64,000 nt of DNA from Isoetes taiwanensis (taxonomy: Eukaryota > Streptophyta > Lycopodiopsida > Isoetales > Isoetaceae), in contig JAJEKV010000054.1 in the NCBI GenBank assembly GCA_021234155.1, positions 1,054,001 to 1,118,000 on the forward strand. Reading direction: 5' to 3'. Made by a program: the position numbers and the translations under genes. This document shows, piece after piece, positions 1 to 64,000 of this stretch (within the stretch, counting starts at the first letter, position 1; each line of letters starts with the position of its first letter). The notes under the pieces are model-generated. The model saw only the letters and a program-made list of their open reading frames with translations. It made no database searches and was not told the origin of the DNA.

Positions 1-387
1 GGGCATATTATAATAGTTAGATTTTAATGGCTTGGATTACGTGGTGGAAGTGGATGGTCAAGATGTGAAGAGGGAAAATTGATGGTTGTGATGAGAGGTC
101 GAAAACAATGGTGGGGATTAATAGGTGTAAAGCATAAATAATTTGAGGAGATACTCTCTCCTTCTCTCTTCCCTTCACGGTTCTTCATTGGAGCATGGTG
201 GCAGTGCTTAGGGAGGGGTGTGGCAGCCCCCTCCATATTTGAACTGAAGGTCCCTTGCAAGGGAATGATTTGTATCTGATTTCTGTTAATTGAAGATGAA
301 ATTTTAGTGCAAGTTTTTGATTTCTTGGCTATGGTGTTCAATTAAATTTATATGGGTGTTGGCCTGGCTGGGGAACCAGGTTCAACA
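1..387. repeat. First LTR of the TRIM-like element (partial)
   Basis: Direct repeat of 1648-2036. The first 52 bp of the LTR lie outside the window. The copies differ by a few substitutions and single-base indels (for example at window positions 40 and 101), so this is not a brand-new insertion. Confidence 0.85.
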
Positions 388-1384
388 TTATGGCACTCCT
401 GGTGGGACCTGGTCTTTTGATCAGGTTCTTTCTTCCCCATTAGAAGCTTGGTTGCCGATTTATTGAAGCCCAGATGCAGCAAGTATGGTTGAAACGCTTG
501 TGCAGATAACACAGATAATTTTCAAAGCCTGTGGATGGAGCTCTATCTGAAGAAATTTTTTCAGAGGCATTTCGTCCCAATAGCAACTGCAAAAACAAAT
601 TAGTTTTACCTGTTTGTTTAGCGGGGACAAATAGTGAAGATGTCTTGCACATATGTGAGCAGTGCTTATTTGTCATGCAAAATTCTTTGTCAGACATTGT
701 CTTGCTTGATTCTGCCTTCTTTTCGCTGCCTTTTTCTGTCATTTGGCTACAGAGCATCTGCATTGCCAAATCCCACCTTACTGCTCTATGTCTAACCTTT
801 GAATATCTAAGATCTGTCCAAAGCCTTTGCTGACTGTGGCAAATCCATGCGTTTTTCTTTGCATCCTCTTTCGCGGTTCTCTTGAGCAAAATATTGCTTG
901 TGAGCTTTGCCCAGCGATTGGTACAAGCAAATCTCCTAGTGCATCTGCAAGATCCATCAAATCTTATCTGCTCTGCTCTTTTTTCTGTAAATGCCAGACC
1001 CTGCGCCACTTCCATAAAGTCTGCCGATTCTGCTTGTCCCCTTGCCGAAATCTGAGAAAAGCTTGCCACCAAGCTGTCGATCCTTACCAAGCTGTCGATC
1101 CTTAAAACCTAACCATGCCATAGCCGAAAATTGCCTTTTGCTTCAACGCCTTGCAAATCCCTGCCAAAATTCATCTGTTCCTGCATCACCGCCTTCTATA
1201 CTCGGGTTTGCAGCAGGGCCATCGTAACCTAACCCTAAAAAATCAATTCTTCCTTCGACCATTGCCTGACCTTTTCGACCATTGCCCAGACTTCATTGGG
1301 GCACCCCATGGTTTTGCTGTATTATACACAAGTGATATTATTTTATTGACTTTGTTAAAAATTATTACCAAGGAGGGATACTTG

Positions 1385-1493
1385 CACGTGGACCAGAGCC
1401 ATAGTAGCCAGTGCGGACGATGTAAGCGACCTTCTTGGAATTCTCTTATTGTTATTCACACGTGGTCCAGAGCCAAAGTAGCCAGTGCGGGCG
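1385..1493. repeat. Two 35-bp direct repeats, 73-bp spacing
   Basis: The block CACGTGGACCAGAGCC...AGTGCGGACG at 1385-1419 recurs with four or five changes at 1458-1493, inside the non-coding interior of the TRIM-like element. Each copy carries a CACGTG-like core. Confidence 0.7.
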
Positions 1494-1595
1494 TGTGGGT
1501 GTGCCCAGCTCAATTATATGTACTTCATAATGTATCTTAAGTGCTATACTATGTGTTAGGCCGAGGGGACCGGCCCACTTCTTTTTGGGGCATAA

Positions 1596-2036
1596 TGTTG
1601 AACCACAAATGGTTCAACATGTTTTTGTAGACCATTTGAGCATATTTGGGGCATATTATAATAGTTAGATTTTAATGGCTTGGATTAAGTGGTGGAAGTG
1701 GATGGTCAAGATGTGAAGAGGGAAAATTGATGGTTGTGATGAAGAGGTCGAAAACAATGGTGGGGATTAATAGGTGTAAAGCATAAATAATTTGAGGAGA
1801 TACTCTCTCCTCCTCTCTTCCCTTCACGGTTCTTCATTGGAGCATGGTGGCAGTGCTCAGGGAGGGGTGTGGCAGCCCCCTCCATATTTGAACTGAAGGT
1901 CCCTTGCAAGGGAATGATTTGTATCTGATTTCTGTTAATTGAAGATGAAATTTTAGTGCAAGTTTTTGATTTCTTGGCTATGGTGTTCAATTAACCTTAT
2001 ATGGGTGTTGGCCTGGCTGGGGAACCAGGTTCAACA
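1596..2036. repeat. Second LTR of the TRIM-like element (complete)
   Basis: Begins TGTTGAACC and ends GGTTCAACA. A further internal GGTTCAACA at 1611-1619 lets the first 24 bp fold into a 9-bp hairpin. The bases just upstream (1579-1595, T- then G-rich) are the only candidate polypurine primer and are weak. Confidence 0.85.
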
Positions 2037-3335
2037 GTTGCATCTGTTTTCTTGTCCTCTTGAGTCTTTCTTTTATCCTCATGGATTTTCTTAGGCTATC
2101 ATAGTATAGTATAGAGCCTATCCAAAGGGTCTACACGGAAAATCTCACGAATGAAAGGGGTTTGCACTTTTTAGGGATAGTTGGATTTTGGAAGCCCACT
2201 TCAAATACGGTGGACGCGATACATAGGTATGGAGGCCCATATCACAAGCTCTAGCTAGGAAATGTAAGGCAAAAAAATTAGCAAAGGAGTTCCAGCAAAA
2301 CGCTTCTGTTTCGAAAGTGGATGCACGAGGCAGAGGAACTTTTTGTTTATGTGAATGAATATTATGCATAACTACGGCGTATGCAAGTTAGAGATTATTT
2401 GAAAGGCCTTGCTTGAGGAAGAATCTGGGTAGGTCAAACATGGAGCAATCAAGGCATTTGTAAGGTGGGTCATGTTGCAAGACTAGACCAGGGTGTATTT
2501 TAAAGCAACTAATTCCTTCACACGCTCCCAACTGTTTTGGTGGTGTTCAAGACTAGCTGACCTCTTTATAATATGACTGCTTCCTGAAGTAAAAACCTCG
2601 ATCAACTCAAGTTTCTACACATTGCAACGACAAACAATTAGTACTGTAGAGACAATAAAATATATAGATATAGAAGAGCATTTTAAAATCCAGATTTTTG
2701 ATGTTTTGGAGGTGGAAGAAATACATTTCAAATGGAGAATAATGAACAATTTGTCCAATCTAGGAAAAATTAGGCTGCTATATCCATAGAGTTGAGATCA
2801 ATATCCATATGACCGCATAGCTGACTAAAAATGACATGCCAATAAAGACGGTTCATTAGTTAGTACAATTTGCTACTCATTACAATGTTCCATGTTTTAC
2901 AGTTCCTTTTTATATTTGTCCATAGGATGCTTCAACAAGGAAAAAGCCAGCATACCTTTACTGAATGGCCAGTTATCAACACACTCTTTCTTGCCTTCAA
3001 TCGTCCCAAAGCTTATCAATGCAGTGAATCATGCTACCTTATATTATTTTGCAAAATGGATGATATTACTAATGGGTGTATTTTCAATTGACATGTTCAA
3101 AAAAACATGTCGCGACACTCGTGCTGGAGAAGTGATGTTCGCCCTTCTTCAGCCCTTTACAAAAAACTTCCCCCTTCTCACACTTCACTCGCCATAACTA
3201 TTCCGGGGAGCGGGAGAATTGGTTGGCCTTCAAGATCAATCAAGGACCTTGATTCACGCCAACTTAGCGATTCTAGAAGTGTAGGTTGATTTCCAAAATG
3301 GAAATTGGAAGAATTAACAAATTTGTGATGCGCAA
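2037..3335. other. Stretch without a recognisable gene
   Basis: Mixed AT-rich sequence. No frame shows a protein motif I recognise, and no terminal repeat structure is visible. It starts directly after the TRIM-like LTR. Confidence 0.5.
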
Positions 3336-4078
3336 TTGTATTTCTTGCTTGGAGCAAGAAAGTTGTGGTTTCCGATGGAAAAAAGCCTAGCTTCATTGAC
3401 AAAGAATTTAATCAAATTTGATGTCGGTAGATTCTATTCCAGTCTGTATGAATTTGTTCAGCAATCAGAATATTTTTTTCAATTGCTATTCAACATTCTT
3501 AAAGAATTTTACCGAGAACAAAATACTACAAACCCAGTTTCCAGCTTCCTTACCTGCAAGTATAATTCCTCAAATGTAAGGAGGGAATTCGAACCCAATT
3601 CAACACCAGAAAATTTTGAACAAATTTGTGCTATTGTGGTTCTGAAAGATGAAACTTAACTTTGAATTTATTTGATGCAGATGGTAGTTATTCCATTTCA
3701 TTTTCAAGACATGTTGCTAATGAATTTACACCATCAAATGCATTTCTTGAGGAAGGTGCTGAAAATTGCATGACTTCAAATGCTTCTTGTCGAAATGCAG
3801 CTAAAGATTTCATGCCTTCAAATGTTTTTGATGAAGATGTTGTTGAGCATACCATGGATTTCCATTGTTCGAAAGAAGAAGGTTCGTTTCCTCAAATATT
3901 TTTTTACTTTTACTCTTGTCTTCTATCTAGGTTGACTACATTTAAGAATCTTTGCACTTTTAGACTTGAAGCATCAGAGCTTGAAAGGCAAAATGCTTTA
4001 AACAATCCAAATAACATCTTCTCCAAGAATTTTGACCTTGTTCTTCCGTCTTACTTGTGCATGTTCTGTAAATTGTAA
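3336..4078 (+). other. Exon-like open stretches, unidentified
   Basis: Two consecutive plus-strand open stretches (3336-3659 and 3662-4078) look protein-like rather than random. The junction at about 3677 reads as an intron acceptor (GATGCAG). The second stretch contains a diverged internal repeat of the type EFTPSNAFLEE / DFMPSNVFDED, about 40 residues apart, and then runs into a T-rich, intron-like region. I recognise no family. It may be a decayed gene or transposon exon set; the functional assignment is unknown. Confidence 0.25.
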
Positions 4079-4755
4079 AATTCGTGCATATGATAATACT
4101 ATGCTGCCTTCTTTTTCTACACACTTGATAATTAAGAGTAAATTGGATGATGACTAATTCCTGCTTGAATGAAGGTTATGAGAACATGTCCTGCCAACGT
4201 TCTACCGGTTATGTTCAAAAAACATGATGCTAAGATAAGAAGGATTCAAAGGCAGAAAAAAAAAAAGAAGCAACAACAGATGATCCAGCCTTGCAAACAG
4301 AGGTTTACTTACCTCAAGGAAAAAAAGAAGCTGTCTACATCAGATGAGTGACTATACGAAAAAAACCAAGATTAGCTATAGCTGGCTTGATAGTTGTTCC
4401 TCCAGCTAAGGATCTAGTCCTAAACCTCTTTATTGGCATTTGAAGATATCAAGATAGTTCATACTGCACGTAATGGACTCCAAATATTCTGGAAGAGGAG
4501 CCAAGGAGGTCCTATGTGTGCAAGAGGTTATTGGATTGGGGGACATGGGAAATGGTTGTTGTATGCTCTCGGTCCAATGTAATTTATACCATGAGAAAAA
4601 ATGTATCTACACTATAGCTGCATTATTAGGTACAGATACGAGTATCCCTTATGGGACAACAGGTCCAAACTAGGCAATCGTCTATTTTGTGTATCTGTGT
4701 TACTGCTATTCATGTAACATGTTTTGTCTTGGGCCAGCATGTTAACAGAGTCTAA
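4079..4755. other. Spacer with a lysine-rich coding scrap
   Basis: Around 4200-4350 a plus-strand frame encodes a short Lys/Gln/Arg-rich stretch (RRIQRQKKKKK). The remainder shows nothing recognisable. Probably remains of the relic to its right. Confidence 0.25.
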
Positions 4756-4965
4756 TTTTGCTTGGATAGGTCGTGCATCTCTTTGCAGATGGTCGAGCAA
4801 TAGGTAGAGGCATCTTGAAGGAAATGAGGCAATGCCACTTTAAGGATCCCATGGAGCTCTCAGCATTGGAGTTGAGGAAGTGTTTGAGGAGCACCATCCC
4901 CTTCCTTGGCCTACTTCAGAGGCAATGCTTTTAGGAGAAGCCAAAGGATCATTCATTTTGTGGAG
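4756..4965 (+). pseudogene. Exon relic of a plant transposase-like protein
   Basis: After a TTTGCAG acceptor at about 4772, one frame reads DGRAIGRGILKEM and, after a frameshift near 4855, another reads IGVEEVFEEHHPLPWP, then GEAKGSFILW. It ends at a GTAAG donor (4966). The order DGR...G, then V-x-V-E-E-V, then L-G-x-x-x-G-S-F-x-x-W is familiar from the domain that precedes the BAH-like region in plant transposon-encoded hypothetical proteins (DUF8039-like). The assignment is by memory of the pattern only. It may belong with the transposase relic beginning at 5520. Confidence 0.35.
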
Positions 4966-5519
4966 GTAAGATGATGTATGTGATTCTAATGCACAAATAC
5001 AGGGACAAGAGGCAGCGGCTAGAGGAGGACAGGGCATCAAAACCACTGACAAGATACACGCTCCTTGAGATGGACTGTGAAGTTTGGCACTTCGGTGACA
5101 CCATCCTTGCAAGAAAGGATTTCTGGAAGATGCAATATGTGATCAGTAGAAGTGTTTGATACTGAGGGTCCCCGGGCCCGAACGTAAAATTTCGATGTCA
5201 TGATTGCCTACAAGTTTCTAAGGCAGGCATGCATAATGATTTTGTCAAAGTAGATGGAGTGAAGGTGTCTGTGATATTAGCAACAACACCAAAGGAGCAA
5301 CCAAACACTGTATCCAGCCAGGGGAATTCGGGGCTTGAGAAGCATCCACAATACTAGAAGCACAAATATACCTTGCATCATCAACCAAAGAAGGTTCTAA
5401 GGCCTCTGAAAGATCGACCGGCTCACAACTAGTGAAGCCATCTTGTACAGAAAGACCGTGTGTGCAAATGAAAATGTTGCGAGAAATTTACTAGGGATTA
5501 AGCTATAAGCATGCGAAAG
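4966..5519. other. Stretch without a recognisable gene
   Basis: Short open stretches on both strands and no motif. 4971-5159 (+) encodes a charged 62-residue peptide of no known family. Confidence 0.3.
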
Positions 5520-6039
5520 GAATTGATGTCAATGAAATCAAATGACAGGGTTACATTTGTGTATGACATGTTGTGCAACAACATGGAGGGCAAAAGAGTT
5601 CATGGGCTAGCCTTGTAGGACATGACTGTTTGTGACAGAGCTTGGTACCTTGGTCTTGGGATTTCGAAGTTGGAATATCTTAAATGGAAGGCGCATATTC
5701 TATAAGGTGCTAGCAAAGCCGAGCATGTCAACCCAGGCACAATAAAGGCTTGTGCATCGACCTTAGCCCCGGAGGTTGTTTCCTCTATGTTTGTCAAGAA
5801 GAATTGTGAATCCCTACCTCATTGTAGCAGGAGAATGAAGATGACATCCAAGAAAACGTGAGGAAGTTGCCGGCAATGTTTACGAAGGCCTCCATTCTTG
5901 AGGAGGTCAAGGCAGAAGTGATGGGACTGACAGACAAGGTGGTCTCTCTTACAGGATTTCATAAAACATGGAGGCGTAGCTTCAAGGATGTGAGTATAGC
6001 AAAGAAGATTGCATTCTCCAAGTGTGACACATGCGAGAT
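5520..6039 (+). pseudogene. DUF7869-like transposase relic 1, N-terminal part
   Basis: The plus-strand frames encode FVYDMLCNN (about 5550), then VCDRAWYLGLGISKLEYLK after an in-frame stop, and from 5858 a frame ending in RSFKDVSIAKKIAFSKCDTC. These are the ordered N-terminal blocks of the plant proteins whose later part carries the LDN...NK and GHTHEDID motifs. The relic has several stops. It breaks off at about 6039, where an unrelated element starts, and the family resumes at 8227 with the IIHNKMDRAKT block. Part of the region between the CDTC block and that block appears lost. The protein is presumed to be a DNA transposase with an RNase-H-like core; this is inference from its repeated, dispersed nature. 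Confidence 0.6.
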
Positions 6040-6155
6040 AATATGTAGCATTATAACAGGGGGTTTTTTTTGTGATTTTATACGGCTTTTGGCATGGTTT
6101 TCATATGATTTCATGGGCGTATTGCGCGAGGCATACTAATCAGTATATCTAGAGT
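6040..6155 (+). repeat. Left terminal region shared with copy 2
   Basis: Homologous to 49624-49742: both run ATATGTAGCATxATAACAG, G/T-rich tract, ATTTxATGGGCGTATTGC, ending ATCTAGAGTGC. Divergence is roughly one base in six by eye. Confidence 0.8.
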
Positions 6156-6290
6156 GCACTCCCCATTTTTATTGTCTAAATTTCATATCCCCAATGGTTT
6201 ACCCCCTTTTATTTTATTTTTTTTTTTTTACTTTAGGGTTATTTTAGGGTTCGAGGGCCCAGAGATAGAAGCCGAGCATGGTTTTAGCTG

Positions 6291-6935
6291 GGTGATCCGG
6301 TGGAGCTGGTTCTGGTAGCATGATTTTAGGCTAGGTGATCCCGTTAAGCTTTTTGATTGGCATTCTTATGTGTATTTACTGGAGTGTTTGGAAATTATAG
6401 TGGCGACTGGTACTTCGAGCTCCGTCCACCCATGACAAGGCTGTTACATGCATTTCTGGTTGCATGTTATCATCCGTGGAAGCTGTATTCGCATCTTCAT
6501 CTTCTGATGGCACAGTTCGTGTGTGGGACATGTCAATTCCAATGCAGGCTGGAGGTAATTTTTCTGAAGTGCAGGTGTGCTCTTTGGGCTTGCCCAACTA
6601 AAGGGAATTTTGGGTGATCCGGTGGAGCTGGTTCCGGCAGCATGATTTTAGGCTGGGTGATCCTGTTAAGCTTTTTGATTGGCATTCTTATGTGTATTTA
6701 CTGGGGTGTTTGGAAATTATAGTGGCGACTGGTACTTCGAGCTCCGTCCACCCATGACAAGGCTGTTACATGCATTTCTGGTTGCATATTATCATCCGTG
6801 GAAGCCAGTATTAGCATTTTCATCTTCTCGATGGCACGCGTTAGGTGTGGGACATGTCAATTCCAATGCAGTGGAGGTAATTTTTCCTCGCGGTGTGCTC
6901 TTTGGGCTTGCCCAACTAAAGAGAATTTTCCTTGC
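6291..6935 (+). repeat. 322-bp tandem duplication inside captured ELP2
   Basis: GGTGATCCGGTGGAGC at 6291 recurs at 6613 and similarity continues for the whole unit, including the WD40 exon. The second unit is more damaged in the coding part (SSSSDGTVRVWD in unit 1 is frameshifted in unit 2), so the copies have since diverged. Confidence 0.85.
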
Positions 6936-7325
6936 CTAATAAGGCGACTTGCTCATCATACACTTCACCATATCACCAGCCTTTTAACATTTATTGCACC
7001 TTCTTCATAGGCAAATGCCAGGCATCGATTGGACAAACTATTTCCGTTGGATCAAAAGTCATGGTTGCTGATTCCATGGTGCTTCTTCCCAACAAACTGG
7101 ATATTTTGTTGGCTATGGGGGGTTTGGATAACCAAATTCATCTATACATCAAGACTAGTTCTGAGCATCAATTCGTATCAGCGTGAAAATTAAAAGGTCA
7201 TCAAGGATGGGTTCAGGCTGTTGATTTTTCAGAACCTGTAGTAGAGAATGGAATGCAAGCAATATTTTTTGCAAGTTGTTCTCAACATAAACATATTCTT
7301 CTTTGGAGGATCACCCCGAAGCAAG
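6436..7325 (+). pseudogene. ELP2: ELP2 fragment (Elongator complex protein 2, WD40)
   Basis: In unit 1 a frame from 6441 reads AVTCISGCMLSSVEAVFASSS, then DGTVRVWDMS, an exact WD40 strand end. From 7030 the frames read GSKVMVADSMVLLPNKLD, AMGGLDNQIHLY, then (after a stop) LKGHQGWVQAVDFSEP and FFASCSQHKHILLWRI. This order (S-S-D-G-x-V-x-V-W-D, L-A-x-G-G-L-D-N-x-I-x-L-Y, L-K-G-H-x-x-W-[IV], SxQxKxIxxW) is that of the N-terminal propeller of plant ELP2. In its intact form the protein scaffolds the histone-acetylating, tRNA-modifying Elongator complex. Here it is a fragment with stops, frameshifts and a duplicated exon, lying inside a mobile element. It is not functional as ELP2. Confidence 0.75.
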
Positions 7326-7385
7326 CTGTATTGAGTAATGACAAAGGGTCTAGTTTGAAGGGATACATTACTGGGCCAATGTAAC

Positions 7386-7634
7386 AGACCTAAGCTTGAA
7401 CTCAGGGATTGTCCTATTACTGAGGCTGGAATTGCAGCCACAGTTAGATCGTTACAATCGTTGAGATACATATCGGCCAAAGGCTATGAAGCAAGAAATA
7501 CAACTGATTTTCTTGCAATGGGGCCTTATTGGAACATAGAATACCCCCCGAGTTCTTGTAAAAGTTGTGCATATTCTGAAGTTGAAGTGCTCAAGTATTT
7601 ATGTTCATTTCAGAGCTTATACCCATCCATTTAA
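7386..7634 (+). pseudogene. COI1: COI1 C-terminal fragment (jasmonate receptor F-box/LRR)
   Basis: One open frame reads RPKLELRDCPITEAGIAATV, then SLRYISAKGYEARNTTDF and GPYWNIEYPPSS, ending at a TAA. The last LRR of plant COI1 has the same layout: PKL-x-x-L-E-M-R-x-C, then A-I-A-x-A-V, S-L-R-Y-L-W-V-x-G-Y, and R-P-Y-W-N-I-E-L-I-P. COI1 is the F-box subunit of the SCF ligase that binds jasmonoyl-isoleucine and JAZ repressors. Only about 80 residues remain, without the F-box, directly behind the ELP2 piece and in the same orientation. The nearest alternative is another auxin/jasmonate-receptor-type LRR F-box gene such as TIR1/AFB, but PYWNIE points to COI1. Confidence 0.7.
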
Positions 7635-7789
7635 GTTGCCTTGCAATTCTATAACACCCTATGCATACTTGTGGAGATGTTTGATTATTCCCCACAACAT
7701 ATGTATCCAAGATGGCATTTTTTAAATATACGACAACACATGTGCCATGGCAAAGCACATGGTTTAAGTGCTCTTCTCGACTATATTGT

Positions 7790-8226
7790 TTTAGGCAAGG
7801 CCTTGAAGGGGCCAAATTTTTTTTAATCTAACACAAACCATTACATCTAATGTTTCCAAGTGTGATATAATGTTTGTTTTTTGCCCCGAAGGGGCAAATT
7901 TTTTTTAAAGTTATACATTACACACCTTAAAATTAAATTCCCCCTTAAACCCCCTTTTGTTTGGGTGCATATTCACACGGGGGGTGATGTAGGGCAGCGA
8001 GAGCCCCTATAATTATGTTTTGTACGTACAAAATCAACACCATATAGTATGTTACCTGAAATCTTATAGTATTTTTTAAATCTTGTTATACAGTATCATA
8101 ATTTCTATACATCCATACCCCACAAACGAGGAATTTTGTGTACGGTGTAGATTAAGGAATAAGGGGTGAATATGCCTATCCAACAGCTCTCGATGCCCGG
8201 AGTCACCCCCCGTGTGAATATGCCAT
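7790..8226 (+). repeat. Right terminal region shared with copy 2
   Basis: Homologous to 52295-52683. It contains two GC-centred hairpins (GGCC..GAAGGGGCC near 7798 and GCCCC-GAA-GGGGC near 7880) each followed by a T tract, a CCCCCTTAAACCCCCTTT block, then the inverted pair CATATTCACACGGGGGGTGA (7968) / TCACCCCCCGTGTGAATATG. This copy lacks the outermost bases present at 52684-52691. Confidence 0.8.
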
Positions 8227-9610
8227 GGAGATTGTACTCCCACAGGTATCCTCGAGACTATGTTTTTATTATTCATAACAAAATGGACCGGGCAAAAACA
8301 ATGGTTCCAAAGCTGCAATGACCTATGAAGTCCCTTTGGAGATTAGACAAGTCAAAGACTTCATTCATTGGCAGGTGCACTCAATCACGACCACAAAAGG
8401 GGATCCTATGGCAATTTTGCTTTGGATATGTGCGACGACTCAAACTTCCACGTAGGTTCCTTGAATAGTATTTTGAAAAGATTAGAATTGCCTCATGAGT
8501 TTGCAGGAGGCCATCTTGCATTGCCTGGTGCATCAGTCCCAAAATGGGCAAAGGCCATGCATGACACCACGACGCTTGCATCCAAGTTGTGACTATCCAA
8601 TAAGAGCATTCCCGTCGACCTGCCTCTATCTGAGAGGCCTTCAATAAAGCCGCTCACTCGAACACTGAGGTTGCAACTAGACAACGCATCTAGATAAAAC
8701 AAGAATAGGTATGTATTCTCATATCTTTCATACCTTGTAGATGTCGGTGTATTTAAAGAGATTGAGTTAGGTTTTATGATGTCTGGCCATACACACGAGG
8801 ATATCGATGCTTTATTTGGTAACTTTTCATTTTTCCTGAGGAAAGCTGAAGTGCTAATCATGCCTGAGTTGCTATATGAATTCCACACGTGCAACCTTAA
8901 TGTGTATATGCCATATCTTGTTGACAAGTTTCCAAATTGGAAGGGTTTCGTAAGGGCGACGAAGAAGATAATGAGTGGTTTTGGAAATACGAAGATGTTA
9001 TATAGCACTCAAGACCTCGGTGAAAGACCTTGGTCAGCTCCAAAACAATGTCCATAAGCATATCCTACATTGGATTGCATGCTCGATAAATGATCGGGGC
9101 AATCTAGAGACGGCCCAATATTCGGCACAATTTACGTCGACAATTGAGTATTGGATGGGGCTCTTGCAGAGAATGGATAACATCACTATCACTGAAGGTG
9201 CTTACGAGGACTTCTAGCTGCGCACTAGGCAAGAACGAGCCGACATACCTGATGTGATAGCAGCGATGGAGCCAATTGCAAGGCATCACTCCTGCCTATG
9301 TTGGTTTGTGGATGGATAAACTCACACTGGAATTCAATCCATTCACGGATTTGAAGAAGGGCATATTTATAATAGCGTGACCTGATGATGTCTTGTGTTC
9401 GATGTGGATAAGGTATGCTACCGAAGAGCCCTAAATGAATGATAAGAAAGACAACCTTGAGACTATCCCAGTGACCTGGTGAGAGCCTGTACCTGTGAGG
9501 AACCAGATATACCAAGCCAATTACGTCAATTGTTGGAAGAAGAGATGGAGGACGATGGCTTCTAGTGACTGCATTGAGATAATGTCTTCCAGTCTCACCA
9601 GACATATGGG
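8227..9610 (+). pseudogene. DUF7869-like transposase relic 1, central and C-terminal part
   Basis: After a CCCACAG acceptor-like site, plus-strand frames give DYVFIIHNKMDRAKTMVP (about 8255), SNFHVGSLNSILKRL (8435), a degraded LQLDNAS block (8670), SYLVDVGVFKEIELG and GHTHEDIDALFGNFSFFLRK (8785). After frameshifts they give FPNWKGFVRA, a helical stretch to 9217, and finally WIRYATEEP...PVTW-EPVP...YVNCWKKRW (9405-9560). Each block aligns in order with the second relic (24121-24720 plus 61915-62961), including the C-terminal W-x-x-Y...W-x-P-V block. Stops and shifts are numerous. The GHTHEDID aspartates and the LDN aspartate are the obvious candidates for catalytic residues; that is inference. 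Confidence 0.65.
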
Positions 9611-10849
9611 CAGAAGCGTGAACAGTAGTTGAGGCAACTACAGTTGAAATAGAAACTGGAACAAGTAACTGAGAAGAGGAGAGTGATGGAGCTACTGTCT
9701 CAATTGAGATGGCCCCACTCGTACCATTAGAAGACATGTTGGGCAATACTAAAGGATTGGGGTGCACCGAAGAAAATAAATTCTCATGAGCCGAAAAAGC
9801 ACCCTCGCAAGCCATTTTGTGTGCATCATTTACATTTATTCTGGGAGAATCTGCAACATATTCTTTCCCAATTCCACCATATACTATGTAAGAACTACCA
9901 GACAAATGTTTTGGCGGGCTGTGACTGGATCTTGTCATCTCCACCAAAAGGGGGAGGGGAAGTTACAGAGCTGAGTAGTCCTTCCCAATAGGCCAATCTC
10001 TAAAAAGATCAAGCATCACTAGATGGAGCACTCAAAGAGCTTTCCAACAAGCTCAAACATGCCCAAAACTGCCATCAGATGCAGAAGTTATGGCTAAAAG
10101 AAAACTGCAGCGAAACCCTAGCACCGCCAAAAGAGGGCTAGGACTGTCAAGTGGATTCTTTCTACCAAAACAGAAGAAACACCATACACCAACGGAAAGG
10201 ACATTCGACAAGCTTTCCCGAGTTATGAGCAAGAAGGCCATCAATTTTCAATTGTAGGTGGCTTTCTATATGACTTGAGACTTTTAAGTTATAACTTTAT
10301 AATAGCCATTATTAAGACATGCTCATTTCTGTAAAATGGAGCTGTACATTTTGTATCTATGTAACCCTTCAGCATGTTAATATATGATCTACAAAATTTA
10401 TCAGATTATCTTTTGTACTTATCTTTGAACCAATGTTTTGGTCTACTTGTAAATAATATTGTGCTTTAGAATGCAATTGGGATGGCAAATAAGATTGTAT
10501 TTTAGAATGCAATTAGGATGTAAATAAGACTATGCAATGTAAATGAGATGTACAACATTTAGCGAAGTAAAAAAGAATTGCATTGAATTGGTTATATTTT
10601 TACAATGATAATGGTTAAACTTCCACAAGTTTGCATTCTCCATTCTTTCTTCTTCTTTTCTTTGCACCCTTTGCACTTTTTTCTGTTTGTGATTTGGAGA
10701 ACTGCATCTTGTGCAAAAATTGCAATATTTTGTGGTAAGCTATCCATGATGATGATCATGCACATCTTCATCAAGCTCATATTGATTGTTTCCCACTTGA
10801 TGCGTAGAAAAATTCACTGAAGCAACTGAAAGATTGTAAACACTACATT
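9611..10849. other. Stretch without a recognisable gene
   Basis: A 240-codon minus-strand open stretch (9225-9947) overlaps the end of the transposase relic antisense and has no motif, so I treat it as a shadow. 10250-10850 is AT-rich with several TGTAAATRAGAT-type near-repeats (10440-10560). Confidence 0.45.
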
Positions 10850-12890
10850 CAAGATCATGTTCCAGCAACTCATATCTGCAGCCTCCAATGAACTTATAAT
10901 ACTTTTCGCTTACCACAACTTCATTCCTACCAAACTTCTGCCCTCAAGGATCCTTATATGCTTTTTGAACAACATATTTCACCTGCATCATTTCAGTATA
11001 TAAAAATCTACCTTTTCTTTGTTGTTAGGCTCAGCATTAACTGCAAAGTTATCTCCAATTACAATAACATCTGACTTCCATTCAAGATCTCCCTCATACA
11101 TAGGACCATCAGCTACTTCATCTTTATATTCAGTACCTGGTTTTAGTTCAGAAAAAATCCATGTGCCTATTGTCTCCTTGTTTGGATACTTGCTGTACTT
11201 ACCAAGCCAACAATTGTGGTAGAAACAAGAATATTTCATGTGTGCTACTTGAGTATGACATGTACTTTGAATAGGCATGATGACATGGAAATGACTTGAT
11301 CCAACCAGAGTTGCACAATCATACCTCTCACTCTTGTCAACTTCATCAATTCCAAATTCCCAAAAAAATCTGTAATTTCACAAACATAGAACAATTTTAA
11401 TTCAAACAAACTATGAACTGCTAACAATGCTTTTGAGATAATAGCTATATCTGTCCTTCCCTTCAATTGTAGAATGCTTTTTGAAACGTCTTGTACAAAA
11501 AACAACTACATCATGTGCATTTCTCAATGGTGTTAAATCCCTTTATAACGTTTCATGAGTTAGTGCCCTCTTAATGACAGCTCCAGCACCATCATCTTCA
11601 CCTATCTCAAGAAATCGCATACATCATACATACAAATACAATAAAAAAAACGAAACATTTAGAATACCTTTGTCATGGTATGAAGCAAAGTAATTCCAAT
11701 TTATTGGAATGCTAGAGTTTTGGTAGTATCTACCAAGGAAATAAAATGGCCTTGCACCTTTAAACTAATGAGAGCATCCATCAGACCACATAATATGTTG
11801 CTTATACTTGATATCTCTGTCTATTAAAAAAATTCCATGTTTGAGCAAGCAGTGTTGCACGAATAAGGTATTATGATCCCTATCATGTAAGATGTAGAAA
11901 TGATCAGATCAGTGTACCGCCTTCTTTTAGCACCACAGCCCCTCCAGTTGCCAGGTGGGTGGCACCTACAGGTTCCACAACGCACTTTGTGTCGTACATG
12001 GCGATGGCTTTGGGATAGATTGCTCCACCCTAAAGTCTCTGTACTATGGTGGCAGGTTATCCACAGGTGCCTGCGCGTTAATGCCTTCCGACACCGCTAT
12101 GATCCTCGCATATCTCCAGTATGCCCGCTCTACCTTTCAGCTGTTGAGACTATTGAGCACTGTCTCTTTGATTGCCCAGAGGTTCAACCAGCACGGTCCT
12201 GGCTACAAGGCTTGTTTAACAGTACTTTGGACTGCCGATGCATCCTCTTGGCGTCCTATCCTAGTGCATGGCCCTCAGCTAAACAGAGGGCTTGGTTCTG
12301 GTTGGCTCCTTTGGTCGATATGGGAGCGTCGCAGACACCACATCTTCCAAGGCATTTATTCATCTGCACATGGTGTTATTATGATGGCCCAGAAAAAGAT
12401 ACTGACAGCCTATGAGTGCTCCTCTCTTGATTCAGAAATGATGGAATGCATCTGGATTCAGTATCTTCGAATTGATTCTTATCGTTAGTCTTCCTTTCTG
12501 GAGTAAGTACATTGTGCTCCAGGCTCGTGCTCCTGTGGCATCTTCTTTGTGCTTACACAGTTAGATGAGACATGTAAACTTTGTACTTTTCATCTGATTA
12601 ATATATTTCTTGGCTTTCGTCCGTAAAAAAAAAAAAAAAAAAGGATGTAGAAATGAGTCTCTTTAATAATTCTTCTTTCACTCTAATTCTTATTGGATTT
12701 TAAAAGTATAATTCTCAGTCAAATCGATCACTAATACAATAAATTGTTTGGACTGCCACCTTCCCGTATAGTTGTGGGATGAACTCCTCACGACTGTCTT
12801 TGCATTCTCAAAAATCTCAGCAATATTTGTTGATTTGTAAACCAATTTGGTTACTGGTTTCTTAGAAATCTTATAACTTCCCTTAGAACA
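10850..12890 (-). pseudogene. Unclassified transposon-type protein relic with BAH-like C-terminus, split by a LINE
   Basis: On the minus strand, 11278-10988 encodes GTWIFSELKPGTEY, then EGDLEWKSDVIVIGDNFAV and NKEKVDFYILK. After a TGATGCAG acceptor near 10980 the next frame gives VVQKAYKDP and EVVVSEKYYKFIGGCRYELL. Further upstream (12890-12690) the minus strand encodes NAKTVVRSSSHNYTGRWQ and a hydrophobic tail. The DVIxxGDNxAV...DFYILxC...YYxxxG...YxLL arrangement resembles the BAH/Tudor-like tail of plant transposon-encoded proteins; the family is not identified. It is interrupted by a LINE insertion (11904-12643), and its upstream end is cut by another LINE at about 12891. Confidence 0.4.
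11904..12643 (+). mobile_element. 5'-truncated LINE with 13-bp target duplication
   Basis: A 740-bp insertion ending in a poly(A) run (12625-12642) and bounded by GATGTAGAAATGA at 11891-11903 and 12644-12656. It encodes the C-terminal end of a plant L1-type ORF2. One frame has the zinc-binding RVT domain (LLHPKVSVLWWQVIHRCL, then C-x-x-C-x-H spacing with VETIEHCLFDCP). After a frameshift near 12230 another reads LLWSIWERRRHHIFQG, the usual L-W-x-I-W-x-x-R-N/H end. The flanks, poly(A) and truncation together show target-primed reverse transcription. Confidence 0.9.
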
Positions 12891-15303
12891 GGGGCAGACA
12901 GGTGCTTTGGGAGACCTCCCCACGCCAGAGATCAGAGGCCGCAACCTTTCCGCGTAACAGATGGTTTGATGCTGGATCAGGATACGCGAGCTCAGGTCAC
13001 CAGCCATTACCGCGCCTTCCTCAAGGAAACAAAGGCAAGGTACCTGGCAAGGCACCAATGAGAAATGTTCGGCCTACTAGACGCCCACCCGATGACTTTC
13101 TGGCGCAGGGTACTCTGCAGGCCAACACAGCCTACGGGGAACATCACGACGGTGCAATGGGAGCGCACTGCAATGCCTTTATGATCCCCCGAATACGGAC
13201 AGATGTGCCCCCTCAAGAATATCCGGCTCCAATGGCGGTGATCCACGAGAAGAAGATGTCGAAGAGGGGCTGCGGCGCTGGCTAATGGGAAGGCGGACTT
13301 AGATGGCACAAGGCGGAGTTGCTCAAGTGGGCGGGGACAGCCCATGGTGCCCGATCCTTGCTGCACTATTCAACAGCTGCAAGAAGAGGTTTTCCCGATC
13401 ATGGACCACAAAGCGGGGTTGTTCCGATCTACAAAGCGCGGGGACCCACAATTTGTCCGACCAATTACCGAACCATCATGATGGTCAGCTTTCGGTGTTT
13501 GCCAAGCTATGCGTGGGCATTCTCGAACAAAGAGGTAACCCGGATGGGCGAGGTCATGGAAGTCGGGGCACTTACCGGCAAAGCTTCGACCCGGACATTC
13601 GACCATTGATCACATCTTCACACTCGGGGCCACAGTGGGGGCGGCCAGGAACCGTCGGGAGGACCTATCATCTTCTTTTATGGACTTTGCAAAAGCTTTC
13701 GACCACGATGCAGGGGAAAGTTGTGGGCGAGATTGTACCATCCGGGGCTCCCTATGGATCTGCTTGAACGCAGCGGTGTCTGCATCTGGAGCCGCACAGC
13801 CGCATGCAACCTGAAGGACCAGATCATTTGCCGCCAGCATTGGAGTTAGGCAAGGTTGTCCTCTCTCACCCACACTCTTTGGACTTTACATTGACCAGGT
13901 TGGAAGCCCCGACTTGCTTTGCCAATGGGGAGGGTATACTGACTCTTGCATCGGGTCATCCGGCGACTCATCTATGTGGATGATGTGGACCTCTTGGCCC
14001 ATACACCGAGGGCATGCAGACACACCTAGATGCCCAGGCACATTCGCGCCCAGCGATGGACATACGTGTCAACCTCGGCCAAGACTAAGGTAATCCTCAT
14101 ATCCTCCTCCGTCATCCAAAGCACCTCCCAAGCACTTATCGTAAGGCGGATGGTAGAGGTCACACCCGGCTACAAGTACACGGGGGTGGAATTTTCGCCC
14201 TCAATGTATTGGGATGCATCCATTCGCCGGGTGACCGCAGTTGAAAGGCGTTATGCGCAATGCAAAATAATAGTCACAGGCGTAGTTTGTATGATCGGGG
14301 CCACCAAATACATTTGTTCCGCACCGGGTGGAGCCGGGCCAGGAGGTGTGGGGCCCAATGGTGTCTTTGGCGACTTGGAACGACTTAGAGCAGGTCCAGA
14401 TCAGTTCCATATCAGATCTTGTTGCAGGAGACATGATTCATGCCCCTGCAGCATGCGGCCCTCGATAGACACATTGTTTATTTCCAGAAGGTGGCCAGCA
14501 TGGGCGACACTCGGCTCCCGCACTTGGCTTACGCTGTGGCGATGAGCCCGCAACGACTCAGGGCTTGTTGGAAGGACAAGAGAGCCCAGTGGCTGGCGCG
14601 CTGGAACGTAGACGCACATAGGTGCGTCCAAAGCGCATGCACCCGGTCGGGATAGGCTGAGGGGTACTTGGACTCTTGTTTCCTGGGGAAGCTCTGGGAC
14701 CACCATGCTCTGGAACAGGTAAAGATGGCACACTACAAACAGCACATAAACCCCACCCTGGTTCGAGGCCCACAGCTCTACCTGCGTTCTCAGTTGCCCA
14801 TGAAGAAGCGCAGGATCATCGCGTCCATTCGAACAGGGGCCCACCATCTTCGGCTTGAGACGGGTCGGTGGGTTGGAGAGCTGCCCCAGACGGCTTTATC
14901 GGTGTTGCCGGCTGGGGTTGTTGAGGATGAAAGCCATGCCTTCCGTACGTCCAATAGTATAGTCGATTCGGCTCGCTACGCTCTCTTGGTGCGACCTGTT
15001 GCGCCTGCCACGACGAAGCTACTCAAGACGCCGTCGCCGGGCGATCCCTTGGCTCCTACCTCCAGGAGGTTTTGGATCTGCGGACTCACCTCTGCCCCCG
15101 GCGCCTACCTGAGGTGCTGGGAATTCATATGTATATGTATATTTGTACAGCTGCCAGCAGGCTTGTTGCTGCGACGATTTTTCCCTCGTGGGGGGGTGGT
15201 TTAATCCGGGTAGCAACGGGCTTGCTGCACCCGTGTAATTTGGGTCCCATAGGCCGATTGGCCTCCGCGGACGATAAAAGAATCTTCCTTCCTTCCTTCC
15301 TTA
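12891..15303 (+). mobile_element. Degenerate LINE with (TTCC)n tail
   Basis: Plus-strand frames, broken by many shifts, give in order: a pre-RT region (about 13000-13280), VVPIYKARGPTICPTNYRTI (13420), KAFDH (13690), a GVRQGCPLSPTLFGLYIDQV block (13845-13900), a damaged YxDD region (about 13975), and KTKVILISSS (14085). These are reverse-transcriptase blocks in correct order. From 14700 a clean frame reads KMAHYKQHINPTL, SQLPMKKRRIIASIRTGAHH and LRLETGRWVGELPQ, a C-terminal module also seen at 22905 (+) and 15463-15750 (-). The 3' end is a conserved GGACGATAAA followed by a TTCC simple repeat rather than poly(A), as in RTE-like clades. GC content is clearly higher than its neighbours. Clade assignment is tentative. 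Confidence 0.65.
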
Positions 15304-15462
15304 TCATCAGGTCCCTCCACATACTCATAGCCTACAATAATAAACATTTTCTTATTTTTTTATTTTTTTTATTTATTTATGTCTAATGCTCTCTAAGGGA
15401 AAGAGAGGCCATGAAGCAATATCAAGTCAATTACAAATTCAGCAATAGTGATCGATGTGTAT

Positions 15463-15750
15463 CTACTGTTTGCAGATATAAAGTCCTAATTCTATAGGAG
15501 TCATATCTAACAATGAATAGTAATCTGTATCATGTATACCAAATTTCTCCGTGATGTGTGTATACCCTGGGCATTGTATGAACATGTGGTGCTCGTCTTC
15601 CACATTGCCAGAGTCACAGATTTTGCATAGCCTTGCTTTCCTACGTGTTTTAGACCATCTGCCAACCTCTATTTCCAATCGGTGTGAGCTAGTTCGGTAT
15701 CTGGCTATAATCTGTTTACGGAACTTAGGGGTATTGTTTTTCAAAATCAA
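15463..15750 (-). pseudogene. LINE C-terminal domain fragment
   Basis: A minus-strand frame reads FRKQIIARYRTSSHRLEIEV, then GRWSKTRRKARLCKIC and EDEHHMFIQCP. It shares R-T-x-x-H-x-L-x-x-E-x-G-R-W with the LINE at 14830-14880 and adds the C-x-x-C...E-D-E-x-H...C-P zinc-binding end that is decayed there. Orientation is opposite to the neighbouring LINE, so it comes from a separate insertion. Confidence 0.65.
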
Positions 15751-15944
15751 ACTGTGTTTTCAAGATCAGACTTTTAGACTTCTAGTAAAGCGTTTAGATA
15801 GAACTTATGGATTGTTGACTAATAGCATCTGGAGCATCTATTTCATGCATTGAATCTATTCATTCTTTTATTCCAGAAGCTTTTCTATTACGTCTTTACA
15901 GAAACTGGAATATGTCTTTGCTAGGGTTTTTTCCCCGAAAACCC

Positions 15945-16050
15945 TTGATAGCAGGGGGTTTTTAATCCGGACAGTAACAAGTCTGTTGTGCTCCTTTATT
16001 GTGTCCCACGGCTGATTGACATTCATGGACGATAAATTCAATTCAATTCA
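15945..16050 (+). repeat. LINE 3'-end fragment with (AATTC)n tail
   Basis: Matches the 3' end of the LINE above (15182-15303): GGGGGTTTTTAATCCGGACAG, then CACGGCTGATTGACATTCAT, then GGACGATAAA followed by an AATTC repeat where the other copy has TTCC. Same family, different tail repeat. Confidence 0.7.
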
Positions 16051-17258
16051 GTAAATTATATCTTGTAGAAGCTGGAATATGTAATCTCTATATTAAAATG
16101 CAATAAAAGCTACCTTGACTAGCTTAGGTGATTCATGTATGCAGGAGAAATTAGAGTTTTACAACAATATAAATGCTAATTTATAGATTTGTTAAACTTA
16201 TAGGATGTTGTGATGTTAAGTCTCCAGTTTTGTATAATCTGAAATTAATAGAATGATGGAAATTAATAGGCATTCAATTTTTTTCCATATATAAAATGCA
16301 CTGATAGAATTAAATTTCAAGCTGCACAATGACAATAATTTCTCACAATTCGTCAAAACTATTATATTTGACTAATTTTTATTGAACTTTGGACATGTAA
16401 AAAACCAACTAGTGAACTATATACAATCGTGGTTAGCCATACAAAAATGCAAAGGCCTTGATATTTGTGTAACTTTAGCCAACCAAAATCTTAGTGACGA
16501 AGATATAGCTCCCTTAAAATTTACAATCATTTTATTATGGGACAAAAAGATGTGTTCCAGTTTCGCGATGAATGGCAAACTGAAACATACCATATTTAGA
16601 ACCTATACACTGCCCTTTTTTACATCTTAATGTCATGGTTTTTGCCAAATTGAAGTCATTTATCAGAACATGAGAGTATTTGCTCAAGTTCAACTCTTTG
16701 GAAGAATATTGTGGTGCTTTGGAAGAATCTTAATTGCATGTTATCATGTAAAAAAAACAGTTGTTCATTGTAGGTACAACTGTTCGTTGCCATAAAAAAC
16801 TATTATCAATGAAGTATTTATTGTCATAGACTTTACAAATAACGTGGTTATATTAGGGTGTTATGTATATGGAAGTTTTTATGTAGCTAGTGCAATTCTT
16901 TTGAGTAATGTACAAAAAATAATTATTATTGTTTTTAATGGCATGGTAAACATTAATTTTATGCAATTCTTGCTCTCACTTCATTTATGATAGCAATATC
17001 TCATACCACCAACAAAAAGCTATGCTTCAACACCATCGGCATGCAGGTCAAGATGATGGTGGCCCATTCGTGAAAAAAGTTGTGCTTCAACACCACTAAC
17101 ACGCACATCACGGGATGCTAGGTCAAGACAATGGTGACCTATTTTGAAATAACCTCCTCAACCACCCAAAAACAAGCAAACACAACCTCGGGCCATTGGA
17201 GGTCAACCCTTCATGTACAACACCTTGTTTCTTTTAATTAGATTGTGAGAACACGTCG
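16051..17258. other. AT-rich stretch without a recognisable gene
   Basis: Nothing recognisable to about 17000. At 17017-17080 and 17081-17150 two diverged ~65-bp direct repeats share GTGCTTCAACACCA and AGGTCAAGAxxATGGTG. Confidence 0.5.
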
Positions 17259-17588
17259 TTGCGACCTTATACAAAGCAAGGTTGTGCAAAAGATATGGCA
17301 GATATAGGTTGTACAAATGTACACTCACCTAGTGCATTTTTGTGCATGAACGGAATGGCAATAGGAGGATTATTTGATGCGGAAGAACATAAAGTATCGT
17401 GGGGAGCAGGTGGTGATAAAGTTTTTGGGGTAGATAGTAAAAACTTGGACGGCAATTTGAAGGCAGATTGTAAGGGGAGCTTTCATAAAAATAGAAATAG
17501 AAAAAATAGGAACGTTACTGTCTTGTGTGCAGGGAGCAGATGCTTGTTGGCTCATCCCTCAAAGAAAAATAAAGATGAAAGCATGTGA
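17259..17588 (+). CDS. Hypothetical 109-residue open frame
   Basis: Starts ATG at 17259 and ends TGA. The product is Gly-, Asn- and Lys-rich with five scattered cysteines and no known domain, signal peptide or membrane segment. No promoter or intron signal supports it. It could equally be chance in a region of local duplications. Function unknown. Confidence 0.15.
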   Translation: MRPYTKQGCAKDMADIGCTNVHSPSAFLCMNGMAIGGLFDAEEHKVSWGAGGDKVFGVDSKNLDGNLKADCKGSFHKNRNRKNRNVTVLCAGSRCLLAHPSKKNKDESM

Positions 17589-17722
17589 AATTTTCCGATT
17601 GCATAAAAGAATTGAATGGGAATACCACAATAGTGAGAAGACAATGCTCTCCAGAAAGAAAATAGAATTGTTTGCAAGATAGAACCATGCCTTTCAGATG
17701 AATATATTCTGGCAAAGGGATT

Positions 17723-18083
17723 TCATTGAGTGCAACTGCACTCAGCTCTTTGGTCGGAAAGTTTGCAAGAAAGAGATGAACTGAAAAAATTGTCTTAGGC
17801 GGTGAAACATGAAAGGGTGCCAAAGGGATGACTAAGGAGTTTGGCACTATTGAGTGAGTGCCTAAATGGTCCACAGGGCACTATTTAGTTGGTTTCTTAG
17901 ATGAAGTAGAGGAGTTTAATATTGTGGCAAAATGGTGTCATTGAGTGCAACTGCGCTGAGCTCTTCCGTTGAAAGTTTGCAAGAAAGAGATGAACTGAAA
18001 AATTCGTCTAGGCCGTGAAACATGAGAAGGTGCCAAAAGAATGACTAAGGATTTTGGCACTTTGCAGTGAATGCGTAAATGGG
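17723..18083. repeat. ~147-bp duplication, 215-bp spacing
   Basis: TCATTGAGTGCAACTGC at 17723 recurs at 17938. Similarity runs through GTTTGCAAGAAAGAGATGAA and GTGAAACATGA to TAAATGG (about 17870 and 18083). The copies are roughly 85% alike by eye. Confidence 0.8.
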
Positions 18084-18197
18084 TTGGTTTCACGACATTT
18101 GTCTAGTAGAATAGAATAGGATAAAATAAATGGGTTGGTTTCACGACATTTGTGTAGTAGAATAGAATAGAATAGAATGAAATAGAATAGAGTAGAA
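18084..18197. repeat. 51-bp tandem unit and AATAG microsatellite
   Basis: GGGTTGGTTTCACGACATTT occurs at 18081 and again at 18132. Each is followed by GTAGAATAGAATAG-type pentanucleotide repeats, reaching TAGAA at 18193-18197. Confidence 0.85.
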
Positions 18198-18395
18198 ATA
18201 AGCAACAAAAATTCGAAGAAAACGATCCGTTGGAGAAGGGCATTCCGTTAAATACTAAAAACTGAAGGGCATTGTGTAAAAGTTAAAATTCTACGAGAAG
18301 ATGTACGTTGACCAAGGGCATTTGGTAAAATAATAAAAACTCAGGGGCATTTGGTGAAATTCAGCAAAACATAAGGGCATTTTGTAGTTTTTCCC
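18198..18395. repeat. Left 198-bp direct repeat
   Basis: Runs from ATAAGCAAC to TTTTTCCC. Identical by eye to 19732-19929. GGGCATT motifs at about 18238, 18268, 18318, 18342 and 18373. Confidence 0.9.
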
Positions 18396-18583
18396 TTAAA
18401 CAAATTAATGAAATGCCCTTGCACAACATAACGTTAATTGTTTACAAATGTGAATGCTATAAAATTCAGTAATACCCTTAAGTTTTAGCATAACAAAGCA
18501 AATGCATAATGAGTCTTCAAAACATACACAAATCTCACATAATGAGTCTTCAAGTACAGTAATCACCATGGACACATTGCCAA

Positions 18584-19722
18584 TTAGATAGGTGCTCTGC
18601 ATGTCCGTGAATTATGGTCCCTTCCCTTGCATCTACCACAACGATGAATTTCCTTCACTTCTTCTTCACCCCTACGAATCCTCTTCGTCCTTGGGCGCCC
18701 TGGAGGTCGCCTTGTTGCTGGAGGCAACATCGTACCTAGAACAGTAGGAACAATAATAGGGTGCATGATCTCCCTATAGGTTATAGAGTAGGAAGTGAGT
18801 AGAAAAGCTTGGTGTGCATAGCTCTGGACACGCTCATTCCTATATAGTATTGCACATGCTGCATGGGCACAAGGAATACCCTCTTGTTGCCATTCACTGC
18901 AAGAACACGTTCTCATCCTCAAATCAACAATCCTAGATTTTGATGACAATATCTCATACTCGATTCGATGTTTTGCCCATACTGGTATGAGCGTCCACGG
19001 TCACATGCTTTCTTCACATCACGCTCAGCACGAGGAGTTAATGCCAAATGTGCATACTGGCCTGCCTCCATTATGAATGAACCTGCTTCACGCCGGCGGT
19101 CTAGGAACCATGTCATTAGCTTATGTCGGATTAACTCGAACATAGCTAGTATAGGCAACTCCCTAGGTTCACGCAACCAAGAATTCAGAGATTCTGCAAT
19201 ATTAGAGGTTAAATGACCATACCTCTGTCCCTTGAATTTTGAGTTTGCCCAATGAACAGGATCAGCTGCAGCAAGAATCCAAATGGTAGCTTGAGCATTA
19301 GCGGCCCGCATTTCACTGATAACCTCATCATATCCCTCTACAGTATTGGCACGTGCTGCATTCCATAGCAAATTAACAAGTGATGTACTCTTGAAGACCC
19401 TCCTAAAATTGTCAGCCAGATGACGCAAACAATAAGCATGAGGAACTCCAGGCCCAAAAATAAGCTCAACGCCCTCCACCAAACCTTTCTGCCTGTCTGA
19501 AATGAAGGTAACTTGTTGCATATGATGCATACAATTCTTTAAGTTTTGAAGGAACCATACCCAATTATCATCATTTTCAGCATTGACTACGGCAAAAGCA
19601 ATTGGAAATAATCCATCATTTCCATCTATTGCTGTGGCTGTTAGAAGTATACCAAGATACCGTCCCTTCAAATGTGTGCCATCCAAACCTACTACTGGTC
19701 TGCAAAAAGCGAAGCCCTTCAA
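18584..19722 (-). pseudogene. MuDR/MULE transposase, truncated and frameshifted
   Basis: The first frame (19722-18919) has the MULE DDE core: D14 in VVGLDGTHLKG, D76 in VTFISDRQKG, the CLRHLADNF block at 98-106, and E177 in SNIAESLNSW. A +1 shift near 18955 moves to the second frame (to 18584), which carries a SWIM zinc finger (CSCSEWQQEGIPCAHA), a GRPRTKR basic run and a C-terminal zinc knuckle (CGRCKGRDHNSRTC). The protein would bind MULE termini and cut and paste the element. About 300 N-terminal residues usual in the family are missing at the right repeat. One frameshift and otherwise open frames suggest recent decay. Confidence 0.9.
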
Positions 19723-19731
19723 ACTAGCATT

Positions 19732-19929
19732 ATAAGCAACAAAAATTCGAAGAAAACGATCCGTTGGAGAAGGGCATTCCGTTAAATACTAAAAACTGAA
19801 GGGCATTGTGTAAAAGTTAAAATTCTACGAGAAGATGTACGTTGACCAAGGGCATTTGGTAAAATAATAAAAACTCAGGGGCATTTGGTGAAATTCAGCA
19901 AAACATAAGGGCATTTTGTAGTTTTTCCC
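19732..19929. repeat. Right 198-bp direct repeat
   Basis: Identical by eye to 18198-18395. Its left edge truncates the MULE reading frame (minus strand) just upstream of the residue string LKGFAFCRP. Confidence 0.9.
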
Positions 19930-20100
19930 TAGAATAAAATAGATAGAGTAGAAAAGTGCCAATGTGGCAACTCAAGGAGTGCCAGGTCGTGCTGCTTTCC
20001 ATTCGAAGCTCGGCTATGGAGATAAACATTTTTTTGCAGCCGTCATTCTCGTGTTTGCTGCCATGTGTTGTGGCTATATTATGATTCTGCCCGAGGTTAG

Positions 20101-22179
20101 ATGGCTACTGGATGGACATTCCATTTGCAACAGCATGCGCAATTCGGTAGTGCAGACTCAAACATTAAATTCTATGGCGGAGACAACAAAAGAAATGGCG
20201 ATTATAATTTCTCCGCAAAATTGCGGAAAAGCGATCACGAGGCTACCTATGCTTCTCTTCTGAGGCAACTTAGTGACCCAACAGCTCTTGCAGCAGGTAG
20301 AATTGTTCATGTAAAAATTCTTAAAATCAAGTTAAATGACAGCAGATATCTGGGAAATCTTTTAGTGGATATGTATGGTAAATGCGATGCCCTAGAGGAT
20401 GCAAGGGAAGTTTTTGATAAAATGCGTAAGCCAAATGTATATTCTTGGACTATTATGGTTGCAGCATATGCTCATAATGGTTACTTAGAGGATGCCGGTC
20501 TACTTTTTAACAAAATGCCACGCCGCAATTTGGTTGTTTGGAATGCCATGATGTGTGCATATTCTCAGTATGGCTATGACTTTGAAGCACTTCAACTTTT
20601 CCAGCAGATGCAGCTGACAGGCATGAGACCAGACAAGGTCACATTCATCACTATTCTTTCTGTATGTGCTAGAAAAGGCGACCTTACCAAAGGAAAAGAA
20701 GTGCATGAAAGCATCAAAAAGCACAGCCTTCATTCGGAGGTTATAGTGGGAAATGCACTTTTAAACATGTATATCAAGTGTGGTGAAGTGGAAGATGCTT
20801 GGGCTGCTTTTAACCACATGTCCCTACGTGATGTAGCTTCTTGGAATGCTATGATTTCAGGAGGAGGTGTCTTACTGGAACACACTCTGCAGTTCTTGGA
20901 GAAAATGCAGTTAGATGGTCAGACCCCAAATGAAATTACATTTATCAGTATTCTTAGCTTACATAATCACCCAAAAGCTTTAGTTAAGGGAATGTATCTG
21001 CATGCCATTATTAGAGGTAGTAAATTCAGAATAGATGTTGCTGTAAACAATGCACTTATCACTATGTATGGCAAATGTGGTGGCATGAAAGCAGCGGCTG
21101 ATGTATTTGATAAAATGCCCGATCGCAATTTAATTAGCTGGAATGCCATAATTGTTGTATATGCACAATACAGACATAATCAAGAAACTTTAATGCTTTT
21201 CCAGGAAATGCAGTTTCAAGGTCTGGTGCCAGATAGGTTCACCATAGCAAGCCTCTTTTCTGTGTTTGCTAACCAAGCAGATGTGCAACCCCAAATGTTT
21301 GAGAACCCCTGTGGACAAGGAAGCATGGAAACAAGTAATGGGGACAAAGTCTATAACAGACTTGGCCTGCTTGATGGCATTCGTAGGCTGTTCGAAGATA
21401 CACAAGAGAAAGATGTGGTGTTGTGGAATGCAATGACTGTAATGTATGCTCAGCATGGATACTTTAAGGAGGCCCTTCAATTACTTAAGCAGATGGAGCT
21501 AGAAAATGTGATACCAGATGCAACTGTCTGTGTTACTATACTTTCTACTTATGCGAGCCAGGCTCTCTTAGCTCAAGGCAAAAGGATACATTGCTGCCTC
21601 TTGCAGAATGATTCCAGATCTAGCATAATTGTTAGTACTGCACTTGTAAATCTGTATGGAAAATTTGGTAACTTGTGGGGTGCGCAAAAAGTATTTGATG
21701 AGATGGCAAAACGAAATGTTGTTTCTTGGACTGCCCTTATCTCAGCATATGGCCAACATGGTGTCGGTAACCAAGCACTTAAGCTCTTCAATGAAATGCA
21801 GGAAGAAGGTGTGATGCCAGATAAGGTGAGTATACTAACCTTAATGTCTGCATGTAGCCATGCTGGACTGATTCACGAGGGTATTTATTTGTTTATATCA
21901 ATGGATGACATCCATGGCCTTCTACCGAGCCAAGAGCATTACCATTGTCTTATTGACCTGCTTGGAAGGGCAGGATGGCTAGATGAAGCTGAGAATCTAA
22001 TTGCTAGCACACAACTCAAGCCCATGAATACAACATGGATGACCTTGCTCAGTGCCTGCAACACTTTTGTTGATGTTGAGAAAGGAAATCGTGCAGCAGA
22101 AAGTCTGTTTGATTTGGATCCAAATAATGCCATACCATATATATTGCTGGCAAATCTCTATGCCACTGCTAAAGGATAG
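20101..22179 (+). CDS. PPR protein, PLS class, E motif cut short
   Basis: 692 codons without intron. From residue ~50 there is a run of degenerate 31-36-residue repeats: L-type (NLLVDMYGKCDALEDAREVF), P/S-type (VYSWTIMVAAYAHNG, VVWNAMMCAYSQYG), and others to NVVSWTALISAYGQHG. These are followed by the C-terminal CSHAGLIHEG...YHCLIDLLGRAG...TTWMTLLSACN and an E-like LDPNNAIPYILLANLY. PLS-class PPR proteins bind organellar RNA in sequence-specific fashion and act mostly in C-to-U editing. There is no DYW deaminase. The ATG at 20101 directly follows an in-frame TAG; the first ~45 residues lack repeats and could be an organelle transit peptide. The stop replaces the W expected after ATAKG, and a second in-frame TGA follows five codons later. 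The gene is either a truncated but usable PPR or a young pseudogene. Confidence 0.8.
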   Translation: MATGWTFHLQQHAQFGSADSNIKFYGGDNKRNGDYNFSAKLRKSDHEATYASLLRQLSDPTALAAGRIVHVKILKIKLNDSRYLGNLLVDMYGKCDALEDAREVFDKMRKPNVYSWTIMVAAYAHNGYLEDAGLLFNKMPRRNLVVWNAMMCAYSQYGYDFEALQLFQQMQLTGMRPDKVTFITILSVCARKGDLTKGKEVHESIKKHSLHSEVIVGNALLNMYIKCGEVEDAWAAFNHMSLRDVASWNAMISGGGVLLEHTLQFLEKMQLDGQTPNEITFISILSLHNHPKALVKGMYLHAIIRGSKFRIDVAVNNALITMYGKCGGMKAAADVFDKMPDRNLISWNAIIVVYAQYRHNQETLMLFQEMQFQGLVPDRFTIASLFSVFANQADVQPQMFENPCGQGSMETSNGDKVYNRLGLLDGIRRLFEDTQEKDVVLWNAMTVMYAQHGYFKEALQLLKQMELENVIPDATVCVTILSTYASQALLAQGKRIHCCLLQNDSRSSIIVSTALVNLYGKFGNLWGAQKVFDEMAKRNVVSWTALISAYGQHGVGNQALKLFNEMQEEGVMPDKVSILTLMSACSHAGLIHEGIYLFISMDDIHGLLPSQEHYHCLIDLLGRAGWLDEAENLIASTQLKPMNTTWMTLLSACNTFVDVEKGNRAAESLFDLDPNNAIPYILLANLYATAKG

Positions 22180-22904
22180 GCAACTACAAAAGCTTGATCC
22201 ATATCCTCTAAGAATGAACAAGTAAAGACATGTCAAGACATTGCTGACCATGTTGAGACATTTTCACGACCTTGTGATGGGAAAGGCTGGCAAAAGAAAG
22301 GGGTCCTTAGAAAAAAGGGCATTCCGAAAGGTATTGCTTTGCAGCTTAATTCTGCACCATGAGCCATCCTTCTGCTGATTATTCAATGTTTGATCTGGAA
22401 TCCTATGCATAAAGATATGAAGTGGTGAACAACATAGGGGAGATATTACTAACATGTTTAGCAGGAGCAAGGGATTCACTATGAGATATGGGAGGGCATA
22501 CACGCTTGTAAACGACTGTAGGTTTTTTATCCTTGCATTTTAGAAACCCATATTCTTGGTATCAGGGTTCAGGGATAACACCAACGTGTAAAGAAAGTTC
22601 TTTTGACTCGTGGTTTATGAGTCAAATCCAGAGCTCTAAGCAAGGACGACAGCATAAATCGAACCCAGAGTTCCATATCCTATCCTCTTGCAGGAAATAG
22701 AGTTCCTTGACAGCCAAAAGATGGAGAATTTGGGGGCCTCGCTTGCCAACCTTGCCAAAAATTGAATACTTGCCACGGGTTTAATAGAGCTGCGTCAAGA
22801 TTGGTTCCATAGCAAGACCATTCCATGCACATGCAATAATGTGGAGCTTAATCATTTGCAGCAATATCTGGACGCATGTTTCATATGCAAGCTTTGGGAT
22901 GCCA
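22180..22904. other. Downstream of the PPR gene, no gene recognised
   Basis: The first ~60 bp continue the PPR E-motif frame beyond its stops (residues SISSKNEQVKTC). Nothing recognisable after that. Confidence 0.5.
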
Positions 22905-23045
22905 GATTTGGAAAGGCTTAAGACAGCACATTATAAGGAGCAAATAAATCCTACTTTAAATCAGCTCACTTTGCCCATGAAGAAACGTTGGGCTATTGCA
23001 TATGAGTGCACCATTGAAAGAAGGAGGTGGGCTCATCTTCCATGA
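22905..23045 (+). pseudogene. LINE C-terminal scrap
   Basis: The frame reads LERLKTAHYKEQINPTL, then LPMKKRWAIAYECTIERRRW, matching KMAHYKQHINPTL...LPMKKRRIIASIRTG in the LINE at 14720-14840. No poly(A) or target duplication is seen. Confidence 0.6.
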
Positions 23046-23989
23046 AAGTGCAGGAGATGTGTGTATGAATGTTGGTAACTAGGAGTCAAGAAATTGCACG
23101 ACTGGAATATCTACATCCCCAAAGCACCCAGGAGGCTTGTATAAACCGAGGAGGCAGCTTGTCCAGATGTCAGCCACATCACCGGAAGTAGAAGACCTCT
23201 GGAAAATTGCCTTTACCTCAGTGTATGGCAAACTATTTTAAATGAATAGGAAAGTTTCCTTCTAGGTGTAGGATGAACAGGCAGCTGCAAATTTGGATGG
23301 GATTTATCCTAGTAATAAAATTTTGGTTTGGAAAATTTCTTTCAAATCTCAAAAAAGAAAAACTGAAACAAATTTATAGCTTACAAAGAAAAAAGTTCAT
23401 TTCCAACAACATTCTATTAAATTCCAACGAAATTAACATAAACAAGTCATGTTCCTGCATGTTTAGCCTGTGTACTCTCTGCCTGATGTACGTGCTGCGT
23501 GTTTTCATGCTCTCCTTTATCAATCCTCCAATTCAAGGTACATCGTCTCCCAACGTGATTTTTTGTGGCCATGCAACGCTTCTTTGCTACTGGAACCTTT
23601 GGCATATTAAAGGGGAAAACAAGAGGATGAAAACAAAAGAAATAATGCAAGTAGAAAATAGATTCAATGTCCACTTTTTACCGCCTCAATGCCTCGATTT
23701 GGCAATAGACCGGAACCAACTCTTCTACACCTGCATGTTTTGAAGAATAGAAGAATGGATATGGAATCCATCCACGGTGATCAATTTAGGCAATCCAGAT
23801 GAAAAGAAAAACTATATAAACAACAATATCTGAGATAGATAGATACAAAAAACAGAAGAAAAAAGAATGTGACTACTATATCATTTGATTGAGTAAAGCA
23901 TACCTCATCAAAAAGCAGTTGTAAGATGCAAGGATCAGAGTAGTGGATTGCAAGAAGTGCAGGAAATGCTTGTTATCACATTTAAGGGT
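23046..23989. other. Stretch without a recognisable gene
   Basis: Contains a 156-codon plus-strand open stretch (23273-23743) rich in hydrophobic residues and cysteine, without a motif I know. Not supported as a gene. Confidence 0.3.
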
Positions 23990-24053
23990 GTGAACTGGAC
24001 TTGAACCCACTACCTCTAGAGTGGTAGCTGTGCATCCTAACTGAAAAGGCCAC
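23990..24053 (-). other. tRNA-like sequence (possible SINE head or tRNA pseudogene)
   Basis: On the minus strand GTGGCCT and AGTTCAC can pair as a 7-bp acceptor stem with one mismatch, CTACC/GGTAG form an anticodon-like stem, and GGGTTCAAGTCCA matches the RNA polymerase III box B. At 64 nt it is too short, and the D-arm is poor, so it is not a working tRNA. Confidence 0.3.
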
Positions 24054-24120
24054 GATGATTTGGATGAAACCAAATCACACGCTCCAGAACTGATGGTTAA
24101 TCGTCATATAAATGTGACAC

Positions 24121-24720
24121 TTGTCTACAATGGAACCAGAGAAATTTCTATGCGTCATTCATGACAAGATGGATCAACAAAAAACCTATTTGCCCCAGTT
24201 TAGGGCTATACCAAAGTCTGTTGCAAGGTCTTTCCCATTGCAAATATCACTAGCTGGATTCATAACTCATGGCCAGGGAGCAGTGCATCACGGTCATTTT
24301 ACATTAGAATTATGGAGTGATGGTCCAAACTTCCATGTTGGTAGCATTGCAAAAGCATTGCGCGATTTGGAACATGATTTTAATGGAGATGTTCATTCTT
24401 GTAAGCCATTGCAATATCTCTTCAAGGCATTGCCTGACATTGGTCCCATGAAACTAAAGGATTTGACCATAGGAAGGATGAATGGGACAGCACCTTCAAT
24501 TCATGTAAATCCAATACCAGGGCGCCGACTACCCAAGAAGCTACTCTTGCAACTTGACAATTGTGCTGGCCAGAATAAAAAAGGATACTTGTTTGCATAC
24601 TTGTCGTATCTTACATGGGTTGGAGTGTTTGAAATGGTCTATGTTGGTTACTTGATGCCTGGCCACACACGCGAAGACATTGATGCAATGTTTGGGCATT
24701 ATAGGATCAAATTGCAGGAA
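24121..24720 (+). pseudogene. DUF7869-like transposase relic 2, 5' half
   Basis: An open frame of 200 residues reads EKFLCVIHDKMDQQKTYLPQ, QISLAGFITHGQG, GPNFHVGSIAKAL, then LLLQLDNCAGQNKKGYLFAY and GYLMPGHTREDIDAMFGHYR, and breaks at LQE where an A-rich tract begins. The blocks are those of relic 1 (8227-9610) in better condition. The same reading continues, residue for residue, at 61915 with LQKSDVTTYPRLLELFK, so the two parts are one gene separated by 37.2 kb. The conserved D in LDN, the N-K pair and the D/E set in GHTREDID are likely catalytic residues of an RNase-H-like transposase (inference). No N-terminal part precedes 24121. Confidence 0.75.
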
Positions 24721-25126
24721 AAAAAAAAAAAAAAAATTGTGGAGCGCCTATTTTCTTGAAAATGGCGGTTTTTTTCAGTTTCAACCCAATTCTTGGAAAA
24801 TTTGCTTGAGATCGGCCTATCCTGCTTCGAATTGATCGAATTCTTGCGCCAATTGCCTGCTACCCCTGTAGAGGGTTAGCATTGGGATGAATTAACTTCT
24901 CATGGACAATCGAATTTCCACAATTCTGTGGCAGGAATCAAAGATTATCTGTGGTTTTCTTAAGGGAAGAGATTCGAACCTTTGGAACAGTTTCATCCAT
25001 AAACAGATCTTTCCGGAGAACTTATTTCAAATTGAATACTCCTTCTCACCGAGTTGCATCAAATTTGAAATCCAAATAATTGAATCTTGGTTGGATGCCG
25101 TAGTGGAATCTCACCCTTAGATTTCT

Positions 25127-26087
25127 TTGGCAAAGAAATTAATCTTCAGCTTAGATGGGTTGGACTACCTACTTTTTTTCCCTAATTGTAACTCTAGATA
25201 TTTCTCCTCGAAAGTTTGTCAGTACATTGTGGGAGATAATATCAAAAATGCTGCATCATCTGCAAAAGGCTTTGGGGACATTTCTGCCAAGATGCATAAT
25301 GATATCTGGAATGATGTCAGAAATACAGATTTTGGAAACCAAGATCAGATACAAACTTTGGATTTAGCTGGTCAGAATTTTGTTCATCAGAATCAGTCAA
25401 CTTGGGTTAAATCCAATGGCAGTAAAAGAAGGATTGAAAAAAAGAGGCAACAGAGACAGAAAATTGCTCAACAAGACTCAGGATCTTCTCAAGTTCTCAC
25501 TGGCTCTACTCAAATATCTGGTGGAATTAAAATCTTAAATAAAGGAGATTTTTTTCTGCATCAAATCACTATGGCAGCTGGCAATCAGCATAAAACCATT
25601 GTCAATTCACTGAAGAATAATGAAGGGAATCATAACAGATTCATGGCCAAGGGGAAATCTCTTATGCATTTTGATTTGCACAAGACCTTGAATAACATCT
25701 TGCAGATTCTAAGGTCAATGCTGCCTCTAATAATAAGGCAACATCTAAAGTTGTTAAGGGATTTCCTAAAAATTTTCAGCATGGGATTAAGATTAATCCT
25801 TCTCAGATTAATCCCCAAAGGAAAAAGAGTGAGGAGTCCTTAATTATGGAAAATAAGAACACTATGGAAAATTCTGTGGAAGATTCAACCTTCAAAAAAA
25901 CAGATGCTCAGGAAAATATTACTGGCTATCAAAATAGCAGCAATTTTGCAACCTCTAATGTCAACTTCACAGATAAGGTAATTTGCAGCAATAGATTCAA
26001 AAGTTTGTCTGACACAAATTATGCGACTAATGCGGATACTGAAGAGCCAAGATCTGATCACATTTCTCGACCTCCCCTTGCAATTCC
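25127..26087 (+). pseudogene. LINE ORF1, first part
   Basis: Preceded by ~400 bp of 5' leader. Two adjoining frames (25127-25843 and 25846-26112) encode a hydrophilic, Gln/Asn/Lys-rich protein: a basic RRIEKKRQQRQKI stretch at about residues 100-115, then low-complexity Asn/Ser/Thr sequence. Plant L1 ORF1 proteins are RNA-binding chaperones. No zinc knuckle is visible before the break. The frame is cut at SRPPLAI-P, exactly at the 8-bp target duplication of the TIR transposon, and continues with PSTSSAP at 46370. Confidence 0.5.
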
Positions 26088-26102
26088 CAAGGGGGGTTCA
26101 CC
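26080..26102 (+). repeat. Target duplication and left TIR of the large transposon
   Basis: GCAATTCC (26080-26087) followed by CAAGGGGGGTTCACC. Pairs with 46355-46377. Confidence 0.75.
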
Positions 26103-26240
26103 CAATGGTCACGTATGTACCAACTGAGTGAACGTTTAGGGGTTTTTTAAGTGGTCAGTCGACCGTATACGGTCGGGAGGTTATACGCCTCCACTATTCA
26201 ATTTCCAGCTTTGGACGTAAGGGAGCAAAGGCGGGAACTA

Positions 26241-26330
26241 GAGAACCCGTAGGTGGTCGATTTGGGTATTTCGAGTGGTGGATTTGAGAACCCGTAGGTG
26301 GTCGATTTGGGTATTTCGAGTGGTGGATTT
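26241..26330. repeat. 45-bp exact tandem repeat, two units
   Basis: GAGAACCCGTAGGTGGTCG... at 26241 recurs at 26286 without change. It lies 150 bp inside the left TIR and may be a subterminal binding region. Confidence 0.9.
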
Positions 26331-27338
26331 GAGAAGGAGCTAACCGTTTGCACATTTGTGGTTGATGTAGTCGGCTTCATGTTCTTCTTTGGCAACAAGG
26401 GAGCTCAAGAACAACTCAAGAACTTGATCACCAAATTGCATTATCTCACCACCACTCAGTTTCTTACTCGATTTTGAAGTCATTTGCAGCAAATTCCTTG
26501 CAAGGTGAAAGTGTAAGTCATTGCTTTCTTCAAACAAAACAACTAATTCAGGGTTTCTGACAGTTTCTGGCTTGATCTTCTTAATGCAGCAGCCAAGAAG
26601 ACTTCATTGTTCTTATTTGATCAAAGATATGTATTATTTGGAAGTTCTTAAGATGAAAAATCGTTTCAGGTCTCTTTAGGACTGATTTATTATTGAAGGT
26701 CAGTTTGCTGCCACCTTTATGCATAAAGAATGCATTGTTTGAGAATAAGGGGTTTGTCACTTATTTGAATACTTGCCATCTTAATTTTGTATGCTTTCTT
26801 AATGATGTTTATGCCCCAAAATCAGGGTTCAGGGTTCCTAAAGTCGCATTCATACCATAACTCATCATTGCATTGCATATACCTGATTATAGATCATAAA
26901 CAAATCTCCCTTTCAAGCATTGTCACTAATACTCTTTCTCATTTTTTAATGCAGCAGTCGAGAAGCTAGCCAAGACGACTTTATTGCCTAGTATTTGATC
27001 ACATGTATGATTATTGGAACCTTCTTAAGCTCAGAATTCAGATTTTTATCATTTTAGGGCTGATTTATGTTTGAATTGTCAATGTGGTTGTGCTTTAGCT
27101 TTCTGGGCTGTCATAACATGTTATTTCAGACTCAAAGGAGCCTTTAAGTAGCCTCCTTCTTGCTTATATCAGGGCTGTAACAGACCCTAATTGGGCTGCC
27201 CTTTTGCTGCCCCATTTCAGCCCCATTTGTGCAATGCAATGTTTGGAATGTTGGGAATGTTCTTTTGCATGCTAGTTAGCTAGTATTTGTTAGATTTCTT
27301 TTCATAGTGTGTAGCTCACGTGCTTGCTTCACATGCAG
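26331..27338 (+). other. 5' leader region of the large transposon
   Basis: Non-coding. Two diverged ~120-bp copies (about 26583 and 26948), each beginning AATGCAGCAG, look like duplicated intron-acceptor regions. The leader ends with a CACATGCAG acceptor at 27338, just before the first coding exon. Confidence 0.45.
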
Positions 27339-28165
27339 ATAAATGGCGACACACATGAATGTTGTTATTTGCCTTAGCGAGGGAGATGAAAACAAGCAAG
27401 AAGTTGGATTTGTAAAGGTACATGTGAATGCACATTATTCGGATTTACGGCGAGAGATTCAAGAAGATGAGCTAGAAGCTTTGGAGGGCCAGGAATTTGT
27501 GTTTTTAGGGGAAAGAAAGCTTGCCTTGTCCAAGAAGCAAGGGGCAAGATTTATAGTGAATGAGGATGAGGTGTGTGTGAAGATCGTAGGTGCCTCAGCT
27601 GATAATCAGCCCATTCAGCCCACTAAACGAAGGAAATTGGTGCTTGTAGAAGAAGAGGAGGATGTAGAAGTGATCACTATGGAAGGGGTGAGTACCAATA
27701 TAAAGCAAGAAGATGACATTGAACCCATTGAACCACTTCAGAGTCAAGAGTCTATGAGCAGATTACAATCCAAAATAGCTACAAGATCTCTAACTAATAA
27801 GTGGTTGTATGCATATCGAAGGGCAAAAATGAAGATGAAGCTTGAAGGCAAGAAAGATCGTTTTGAGCTAATGTCTTATGACTTTAATGGCGCTGTTGTA
27901 TTTTGTATTTGGTATGTGGAGTGCCATGCACGATATGGAAAGGGAGGAGAGGATATGATGTACAATTACACGGCTCGTCATGTACAATCCAAAGAACATA
28001 AAATCAATCTTCAAAGAAACCTTGATGCCACCCAAGAGAATGTCTCGGAAGTGAATAGTAAGGAAGATATTATAGCTGAAAACAAGGCTGCTGTGGAGGC
28101 TTGTATGGCCACTAAAGTGAGGCCTTTTGTGGAGGAGACACATGTAGACTTTGACTTGTACAATG
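27339..28165 (+). pseudogene. Large-transposon transposase, exon part 1
   Basis: The ATG at 27343 follows an acceptor (ATGCAG) by 4 bp. The product opens with a 90-residue domain (VVICLSEGDENKQEVGFVKV, then LEALEGQEFVFLGERKLALS), a KRRKLVLVEEEED nuclear-localisation-like run, an acidic linker, and a second block (NKWLYAYRRAKMKMKL; YDFNGAVVFCIWYVECHARY) ending DFDLYN at the copia insertion. The reading continues across it at 33168 with ETLGGFVRKEDIC. No known N-terminal domain is recognised. Gene and element decay are described under part 3. Confidence 0.55.
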
Positions 28166-28668
28166 TGTTGGAAATGACAAAATTATGTGTCATGTGATAT
28201 TCTAATCTATGAGAAGCAGTGGCAGTAGATTAGAGTTGTTAAATGGTGTCATGTTATTCAAAGTTAAGCAGTTGAATGGGGGAGACCTATGAGAAGCAGT
28301 GGCAGTAGGTCAAAGTCAAAGTCAAAGTCAAAGGTGGCGGGCACACCCTACCCGGGTGTTGCTGGGCTCGCTAGAAACACACAGACACCCCCTGCCCGCC
28401 ACTTAGGGTTTTGGGTTGACTGGTCAACGGGTCAAAGTCAACGACAGCTGGAAGATAAGGACAGCAGGGCATCCTATTATTAGGCAAGTTGAAAAACTTT
28501 CTATATGAAGGGCATGCACGATTTGACAAGTGGATATATCCAGGTCATAGAAAATATGTGGCTGAGTGCAGATACAGGTGCGTGTATGCAAATATAGGTG
28601 CGGGAGGGGTTTGAAGGAGACAGAGTCTTGGCATACTTGGGTTCGAATCCCAAGCTCTGATTCTAACA
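28166..28668 (+). repeat. Copia 5' LTR
   Basis: TGTTGGAAATGAC...GATTCTAACA, 503 bp. Contains a (GTCAAA)n run at 28311-28332 and, 12 bp before the end, a hairpin CTTGGGTTCGAATCCCAAG whose centre equals the polymerase III box B consensus. Confidence 0.95.
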
Positions 28669-28669
28669 T

Positions 28670-28681
28670 TGGTATCAGAGC
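28670..28681 (+). promoter_or_regulatory. Primer-binding site (initiator tRNA-Met)
   Basis: TGGTATCAGAGC begins 2 bp after the LTR, the standard plant copia minus-strand primer site, complementary to the 3' end of tRNA-iMet. Confidence 0.95.
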
Positions 28682-28705
28682 TAACTAAATCCTGCCCTGT
28701 GATAA

Positions 28706-29300
28706 TGACAACCAGATTCGGGGCAAATCTATTGAACTCTATTGAAGTTTTTAAAGGAGATAGATGTGCTAGAAAAACAATTAAGGAAGATGAAATTGTT
28801 TGAGAAAGATAACTTGACTGACTTTTTGGAGAGATTTGATTCTATTATTGCAGATCTTGAGGGAGCTGGAAATATCTTGAATGAACAGTATCAAATACTA
28901 GCTTTGGCAAGAGCAGTATCTCATAATAGTCACTTGGCAACTTTACTCAGAAATGTAGCCACTTCCAAGGAGCATGCTATCAGAATGATACGCACAGAAT
29001 TTGAACAGTCTACTATTACTCAGGAGGAAGCTGATCAGTCCTCAGAGATCTTGTATGCAGGTAAGACTAAAAGAGGTGGTTTTTCAAGAGGAAAAGTAGG
29101 ACCTTGTTATGCATGTAATCAAAGAGTGAGTGTCCAAACAATAGTGAGAAGGAATTTAGATGTTTCAATTGTGAAGGCAAAGGTCATTTTGCTTCTGATT
29201 GCCCAAGCCCTAAAAAGGGAAGAGGTCGAGGGAGATTTTCTGGAACTTATAGAGGTGGCAGGGGCAAGGGAAAATTCAAAGGAGGCTCAAGTATTAATGT
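28706..29300 (+). pseudogene. Copia gag (UBN2 type)
   Basis: The main frame from 28742 reads LRKMKLFEKDNLTDFLERFD, LEGAGNILNEQYQILALARA and TQEEADQSSEILYAG, the helical gag core of plant copia elements, then CYACNQ, which starts a zinc knuckle. A frameshift follows, and the complete knuckle CFNCEGKGHFASDC appears in another frame at about 29157-29200, with an RGRGRF-type Arg/Gly tail. Gag packages element RNA in cytoplasmic particles. The ATG at 28706 is out of frame with the core. Confidence 0.8.
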
Positions 29301-29545
29301 GGTAGAAAAACAAGATAGTAGTGAAGGTGAACTTGAGGATGACACCTTGGAGGTAAGGAAGAATTTAACTTGCAATGTTTCAGAGTTTCCAAGGAAAAGC
29401 AATAACCAATTTGTTGTTATAGATTCAGGAGCAGAAAAAAGTGTGATGTGTGATTTGCATATGCTTAAGGAGTGGGAAAAGAAAGAAGGACATGTGCAAC
29501 TTGGTGATGGGGGTTTGAAGAAAATAGAAGATACCGAGTTTTAGA
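29301..29545 (+). pseudogene. Copia protease
   Basis: FVVIDSGAEKSVM holds the aspartic-protease D-S-G-A active site, followed by the expected DGG turn (QLGDGGLKKI). Open for 81 residues. Cleaves the gag-pol polyprotein in an active element. Confidence 0.8.
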
Positions 29546-30780
29546 GTTGTTTGACTTAAATGGCAAAATTGTAAAATTGAGAGATGTTTTGTGTGTGCCC
29601 AGCCTTGTTAGAAATCTCATATCCCAGATGCCACCGGGTGGATTTGGGATATAAAGTGTCTTTGTTGAACAGATCCATTGTAAAGTGTTTCTTAATGGTG
29701 AATTAAAGTTTATTGGCAAAAGAGTTGGTAATCTTTTTGGATTGAATATGGAGCATCTTCATGAAATTAATCTTGTGGAATATTCAGATGTGAAAGTATG
29801 GCATATCGATTATGTCATGTAAATGCCGCAATAATTAAAAGGCTTTGGGAAAAAGGGATTAATATCCGCCAAGGTACAAAATGAAAAGTTTTTATGTGGA
29901 GGTCGCCAACTTGGAAAGCAATCAAGATTGCCATTTAAAAGGTCACACAAAAAGAGCAAAGGGCATTTTGGATTTGGTACATACAGATTTATGTGGTCCT
30001 ATAAATGTTACTAGTTTGAGTGGGCATAAATATTTCATGAGCTTTTATTGATGATTTCAGCAGAAAAAAACCAAGTGTTATATTTTGAAAACAAAAGACC
30101 AAGCTAGTGATGCTTTGAAGTTATTTATCAAAAACCGAGCTAGAAACCGGAAGAAAGATAAAGTGCATAAGGTCGACGAGGGGAGGTGAATATATCTCCG
30201 ATGAATTTAAAGCTTTTGTGTAAACAGGGGAATCAAGAGGCAATTGACATGCAGATACTCACCACAACAAAATGGAGTTGCAGAAAGGAAAAATAGAACC
30301 TTGCTTGATGTTTGGAGATCCATGTTGAAGTATTCTCGGTTTACCAAATTATTTATGGGATGAAGTCGTGAAGACAAATTGCCTACATTCAAAACTTGTT
30401 ACCTTCATCAAGTATTAAAGGTGCAATTCCGTAAATGCTTTGGTCCGGTAAGTCACCTTCTTATGATAGATTAAAAGCATATGGGTGTTTATGCTTTGTA
30501 CATGTTCCCCAAGAACCGAGGAAAAAGTTGGATGATAGAGCATACATATCTTATCTAGTAGGGTATGATTCTAACTCAAAAGCATTCGTGATTATATGAC
30601 CCTCTAGAAGAAAAATTATAGTAAGTAGAGATGTGGTCTTCAATGAAAACGAATTTTATAGGAAAATTCCTAAGATAAATACCGAAGATCCATGTGAAAG
30701 TGAAAGGAAAGATAGTATTGAGGAAACAAATCAGTCAATAAGTGAAGAAGAAAAACTCAAGGATTGGAGCAGTAGATTTG
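29546..30780 (+). pseudogene. Copia integrase, heavily broken
   Basis: Remnants in order: LHEINLVEYSDVKVWH (gag-pre-integrase), LDLVHTDLCGPI (first catalytic D region, about 29970), YSPQQNGVAERKNRT with the catalytic E region (about 30255), and the C-terminal KAYGCLCFVHVPQEPRKKLD and AYISYLVGYDSNSKAF (30475-30570). Multiple stops and shifts. The HHCC finger and the second D are not convincingly readable. Confidence 0.75.
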
Positions 30781-31034
30781 AGTGACTCGATAGTGAGTCG
30801 AAATGATTCCAAGTAATGTTGTTGAGCCGTAGTGGAATCAGGTGTTGAGCAAGAGATTGAACACCAAGAGGCGTATGGATAAAATTGATAGACCAAAAAG
30901 AAAACCCGCATCGAACGTAAGCTCAAATATTGGCGAAGAAGCCAAACATGATTTAGAGTCTCATGGTAGAACCGAACTTGGAAAAAGTAAAAGACTTAGA
31001 TCTCGTGTAGGAGAAATTAATATCATTTGACATT

Positions 31035-31690
31035 TTGATACTTGAAAATGACAAGATTCCACAAAATTATATGGAGGCAGCTTCAAGATATGAATGGAAA
31101 GAACTGAAATGTGCTATGGAAGAAGAAATGAGAGCATTCAAAAGAACAAAACACTTATACAAAGTGGATATTCCTTCCGATAAGAATATAGTTGGAAGTA
31201 AGTGGATCTATAGAATAAAACCAGGAGTAGACAAAAATACAAAGAAATTTAAAGCCGGACTTGTTGCACAAGGCTTTTACACGTAAAAAAGGAGAAGATT
31301 TTGATGAAACATTCTCACCATTGGTAAAGATAAATAGTTTGAGAATGTTATTAGCTATTGCTAATGCTTGTGACCTTGAAATCCATCATATGGATGTAAG
31401 TACAAACATTCTTGAATGCTAAGTTAGAGGAGGAAATTTATTTAAGCCCCTGCACTGGATTTGAAGAGGAAAAAGGAAAAATTTGGAAGTTGAATAGAGC
31501 AGTTTATGGTCTTAAACAATCTCCTAGGGAATGGTATAAATGTATGGATGGATATCTTGTAGAACAAGGTTTTGAGAAGCTCAATTATGATGGTAATATC
31601 TATAGGTTCAAAATGGGAGATGCCTGTGCATTATTGCTTTATATGTTGATGACAATATTATGATATCAAAGGGAACTCAAGTACTAAATC
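31035..31690 (+). pseudogene. Copia reverse transcriptase
   Basis: YEWKELKCAMEEEMRAF and GSKWIYRIKPGVDKNTKKFK open the domain. After shifts come KIWKLNRAVYGLKQSPREWY and, in a third frame at about 31643, the catalytic LYVDDNIM. Three or more frameshifts. Confidence 0.85.
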
Positions 31691-32108
31691 ATTGCAAAGA
31701 TATCTTAAGGAAACGATTCCAAATGAGTGATCTTGGAGAGTTAAAGAGGTTTCGGGCATAGATGTTTACAGGGGGCGTAAATCACAAGATATTAGCTTTG
31801 AGTCAACAAGGGCATATTCAAAACATGTTGAAGAAATTTCATATGGAAGATTGCAATATGGCATATACTCCTATGGTTCCCGGTCACGAGATCTCTCTGC
31901 AGATATGAGTCCAAAAACGTAGTTTGAAAAGCAAACAAATGGAGAAAATACCTTACGAAGTTTGATTGGTTGTTTGTCCTATGTAGACAATTGTACTAGG
32001 CGGACACATTGCATTTGCAGTTAATATTCTCGGTGAGGGTACAATGATGGGCTGGTAAAGGACAATCGGATTGCAGCAAAAAGGATCCTCAAATACTTAA
32101 AAGGTACA

Positions 32109-32610
32109 ATGCATTTTGGTATAGTATTTAATGAAACCAGCTTACAATTGCAGGCTTATTGTGATGCTGATTGGGGAGGAGATTTAGACAAACGAAAATC
32201 AACTTCAGGGTATGTTGTTTTATTAGGTGGAGCCCCAGTTGCTTGGAAGTGCAAGAAGCAAAGCAGCATTGCTTTATCTAGTGCTGAAGCTGAGTACAAC
32301 TCAGCAGCCCTGTTGACTAAGGAACTTATTTGGGAAAGAAGGCTTATGGCAGAATTTGGATTTGCTCAAAGAGGACCAACAATCATTTATTGTGATAATA
32401 CTAGTTGTATTGCCATGACAAAAAATCCAGTTTTGCACGAAAGGTCAAAACACATTGAAATGGAAGTTCATTTTATCAGAGATATGGTCAAAAGAAATCA
32501 AGTGCATTTGACCTATGTTAGTACAGCTGATCAAAGAGCAGATATTCTTACAAAGGCTCTACCTTTATCCGTGATTCCGGGAAATTGTTACAATGTGATG
32601 ACAGGAATAT
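32109..32610 (+). pseudogene. Copia RNase H
   Basis: The best-preserved domain: AYCDADWGGD, KSTSGYVVLLGGAPVAWKC, LSSAEAEYNSAA, IIYCDNTSCIAM, HIEMEVHFIRD. Open through DILTKALP. Catalytic residues D, E, D, D are all present. Confidence 0.85.
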
Positions 32611-32612
32611 CA

Positions 32613-32625
32613 CATGAAGGGGGAA
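32613..32625 (+). promoter_or_regulatory. Polypurine tract
   Basis: ATGAAGGGGGAA directly before the 3' LTR, priming plus-strand synthesis. Confidence 0.85.
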
Positions 32626-33162
32626 TGTTGGAAATGACAAAATTATGTGTCATGTGATATTCTAATCTATGAGAAGCGAAGGGCGATGATTAGAGTTGTT
32701 AAATGGTGTCATGTTATTCAAAGTTAAGCGCTTGAATGGGGAGACCTATGAGAAGCAAAGGGCGTGGGGTCAAAGTCAAAGTCAAAGTCAAAGGTGGCGG
32801 GCACACCCTACCCGGGTGTTGCTGGGCTCGCTAGAAACACACAGAAACCCCCTGCCCGCCACTTAGGGTTTTGGGTTGACTGGTCAACGGGTCAAAGTCA
32901 ACGACAGCTGGAAGATAAGGACAGCAGGGCATCCTATTATTAGGCAAGTTGAAAAACTTTCTATATGAAGGGCATGCACGATTTGACAAGTGGATATATC
33001 CAGGTTGATGAGAAAATATATATATATATGACTGATTGTCATAGAAAATATGTGGCTGAGTGCAGATACAGGTGCGTGTATGCAAATATAGGTGCGGGAG
33101 GGGTTTGAAGGAGACAGAGTCTTGGCATACTTGGGTTCGAATCCCAAGCTCTGATTCTAACA
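32626..33162 (+). repeat. Copia 3' LTR
   Basis: 537 bp. As the 5' LTR but with a 34-bp block containing (AT)n at 33006-33039 and base differences such as at 32671-32687. Confidence 0.95.
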
Positions 33163-33167
33163 CAATG

Positions 33168-33418
33168 AAACATTGGGAGGTTTTGTGAGAAAGGAGGATA
33201 TTTGCATTGTTTGTAAACTTTACAACAAACCCCTTCATCTCTTTCCAGATCGAGGGGATGTGGTTGAAAATATGAAGGAGCACATCAAAAGTACTCGTCA
33301 TGCTCAGAAATGGGCAGCAAATGAAAGAAAAGAAAATGAATGCCAAGCACCAAGGCAAATTGGAAGACCAAGGAAAGAGATCGTGGTGGACGCATCACAA
33401 AAAAACATGCTTGCATTC
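33168..33418 (+). pseudogene. Large-transposon transposase, exon part 2 (zinc finger)
   Basis: Continues the frame from 28165. GGFVRKEDICIVCKLYNKP holds C-x-x-C, and after about 25 residues HIKSTRH completes a C2-H...H finger like the BED/C2H2 fingers of DNA transposases. QIGRPRKE is an AT-hook-like motif. The frame is interrupted at NMLAF by the first hairpin-ended element and resumes at 40224 with FFRR, ending at a GTAAGG donor (40240). Confidence 0.55.
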
Positions 33419-33808
33419 CTAGGATGGGTCCTATGATAGGCATATACTGGCGAAGTGGTGTTCTCATTGAGCTTTGTAAAACATTGAGTACAAATGAATC
33501 CCTCACTAGGGATAGATAAATTTGGAAATATGAACTTTAAATGCTCCGAAACTAGACAATCATCGAGAGCATGATAATACTGAAGAATACAACATAAAAT
33601 ATGGTTTTATCTGCCACTTGGTCGATGCAAAAGTGAGAAGACCTGGTGACTGGTTCTCATCGGGAGGAAGAACCACGCCTTCTTAGGTTTTTGAGCAAAT
33701 AGTTGAAGCACGACCCCATACACTCTGGCAACCACAAGACCTTAAAAAATCCTGCAGAGGCAAGGCTGAAAGAAAAATAACCCGTCAATGAGTTAGATGC
33801 CATAGGCA

Positions 33809-34052
33809 AGAAGACTCGGAGGCTCCAGGGCCACGCCGAGAAAGAAACAACAGCCGACCAATCGGGAACCGTCCGCGAAAAATGACCCTCGCGGGAAAAA
33901 CAACCGATTAGTGCTGCCTCGGAGGCTACGTTGCCACGCCGAGAGAAAATGAAAAAGAGTTATGCCCCAGAAGCTATAGTGCCATGCCGAGAAAGAGTAA
34001 ACTAATAAATATGCCTCAGAGGCTACAAAGCCACGTTGAGGAAATAAAGAAT
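33809..34052. repeat. Degenerate ~48-bp repeats with CTCGGAG/CGCCGAG arms
   Basis: Four copies of CTCGGAGGCT...GCCACGCCGAG (33811, 33918, 33966, 34014), the last three at 48-bp spacing. Each can form a short hairpin. Confidence 0.7.
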
Positions 34053-34136
34053 GCAAAATTAAAGGACGTAGAAAAGAAAGGAAATAATGGACATGATCAA
34101 ATGCAAATAACCATAAGGGCGGGAGGGTGAGGGAAG

Positions 34137-34279
34137 CTGATAGGATAGAGAAGAAGGAGAAAATAGCTCAAGGGAACGCCGATGATATGACAATGAAGAG
34201 AGGCTGAATAAATAGGAGTGACAAAGGAACGTCCCCATCCAAGGAATGTCGGTTCTATTGCTGTCGCAATAGAACCGTG
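34137..34279 (+). repeat. Right-end repeat of element 1
   Basis: 143 bp, identical by eye to 40081-40223. Includes the terminal hairpin at 34251-34276. Confidence 0.9.
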
Positions 34280-34309
34280 GCATTCCTAGGATGGGTCCTA
34301 TGATAGGCA

Positions 34310-37300
34310 TATACTGGCCGAAAGAAGAGGAACAAACTCAAAAACTACTCAGCATGGAGACTGAAAAGAAGAGAAGCTAAAGAGAAATATTGTATAAGGA
34401 AAGGGAGAGACGAGTCTACAAGGGTCACTGGAAAAGAATGCGCAGATAAGGCTGATGGGACAGCGGAACAAAATGGATCTAAAAATGGCAACAACAAAGG
34501 CACAAGAAGAGACAAAACATCGAAAGAGCCGATGGGAGGAATGACGAGTGAAGAAGAACACACAAAAAGGAAGAACATAATACGGTAGAAAGGAGCCAGA
34601 TAAGTGGGAGCCAGAATGGATAGTGGCAAAGAGAGTGGAAAAGAAAAAGTGGAGAAGGTGAATGGGGACAAAACTCAGCAGGAAAAGCGGACGGAGAAAA
34701 GGAATCAATGATCCACATCGTTAACGAATAAACAATGAAAAAACACACACGAAACAAATGAATGCATGGAACAAAAGGAAGGATAGAAACACGAACCAAC
34801 AAGGAACTAAAAGAGCAAAAAGAAGGTCAACAAGATCGCCAAACAGAGAGTGAACAAAAAAAGAGCTAGAGACCAGGAAAACAGGACTAATATGGTGCCA
34901 AACAGGACGGACCAATAGGTGGAAAATTAATAGTATCCAAAACTACACATATAAGGAGATGTGAACCCGAAGGAAGTAACCTAACTCACAGAGACAACAA
35001 GAGACAACAACCGAAGAGACCGAAAAATGGGACCACAAAAAAGATAAGAAAGTGAACAAGTGTTGCACAAAGGCGAGTATCGACGCAAAAAAGAGGGGCC
35101 CAACAGGAGGAATGCAACTGCAAATAGGATGACTAAAGCGAAAGATAGAGAACTAGGAACAACAAGACCAACCACCGGATAGGTAACTTTATAAATGAAT
35201 GGCTCAATAGGACGAACGAGGCAGAAGGAGCAAGTAGGGAGTGGAGAAGAGGGCTCATTGAGCGCCAAAGATCAACGGAGGCAACTAGGGTAAGAAGGAA
35301 GGACGAGGACACCAAGAAATTGGAGCAAAAAAGACAAGAGAAGATAGAGCCAAAGGAGCAAAATAGAATGGCACGTATACTGGAATCCGAACAAGAGGAT
35401 GCATAAAAGTGAAGGATGCAATGGAACAATGCAAAGAAAGATAGAAATGGAAGATAAAAATGAAGGAAACAATGGAACAATGCAGGAAGAGATGGGGACA
35501 TGAACTAATAGGATAACATCAGACAAAGCCATGAGCATGACGACATCAACAAAAATAAAGATCGCAAATGACTAATGAACTACAACAAATGACTAATGAA
35601 GCAGAAAATACTACACAACACGGATACTATAAGCAAAACTAACCTAACTAGCAAGAAAACAAAGAGCAAAACGACCAAGAAACCAAAGAAAGGACGATGC
35701 AACTGAAGGAGTAATAATGTCAACAAAAACCAAAGAAAGAAAGATGCAACTAAAGGAGTAATAACGTCGAGAAAGTTGAACGAAATAAGAAGCCAAAGGA
35801 ACTCAGAGAATGAAACAACGCACACATAAGAAATAGAGAAATGACATCAAATAAAGCTATTGGGATTATAAAGAGCGTATAGCAACTGGAACGCAGCAAA
35901 GCTACAATGGAGGGGGCGGATGGAATTGGTGAAAGAGGAAGCAATGGAATCAAGTCAAAAAACCAGAAAGAGGGATTAATGGGGTAGGAGGACCCGGACG
36001 CAAGAGCAACAAAGGTCAAGGTGATAAATAAAAAAAGGCCAACGCGAATCAGGCAGGAAGTCTGAAAGCCCAAAAGAACACAAAAAGTCGTGGAAAAGAG
36101 GAAGCACAAATCACCTGATTGAAAGATTACGGTAAAATAACTAAGGGGTCAACAAGGCAAGATTTGGACAAACAAGAAACCAAATGAACATGAGAAAAAG
36201 CCAAAGGAAGAAACAAATCTATGAGGATCAATGCATAGATAAAAAGATGCACTTAAAAGGTAGAAGCCATTGAAAGAAATGGGTCTACAAGGATCAATGC
36301 GCATAGATAAGGGGCTGATGGGAAACATGAAGCAAGTGGAAGAACAGGGTAAGAGAAACAATTAAGGAGGTCCAAAATACCAGAACAAGGGAGTACATCA
36401 AGTGTTGAATGAAGTAACAAAAAACAAAGGGAAACAGAATAATGGAACAAACACGACATACAAGACAAGGAAAAGTGTCGGAGTCCCGAAATAATAAAAA
36501 CATCACGGGAAAAGAACTATGCTAGAGTACCAGACCAAGGAAATGCATCAAGTGAAGAAATGGAACAATGCAGCGAAAAATGAACAAGGAACTACTAGGA
36601 TAAGAATAAATAAATCTACGAATACGACAAAACAACCACAACAATAAAGACCTAACCAAATTAGTGCACTAAAGAATATCACCGCATAAAAAATAGAGCG
36701 ATCAAAAATTGAACACCACGTCCAAAGATAACAACTGAGGTAGCAATGGCACTAAATGTATGGACGGTGATGTCATATAGCCCTAGAGTCAATCAGAATA
36801 ATGGAAACAGGGAATAATAGAAACGACGAGAAAAATACAAATGAAATCAGCACACTCAAATCTCGAAATCAAGCAATACCATGGAAAAGAGAAACTCCAA
36901 AGCTAGTTTCGGAAGAGAGTGGGCAAAGGTAATCTAGAAAGAGAAATGAAAAAGCAACCACCAAAGGAAGCCATCACCTTCTGAAAAAATCAAATGTATT
37001 TATCACAGCCTTCTCCATCCGAATCTCAAAAAACGAACAAAATAGATCCATTTGCAAATTTAAAACACTAGCAATCATACCATGACTCCCTAATAGAAAG
37101 ATAAAGACAAACAGACATGCAACCAAAAGTAAAACTATGAAAAAAATAATATAGAGCTGGCAAGTAGAAAATCACAGATGTACAAGCTCTCGAACCAATA
37201 TCCCCAAGCTATAAATCATGAGCCAAAAAGATAAATGCACAACACCAAGAATGGATAACGAAGCAACAAAAGAACGTTGAAGGAAGAATATGAACAAAGA

Positions 37301-38652
37301 CATAATACAAGTGCCAATGGGGCAAAAGGGACTAATGAATAACTCAACAAGTGGGGCATGTAAGATATAATGGTGTCCAAGGCCCATCATATATCAACAA
37401 AAGCAGTAGAGAAAGTCGAACAACAAGAGTAAATTTAGGCCAATGAAACAAATGGTGCGGGAACTAACAAACTGAAAAACAAGTCCATATGGCAATCAAG
37501 AATAATGGAACCAATGACAACCCTAGACAAAGCAACATAGGGAGAGCAAATGGAATAGGCTAGGCAAATGGAACAAATAGAATATTAGCCAATGGGACAA
37601 AGAGTTCCAATGAGACAAGGATAAGCAAAATGAACTGGGACAAATAGACTCAAAGTGATAAATTGCAAAATCGAAAGCACTAAAAACTCGACCAATGTAG
37701 AGACGAAAACATCCACAAGAAGCAAACATAACCATTAGAAGAGATCAAAGCTGGCAATATATAACAAGCTTCGTATGGCAAGGCTAAGAATCTACCACAA
37801 TGCAACGAAACAAAGAGCAATAAAAGTTATGGATTGCAACTTGTAATATATCGCACTTCTGATGGCAAGAATAAGACTTTACCACAACCCAATGAAAAAC
37901 CAGTAATTAAAATGGAGAAGATACCACGACCGAAACCAGATAATATAGCAAAAAACACAAGCAGCCTAGATGGAGTATCATGATGCCGTGGGGTGAATCG
38001 AAGTACAAAAAAGATCCATAGAAAATCGGCAGGTGAACCTTCGGAAGACAAAATATCACATACCAAGGCAGTTGAATGAAATGTGAATACAACAATATAT
38101 CTTGCCAAAAACTAACGAAAGACATTGATGGACAAAAAAACATTCTATGGATAATCAATAAGGTGATGTCTTGCCGTTAGTATAAGGATTAAAAATGCCT
38201 CAAAATAGGACTAAACTCATCTGGATCTCCACAACGACAAAGAAAAGCCCAAGTAGACCATACATGGCACTCGAAGGACCAACATTCGAAAAATGAATTA
38301 AACCAATGCCTAGTCAAAATTGACGCGCCGAATGAATGAAATGAGAAAACAAACCCTACCTAGGTTGCGCTCGAAAAAATCCACGAAGAATTGGCATGCA
38401 GACACTAGGAAGATGAAATATCATATACCAAAGGCAAGAAACGATAATATGTCTCGCAAAAGACATTTTATAAAAATGAACAAGAAAACATATTCTGGAC
38501 GAGAAACAATAAGGATAAGAGATGTCAACCCATTACTATAAGGATTAAAGCCTAGACCTTTACAAAAGAAACATTTTAAAATAGGACATAGTCATATGGA
38601 TCTCTCCAACCACAAAGAAGGCCTGACTAGACCATACATGAAATGTAATACT
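34310..38652. other. Purine-skewed non-coding interior
   Basis: The plus strand is dominated by A and G for over 4 kb (for example 34481-34640). The minus strand is therefore full of long but low-complexity open stretches rich in Phe, Leu and Ser, none with a domain. Local duplications occur, for example 35672-35725 against 35727-35770, and about 37990-38290 against 38370-38650. Confidence 0.6.
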
Positions 38653-38804
38653 GTGATCCATGTCTATCCAACAACATCTACTAAATTTACCTCCAAACAA
38701 TTTAAAAAAGGAAGATAAATTTTGGTGTAACGGCATATATGTAGTAACTCTGCAATCCACAACGAAAGATAAAAACTCCCCCAAAACAATCACAATGAAA
38801 AATA

Positions 38805-39080
38805 AAAATGTCCCTGAACCATTGAATCCGAAACCACATTTCATTCGAAGTTTGAATCTATGAAAAACTGACTCTAAATCATTAAATCGGAAAAATCGTT
38901 TCATCCAAAGTTTGAACCCATGACCATTCAAATTGACTCTAAATCATTAAATCGAAAAAAATCGTTTCATCTGAAGTTTGAACCCATGACCATTCAAATT
39001 GACCATTCAAATTGACTCTAAATCATTAAATCGGAAAAATCGTTTCATCTGAAGTTTGAACCCATGACCATAAAATGACA
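38805..39080. repeat. ~65-bp tandem repeat, three good units and one decayed
   Basis: Units start at 38871, 38936 and 39015 (ACTCTAAATCATTAAATCG...TTTGAACCCATGACCATT). The second carries a 14-bp internal duplication. A degenerate unit precedes at about 38805. Confidence 0.85.
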
Positions 39081-40080
39081 ATAATCGAGCAAACCAATAC
39101 ACCATGCCAAATTTTATTGATAAATTGCTAACTGTTATAAAAATAATCTGCTAACGAAGGTGAACCCACTTACAGAACTGATTTACACAGGGAAAGTTTT
39201 CGGTGAAGCTTGAGAGTTGCGGCAGCGATCTGAGTCCTTACAAGGTTGTCACGATCTGAGTTTCTACTGCAAGATCCAGGTTCGACTTCAAATCCCCGCT
39301 ATCAAAGATCCGGAGGTTAGACTCGGCTCAAAAACTAGCCTTAAGAAACGAATCGAAGCTGGGTCTCTATACAAGCACAGACAATCATGAAAACGGCCCA
39401 GCCAAAAGGCCCTCATACTAAATATCAAGGCAAAAAACTCGAAATCAATATAAACAAGAATCAGATGAGGGTTTGCAACCATCGATATGCCGAACCACAG
39501 ATCGCATCTGCAAAAAAAAATAGAATAATAAAGGCATATCATCCGGCATGCCCTGTGCAGCAGAAAGATGCGTTCCAACCATCGATTCATGCCCTATGCT
39601 CTGGCAAGATCAGAAAGACAATAGATTAAAAGCTATCCACAAATATGTTGCATGGCCTACAAGGATTCTACAAACCAAAGAAGTGGATTCACGCGAAACC
39701 CTCATCGCTAAGAACCCATTCAAAATAGAAACCAAGAAAACCCAAATCTAGATTGCACAAAAAATCTGGCCGAAAAACTATTCACTTAAGGTTTTATGAG
39801 AACTAGCAGCAGCTGATAGCAATGGCCGAATCCAAGCCGGAAGAAGAGCCGTACTGCAGAGCTTCCTGAAAAAGCTAAAAGAAACTTGGAGAGAAATGGA
39901 AAAGATGCGACATCCAACTTAGCAAGCACAGAAATCCAACATCCCAGGCAGAGAAATAAAAAAGGAACATTATCATCAAACCGCTTGCAGTATCGCCAAA
40001 CAGCAAAGGCGAGATCTCTAGGCGAGATCTCTTAGCAGCTTCTCTAAGAAAGATTAAACATAGTAGGAATAGTCTTTAAA
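39081..40080. other. Stretch without a recognisable gene
   Basis: Composition returns to normal. No motif on either strand. Confidence 0.4.
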
Positions 40081-40223
40081 CTGATAGGATAGAGAAGAAG
40101 GAGAAAATAGCTCAAGGGAACGCCGATGATATGACAATGAAGAGAGGCTGAATAAATAGGAGTGACAAAGGAACGTCCCCATCCAAGGAATGTCGGTTCT
40201 ATTGCTGTCGCAATAGAACCGTG
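40081..40223 (+). repeat. Right-end repeat of element 2
   Basis: 143 bp, identical by eye to 34137-34279. Hairpin at 40195-40220. Confidence 0.9.
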
Positions 40224-43200
40224 GCATTCTTTCGTAGAGGTAAGGCTGCACTTGCTTTGTTTTTAGTTATTTATACCATTTATATTTAGTTGAGGCTCTA
40301 ATTTATTCACTAATCTCTGTTTTACAGTAGACCTGCTTTGCCCACAATAATTTTGGTTTATTGGATTTTGTTTGTTCCTCTCTTTCGCTTATATTGACCA
40401 ATCTAAAGACACTAATTTGGACTGTTGCACATTTTATAGAGCCGGGAACACAAAGCGAGGCCGAATGTAGTACTTCAAGTAAGTGCAAAGGCCCCGATTT
40501 ATGTTCATTTACATTCCAACGTGTTGTTTTCTACATTATTCTTGCATTATCTCTTCTATATTTCTAGTCTTAGCCTCTTGAAAACAGGAAATCTCTATTT
40601 GGCTTTATTATGTTGGGGATTTTGGCAATTAGAGTATAGATATGGCCAGTGATGACTTTAAGGTGTGAAACTTCGTAAAGTTGCTATATTTTGCCATTTT
40701 CTAAAATATGGATTCGATGGTTTACTAGGATGCGTACGCTAAAGAACTTCATAAAATCGCCAAAATTTGATAATATTGCATCCCAATTATAGTAAATTCG
40801 CCAAATTAATGGACATTTTACAGTAAAAACCTCAATTTTATGGTAAAACATCCAATTCTACTAAATTCGTTTCTATAAAAATGTTGGAAAATTAGGAAAC
40901 AATCGCCACCATTTCTATAGTTTAGAAGCAGCTAGAGGATGATAAAGTCATCACTGGATATGGCTCCAACACAAGGGACTTAAGGGCTTTTTTGGATGAA
41001 TCAAAGGCTGGAGGAAATTGGTACTGTGAACCGATGTTAAATGCAAGTTTTGAGCATGATGGGAGGCGCATTTGCATTGCTGGCACCTTTAGGCACGTCT
41101 CTTGTCGTAGAATATGTGAGAGTGGCCAGCAGTTCTCGAATCTCCAATGCTCATTTTGTGCTTCAATACCAAAAGAAAGTGATTTTCGTATGAGAGTTTA
41201 TAGACAAGAACAAAGAAAAGTTAGTAGAGGTCTAAGACGTACAAATCAGCACATAAGAGTGGATTACCTAACTAATACGGAGCTGAAAGATATCGCTAAA
41301 GATTCAAGGGCCGAAAATAGACAGTTAAGAAAAGATTTGATGTTTTGTAAAAGAAAAAATGTGGCTTTATCAGTGAAGGTGAGAACAATTAGGGATTCCT
41401 TGTGTGAATCCATGAATCGTACGGATGTGAAAAAGTTTTGTAGAGACATTGTTGAGGCCCATACACGAGGAAAATTTGAAGGTAAGACAGCTCTATGGAA
41501 CTTCCTTACAGATGTTGCCTAAAACATAATTAGGCCAGGTTATAAGAGAAGATAAAGACCACAAAAGACCTATTTGAGACAATCAAAATTTGGGGCGGAC
41601 AAAGAATGCATAACTTTTTATCCATTAACTTTTCAGGCCCTAGTTTGTCTACCACGCTGCGATCGACGAGGAAGAATTTTGTTTTCAAATGTGGCATAAG
41701 GGAAGAAATGTTTGCCTTTCTAGGAGGTGTGTATTCCAGCCATATGACACGAATTGGCTTGCCACTTGGATCAGTACCATCCATTGTGGCAGAGGATGAG
41801 ACTGTTATAAAGAGAGCAGTATAATGGATTGCAAGAGATGACACCTTGATTGGATTTTGTGGTTTGAAAGAAGGGCATACTTGTGAAATGAATTTTGTAG
41901 TTCATGTTGGTAGTGGAGAGGTTGGATACACAACCATAATGGATGCATTTGAGTTAAACACCATTGCACACTTTGCACGAGTTCTAATTGTGAATCCTTT
42001 GCATCCGCGCCTGCCTAGACTTGTCTTGTCTATCCAACTTACATGCAATAAGTTCAACCATGACGAGGTAAGAATCCAATGGCAAAAGGTTCAAGCCTTT
42101 TGGGATTCACACGTGAGGCATGTATTGGGACCATTAATCGGTCATAGCTCTGATGGAGATGCACGTCGTAGGGCATGTATGCTTGAAGACTACACGTCCT
42201 TGAAGCAAGTGAATGGAAGATATGCCATACCTTGGGAGGGTTGGGTGTTTACTGCAGCCATAAGAGATGATGGAAGCATTTGTGGACTTCATGATCAAGA
42301 TTTCATCCATAATGGCAAGAAACTAATCAATCCGATGGACAATGCTTCAAGAAGATTGTATCTAGGAAATGAGTATGTGACATTGAATGATGTATGGCAT
42401 GTCTTCAACATGTTTCAAGGGGAACATGGACTCCAATTGGGAGATGTCGAAAGGAAAGATAGGCAAAATTGGAGGGCTGCTCAAAGGATAGCTTCACGAA
42501 AGGTTCAGGGATGTTTGCAAAGATTAAGAGATCCAAGTACTTCTAAACCTATGAGAACTTTAGGGACTGAAATATACTTGCATGTTGTTTCCCACTACAT
42601 TGACATATTTTTATCACCACATTTGGATCTTCAGGCACGTGTGAAAGCGGCTTCAACGGTCTCTTTTTTCTTTAGGTATGTTTGAACTGCAATTGAACTT
42701 ATGCTTAATAGTCTTTCCTTCTCATATTCTAATTGTAGGTTATGGAGACTATGGATAATCAATCATGAGACACATTCTTTGACCAAGAACTTCATATCCC
42801 GCGAGACCTTTCTTGATATTCAGCTCTCATGCCACTTTGTAGTTTTGCTAGTAAGGTACTTCAATGAAACATGCACAGGTATGGCTGTCCCATTGCATTG
42901 TACAGGGTCAGATTGTTGTGAGAATTTTTTCTCCAAAGTGGGCGGCATGGTTAGGAATGAAAGATCCTATACAGGGGCTGATCTTCTAGAAACATGTAAT
43001 GCTTTGAATAGGGTGGCCGAATTCCAAGCTCTAGGTGACTTGTTATTCCCTGCTGCACATATAAAACAAGAGAACATTTGGCAAGTGCTGGAAAGAAAGG
43101 TAGATAATGCAGGAAATGAAATCAGGGCTGATCTATGTGATCTAAGTGAAGTAAGTACCAATGACAAGATTGTGGATGCCTTAAAGGACAGTTTCAAGTA

Positions 43201-44161
43201 TGCTCAAGCATTATGTGCTCAAGTAGGTATTACATGTGATAAAGAAGGCGCAGAAACATGGTGGGAAACACCATGGAAACATGAAGATTATTTTCATCGT
43301 GACTACTTCAAGCAGTTAGACACTACACAAATTGAAGATGAATCTGATGTTGTTGAGATTGAAGAAGATAATACAAGTATAAGAGACAATAGTGCAAGTG
43401 AATCCCATGACATTGTGGCTGAGATGGAGCTTAGGCACACGTTTGAAGCCATGCTTGATAAGACTGAAAACTCACATTCCCAAGTAGATAGAACCGTGAA
43501 GGTAGACGGTAAACTAGTATGCAAGGCCACTTTAGTGAGCCAGCTTAATGGCAATCCTTGGTTGTCAAAAGATAGATTGACAAAAGTTAAACATCATGCT
43601 TTTCTTGATGCAAATTCGAAGGTAGTAAATGCAGCAACTTCACTTGGAATAGGTTCTGATTGTGCAGTTTATTTTGAGAATGATGAGGAGTTAAGCAAAA
43701 GAATGCGTGGTGGTGGAAGAGAGCAGCAGAAGAGCTTGGTTTGGTACTTGGGACGTGTGCTTTCTATTCGAAAAAAGATTGGAAGAGCTTGGAAGGAAAG
43801 TAGAGAAAGCATTGACCTCATTGATGGGCCCTCATACTTGGTGGAGTTGAATTTGGCATGGTACAATGAACACAAGACGGGAAGGAGGACATGGTTTACC
43901 TATGACAACTTCGATAATCAAGTAATATCGCTTGATTCCGTCATCTCATTGGCTTGTTTGACATATAAGCCTGAAAATGGTAGATACTTTCTTGATGAGA
44001 ATGATAGAAGACAATTTAATGGCTTTCTAAATGATCAAATGAAAGGTATCTAGCATCTAATTAATATGTTTGTATATTTCATTGTGTTTGGATATTGTAG
44101 TCTAATAATTTGTGTTTCTCTTTCTTGCATTTCAGGGAACAAAGGGAAGCAGAAGGTGTGA
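40224..44161 (+). pseudogene. Large-transposon transposase, exon part 3 (catalytic core and C-terminus)
   Basis: Exons: to 40239; 40440-40478; about 40926-41525; about 41560-42675; 42739-44045; 44136-44161, with GT-AG introns (63 bp at 42676-42738). Blocks: GTFRHVSC...LQCSFC; NIIRPGYKRR; IWGGQRMHNFLSINFSGPSL; VAEDETVIKRA; IGFCGLKEGHTCEM; RVLIVNPLHPRLPRLVLSIQ; GPLIGHSSDGDARRRA; HDQDFIHNGKKLINPMDN; VERKDRQNWRAAQRIAS; GSDCCENFFSKVGGM. The conserved acidic residues in AEDET, SSDGD and CCENFF suggest a DDE-type RNase-H core. The tail (YFENDEELS; SLVWYLGRVLSIRKK; YLVELNLAWYNEH) looks BAH/Tudor-like. It resembles an unnamed transposase group that I recall from plant, fungal and invertebrate genomes. 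Stops at 41521, 41552 and 41822 and a shift near 41560 make it inactive. Confidence 0.6.
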
Positions 44162-44425
44162 TTGCCTCAAGGATTGCCTAAGCATCTGTTAGCTGATCAT
44201 AAAGCATGAACGTGAGCATTTGATCATAAACAGTAGCATTTTGTTGTCACCTTAAGGATTCTGTCCAAGACTACAGATTATTTTCATGCTTAAGGCATTT
44301 TGTTAGGATTAATAGCATTTTCAGCTCGGATCTAAATCTCTAAGCATCAGGCTTGGCTTTTTTAACACAGGGGTTTATGTTACTGGCTTCTAAATCTTTT
44401 TATCTTTTGTTTATCTGTACATTAT

Positions 44426-44613
44426 AAGCTGGAATACACGTTTCTAAGTGGGGCCAATGACTTGTCTTTAAACTGTCTGCAATGGAAAGAGCAGAGAAAA
44501 AGATACTACTCTTTTAGTTAAGCTGGAATACACGTTTCTAAGTGGGGCCAATGAGTTGTCTTTAAACTGTCTGCAATGGAAAGAGCAGAGAAAAAGATAC
44601 TACTCTTATAGTT
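44426..44613. repeat. 94-bp tandem duplication
   Basis: AAGCTGGAATACACGTTTCT at 44426 recurs at 44520, nearly identical for the whole unit, in the 3' untranslated region after the transposase. The surrounding 44162-45029 has no gene, only AT-rich sequence with CACATGCATG repeats (44620-44730). Confidence 0.9.
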
Positions 44614-45029
44614 AATATCTTACACATGCATGTCTTCTAAATTTATTTCTCTTTTGTTTATCTCTTTCTCACACATGCATGTCTGTTTACTTATAAATTT
44701 GTCACATGCATGTTTTGGTATGCATGTTTTGAATTGTTCTTTTAGGTTGTTGCAACTGGAATTGTAATAACAGGATTGTAAAAACAGTATTGTAAAAACT
44801 GCTCAACTCGTTCTAAAAACCATTTTATATTCAAATATTTAAACCTGCTTTACAAAAACAGCAAGTGCAGACTTGCCAACCGGTTACAAAACACAGCACA
44901 TCAAAAAAAGCTTACAAGTTCTTTACAAAAACTATGTTTACATAACAGCAATAAGCATTGCATGTTTAAAACTCCAGCAGGGAACAAAAAACTTGAAGAT
45001 TTACAGCAGGGACCAGTATGTTTGAAGAT

Positions 45030-45341
45030 TTACAGCAGGGAAAAAAAACGTGAAGATCTGATATAGCCGAGAACAAAAAACAAGCAGATTTTGGGCATCT
45101 TGAAATCAAAATGAAGGAGAATCCCATCTGCTTCAATATTAAACTGCAAAAGACGCTCTTCCAGTGGATCTACCCGGTCAATCCACTGCTGCACCTTTTC
45201 AGAAATACGGGCTCCCTGTTCCACCAAGCATTGCACCTCCAAGCACGAGAACTTGGCCACCGAAATCATCTGCATGCCCGGATGGTTAGAGGAGGTCGAT
45301 TCCACCATACGCTTCTTGGCAGTACATTTAGTTCTAGCCAT
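45030..45341 (-). CDS. Small protein with histone H3-like N-terminus, inside the large transposon
   Basis: From the ATG at 45341 the minus strand encodes 103 residues starting MARTKCTAKKRMVES. Histone H3 starts MARTKQTARKS, so ARTKxTAxK is shared exactly at the positions read by K4 and T3 binders. The rest (VAKFSCLEVQCLVEQGARIS, then VQQWIDRVDPLEERLLQF) is helical and not histone-like. The open frame extends upstream to 45482 (150 codons), but the extension is low-complexity and I prefer 45341. It lies 0.9 kb past the transposase, on the opposite strand, within the same TIRs, as for accessory genes of plant transposons. H3-tail-like starts occur in some plant transposon proteins to my knowledge. 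Function unknown. Confidence 0.5.
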   Translation of the reverse strand: MARTKCTAKKRMVESTSSNHPGMQMISVAKFSCLEVQCLVEQGARISEKVQQWIDRVDPLEERLLQFNIEADGILLHFDFKMPKICLFFVLGYIRSSRFFSLL

Positions 45342-45517
45342 TTTTCCTTTGAACGAAAGCAAATCGGAAGAGAAGAGCAAATTGGAAGAGAAGAGGAATG
45401 AAGAGAAGAGCTGGCGCCAAACCTGTGCCAAAGTGAGAGAGAATGAAGGAGCTGTGAAGGAGAATGTCCAATCCTCGTCCAATCGACATCATTAAAGCCT
45501 CCATTAAAGGCTATTAT

Positions 45518-45546
45518 TTGCATGGCTCGATTTTCGAGCCATGCAA
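45518..45546. repeat. Perfect 13-bp hairpin
   Basis: TTGCATGGCTCGA / TCGAGCCATGCAA around a TTT loop, about 40 bp upstream of the small minus-strand gene's open frame. Confidence 0.9.
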
Positions 45547-45559
45547 TAGGAAAATCGAA

Positions 45560-46010
45560 CCATATTTCCTATAGGAAAACCTACAATACCATATAATACC
45601 AATAGGAAAACCTATAATACCATATGGATTTCCTAAAACCTATAATATTCCTAATACCTAATACCATATTTCAATGCAATAGTCTTACGTGCAATAAGTT
45701 CATAGTCTTAAGTTCATAAGTTTATACGTTCTAAGTCTGAATCTTGGTCTCAATACAGTATTTCATAGTTCAATACCAAATTCAATGCAATAGTTCAATA
45801 CCATATTTCAATAAATCTTATAGTTCTCAATACCATAATTCAACAACTCTCAATACCATAGTTCAATAGTTCAATATCTTATTTCAATACATAGTTCAAT
45901 AGTTCTCATATTTCCCTATTTCAACAACATAGTTCTCGTACATCATTCTAATAGCATTCTAATAGCATTTCATTCTAATAGCATTCTAAGCTAGTTCTCA
46001 AGTCCAATGG
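45560..46010. repeat. Low-complexity CAATACCATA/AGTTCAATA repeats
   Basis: Degenerate short tandem motifs for about 450 bp, subterminal in the large transposon. No coding. Confidence 0.8.
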
Positions 46011-46124
46011 TGTAATGGGAAAAATATTTCGATTATTCACCTCCTCTGTTGCATAGACCCCGTGATCAACCTGCCATGTTTACCCTGGAACGTGACCAAC
46101 TCAACGTGACCAAGGTCCATGGTG

Positions 46125-46175
46125 GTCCGTGCAAGCATATGGTCCATGCAAGCATATGGTCCATGCACGCATATG
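46125..46175. repeat. 17-bp tandem repeat, three units
   Basis: GTCCRTGCAMGCATATG at 46125, 46142 and 46159, about 200 bp inside the right TIR. A likely subterminal binding array. Confidence 0.9.
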
Positions 46176-46354
46176 GTACAAAGTCGGAAAGGGATTATAT
46201 AATTTGGCACAATCAATCGTAAATCTACGGATAGGGTCTATATTGTATGTTAGTTCGAAAAACCATATGGTATGGGTTTTTCTACTCCAAAAAGCCGTAT
46301 ACAGGGGTTTTTCTATGACCCCTCGAACGCAGATGCCATCTGTCCATATATAGA

Positions 46355-46377
46355 GGTGCACCCCCCGGGGCAATTCC
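46355..46377 (-). repeat. Right TIR and target duplication of the large transposon
   Basis: GGTGCACCCCCCGGG (46355-46369) followed by GCAATTCC. The reverse complement matches the left TIR apart from three substitutions, two of them in the outermost three bases. Confidence 0.75.
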
Positions 46378-47724
46378 TTCTACTAGCTCAGCCCCCATAT
46401 CTTGTCCTTCTACCTCAAATGCTACCATGTTGCCACCACCCCTTCCCCTTATTGATTTATCTCCACCTGCATCCCCCGAAATTTCACATTTAAATAATCC
46501 CATTTCTGAAAAAATAGTTCTGAGTTACAAGTGGAAAATGAGTGTGCTCAGTTTGGTTATGAAGGCAAGGAAAGTTTAATTGCTGAGTCAGATTTAGATG
46601 TGGATTTAGATGTGGAAAGAAATCCTGACAGTACAGCAGAGGAAAACAAGACAATATGTGTGTTTGGGGTCTGGGTTCGGGAACTCCTGGAAGACAGCCC
46701 TCTTTGAGGACCCGTGGATCTAACAGGAGAGTCCGGGGGACTATGTCACGCGGGATTTGCTGAAAGAGAAGAAAAAGAAGAGAACAGAGCAAATGAGAGA
46801 AAGATGATAAGCTTCCTTGATATCAATGATGAAAATACATGAGCTCTCGCAATAGAGAGAAAACTGAAAGGAGACAAGACTCAAAACTCATCTAAAAACT
46901 TATGAGCTAACTCTACTCATATATATAGTACAATGGCCTTGGGCCCAATATAGACACTCTGACTGATCTCGGTGCCTACTCCTGGAAGGAGGCCTGATTT
47001 GCAGGAATGTTGGCGGTGCCTCTTGAAGTGCCTAGAATCACGCTGACGCTGACGCGGGCGGTGACGGGCCGTCACTTGTCTGAACGACGCCTCTTGTTGA
47101 CAGCCAAAGGCTTTGACTGCGTGGTCTGCTGCTTGGTCTTCTGCGGAGCCTTGGATGTCTGACCCGTGGTTGACTGAGGATCTTTGAGCTTGATCTGGTC
47201 TGTCGTATGCATGAATAGTCCTGTACCAGGAGGCACAGGACTAACAATGTGACTCAACTCCAAAAGGGCCTACTCAAAGTCAGCTGGATCAGAACTTAAT
47301 TCCATTTGCAGCACGTGCTTCAAATACCTTAGTTGATATGGTGGCAGGAGACATATATTCCAGGCAAGATCTAAACCTACCTCCTTGTTTGATTGAAATT
47401 AATAGTAATTCTATGATGAAGTCTTATAAAATTAATCTTACTTGCTGTCAGTCAAAATTTTGGACCTGCCCCCATTCTAAAGACTATGATTCTATTGAAA
47501 AAGAAAATATTAAAGAGAATGATACCTCTGTTCTTATAAACCATTGGAATAATGATCATTTCCTATCTTTCTCTCATCCTAAGACATCTAAGCAAAAAAA
47601 TGCCAAACCTTGTAAGAAAGGAATTAAGATGAGGAAGTCTGTCTCAGTTTTGGACACCCCTGCCTTTAATACTAGACATCAATCTAAAAGATCTACTAGA
47701 AGCCAATCTAGAAAATTTATCTAG
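46370..47724 (+). pseudogene. LINE ORF1, second part, with an antisense insertion
   Basis: The frame resumes at 46370 (AIPSTSSAP...LPLIDLSPPASPEISHLN), then in another frame ESLIAESDLDVDLDVERNPD to about 46660. From 47290 it reads FAARASNTLVDMVAGDIYSR and on to SRKFI (47724), basic and Ser/Lys-rich, as ORF1 C-termini are. The segment about 46680-47280 between them reads sensibly only on the minus strand: the complement of 46790-46900 resembles the end of a copia-type LTR (GAGCTCATGTATTTTCATC), and 47263-47072 encodes a Thr/Gln/Lys-rich gag-like tail. I take it as a partial antisense retrotransposon; the ends are not resolved. Confidence 0.45.
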
Positions 47725-47771
47725 TGCTTCCCCTTATTATCTTCTTCTTTTATTGCCTTCCTTTTCATATC

Positions 47772-48405
47772 ATGAAGATAATGACTTGGAATCTCAGGGG
47801 CATTAAAGGGCCTGCAAAGAGGAGAAGGACAATTTCTCAGATCAGGGATTATCAAGCCGATATTATTTTATTGCAAGAGCTTAGACTCCCAAATTTTGAA
47901 TGCTCTAATCTTGCAAACTGGATTGGTCCTGGTTTTTCTTCCTTATGGATTGATGATACTTTGACCTCGGGTTTTTTCTTCCTTATGGATTGATGCTACT
48001 TATCATTATTTGGAGAAATATTTACCATAGCATGGTTTACAACAGTCCTTGCAAAAGTTGGCAGGCTGTCATCTTTAATTATGATGGATCTCAATTTGGT
48101 ATTATAAACATTTATGCCTCTACAATATCTAAAGAAAGAGAAAAGCTTTGGCTTGACATCAGATCTTGGCTCCTCAGTCATAATTCTATATCTTGGATTT
48201 TAGCTGGAGACTTCAACAACACTCCATCCTGGGACCTTAAGCTGTCTATGACAGAGAAATTGAATTGGGAAAATCTTCTAGACACCTTTTTATTTACCCA
48301 TATTCCCTCTTCTACTGCAAAATATACTTGGTCCAACAAGCAAAAGGGCAATTCCAGAGTCTTTTGTGCTCTGGATAGATTTTACATTAACAACTCCAGC
48401 CATGA
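47772..48405 (+). pseudogene. LINE ORF2 endonuclease (APE type), first part
   Basis: Starts MKIMTWNLRGIKG with the N of the W-N-x-R-G motif, then ILLQELRLP (catalytic E), IINIYAS, SWILAGDFNNTPS (D and N), and ALDRFYINNSSH. The SDH block is found after the break, at 58035 (SVSDHQPQ). This nuclease nicks target DNA to prime reverse transcription. It is damaged by a direct duplication TCTTCCTTATGGATTGATG (47938 and 47975), which shifts the frame, and is split at 48405 by the truncated LINE. Confidence 0.85.
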
Positions 48406-49162
48406 GGACTTTAGAGCTTGCCTCAGGAATCCTGGGCTATGATCTAATTAATCTCAGTGAGGAAGACTTCTTTATGCCAGAAAACGGAGAATCTTTGTCC
48501 TCCTTTGGAGGATCTGGAAGGGCAGGAACTCCTTCATCTTTAATTATAAAATTATTCCACCGGAAGGAATAATTAAATAGCTTCAATATGATGTTAGGTG
48601 GATTCAAGAGATTAATGGTTAATTCTATGATTGCTGGTGCGCAAACTCAAATGGAGGAAGATGGATCTAAACACGAACAATGAATGGATAAAGATATTCG
48701 GGGCAGCCAAAGTGATGGAGCATATGGAACAGTGCGGATGCGGATGCTGTTGCGATCAGAATTACAATATCAGAAGAGAATTAATTTGCCAGGCAAAAGA
48801 TAGCAGGGACCGGTTCAACATGGCTAAAGCAAAATCATGTATGTGCATCTACTGCACTTTTCATGAGACGACAAAAGGAAAGGCAAGAAAGATCAAGAAT
48901 TTCAATCTGAAAACTTACCACTGAATGCTCTCTCTTTCGAAAATTATGACAAGGACACAGACTCTATTTAAACTTAGCAAGGTTTTTATCAGTTTTTTTA
49001 TGACACCATGAACAAGTAAAGGTTGATCCCTGATATGCACTCAGGTTTTTTGGATCACCTATCTATTTTAGGGTTCCTCCTCCCTTGAAAAAGGAGTTCC
49101 TGTAAAAGTTTTCACTTATATATATATATAGAAGCCTTCAATAAAAAAAAAAAAAAAAAAAA
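48406..49162 (+). mobile_element. 5'-truncated LINE with split poly(A) tail
   Basis: Insertion into the endonuclease, bounded by ACTCCAGCCATGA at 48393-48405 and 57972-57984. The frame RIFVLLWRIWKGRNSFIFNY (48489) is the C-terminal end of a plant L1 ORF2. The 3' region has the usual GGAGTTCCTGTAAAAG block before AATAAA and a run of about 20 A (49143-49162). The poly(A) next to the right-hand target duplication is at 57948-57970, so the 8.8 kb between is a later guest in the tail. Confidence 0.8.
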
Positions 49163-50050
49163 GTCCGTTTAGATACTAAACTAGACTTTATGCCCTATTA
49201 ATCATTTGATACATAGGACATCCAATTTGCAGCCCCAAATACAGTTAGGTGTCATCTGTATTCAGGCCTTGAACTGAGCCTTTTAGACCATCATGAATAA
49301 ATATTGTTTATAAAGACGCTTGAGTACTTCAGCTATTGATATTATGAACATGTGCCAGCAGAACAAGAAATATAGTTTTAACTATGTGTAAGTTAAGCAT
49401 GTCAAATAATAAAAACAAGTACAATTGAATTGTAGTGCAAATAGCTCTGCATTTTATCGCTGTCAAAATATGGAAAACCCTGTTCCTCTGTTCAAAAAGA
49501 CAAGAAATATACTAATATTTGACCAAATATATCCGTATTTCAACATAGTAAACATGGTAATTATGCCTCTTACTATTTATTGATTCAACTTGAACTCAGG
49601 TCTAGCTATTAGCCACTAGTATGAATATGTAGCATAATAACAGGGGGTTTTTTTTGTATTTTTGTACGATTTTTCCAATGGTTTTTATATGATTTGATGG
49701 GCGTATTGCACAAGGCCTACTAATTAGTATATCTAGAGTGCGCATTGTATTTGCATAGGCTTGAATGAATTTTAATGCCTCTTTTCAATAGTGTAGACCC
49801 ATATATCATATATTTCTCCGTTAAGTTCTATTTTTCGTATTACATTTTATTTTGCTCGACATGCAAAGCTCGAGCAGCTCATTTTAGGGTTCTTGTTAAC
49901 TCCAAAATTAGGTCTCTAGGTTATGGTTTTTGCTGTAAGGGATCTCGATCTCGAAAATCAAAGCAAAATCTGCCGAGTTTGTGGTGATTCAGTGCAGCTT
50001 TATTATAATCCCACAACTCAAATCTTCGGCTTGATTGATTAACCCGTTGG

Positions 50051-50825
50051 AACATAGATTTGGCGTTAGAAAAAAGAGGTATAAAAGCTAATCCGACAGA
50101 ATGGAGAAGGTCTCTAGGTTTTGTTTGTGCCGTTTGGTTATTGGAGCTCTGGACAAAACACAGGCATTCAATTCAGCTGGAGATTTCGTCCTTGTTATAC
50201 GGTGAACTAGCTTCCACAAAGGTATTCAATTTTTGCATTTCTTATGCCAGGCCATTCCGCCATATTCCAGATGGATTTGGACGAGTCCAAACAGTTGCAG
50301 TTGGATTTGGGCTGAGGGTGCTGGCAGTAAGAGCCGTGATCACAAAGCGTGTCGGTTTTGCATCTGTTTTTGTAAGCTGCCATGTTCGAATGCTGAAACC
50401 CTAAAGAGTCAATCATACGCACTTAGCAGAAGTGAAAGGGGGTCAGAACTGGGTACATGCCAACGGATCTAGAATGTGGCTTCCAGGTGGTGGTACTCAC
50501 TTCAAACGTGGCGCATCTGACTATATCCAGAGGTATTCCTCTGCAAATGTGTTTGATAAGACTTGAGTTTAGAACATGCTATGGAAATTGTAGGGAATTC
50601 ATGCAGTGACTGATCCTGTTGGCCAGCTTCATGATACAGGCTCGGAAGAATGACAACTGATGGAAATGGGGACTTTTTAACAGCCAAAAAAACCAAATAC
50701 AGTTCGCTCTAGAGCGTGGCATTCCTGCAATGGTTGCAGTTTTGGGAACAAAGCGGTTGCCTTATCCCAGCCAATCATTTGATATTGTGCATTGTTCACG
50801 TTGTCGAGTTGATTGGCATGAAGAT
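50051..50825 (+). pseudogene. PMT-type S-adenosylmethionine methyltransferase fragments
   Basis: A leader with CTC-rich/TTAGGGTT 5' UTR character (49870-50050) precedes frames giving [20 protein letters not shown] (50452) and [38 protein letters not shown] (50709-50826). The plant Golgi PMT family (QUA2 relatives, probable pectin methyltransferases) has V-F-P-G-G-G-T-Q-F-x-x-G, E-R-G-I-P-A-x-x-A-V-M-G-T-x-R-L-P-[FY]-P and H-C-x-R-C-R-V-x-W-H, in that order; the last favours the PMT24-28 clade. Only the methyltransferase start is present, separated by intron-like sequence. Not functional. Confidence 0.75.
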
Positions 50826-52416
50826 GGTAAGGTTCAAGATGTGATTTATGGTCTTGTTTGGAACTGTTTTTGGTCTCCTCTTAGCATTTGCACGTGCATA
50901 CATCTGTGAAATGGAAAGAGAGAATTACTTCCTTGTTTCTCTGTTATGGACGTCTTATAAAAGGGACATCTTATGGACATCTCCCCTGCTGTGCCTGGCA
51001 TCTATCAGAGGTCCATGTAGTTTGCTGTCCCAGTAGTGTAAATCTTGAATTTTGTCATATTGAGATCCTGAGGCAGCTCCAAGTTCCATTTGTTTCATGC
51101 AGCCTAACTGAAAGATGCATGGCTGAATCATTCTGCAAATGATATGACAGCTCCTTGGTAATAGTCAAACCATCAGATTGAAGTTGGCATGATGGGATTG
51201 CAAAAGGAAGTTCATTTTTTTTAAGACTTAACATTTTGTGCTTTTCAAGGGATGCACCGATGGCATTCAAAAGTGGGTTTTCCATTATATGTACGAAGGA
51301 GAGATGAAACCATCCAGGGGTTCTACTAGAGGATTGATTCTTCCAGAATTGGAGGACTGCATTTTCTTTTCGTTTGAGTTCCATTCCTGCTTAAAGCACC
51401 TCAGCATACCCCACGTTGAGGGCGAACGAACTTTACTTGGTAACTTCAGTTGCCCAAGAGCTATGCTTAGTGGCTTTGTAGAGAGATTTATAGCCTACGA
51501 CAATTAAAGAAAGCACAGGTCTTCATAGAGATTCTCACCATGAGAGGCTGGTGGGTAAGGACAGGTTGTTTTGGAGTATTATAATTTTCTCCTTACTTTC
51601 CTGATTGGAGAGTACCACTTATAAATCCTCCATGTAAGTCAGTAGGAGAATGCTGAGAGGAGGTTACGCATTCCCAAATACAGTTGCAGGTGTCTTGAAT
51701 GAAGTTGTATTAGGTTTTTATAGAATAAAACATCGCCAGTAGCATCATGGTGCTGCAAAATGGCATTATAATGTAGGGGCAGTAAAAGAGTTCTGCACTT
51801 GACTTTGTAACACTTCTTTTGATTTATTTTCTTTGCTTGTTTGCTCTTGTTTTCTCTTTCTTTAGCACTTTAGCCTCGTGCAGTGTTGAGAATAATGACC
51901 AAAGTCAGCATGGCCAATGTGTGGCTTTTCTTGTCATCTAACAGGCTTGGAAAAGAAAATCAAAATAAGAAACTTTGATACATAGCCTAGAATTCGGGAT
52001 CTTTTTTGAGATTTGGCAAAGTTGGCTCGTATTTGTTAACCTAGAATCCAGATTTTTTTTCGAGATTCAGCAAAGTTGGTTCTTATTTGTTGAAGCTTAT
52101 TCTTCCGTTCTCACTTATTTCATTTACTTCATGTAGTAGAATATTTGCTATGCTCGTATTTTCTACCACCTTATTGTAATTTTGGTAAGCTCCCATGATC
52201 GAATGCAGATCGAATGCAGAAACCATAAAGTAGCCCTAATATCCGGCTACATGTTTTGCATGTTTTATGTTTTTATGTATGTTTGCTTTTTTTAGGGCCC
52301 GAAGGGCCCAAATTTTTTTTTTAGTACAACAACCAACATATAACTATCATTAACATGAATTAACACAACCATTGGGTCTAACACATTTAAATTAAAATCC
52401 CCCTTAAACCCCCTTT

Positions 52417-52691
52417 GGTTTGGGTGCATATTCACACGGGGGGTGACGTAGGGCAGCGAGAGCCCTTATAATTATGTTTTGCACGTATAAATTCCACACC
52501 ATATTGTATTTTAGTTGAAATCTTATAGTATTTTGCAAATCTTGTTATACAGTATAGCAAATTTTGTACTTGCATACCCCACAAACGAGGAATTTTACGT
52601 ACGGTGTAGATTAAGGAATAAGGGGTGAATATGCCTATCCAATAGCTCTCGTTGCCCGGAGTCACCCCCCGTGTGAATATGCACCCAAACC
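52417..52691. repeat. 275-bp MITE-like unit with perfect 31-bp inverted ends
   Basis: GGTTTGGGTGCATATTCACA...GTGAC at 52417-52447 is the exact reverse complement of 52661-52691. The same unit, lacking its outer ~8 bp, ends copy 1 (7961-8226). It may be the true end module of the carrier element or a MITE that joined it early, since both copies have it at the same place. Confidence 0.8.
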
Positions 52692-53459
52692 ACACAGATA
52701 AAATCACACAGATATGAGCTACAAAAACCAGTGAAAATTTGTTCATAAACTTATAATGATGCATCATGCTTTTGATAAAGTCACGTGAATATGAGCTAAA
52801 AAACCAGTAGAAAGTTTGTTCAGATAACACCAGTTTAACTTCATCATGCTTCCGCATCCTTTTGTGCTCAACAAAAACACATGGAGGAAAAGAACCGGTT
52901 ACCTGTATTAGAACCATAAGCAAATTAGCCTTGAAAAAGGGTAAATGCCTAAGCTAAAGCAGGTAAGCAATAGTCCTTTTCGGCTTAACGCCCTTCACCA
53001 TCTAAGAAACGAATGGTAATTTCAATCTTAAGAGTACACATGCCAACCATCAATTTTCAGTAATATATTAGCTTCTGCTACAACATGTCAGCATATTAGC
53101 AAGACTGGCTAGCATGTCCTGTCCATCACTAATGTATAATCATAACCAATTTTACCAGTAGTTAAATAGATTCACACGCTTCCCCAATACATCTCTGCAT
53201 GCTACATGTTTAACAACATATTCTACTTTGAAGGTTAAAGCACATTTCAGGAAAAATAAGGCATAGCAAAAGCATATCTATGTTACACGAATGCAAGGCA
53301 CATCTGGCTAACAATATGGTCTAAGAAAATCCGATCTGTCATTTATGGCACCTGGCTTATTTTTATCTACTGTTCTGCCATGATCTGAGGCTAGCTCCTA
53401 CACCTCAAAAGGAAAACAGTTATAATCCTAAATTATTTTGCGAATATGTTTCCACATCT

Positions 53460-53671
53460 ATTCAGTAGATCTAAATATCTCAATTCGTTGCAGTATTGGT
53501 GATATCAGCATCATGCTCCATATCAACTTGTTTTCTCTTTGCATATCTGTCATCAGTTGCTGGGATGGAGAAATCTTCAACAAATTCTTCCTGATTTTCC
53601 AGTGTAAGCTGCATGTATTGCGCAGGCTGCTTATCTTGTGCAGGCTGACTAGCTTGCAGAACTGTGCCCAT
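53460..53671 (-). pseudogene. First-exon copy of an unidentified gene (repeat A)
   Basis: The minus strand encodes MGTVLQASQPAQDKQPAQ, then LTLENQEEFVEDFSIPATDD and VDMEHDADITNTATN, the same as 57318-57128 in repeat B. Upstream (53720-53870, minus) lies a 5'-UTR-like leader with AAACCCTAAAGGC. It lacks the last 10 bp of the exon and the splice site present in B. Confidence 0.45.
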
Positions 53672-54482
53672 GGCTGCCTTGCCGCTACTACCAGCATCAA
53701 TACGAACGGGTTTATGAATCGCCGGTAAGGGATACTCTCATATTAATCAGTGAAAACTCTAGCAACAATTCCATCCAACCATAAGGGCAGCAAGAGCTCA
53801 TGGATCTCCGTCGATATGTAACCGACTGGCCGCCTTTAGGGTTTGCTTCCATAATTTTGCCCTAGGTTTCTTCACGTTTGCACTATGCCATGTCATTCCA
53901 TTATTTTTGATAAATATTCACCTATTGACAATGTGCCTTTATTCTAAGGTGGTTAATAGCAAGCAAAGCGTATTAATCAGATCACGATAATATGTACCCA
54001 AAATAGATTATCCAACTATGTTGTCTGCTAACATATAATTTATACCAGCATAGGAATATAGATGGTCTTATTGTGTACTCTTAAGTGCACAGATACCAAG
54101 GTGGTCTTTTCTCCAGGGCTTGCCCATAAACAAGTATTATATTGCATTGTCTAAATGCCAAGTCACCTTAACTTATAAATGACTTTTCTTACTAAACTAC
54201 TTATGGTCCAATTTGATATGTGCTGAGCAACATGAAATTTTGTCATATTTGTACCTTGCTCAGTATCTCATGTCATCCAATAGGCAACATAACAATATAA
54301 AAAAAGCCTTCCTCCTACCGTAGCTTTAGGGGGGCACCTGTTTAATCATCACCTAAATTACTAGGTAAATCATTGTGTTACAGCAAGGAGAGTAGGGCCC
54401 TGCTGTCACACAGGGGCCCTACCCTCACTATATATCTCTACTCTTAAGTATAAATATCGTAAAAGCATAATTTAAAACTTAC

Positions 54483-57318
54483 TTGAATTTGTGTAGTAGT
54501 CTTATAAAATCGTCATCGTCCAGTTCGTATGGTAGATCAGAAAAGTATCATATATCAGATATTGTAGACTCAACTGTCATATGACAGAGTAATAAAGTAT
54601 TTGCTCACAGGGTGAAAGCATGCTAGGGTGTACCATCTAAAGTTCTTTTTAGGGAGTGCAAAACTACCCAAAAAAGTACCCAGCACTGGGTACTGGGAAC
54701 TTGCATAAATGTCTCAATAAACAACAAGTTTGAGAGTTGATTCATTAATTTTAGTCTTTAATAGTATTGTTATCCTCTAATACTATAGATTGACATGTTA
54801 TTGACCTTCAATTCAAAAGTTTTAAATCGATTTTAATGGGAAGAAAAAACAGAAAGTACCAGTTTTAAAAGTACCCAGTGAAGGTACTTTTGAGGGTTCC
54901 AAAAGTGGTACACCGTAGCATGCTTTCACCCCACACCATGTGTGAGAGGACATAAAGTGGTAGTAGTGTGTTTTTGTTATTGTCAACCACCCACCAAGGA
55001 AACACCAACACCATTCAAACCTTGGTAGGTTGTGTGTACCGTAGTACAATGATAAGTTCATCTTTTAGTCATAAATCACATTTTTTCCACATGAATTCAT
55101 AAGTCCTACACTTCAAACGTTTGTTGAGTTACATACCATTTATTTGCCAGCTCTTTGATCCATGAATTTGTGATGTCAAAATGTTCGTCATTTTTCTGTA
55201 TCTCTTTGGGGCAGTTCTCCTTCCTCCTCACTTGCTTTGTAACATTACCATTCTTTTAATATATTGCTGACACAGTTCTTCAAAAAAAAATACCAGATCA
55301 GATAAGTGTGCACCTAGACTCATACCACCAAATGTGCGAGGAGATAAAGTGGTAGCGTTTTTTGGTTATTCTCAACCACCCACCAAGGAAAAACCAACAC
55401 CATTAAAATCTTGGTAGGGCTATTGTATTATTTGTTACAAGCACATAATACACATATACGTTGTGAGTAGAAAAGTACTGAAATTCTTTATGAACAGTAA
55501 TATCCTGAAGTTCGTATATAAATAACCAGTCTAGTATCATACCATTAGTTATCTGCATAGATCAGGGTGATTGATGCGTTGTGCTGTCCTCAAATGCAAC
55601 GACCTTGTTGCCCTCTTTAGTTATTTGTTGTCCCTTTAGTGATAACATAAAACCTTGTTGTATTGCTAGAATCGTAATGCATCGCAGCAAGCTCTTTGAT
55701 CTACATGCTGGTACTGTCCACTTTGTCATCAGTAATAATCTGTACAAGTTTCTGCAACACATTAAGATGTTTAGTCAAGAGATATGTTTAAAATGAAAAC
55801 ACCTAAGCTCAAGACAAGGTTCTGGTTAAACCAAGAAACTGGAGTAACATTAAAAAACCTTCAAGTCCGTTTAGATACTAAACTAGACTTTATGCCCTAT
55901 TAATCATTTGATACATAGGACATCCAATTTGCAGCCCCAAATACAGTTAGGTGTCATCTGTATTCAGGCCTTGAACTGAGGCTTTTAGACCATCATGAAT
56001 AAATATTGTTTATAAAGACGCTTGAGTACTTCAGCTATTGATATTATGAACATGTGCCAGCAGAACAAGAAATATAGTTTTAACTATGTGTAAGTTAAGC
56101 ATGTCAAATAATAAAAAACAAGTACACTGAATTGTAGTGCAAATAGCTCTGCATTTTATCGCTGTCAAAATATGGAAAACCCTGTTCCTCTGTTCAAAAA
56201 GACAAGAAATATACTAATATTTGACCAAATATATCCGTATTTCAACATAATAAACATGGTAATTATGCCTCTTACTATTTATTGATTCAACTTGAACTCA
56301 GGTCTAGCTATTAGCCACTAGTATGACAAAGCACATAAAATCACACAGATATGAGCTACAAAAACCAGTGAAAATTTGTTCATAAACTTATAATGATGCA
56401 TCATGCTTTTGATAAAGTCACGTGAATATGAGCTAAAAAACCAGTAGAAAGTTTGTTCAGATAACACCAGTTTAACTTCATCATGCTTCCGCATCCTTTT
56501 GTGCTCAACAAAAACACATGGAGGAAAAGAACCGGTTACCTGCATTAGAACCATAAGCAAATTAGCCTTGAAAAAGGGTAAATGCCTAAGCTAAAGCAGG
56601 TAAGCAATAGTCCTTTTCGGCTTAACGCCCTTCACCATCTAAGAAACGGATGGTAATTTCAATCTTAAGAGTACACATGCCAACCATCAATTTTCAAGTA
56701 ATATATTAGCTTCGCTACAACATGTCGACATATTAGCAAGACCGGCTAGCATGTCCCTGTCCATCACTAATGTATAATCATAACCAATTTTACCAGTAGT
56801 TAAATAGATTCACACGCTTCCCCAATACATCTCTGCATGCTACATGTTTAACAACATATTCTACTTTGAAGGTTAAAGCACATTTCAGGAAAAATAAGGC
56901 ATAGCAAAAGCATATCTATGTTACACGAATGCAAGGCACATCTGGCTAACAATATGGTCTAAGAAAATCCGGTCTGTCATTTATGGCACCTGGCTTATTT
57001 TTATCTACTGTTCTGCCATGATCTGAGGCTAGCTCCTACACCTCAAAAGGAAAACAGTTATAATCCTAAATTATTTTGCGAATATGTTTCCACATCTATT
57101 CAGTAGATCTAAATATCTCAAACCTGATTATTCGTTGCAGTATTGGTGATATCAGCATCATGCTCCATATCAACTTGTTTTCTCTTTGCATATCTGTCAT
57201 CAGTTGCTGGGATGGAGAAATCTTCAACAAATTCTTCCTGATTTTCCAGTGTAAGCTGCATGTATTGCGCAGGCTGCTTATCTTGTGCAGGCTGACTAGC
57301 TTGCAGAACTGTGCCCAT
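54483..57318 (-). pseudogene. Unidentified intron-bearing gene piece
   Basis: Exon-like blocks on the minus strand: 57318-57128 (MGTVLQASQPAQDKQPAQ..., donor at AATCAG-GTTTGA); 55751-about 55562 (KLVQIITDDKVDST, then IKELAAMHYDSSNTTRFYVI, two stops, acceptor TTGCAG); 55195-55137 (NDEHFDITNSWIKELANK, donor GTATGT); and about 54540-54483 (LPYELDDDDFIRLLHKF, donor GTAAGT). The second and third share I-K-E-L-A. I recognise no family. Its acidic, helical blocks and leader suggest a host gene carried here with its promoter region; duplication of the promoter and first exon produced repeats A and B. Confidence 0.4.
54610..54931. mobile_element. 322-bp MITE with ~26-bp inverted ends
   Basis: GGGTGAAAGCATGCTAGGGT...ACC and the reverse complement of TGGTACACCGTAGCATGCTTTCACCC match with one substitution over 26 bp. 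CACA flanks both sides. The interior is AT-rich with a GTACCCAG/CTGGGTAC palindrome (54679-54696). No coding. The flanking 54940-55420 has a duplicated AACCACCCACCAAGGAAA block (54984, 55376). Confidence 0.75.
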
Positions 57319-57950
57319 GGCTGCCTTGCCGCTACTACCAGCATCAATACGAAACGGGTTTATGAATCGCCGGTAAGGGATACTCTCATATTAATCAGTG
57401 AAAACTCTAGCAACAATTCCATCCAACCATAAGGGCAGCAAGAGCTCGTGGATCTCCGTCGATATGTAACCAACTGGCCGCCTTTAGGGTTTGCTTCCAT
57501 AATTTTGCCCTAGGTTTCTTCACGTTTGCACTATGCCATGTCATTCTATTATTTTTGATAAATATTCACCTATTGACAATGTGTCTTTATTCTAAGGTGG
57601 TTAATAGCAAGCAAACGTATTGCACTGTATCTGGATAATATGTACCCAAAATAGATTATCCAACTATGTTGTCTGCTAACATATAATTTATACCAGCATA
57701 GGAATATAGATGGTCTTATTGTGTACTCTTAAGTGCACAGATACCAAGGTGGTCTTTTCTCCAGGGCTTGCCCATAAACAAGTATTATATTGCATTGTCT
57801 AAATGCCAAGTCACCTTAACTTATAAATGACTTTTCTTACTAAACTACTTACGATCCAATTTGATATGTGCTGAGCAACATGAAATTTTGTCATATTTGT
57901 ACCTTGCTCAGTATCTCATGTCATCCAATAGGCAACATAACAATATAAAA
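55863..57950. repeat. Long direct repeat, copy B (empty site)
   Basis: 2.09 kb. At 56325 it reads straight through the position where copy A is interrupted (CACTAGTATG then ACAAAGCACATAAAATC). Other differences include a 10-bp indel at about 57122. Confidence 0.85.
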
Positions 57951-57971
57951 AAAAAAAAAAAAAAAAAAAAC

Positions 57972-59758
57972 ACTCCAGCCATGATTTTTGGGATAATTGT
58001 ATTGTCTCTAGTGATGAGAGAACTTCTGTCTGATCACCAACCTCAATTTCTTGAAACTAAGCATCTTCTCTTCATTAAGAGGTCTGGAAATATTCCTTTC
58101 AAGTTTAATTGCTCTCTGCTTAGCAATGGAAAATTCTGTAGAGACTTTATAATCTTTTATGCCAGCCTCCCAATTGTTAGGGCAGTTATTCTATGAAAGA
58201 TTTTTATGCCAAAATCAAATCTTCCAAATCTTGGATTAAACAATGGTCCAGAAATGACTGGGAGTTAAAACAAGCTGAAAAGAAAAATGATCTCTTGCAA
58301 ATGCAGACTGTTAGGCTTAAGCTTCAAATTGATCCTCTAAATTCTGATCTTCATTTGCAAGAAAGTAATCTGGAGCAGTCTATAAAAAACATTGAAGAAT
58401 TTGAGGCCAAAGATGCAGCAATCAAATCTAAAGTGAAATTCGTTTCCAACATGGACAACAACAATTCCAAATTCTTTTTTAAAATTGCCAAAAATGGGCT
58501 TCTCAAGAGTCAGCTATCCTCCATTAAAAATGATCAAGGTAATAATTTGGATTCCTCTAAAGATATTGCTGACTTCTTTTATTCCAAATATTCAAATATC
58601 TTTGGTTCTCAGTCTGATGTTTCATGGTCTGATGCCAAATCTACTCTATCCAGTCTTGCCAAAGGGAAAAGCCCGGGTCCTGATGGTCTACCTCCAGAAT
58701 TCTTCCTTCATTTCTGGGAGGATTTTAAGTCTGATCTTACCTCAATGATTCATGGCTTTTGGCATAATAATCATCTCCATCCTGCTTTTTCTTCTAGGCT
58801 TATTTTCCTTATTCCTAAAGTAGACAATCCAACTGTGTTTAATGAATGGAGGCCAATTTCTTTGACCAATTCTACCTACAAAATTTGTGCCAAAATCTTA
58901 GCTAATCGGATCAAAGAGTTTTTGCAAAAGAATATCAGTTTGCATCAGTCTGCATTCCTTCCCAACAGGTTCATCTTAGACAATTACATTGCTGCTATGG
59001 AGGGCTTGCACTGGGCCAGAACCTCAAATCAAATTTGTGTTCTTCTAAAGCTTGATTTTTCTAAAGCTTTTGACACTGTGAGATGGGATTTTTTGACTCT
59101 ATCCTTAAGGAAAATTGGAATTCCCCCAAAAATCATTGACCTTATCATGGGCTTCAACTCTCGAGCTCAATCTGCCATTTTAATCAATGGATCCCCTGGG
59201 AAATTCTTTAATTTGCATAAAGGTGTGAGGCAAGGATGTCCTCTGGCTCCTTACCTGTTTATCACAGTGGCTAGGCAATTATCTAAAATCATTATGTATC
59301 ATCAAAACAGAGGGAATTTAAAGGATCTTAATATGCCAGATAACGATAGCCAGCTGACTTTGCTACAATATACAGATGATTCTTCTAGCTTCCTCCATAA
59401 CGATGTAAAGAATATTGAATTCTTCATCAAGATCTTGAATGGTTTTAGTGCTGCCTCAGGAATCTATCTTAATATGGCCAAGTGTGTTATTATTGGTGCT
59501 AATGATCAATTTGATATTTTAGGCATTAAGTGTATTCCAGTGAATCAAACTTCTTCTCTTCTAGGAATGCCTCTGGCCTTGGATATCTCTATTAAGAACC
59601 TCTGGTCTCCAATTGTTTCAAGGATCAGAAAGAAGCTAAATAATTATGGCAGTTGTCTTTCAATTGCAGGCAGAACAATTATTGCATCTTCTGTGCTTGC
59701 AAGCTCACATATATTCTTTTCTTCTGCTTTGCTTGCCCCTAAATGCATCTATCAGTAG
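57972..59758 (+). pseudogene. LINE ORF2 endonuclease end and reverse transcriptase
   Basis: Starts after the second target duplication with HDFWDNCIVSSDERTSVSDH in a broken frame, then the long frame 58193-59758 (521 residues): KGKSPGPDGLP 157-167, NEWRPISLTNSTYKI 217-231, LLKLDFSKAFDTV 284-296, GVRQGCPLAPYLF 344-356, and the catalytic YTDD 393-396. Plant L1 elements usually have YADD or FADD, so T is a departure but keeps both aspartates. The frame stops at 59756 where other elements continue. This is the best-preserved polymerase in the window. Copies RNA at the nicked target. Confidence 0.9.
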
Positions 59759-61200
59759 ATTGCGAAAATAATCATCTATTAGTAGATTGAGAAAATAATT
59801 AGAAACTTTATCTGGGGTAAACATCATATAGTTAGCTGGAAATATGTCACTCAAAGTAAAAGGCAGGTGGTCTTGGATGCAAAAACCTCCTCTTACAGGG
59901 TTATGCATTGGCAGGCAAATATGTTTGTAAGTCTTTGTTTAATCAAAATAATCCTGCTACTAAGTTTATTCATTATTGGCTAAATAAGAGCACAATTGAT
60001 GGTCACCCATTGAGCATTCTTTGCCCTCTTCTGCTTTCAATTTGCTCAAACCAGCTGTCAATTCTTCTCCTCTTATGAGGAATCTCATAAACTCTTGGAA
60101 TAAAGTTTCTAAAACTTACTCTCACAGTGGCATTAATCAAGCTCATCATGACACGAGCATCTTCTGGAATCCAGCTTTAGCCAAAAGGGACTTGGCTCCT
60201 TTGGCAATCAATCATCCCAAAACCTACAAAAAATGGATATCTTCGGGATATTTGGATCAATGGTAGATGGATTACTTGGTCTAGATTTAAAGCTATTGTC
60301 AATGGCACTTCCTCTGATAAGATTTTATTCAAACATATTCTCAATAAGGTGTCTAATCATAGCCTGGATGGTGCTGTCACAACTCAGATCGATTGGAATT
60401 ACAAGGATAAGAATACTTATAAAGTTGCCTATGTCTATAAATTTTTGGCAAATACCAATCAAACATCTAAAGCCTGCCTTTACTGGAATCTTCCTGCTGA
60501 CATTGGAACTTCTCTTTTTAGAAATGTTTGGAATTCTTACTGTGCTCCTAAGATTACTTATTTTATTTGGTTGCTTGCAAACAAAAGCATTCCAAACATG
60601 GAGATCTTATGTAGACATCACTCGCTTGCTAATGTTCCCAATAATCCTATCATAAGCTCATCCTACCCTCTTCATTGTAACAGCATTGAAGATATTGAAC
60701 ACATTTTTTCATGCCTTTAAGCTTTCAAGCTTTTGGAATTGGTTAGAGCAGGTCTTTCAAGTCAGGAAGCAAAGGAGTATTGTTAATTTCCTTATGTCTG
60801 ATAATAAATTTAAAAATTCAATATCCTTTATTGCTTTATGGAATATTTGGAAGCATAGAAATAGATGTTTGCATGGGGGACACAATCCTTCTTTCTTATG
60901 GATTAAATTGCAGGTTGTATATGACATTGGGCTAACAGCTACTGCTTATAAATGTAAAAGTGGTGATTCTCACATTGATAACAATTGGTTTACTATTGGG
61001 AATTATTCTGGCTTTTATGGTTTTTTCAAGCTTTTTTGTCATCAAACATTGACTAACACTGAAACCCTTGATGCTAGATTATCTGATGAACTGCAAACTC
61101 AAGCTCAATCTCGACCTTTGATGATGCTGAAGTGGCAAAGTATCATTCAAGGAACTTGTCAGTCCATAGAATTTGGGATTACAATTTCTGGTCAGGTTCA
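59759..61200 (+). pseudogene. LINE ORF2 C-terminal part with zinc-binding (zf-RVT) domain
   Basis: Broken frames: a thumb region to 60345; 60349-60720 with YKVAYVYKFLA, FRNVWNSYCAPKITYFIWLL, CRHHSLA and DIEHIFSCL (the C...C...H...C zinc site); and 60686-61204 with SISFIALWNIWKHRNRCLHG, the typical end of plant L1 ORF2. 61205-61790 is open in patches (61132-61500, 61445-61780) without an RNase H motif. Confidence 0.75.
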
Positions 61201-61790
61201 GTAAGAGGAAGGTTAATTCAAGGTATTCAACAAGTTCAGCAGAAAGAGATCATATGGGGCAGAGAATTTTCAAAGGAAACATATATCATGTTCATTCTGT
61301 TTTGGTTTTTAGAAAATAACAGTGCCAATATGACAGATCAGCAGTTTGAATTTTATAGAGAATGTTATTATTATCATAGGGGCAGGGCAGATTGCTATGG
61401 TACCATGACCCACCTCATGTCCACTTGTAACTCAGATAGGTTGATTGAATTGGTTAATTGGGGAAGCAATGGCAGACCAATCCTGCAGCCACAATTTTGA
61501 GACTATTTCCACTTCCTTGGCACTTATGATTTCTGATTCCTGTTTGCCTCACCTTTGTTGCCTCATTTTTGTTCAGGTCTTTGGCTCTATAGTAACTGCA
61601 GAAGTCTTTGGATCTACATTTTCAAGACTTATGTTCTATCTATCTGATGGAGCAATCATGCATTGGATGGATTCTCTGCAGTATTACTCAAATGATATTT
61701 TGGAAGACATTTTTCAATCTTCAAGCTTTATGAATGTTTTGTGCATGGAAATATATTCATGCTTAATGTTTAAACTCTAAACAATATGCT

Positions 61791-61914
61791 GCTATTGAAT
61801 TGAGGTTCTTTAACTCAATTCTTTTTTATGATGATCATATATGATCTCAACTCTATGTTTACTTATTTTCCATAATTAATGACTAAAAAGCTTCACTCTT
61901 TAAAAAAAAAAAAA
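61791..61914 (+). other. LINE 3' untranslated region and poly(A)
   Basis: AT-rich, ending in 13 A at 61902-61914. AATTGCAG of the target follows immediately. Confidence 0.8.
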
Positions 61915-62961
61915 ACAATTGCAGAAAAGTGACGTCACCACCTATCCGAGGCTTTTGGAGCTATTTAAGTAGTGTTCTTCACCTCCTCCTATTGGTTCAT
62001 TGATACAAGAAGTCCCCGAGTGGAAAGAGTTCATAGAGGGTTATGCTCGTGAAGACCTTATTGGGCATAGTGCTCCATTGTAATTTAGGTTTGGGTGAAG
62101 AATGGAAAGCCAATAATGCAATACAAGATGAGGGTTAGAGATCCTGTGTGGAAACCGGAAGATAAGGATATATTGATTTGGAAAGAGGATGTGGCAGGTG
62201 AACCAATGGTGCCGACGGGAGAGCCTAAAGCTATGAAACTATTAGGAGAAGTGAAGGACTGTGAACGGACTATGGAAGGGATAATGGATTATATAAAGTA
62301 CTGGGAGAAATCCTTAGCAGATAAACACATAGCACCAGAGAGAAGAGCGTGCAATGAAGCACTTGTAAATTATTGGAATGAAGTTCATATACTTTTAGGG
62401 AGTTTGGACACAAGTAGTAGCGTCCTTTGAGAGGGTTGGCTACCTCAAAGTCGATGGAGGCTCGACCATGGTCAATTCCAACCTGATCAGCAGCCGATCC
62501 ACTTGATGACAGAGGAATCTGAAGAGAAGGTAGAAGAGGATGAAGAGCACTATGTTAGACCTAGAAAAGAGCGTCCCAAATATTATGGACTTGCTCCATA
62601 TGACCCGAAGATGGATTTGAAGGATGGCCAATATTTGATCGTCAGGCCATCAGATGAAGATACTTATCCTATTTGGTTAGGGTATACCATCTCGAGTGTT
62701 TGTAGGGAAGCTAATAACCCTAACATAAATAAAGTGCATGTGGAGTGGTGGCGTCCAGTAAGTGGAAAAGGAGTCATTACTGAAAAAGAGCGCTATAAAG
62801 ATTGTTTTAATAAGCAATGGAAGTATGATGCAAGTGATCCGACCCAATGGGTGGAAATAAAATCCGTGTTGATGTCATGGAACCCCAGAAAGGGCAAGGT
62901 GAAGATTCCAATCTCTGTGAAGGATAAAGTTCTGAAGTCACTAGAGAAGATAGCCGAATAA
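61915..62961 (+). pseudogene. DUF7869-like transposase relic 2, 3' half
   Basis: Continues the frame left at 24720: LQKSDVTTYPRLLELFK, a TAG, CSSPPPIGSLIQEVPEWKEF, IEGYAREDLIGHSAPL, a TAA and a frameshift, NGKPIMQYKMRVRDPVWKPE, KYWEKSLADKHIAP (to 62430). After another break an acidic linker leads to QYLIVRPSDEDTYPIWLGYT, KVHVEWWRPVSGKG and WVEIKSVLMSWNPRKGKVKI (62503-62961). The last part has the W-x-G...V-x-W-[WY]-x-P layout of a BAH/Tudor-like fold. Two stops and two shifts. The C-terminal blocks match relic 1 at 9405-9600. Confidence 0.7.
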
Positions 62962-64000
62962 GCAAAATAAAGTACGAGAGTCCATGAGTATCTTATGGTG
63001 TGAATCTTACTTTCATTGTAATCCTACTTTCAGTGCATTTTCATTGTATTCGTGCTTTCATTGTAATCTTACTTTCAGTATATGAGTATCTTACTCTACT
63101 TGTGAAATACTGGCTTGTGATTATCTACTTGAGTTACGTCTACTTGAATGTGGAATACTGGCTTGTGATAAGTGTTAACTTGTAATTTGAGACCTGTTAG
63201 AATTAAGGCTGATAATAAAAAGTATTTACATGCAATTCCACATTGTTGAAATTGGGGTTATCACTATTTGTAAATTTCAAAATGATGGAATAATTTCAAA
63301 ATAATGGAATCGTGGTTAAATCATTAAATTCAATTTTGTTGTTTTGGCCTTTTGTTACACATGCATTAAGAGGTAGCAGTAGCCTAGCCTAGCCATTAAA
63401 AAAGAAAAAACATACTAACCAACCATATAAAAAAAAGGGTATAACTTTTTTCTGTACCAGAAAAAATATACCCATATAAACATGAATCAGATCCTTATAT
63501 GCCTCTTTTTTTATTGACGGTATTTCCTACTATATTTTCGGTGAATCGAAAAATCATTTTTCGAACCGGGAATTCTATGAAGTGCCAGGACTTTGCCACA
63601 TATAGCTTCACCTTCTTCAAAAGGTGAAATATTGCATGGTCAAAGATGAGCTTGGTCACAAATTTGTTGTTGTTGATTTGAGTCTCCATGATGTGTTACG
63701 GGGCTACTCTTGGAGTAAAAGTGGTAATCTTCCTAATCAGGCATTGCGTCTGATATATTAGAATGAACAAGAACAAAGACTTTGTAATACATGGTTGCTC
63801 TTGCTGTGTCTAGTTTTTTCTAGTGTCAGAGAGAGTGGGTTGATCTTCTAATATAAAGAATTGCCTATATGACAGTAAGAAATGGGCAAGATTATATCGA
63901 GAAGTCTTCCCACATTAATGCATTTTACTGGTTAATGCATTTTACTGTTCATGAGGGTTCATCAAGATTAAGGTTAAAGGGAAGCTTGCTAAGAAGGGAT
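62962..64000. other. Stretch without a recognisable gene
   Basis: 63000-63180 has TTTCATTGTAATCYTACTTTCAGT-type near-tandem repeats and a duplicated GGAATACTGGCTTGTGAT-like block (63105, 63153). At 63625-63760 a plus frame reads MVKDELGHKFVVVDLSLHDV, protein-like but unidentified. Confidence 0.4.

Follow-up and report, generated by a model that had tools for sequence, protein, structure and literature searches.

Canonical Helitrons start with 5'-TC, end in CTRR-3' with a hairpin 10-12 nt inside and insert at A/T without target duplication. Pack-MULEs have long terminal inverted repeats and a target duplication of ~9 bp, foldback transposons carry long inverted repeats at both ends, and LINEs and other target-primed retroelements leave many copies randomly truncated along the body. 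Beyond transposons, the 5' end of T-DNA is relaxase-bound and parvovirus hairpins occur as flip and flop. Helitron2 elements, which have an asymmetric terminal inverted repeat and hairpins at both termini, insert between TTTT and T or C (PMC5148889), and Replitrons, reported in lycophytes, have an HUH endonuclease, no TIRs and short direct terminal repeats of 5-11 bp (PMC10741241).

The family described here, represented by two copies in a 64,000-nt window (the whole stretch of Isoetes taiwanensis DNA that was analysed), shows rolling-circle traits in part: its terminal inverted repeat is asymmetric, a hairpin lies at the 3' end, and units occur joined end to start. The first-pass annotation had stated that its ends fit neither Helitrons nor Pack-MULEs; this holds insofar as there is no 5'-TC, no CTRR-3' and no target duplication at five of five empty sites, but it needs qualifying because the ends are partly rolling-circle-like. 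A literature search, with thin coverage of subscription papers, returned no published description of the family.

Two copies in the window and a precise 5' end

The proposal of a mobile element at 6040-8226 carrying fragments of ELP2 and COI1, with ends common to a copy at 49624-52691, was borne out: both cargoes were identified, the family is abundant in the genome, and comparison of 6041-8223 (E1) with 49625-52692 (E2) revealed 5' ends 87% alike over 118 bp and 3' ends 91% alike over 302 bp. The A at 6040 is probably a target base, with E1 starting at 6041. The two copies comprise the following features:

6041-8223, plus strand: E1, entire element (constant 5' boundary among copies; empty-site comparison)
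6041-6157, plus strand: E1 conserved 5' end, ATATGTAGCATWATAACAGGGGGTTT... (7,773 genomic matches to the 26-nt pattern; common to 49625-49741)
6289-6929, plus strand: E1 tandem duplication inside the ELP2-derived part (97% over 195 nt, offset 322; BLAST 92%)
6344-7378, plus strand: E1 ELP2-derived segment, sense, frameshifted, with stops (collinear with L093 and L094; identity via L008)
6877-7010, plus strand: E1 GT...AG stretch, read as a retained intron in the ELP2 segment (sequence; collinearity of L093 and L094)
7392-7634, plus strand: E1 COI1-derived segment, sense (translation; relative L007 versus 3ogk)
7883-7895, plus strand: E1 mini-hairpin GCCCC-GAA-GGGGC (predicted fold; most tails end before such a spot)
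7967-8004, plus strand: E1 3' hairpin stem arm S (computed inverted repeat and fold)
8005-8185, plus strand: E1 hairpin loop, 181 nt, inverted in some copies (copy comparison)
8186-8217, plus strand: E1 stem arm S', ending ...CCCCGTGTGA, the inferred 3' end of the mobile unit (169 end-to-start junctions)
8218-8223, plus strand: E1 inverted tail ATATGC, 6 nt, whose final C may be target-derived (copy comparison)
49625-52692, plus strand: E2, the second copy (empty site within the window at 56326-56332)
49625-49741, plus strand: E2 5' end (alignment with the E1 5' end)
50408-50684, plus strand: E2 cargo including a putative methyltransferase fragment, PF03141 (L020 is 98.6% identical here)
52295-52309, plus strand: E2 mini-hairpin GGGCCC-GAA-GGGCCC (predicted fold)
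52416-52463, plus strand: E2 stem arm S (computed inverted repeat and fold)
52464-52644, plus strand: E2 hairpin loop (computed inverted repeat; copy comparison)
52645-52676, plus strand: E2 stem arm S', ending GTGTGA (inverted repeat; end-to-start junctions)
52677-52692, plus strand: E2 inverted tail, 16 nt (copy comparison)

Across the 1,658,258,908 bases and 1,110 contigs searched, the 26-nt 5' end gave 7,773 matches at up to one mismatch (3,884 + 3,889; reversed control, 0), showing that the ends recur in further copies. The hairpin loop motif gave 4,682 matches at up to two mismatches (2,350 + 2,332; control, 0), and a stem-plus-tail motif, which can occur twice per element, 12,486 at up to one mismatch (control, 0).

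The family 5' end is precise and reads ATATGTAGC. The 35 copy alignments to the 5' end of E1 begin within 6038-6042 in 33 cases, 26 of them at 6040; the two exceptions are the window itself and one copy cut by its locus. Five of 41 distinct flanked 5' ends were set aside as tandem-like (E2 wrongly among them), and in the remaining 36 the base before ATATG is A in 31, C in 4 and G in 1, or A in 32 of 37 once E2 is counted in. T at position -4, present in 21 of these 36, is a preference only. At all five empty sites the base before ATATG is compatible with target origin, unambiguously only in L030 (C), and the target base following the 5' cut varies among sites.

Captured gene fragments

An 85-residue stretch of E1 (7386-7640) translates as COI1, and the longer COI1 cargo of a sister copy (L007) matched Arabidopsis COI1 (3ogk) with E = 5.8e-63; the ELP2 cargo of another sister copy (L008) matched Elongator protein 2 (8avg) at 1.7e-16. 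The two segments lie back to back in the same orientation, as originally reported, and the ELP2 segment contains a 322-bp tandem duplication with units at 6289-6611 and 6611-6929. Intron retention in this segment, also raised as a check at the outset, is supported by the 134-bp GT...AG stretch (exon boundaries were judged by eye from the translation), which is found too in the longer ELP2-like copies L093 and L094, themselves possibly the ELP2 gene or its relatives. The cargo was therefore most likely captured as genomic DNA and not as spliced message.

Both genes are present in the E1-like copies L001-L005. Among other fetched copies with the same 5' end as E1, ELP2 occurs without COI1 in three (L008, L009 and L095) and COI1 without ELP2 in four (L006, L007, L010 and L011), while L012 has only the last part of the COI1 cargo. 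Since each gene is found alone, E1 is probably a fusion of two single-cargo subfamilies, and joint capture is improbable. Multi-gene capture stands in the sense that two host genes reside in one mobile element, but probably not as a single event in E1. The fusion point (7391/7392) falls at AGCTTG, common to both parental types: the ELP2 copy L008 reads ...CAGAGCTTGCTT, the COI1 copy L007 reads ...GGAAGCTTGAAC and E1 reads ...CAGACCTAAGCTTGAAC. This shared motif suggests that copies were fused by template switching or by joining at microhomology. ELP2 and COI1 were not seen side by side at an ordinary locus, the parent genes themselves not having been located with certainty.

Other copies carry other cargo: an ORF of L020 overlapping the E2 cargo stretch matched Methyltransf_29 (2.5e-17). 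Esterase or channel-protein cargo, considered for L022 and L025, was dropped after two L025 ORFs gave no Pfam match. The family shuffles gene fragments, on a scale of 7,773 close matches to the 5' end alone across 1.66 Gb.

The 3' hairpin, inverted tails and target junctions

The 3' end is a hairpin of ~230 nt whose outer end reads ...CCCCGTGTGA, with a loop of 181 nt and a stem that measures 48 nt in E2 but 38 nt in E1; its folding energy lies below that of shuffled sequences (z = -10.4 in E2 and -7.2 in E1). A search for the unit 3' end joined to a following 5' end, CCCCCCGTGTG|AATATGTAGC, revealed 169 junctions in the genome at up to two mismatches (control, 0), of which 51 of the 100 matches listed were perfect. 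On this basis we take the mobile unit to be ATATGTAGC...GTGTGA, which in E1 closes at 8217, leaving 8218-8223 as a short inverted tail. Circles or concatemers could give rise to such junctions, and so could insertion of a new copy at the GTGTGA|ATATG site of one already present.

Loop orientation is not constant. Pairing 5' ends on the first contigs with perfect loop motifs lying within 3 kb yielded 20 in the same and 9 in the inverted orientation (29 pairs, drawn among the matches listed from 100 5' ends and 56 of 100 loops on contigs up to C110, after 4 of 33 pairs lying more than 9 kb apart were dropped). Inverted loops were also present in 8 of 70 copies of the fetched set, 40 of those loci having been picked by a query favouring normal order. 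Either rolling-hairpin transfer or recombination between the stem arms could invert the loop. A parvovirus-like rolling-hairpin replicon, with the hairpin end transferred and flipped in each round and the ragged tails left by variable resolution nicks, would produce both flip and tail and agrees with the 9 of 29 inverted pairs. However, the hairpin is found at one end only, a Rep-like gene was not found in the copies examined, and end-to-start dimers suit circles better than hairpin-ended linear molecules, making this origin distinctly unlikely. Large inverted repeats together with loop inversion are typical of foldback elements, and the family might be a cut-and-paste DNA transposon of that type, with long inverted repeats of which the 3' one was misaligned here. 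We regard this as highly improbable: in the copies examined the inverted repeat occupies one end only, the two ends have in common just a 27-nt imperfect repeat with 7 mismatches, and none of the five empty sites shows a target duplication.

Past GTGTGA, many copies continue into an inverted copy of their own arm beside the hairpin and then into unrelated target. Among 75 sequences compared (73 loci plus the two window copies; most 3'-end copies were picked by similarity to the latter, so that the sample is not random), inverted arms were present in 55 and a resolved tail in 51, the other 4 copies with arms giving none. Resolved tails span 4-598 nt, with 10 of at most 25 nt, 10 of 26-80 nt, 27 of 81-130 nt and 4 longer. 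The remaining 20 sequences lack inverted arms, and several of them terminate within the hairpin or immediately ahead of it. Tail ends are clustered: after leaving out two of the 55 rows without the motif, 35 of 53 copies stop 0-40 nt before a GC-rich mini-hairpin (for example, GGGCCC-GAA-GGGCCC or GCCCC-GAA-GGGGC, predicted to fold), 11 end earlier and 7 enter or pass it. A stop at a structure in the template is expected where the template is single-stranded. Copy L017 stands apart in that its arms lead into a reversed 5' end, a structure outside the model proposed below.

Outside the stem, the tail is identical to the copy's own arm in 24 of 44 copies. When arms and tails were compared across these 44, the tail was strictly closest to its own arm in 11 copies, the own arm shared first place in 21, and another copy was closer in 12; the near-identity of subfamilies leaves many copies uninformative, and some of the 12 may be misaligned. 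The stem arms of both window copies retain mismatches, being 87% and 92% complementary, which makes ordinary conversion across the entire inverted repeat unlikely. Taken from GTGTG onward, the self-copied sequence of E2 begins with the 27 nt AATATGCACCCAAACCAAAGGGGGTTT, and the 5' end with its preceding A reads AATATGTAGCATAATAACAGGGGGTTT. The tail start, ATATG-N13-GGGGGTTT, resembles the 5' end; self-copying would therefore recreate this context downstream of GTGTGA, and in doing so may make a 3' cutting site available again to the following round.

Alternatively, the family would be a Helitron, canonical or not, with an ordinary fixed 3' end, and its tails would be inherited terminal repeats that have since decayed or been trimmed. 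Gene capture, the 3' hairpin, end-to-start junctions, the absence of target duplication and the presence of 1,813 Rep candidates in the genome all agree with such an element, as do the 12 of 44 copies in which another copy's arm or tail is nearer than the own arm. It is nonetheless unlikely, given that tail ends vary among copies with unrelated target beyond, that 24 of 44 copies have a tail matching the arm exactly while the stem arms differ, and that target resumes straight after the tail at four of five empty sites (after an ambiguous 2-5 nt at E2).

The five reconstructed empty sites (E1, E2, L013, L028 and L030) revealed target duplication in none and target loss in all, with ranges that reflect overlapping microhomology: ~110 bp at E1 (109-117 against six relatives of the host repeat), ~5 bp plus possible short filler at E2, 8-14 bp at L013, 6-10 bp at L028 and ~160 bp at L030. 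The E2 empty site lies inside the window at 56326-56332, within a near-identical duplication (55863-57953). Microhomology at the 3' junctions, read by eye, amounts to 1 nt at E1, ~2 nt (ambiguous) at E2, 5 nt at L013 and 4 nt each at L028 and L030. Repeated local motifs at the 3' junctions of L021, L053, L055 and L074, also seen by eye, look like templated filler.

One precise and one ragged end, with microhomology and small losses at the ragged end, would also fit LINE-like insertion. Under this explanation the family would be a retroelement on the other strand, primed at the target from the constant end and with its ragged end on the 5' side of the RNA; the 3' end of the cDNA would snap back and copy itself, yielding an inverted tail. 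The kept intron is undecisive here because an antisense transcript would retain it too. Against a retroelement, all 12 copies selected solely through their 5' end (L021-L032) extend to the arm and 10 of the 12 to the loop, without random body truncation, the 169 end-to-start junctions are not expected, and target duplication is absent at five of five empty sites. We consider it improbable.

Candidate mechanism and related systems

On balance we favour, with somewhat more confidence than doubt, a non-autonomous, rolling-circle-like DNA transposon with a self-primed 3' hairpin that integrates by microhomology end joining. A single-strand endonuclease, most likely of HUH type, would cut at A|ATATG and release a plus-strand single strand with a fixed 5' end, and a cut at GTGTGA would leave a 3' OH within the hairpin. 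A host polymerase would extend this end on the element itself, usually stalling at the GC mini-hairpin, and the copied 3' end would be joined to the target by microhomology end joining, much like T-DNA. Cargo would enter as genomic DNA, and fusions of the ELP2-COI1 type would arise by template switching or end joining between copies. A 5'-fixing cut, a hairpin-bearing strand, self-priming and microhomology joining would jointly account for the exact 5' end, for the tail and the places where it stops, for the loss of target bases and for the dimers. Stem-loops are extended in vitro by human Pol theta, which can go on to join them and so leave inverted repeats at junctions (PMC11292364); by analogy, plant Pol theta may act likewise on the element tails.

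For the cutting enzyme, Replitrons are an equally open candidate alongside Helitron Rep. The genome contains 1,813 Helitron Rep candidates (150 of 150 scored were above the cut-off), and at 6 of the 150 listed loci no family ends lay in the ~4.5 kb upstream; none of ten ORFs scanned in family cargo yielded a transposase. On contig C28, a loop at 137226 and a 5' end at 146499 made a candidate autonomous element of 9 kb, which was rejected, as this locus (L092) consists of several separate copies. The negative results at the Rep loci and in the cargo ORFs weigh against the self-primed transposon, as do the arm-tail comparison, in which the own arm is strictly nearest in just 11 of 44 copies and beaten in 12, and the 20 of 75 sequences without inverted arms, since the ends that several of these have inside or before the hairpin require trimming prior to joining. 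Furthermore, the end-to-start junctions could arise by insertion at GTGTGA|ATATG of an existing copy, loop inversion is not a consequence of simple self-priming, and the reversed 5' end of L017 lies outside the model.

More tentatively, and as a possibility that we rate below even, the family may represent a new type of rolling-circle end, in which the 3' cutting site, in place of being inherited, is rebuilt at each insertion by self-primed copying of the hairpin up to a built-in mini-hairpin stop, and host microhomology joining takes the place of the transposase in completing the insertion. If the proposed mechanism holds, the transposon's own enzyme would produce one exact end and leave a host repair polymerase to build the other on a programmed hairpin, and the genome would store thousands of recorded self-priming and end-joining events, usable for studying single-strand integration in a plant without a transgene. 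The partner and its circles, once found, would open the final step of rolling-circle integration to direct testing.

Compared with canonical Helitrons, the family starts ATATGTAGC in place of TC, its unit has GTGTGA as its last bases, at the foot of a ~230-nt hairpin, in place of CTRR-3' with a hairpin 10-12 nt inside, and its insertion, likewise without duplication (0 of 5), is accompanied by loss of 5-160 bp of target. Canonical Helitrons, including Helraiser (PMC4778049), are alike in capturing gene fragments, in their 3' hairpin and in perfect head-to-tail circle junctions, but the family is without their fixed 3' junction. The asymmetric terminal inverted repeat of Helitron2 is present here, with 5' AATATGTAGCATAATAACAGGGGGTTT and an internal 3' repeat matching at 20 of 27 positions in E2. 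Where Helitron2 has hairpins at both termini, the family has a clear one at the 3' end, the end that was folded; where Helitron2 combines a TTTT|T-or-C site with a fixed 3' end, the family has a preferential T at -4, A at -1 and variable 3' ends. The Helitron2/FoHeli elements of Fusarium (PMC5148889) share the asymmetric repeat, a hairpin, non-autonomous copies and joined-end forms, but have defined 3' termini and, in some groups, a defined insertion site, in contrast to the variable self-copied tail and target loss seen here. The Rep-helicase of Helitrons, Helitron2 and Helentrons was found in none of ten family ORFs and was paired with the family at none of 6 of the 150 listed Rep loci.

The direct repeats of Replitrons have a counterpart in ATATG at the start and again after GTGTGA, although self-copying also explains the 3' ATATG, and the Replitron target duplication of 2-8 bp reported in PMC10741241 is absent at the five empty sites. 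Unlike Pack-MULEs, the family has only a 27-nt imperfect repeat and duplication at 0 of 5 sites; unlike foldback elements, its inverted repeat is confined to the 3' end; and, in contrast to LINEs, all 12 of its copies that were selected by their 5' end extend as far as the arm. Agrobacterium T-DNA integration produces similar junctions with deletions, filler DNA and microhomology (PMC8395108, PMC10923293), but T-DNA is not a transposon and is without a terminal hairpin or programmed self-copied tail. Parvoviruses likewise use a 3' hairpin as primer (PMC11575299), whereas the family is a genomic transposon with a single hairpin end in which no Rep or capsid genes were seen. Because no enzyme was found and features that define canonical Helitrons, Replitrons (in their case the target duplication), Pack-MULEs and foldback elements were looked for and are absent, we place the family outside any named family, Replitrons having been compared by description, and file it as a variant of the rolling-circle-like transposons.

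Insertion site of E2 and direct repeats in the window

Comparison within the window revealed a duplication in which positions 49161-54305 and 55863-57953 are 98-99% identical. E2, the second copy of the gene-capturing element in the window, sits in the first duplicate only, and the empty site, that is, the related target sequence without the insertion, is therefore kept in 55863-57953. Two direct repeats were also observed:

1-387 and 1649-2036, 98.5% identical, spaced about 1.65 kb apart; could be the terminal repeats of a small element
28166-28557 and 32626-33019, 95% identical, spaced about 4.5 kb apart; could be the LTRs of a retrotransposon

Family copies at other loci and an intervening ORF

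Features of note at three further genomic loci with family copies:

L003 477-3651 (C228:97376-100550), a copy of the E1 type (the ELP2- and COI1-bearing element) followed by a second, partial copy
L017 1476-2154, inverted arms running on into a reversed family 5' end
L092 5647-6090, minus strand, an ORF flanked by copies of the element

The partial copy in L003 begins at the equivalent of window position 7135, and both copies have the loop inverted alike and the end truncated alike; this is a local tandem repeat of the element's 3' half. Because its inverted arms continue into the reversed 5' end, L017 seems to represent two elements joined head to head. The SGSGTTT...GRNCIAI stretch of the L092 ORF resembles N4/N6 DNA methyltransferases, a likeness noted by eye.

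Helitron Rep domains in the genome

Helitron Rep domains are very numerous in the assembly, with 1,813 candidates genome-wide and all 150 of those scored exceeding the cut-off. The term 'helitron' does not occur in the main text of the Isoetes taiwanensis genome paper (PMC8566536).
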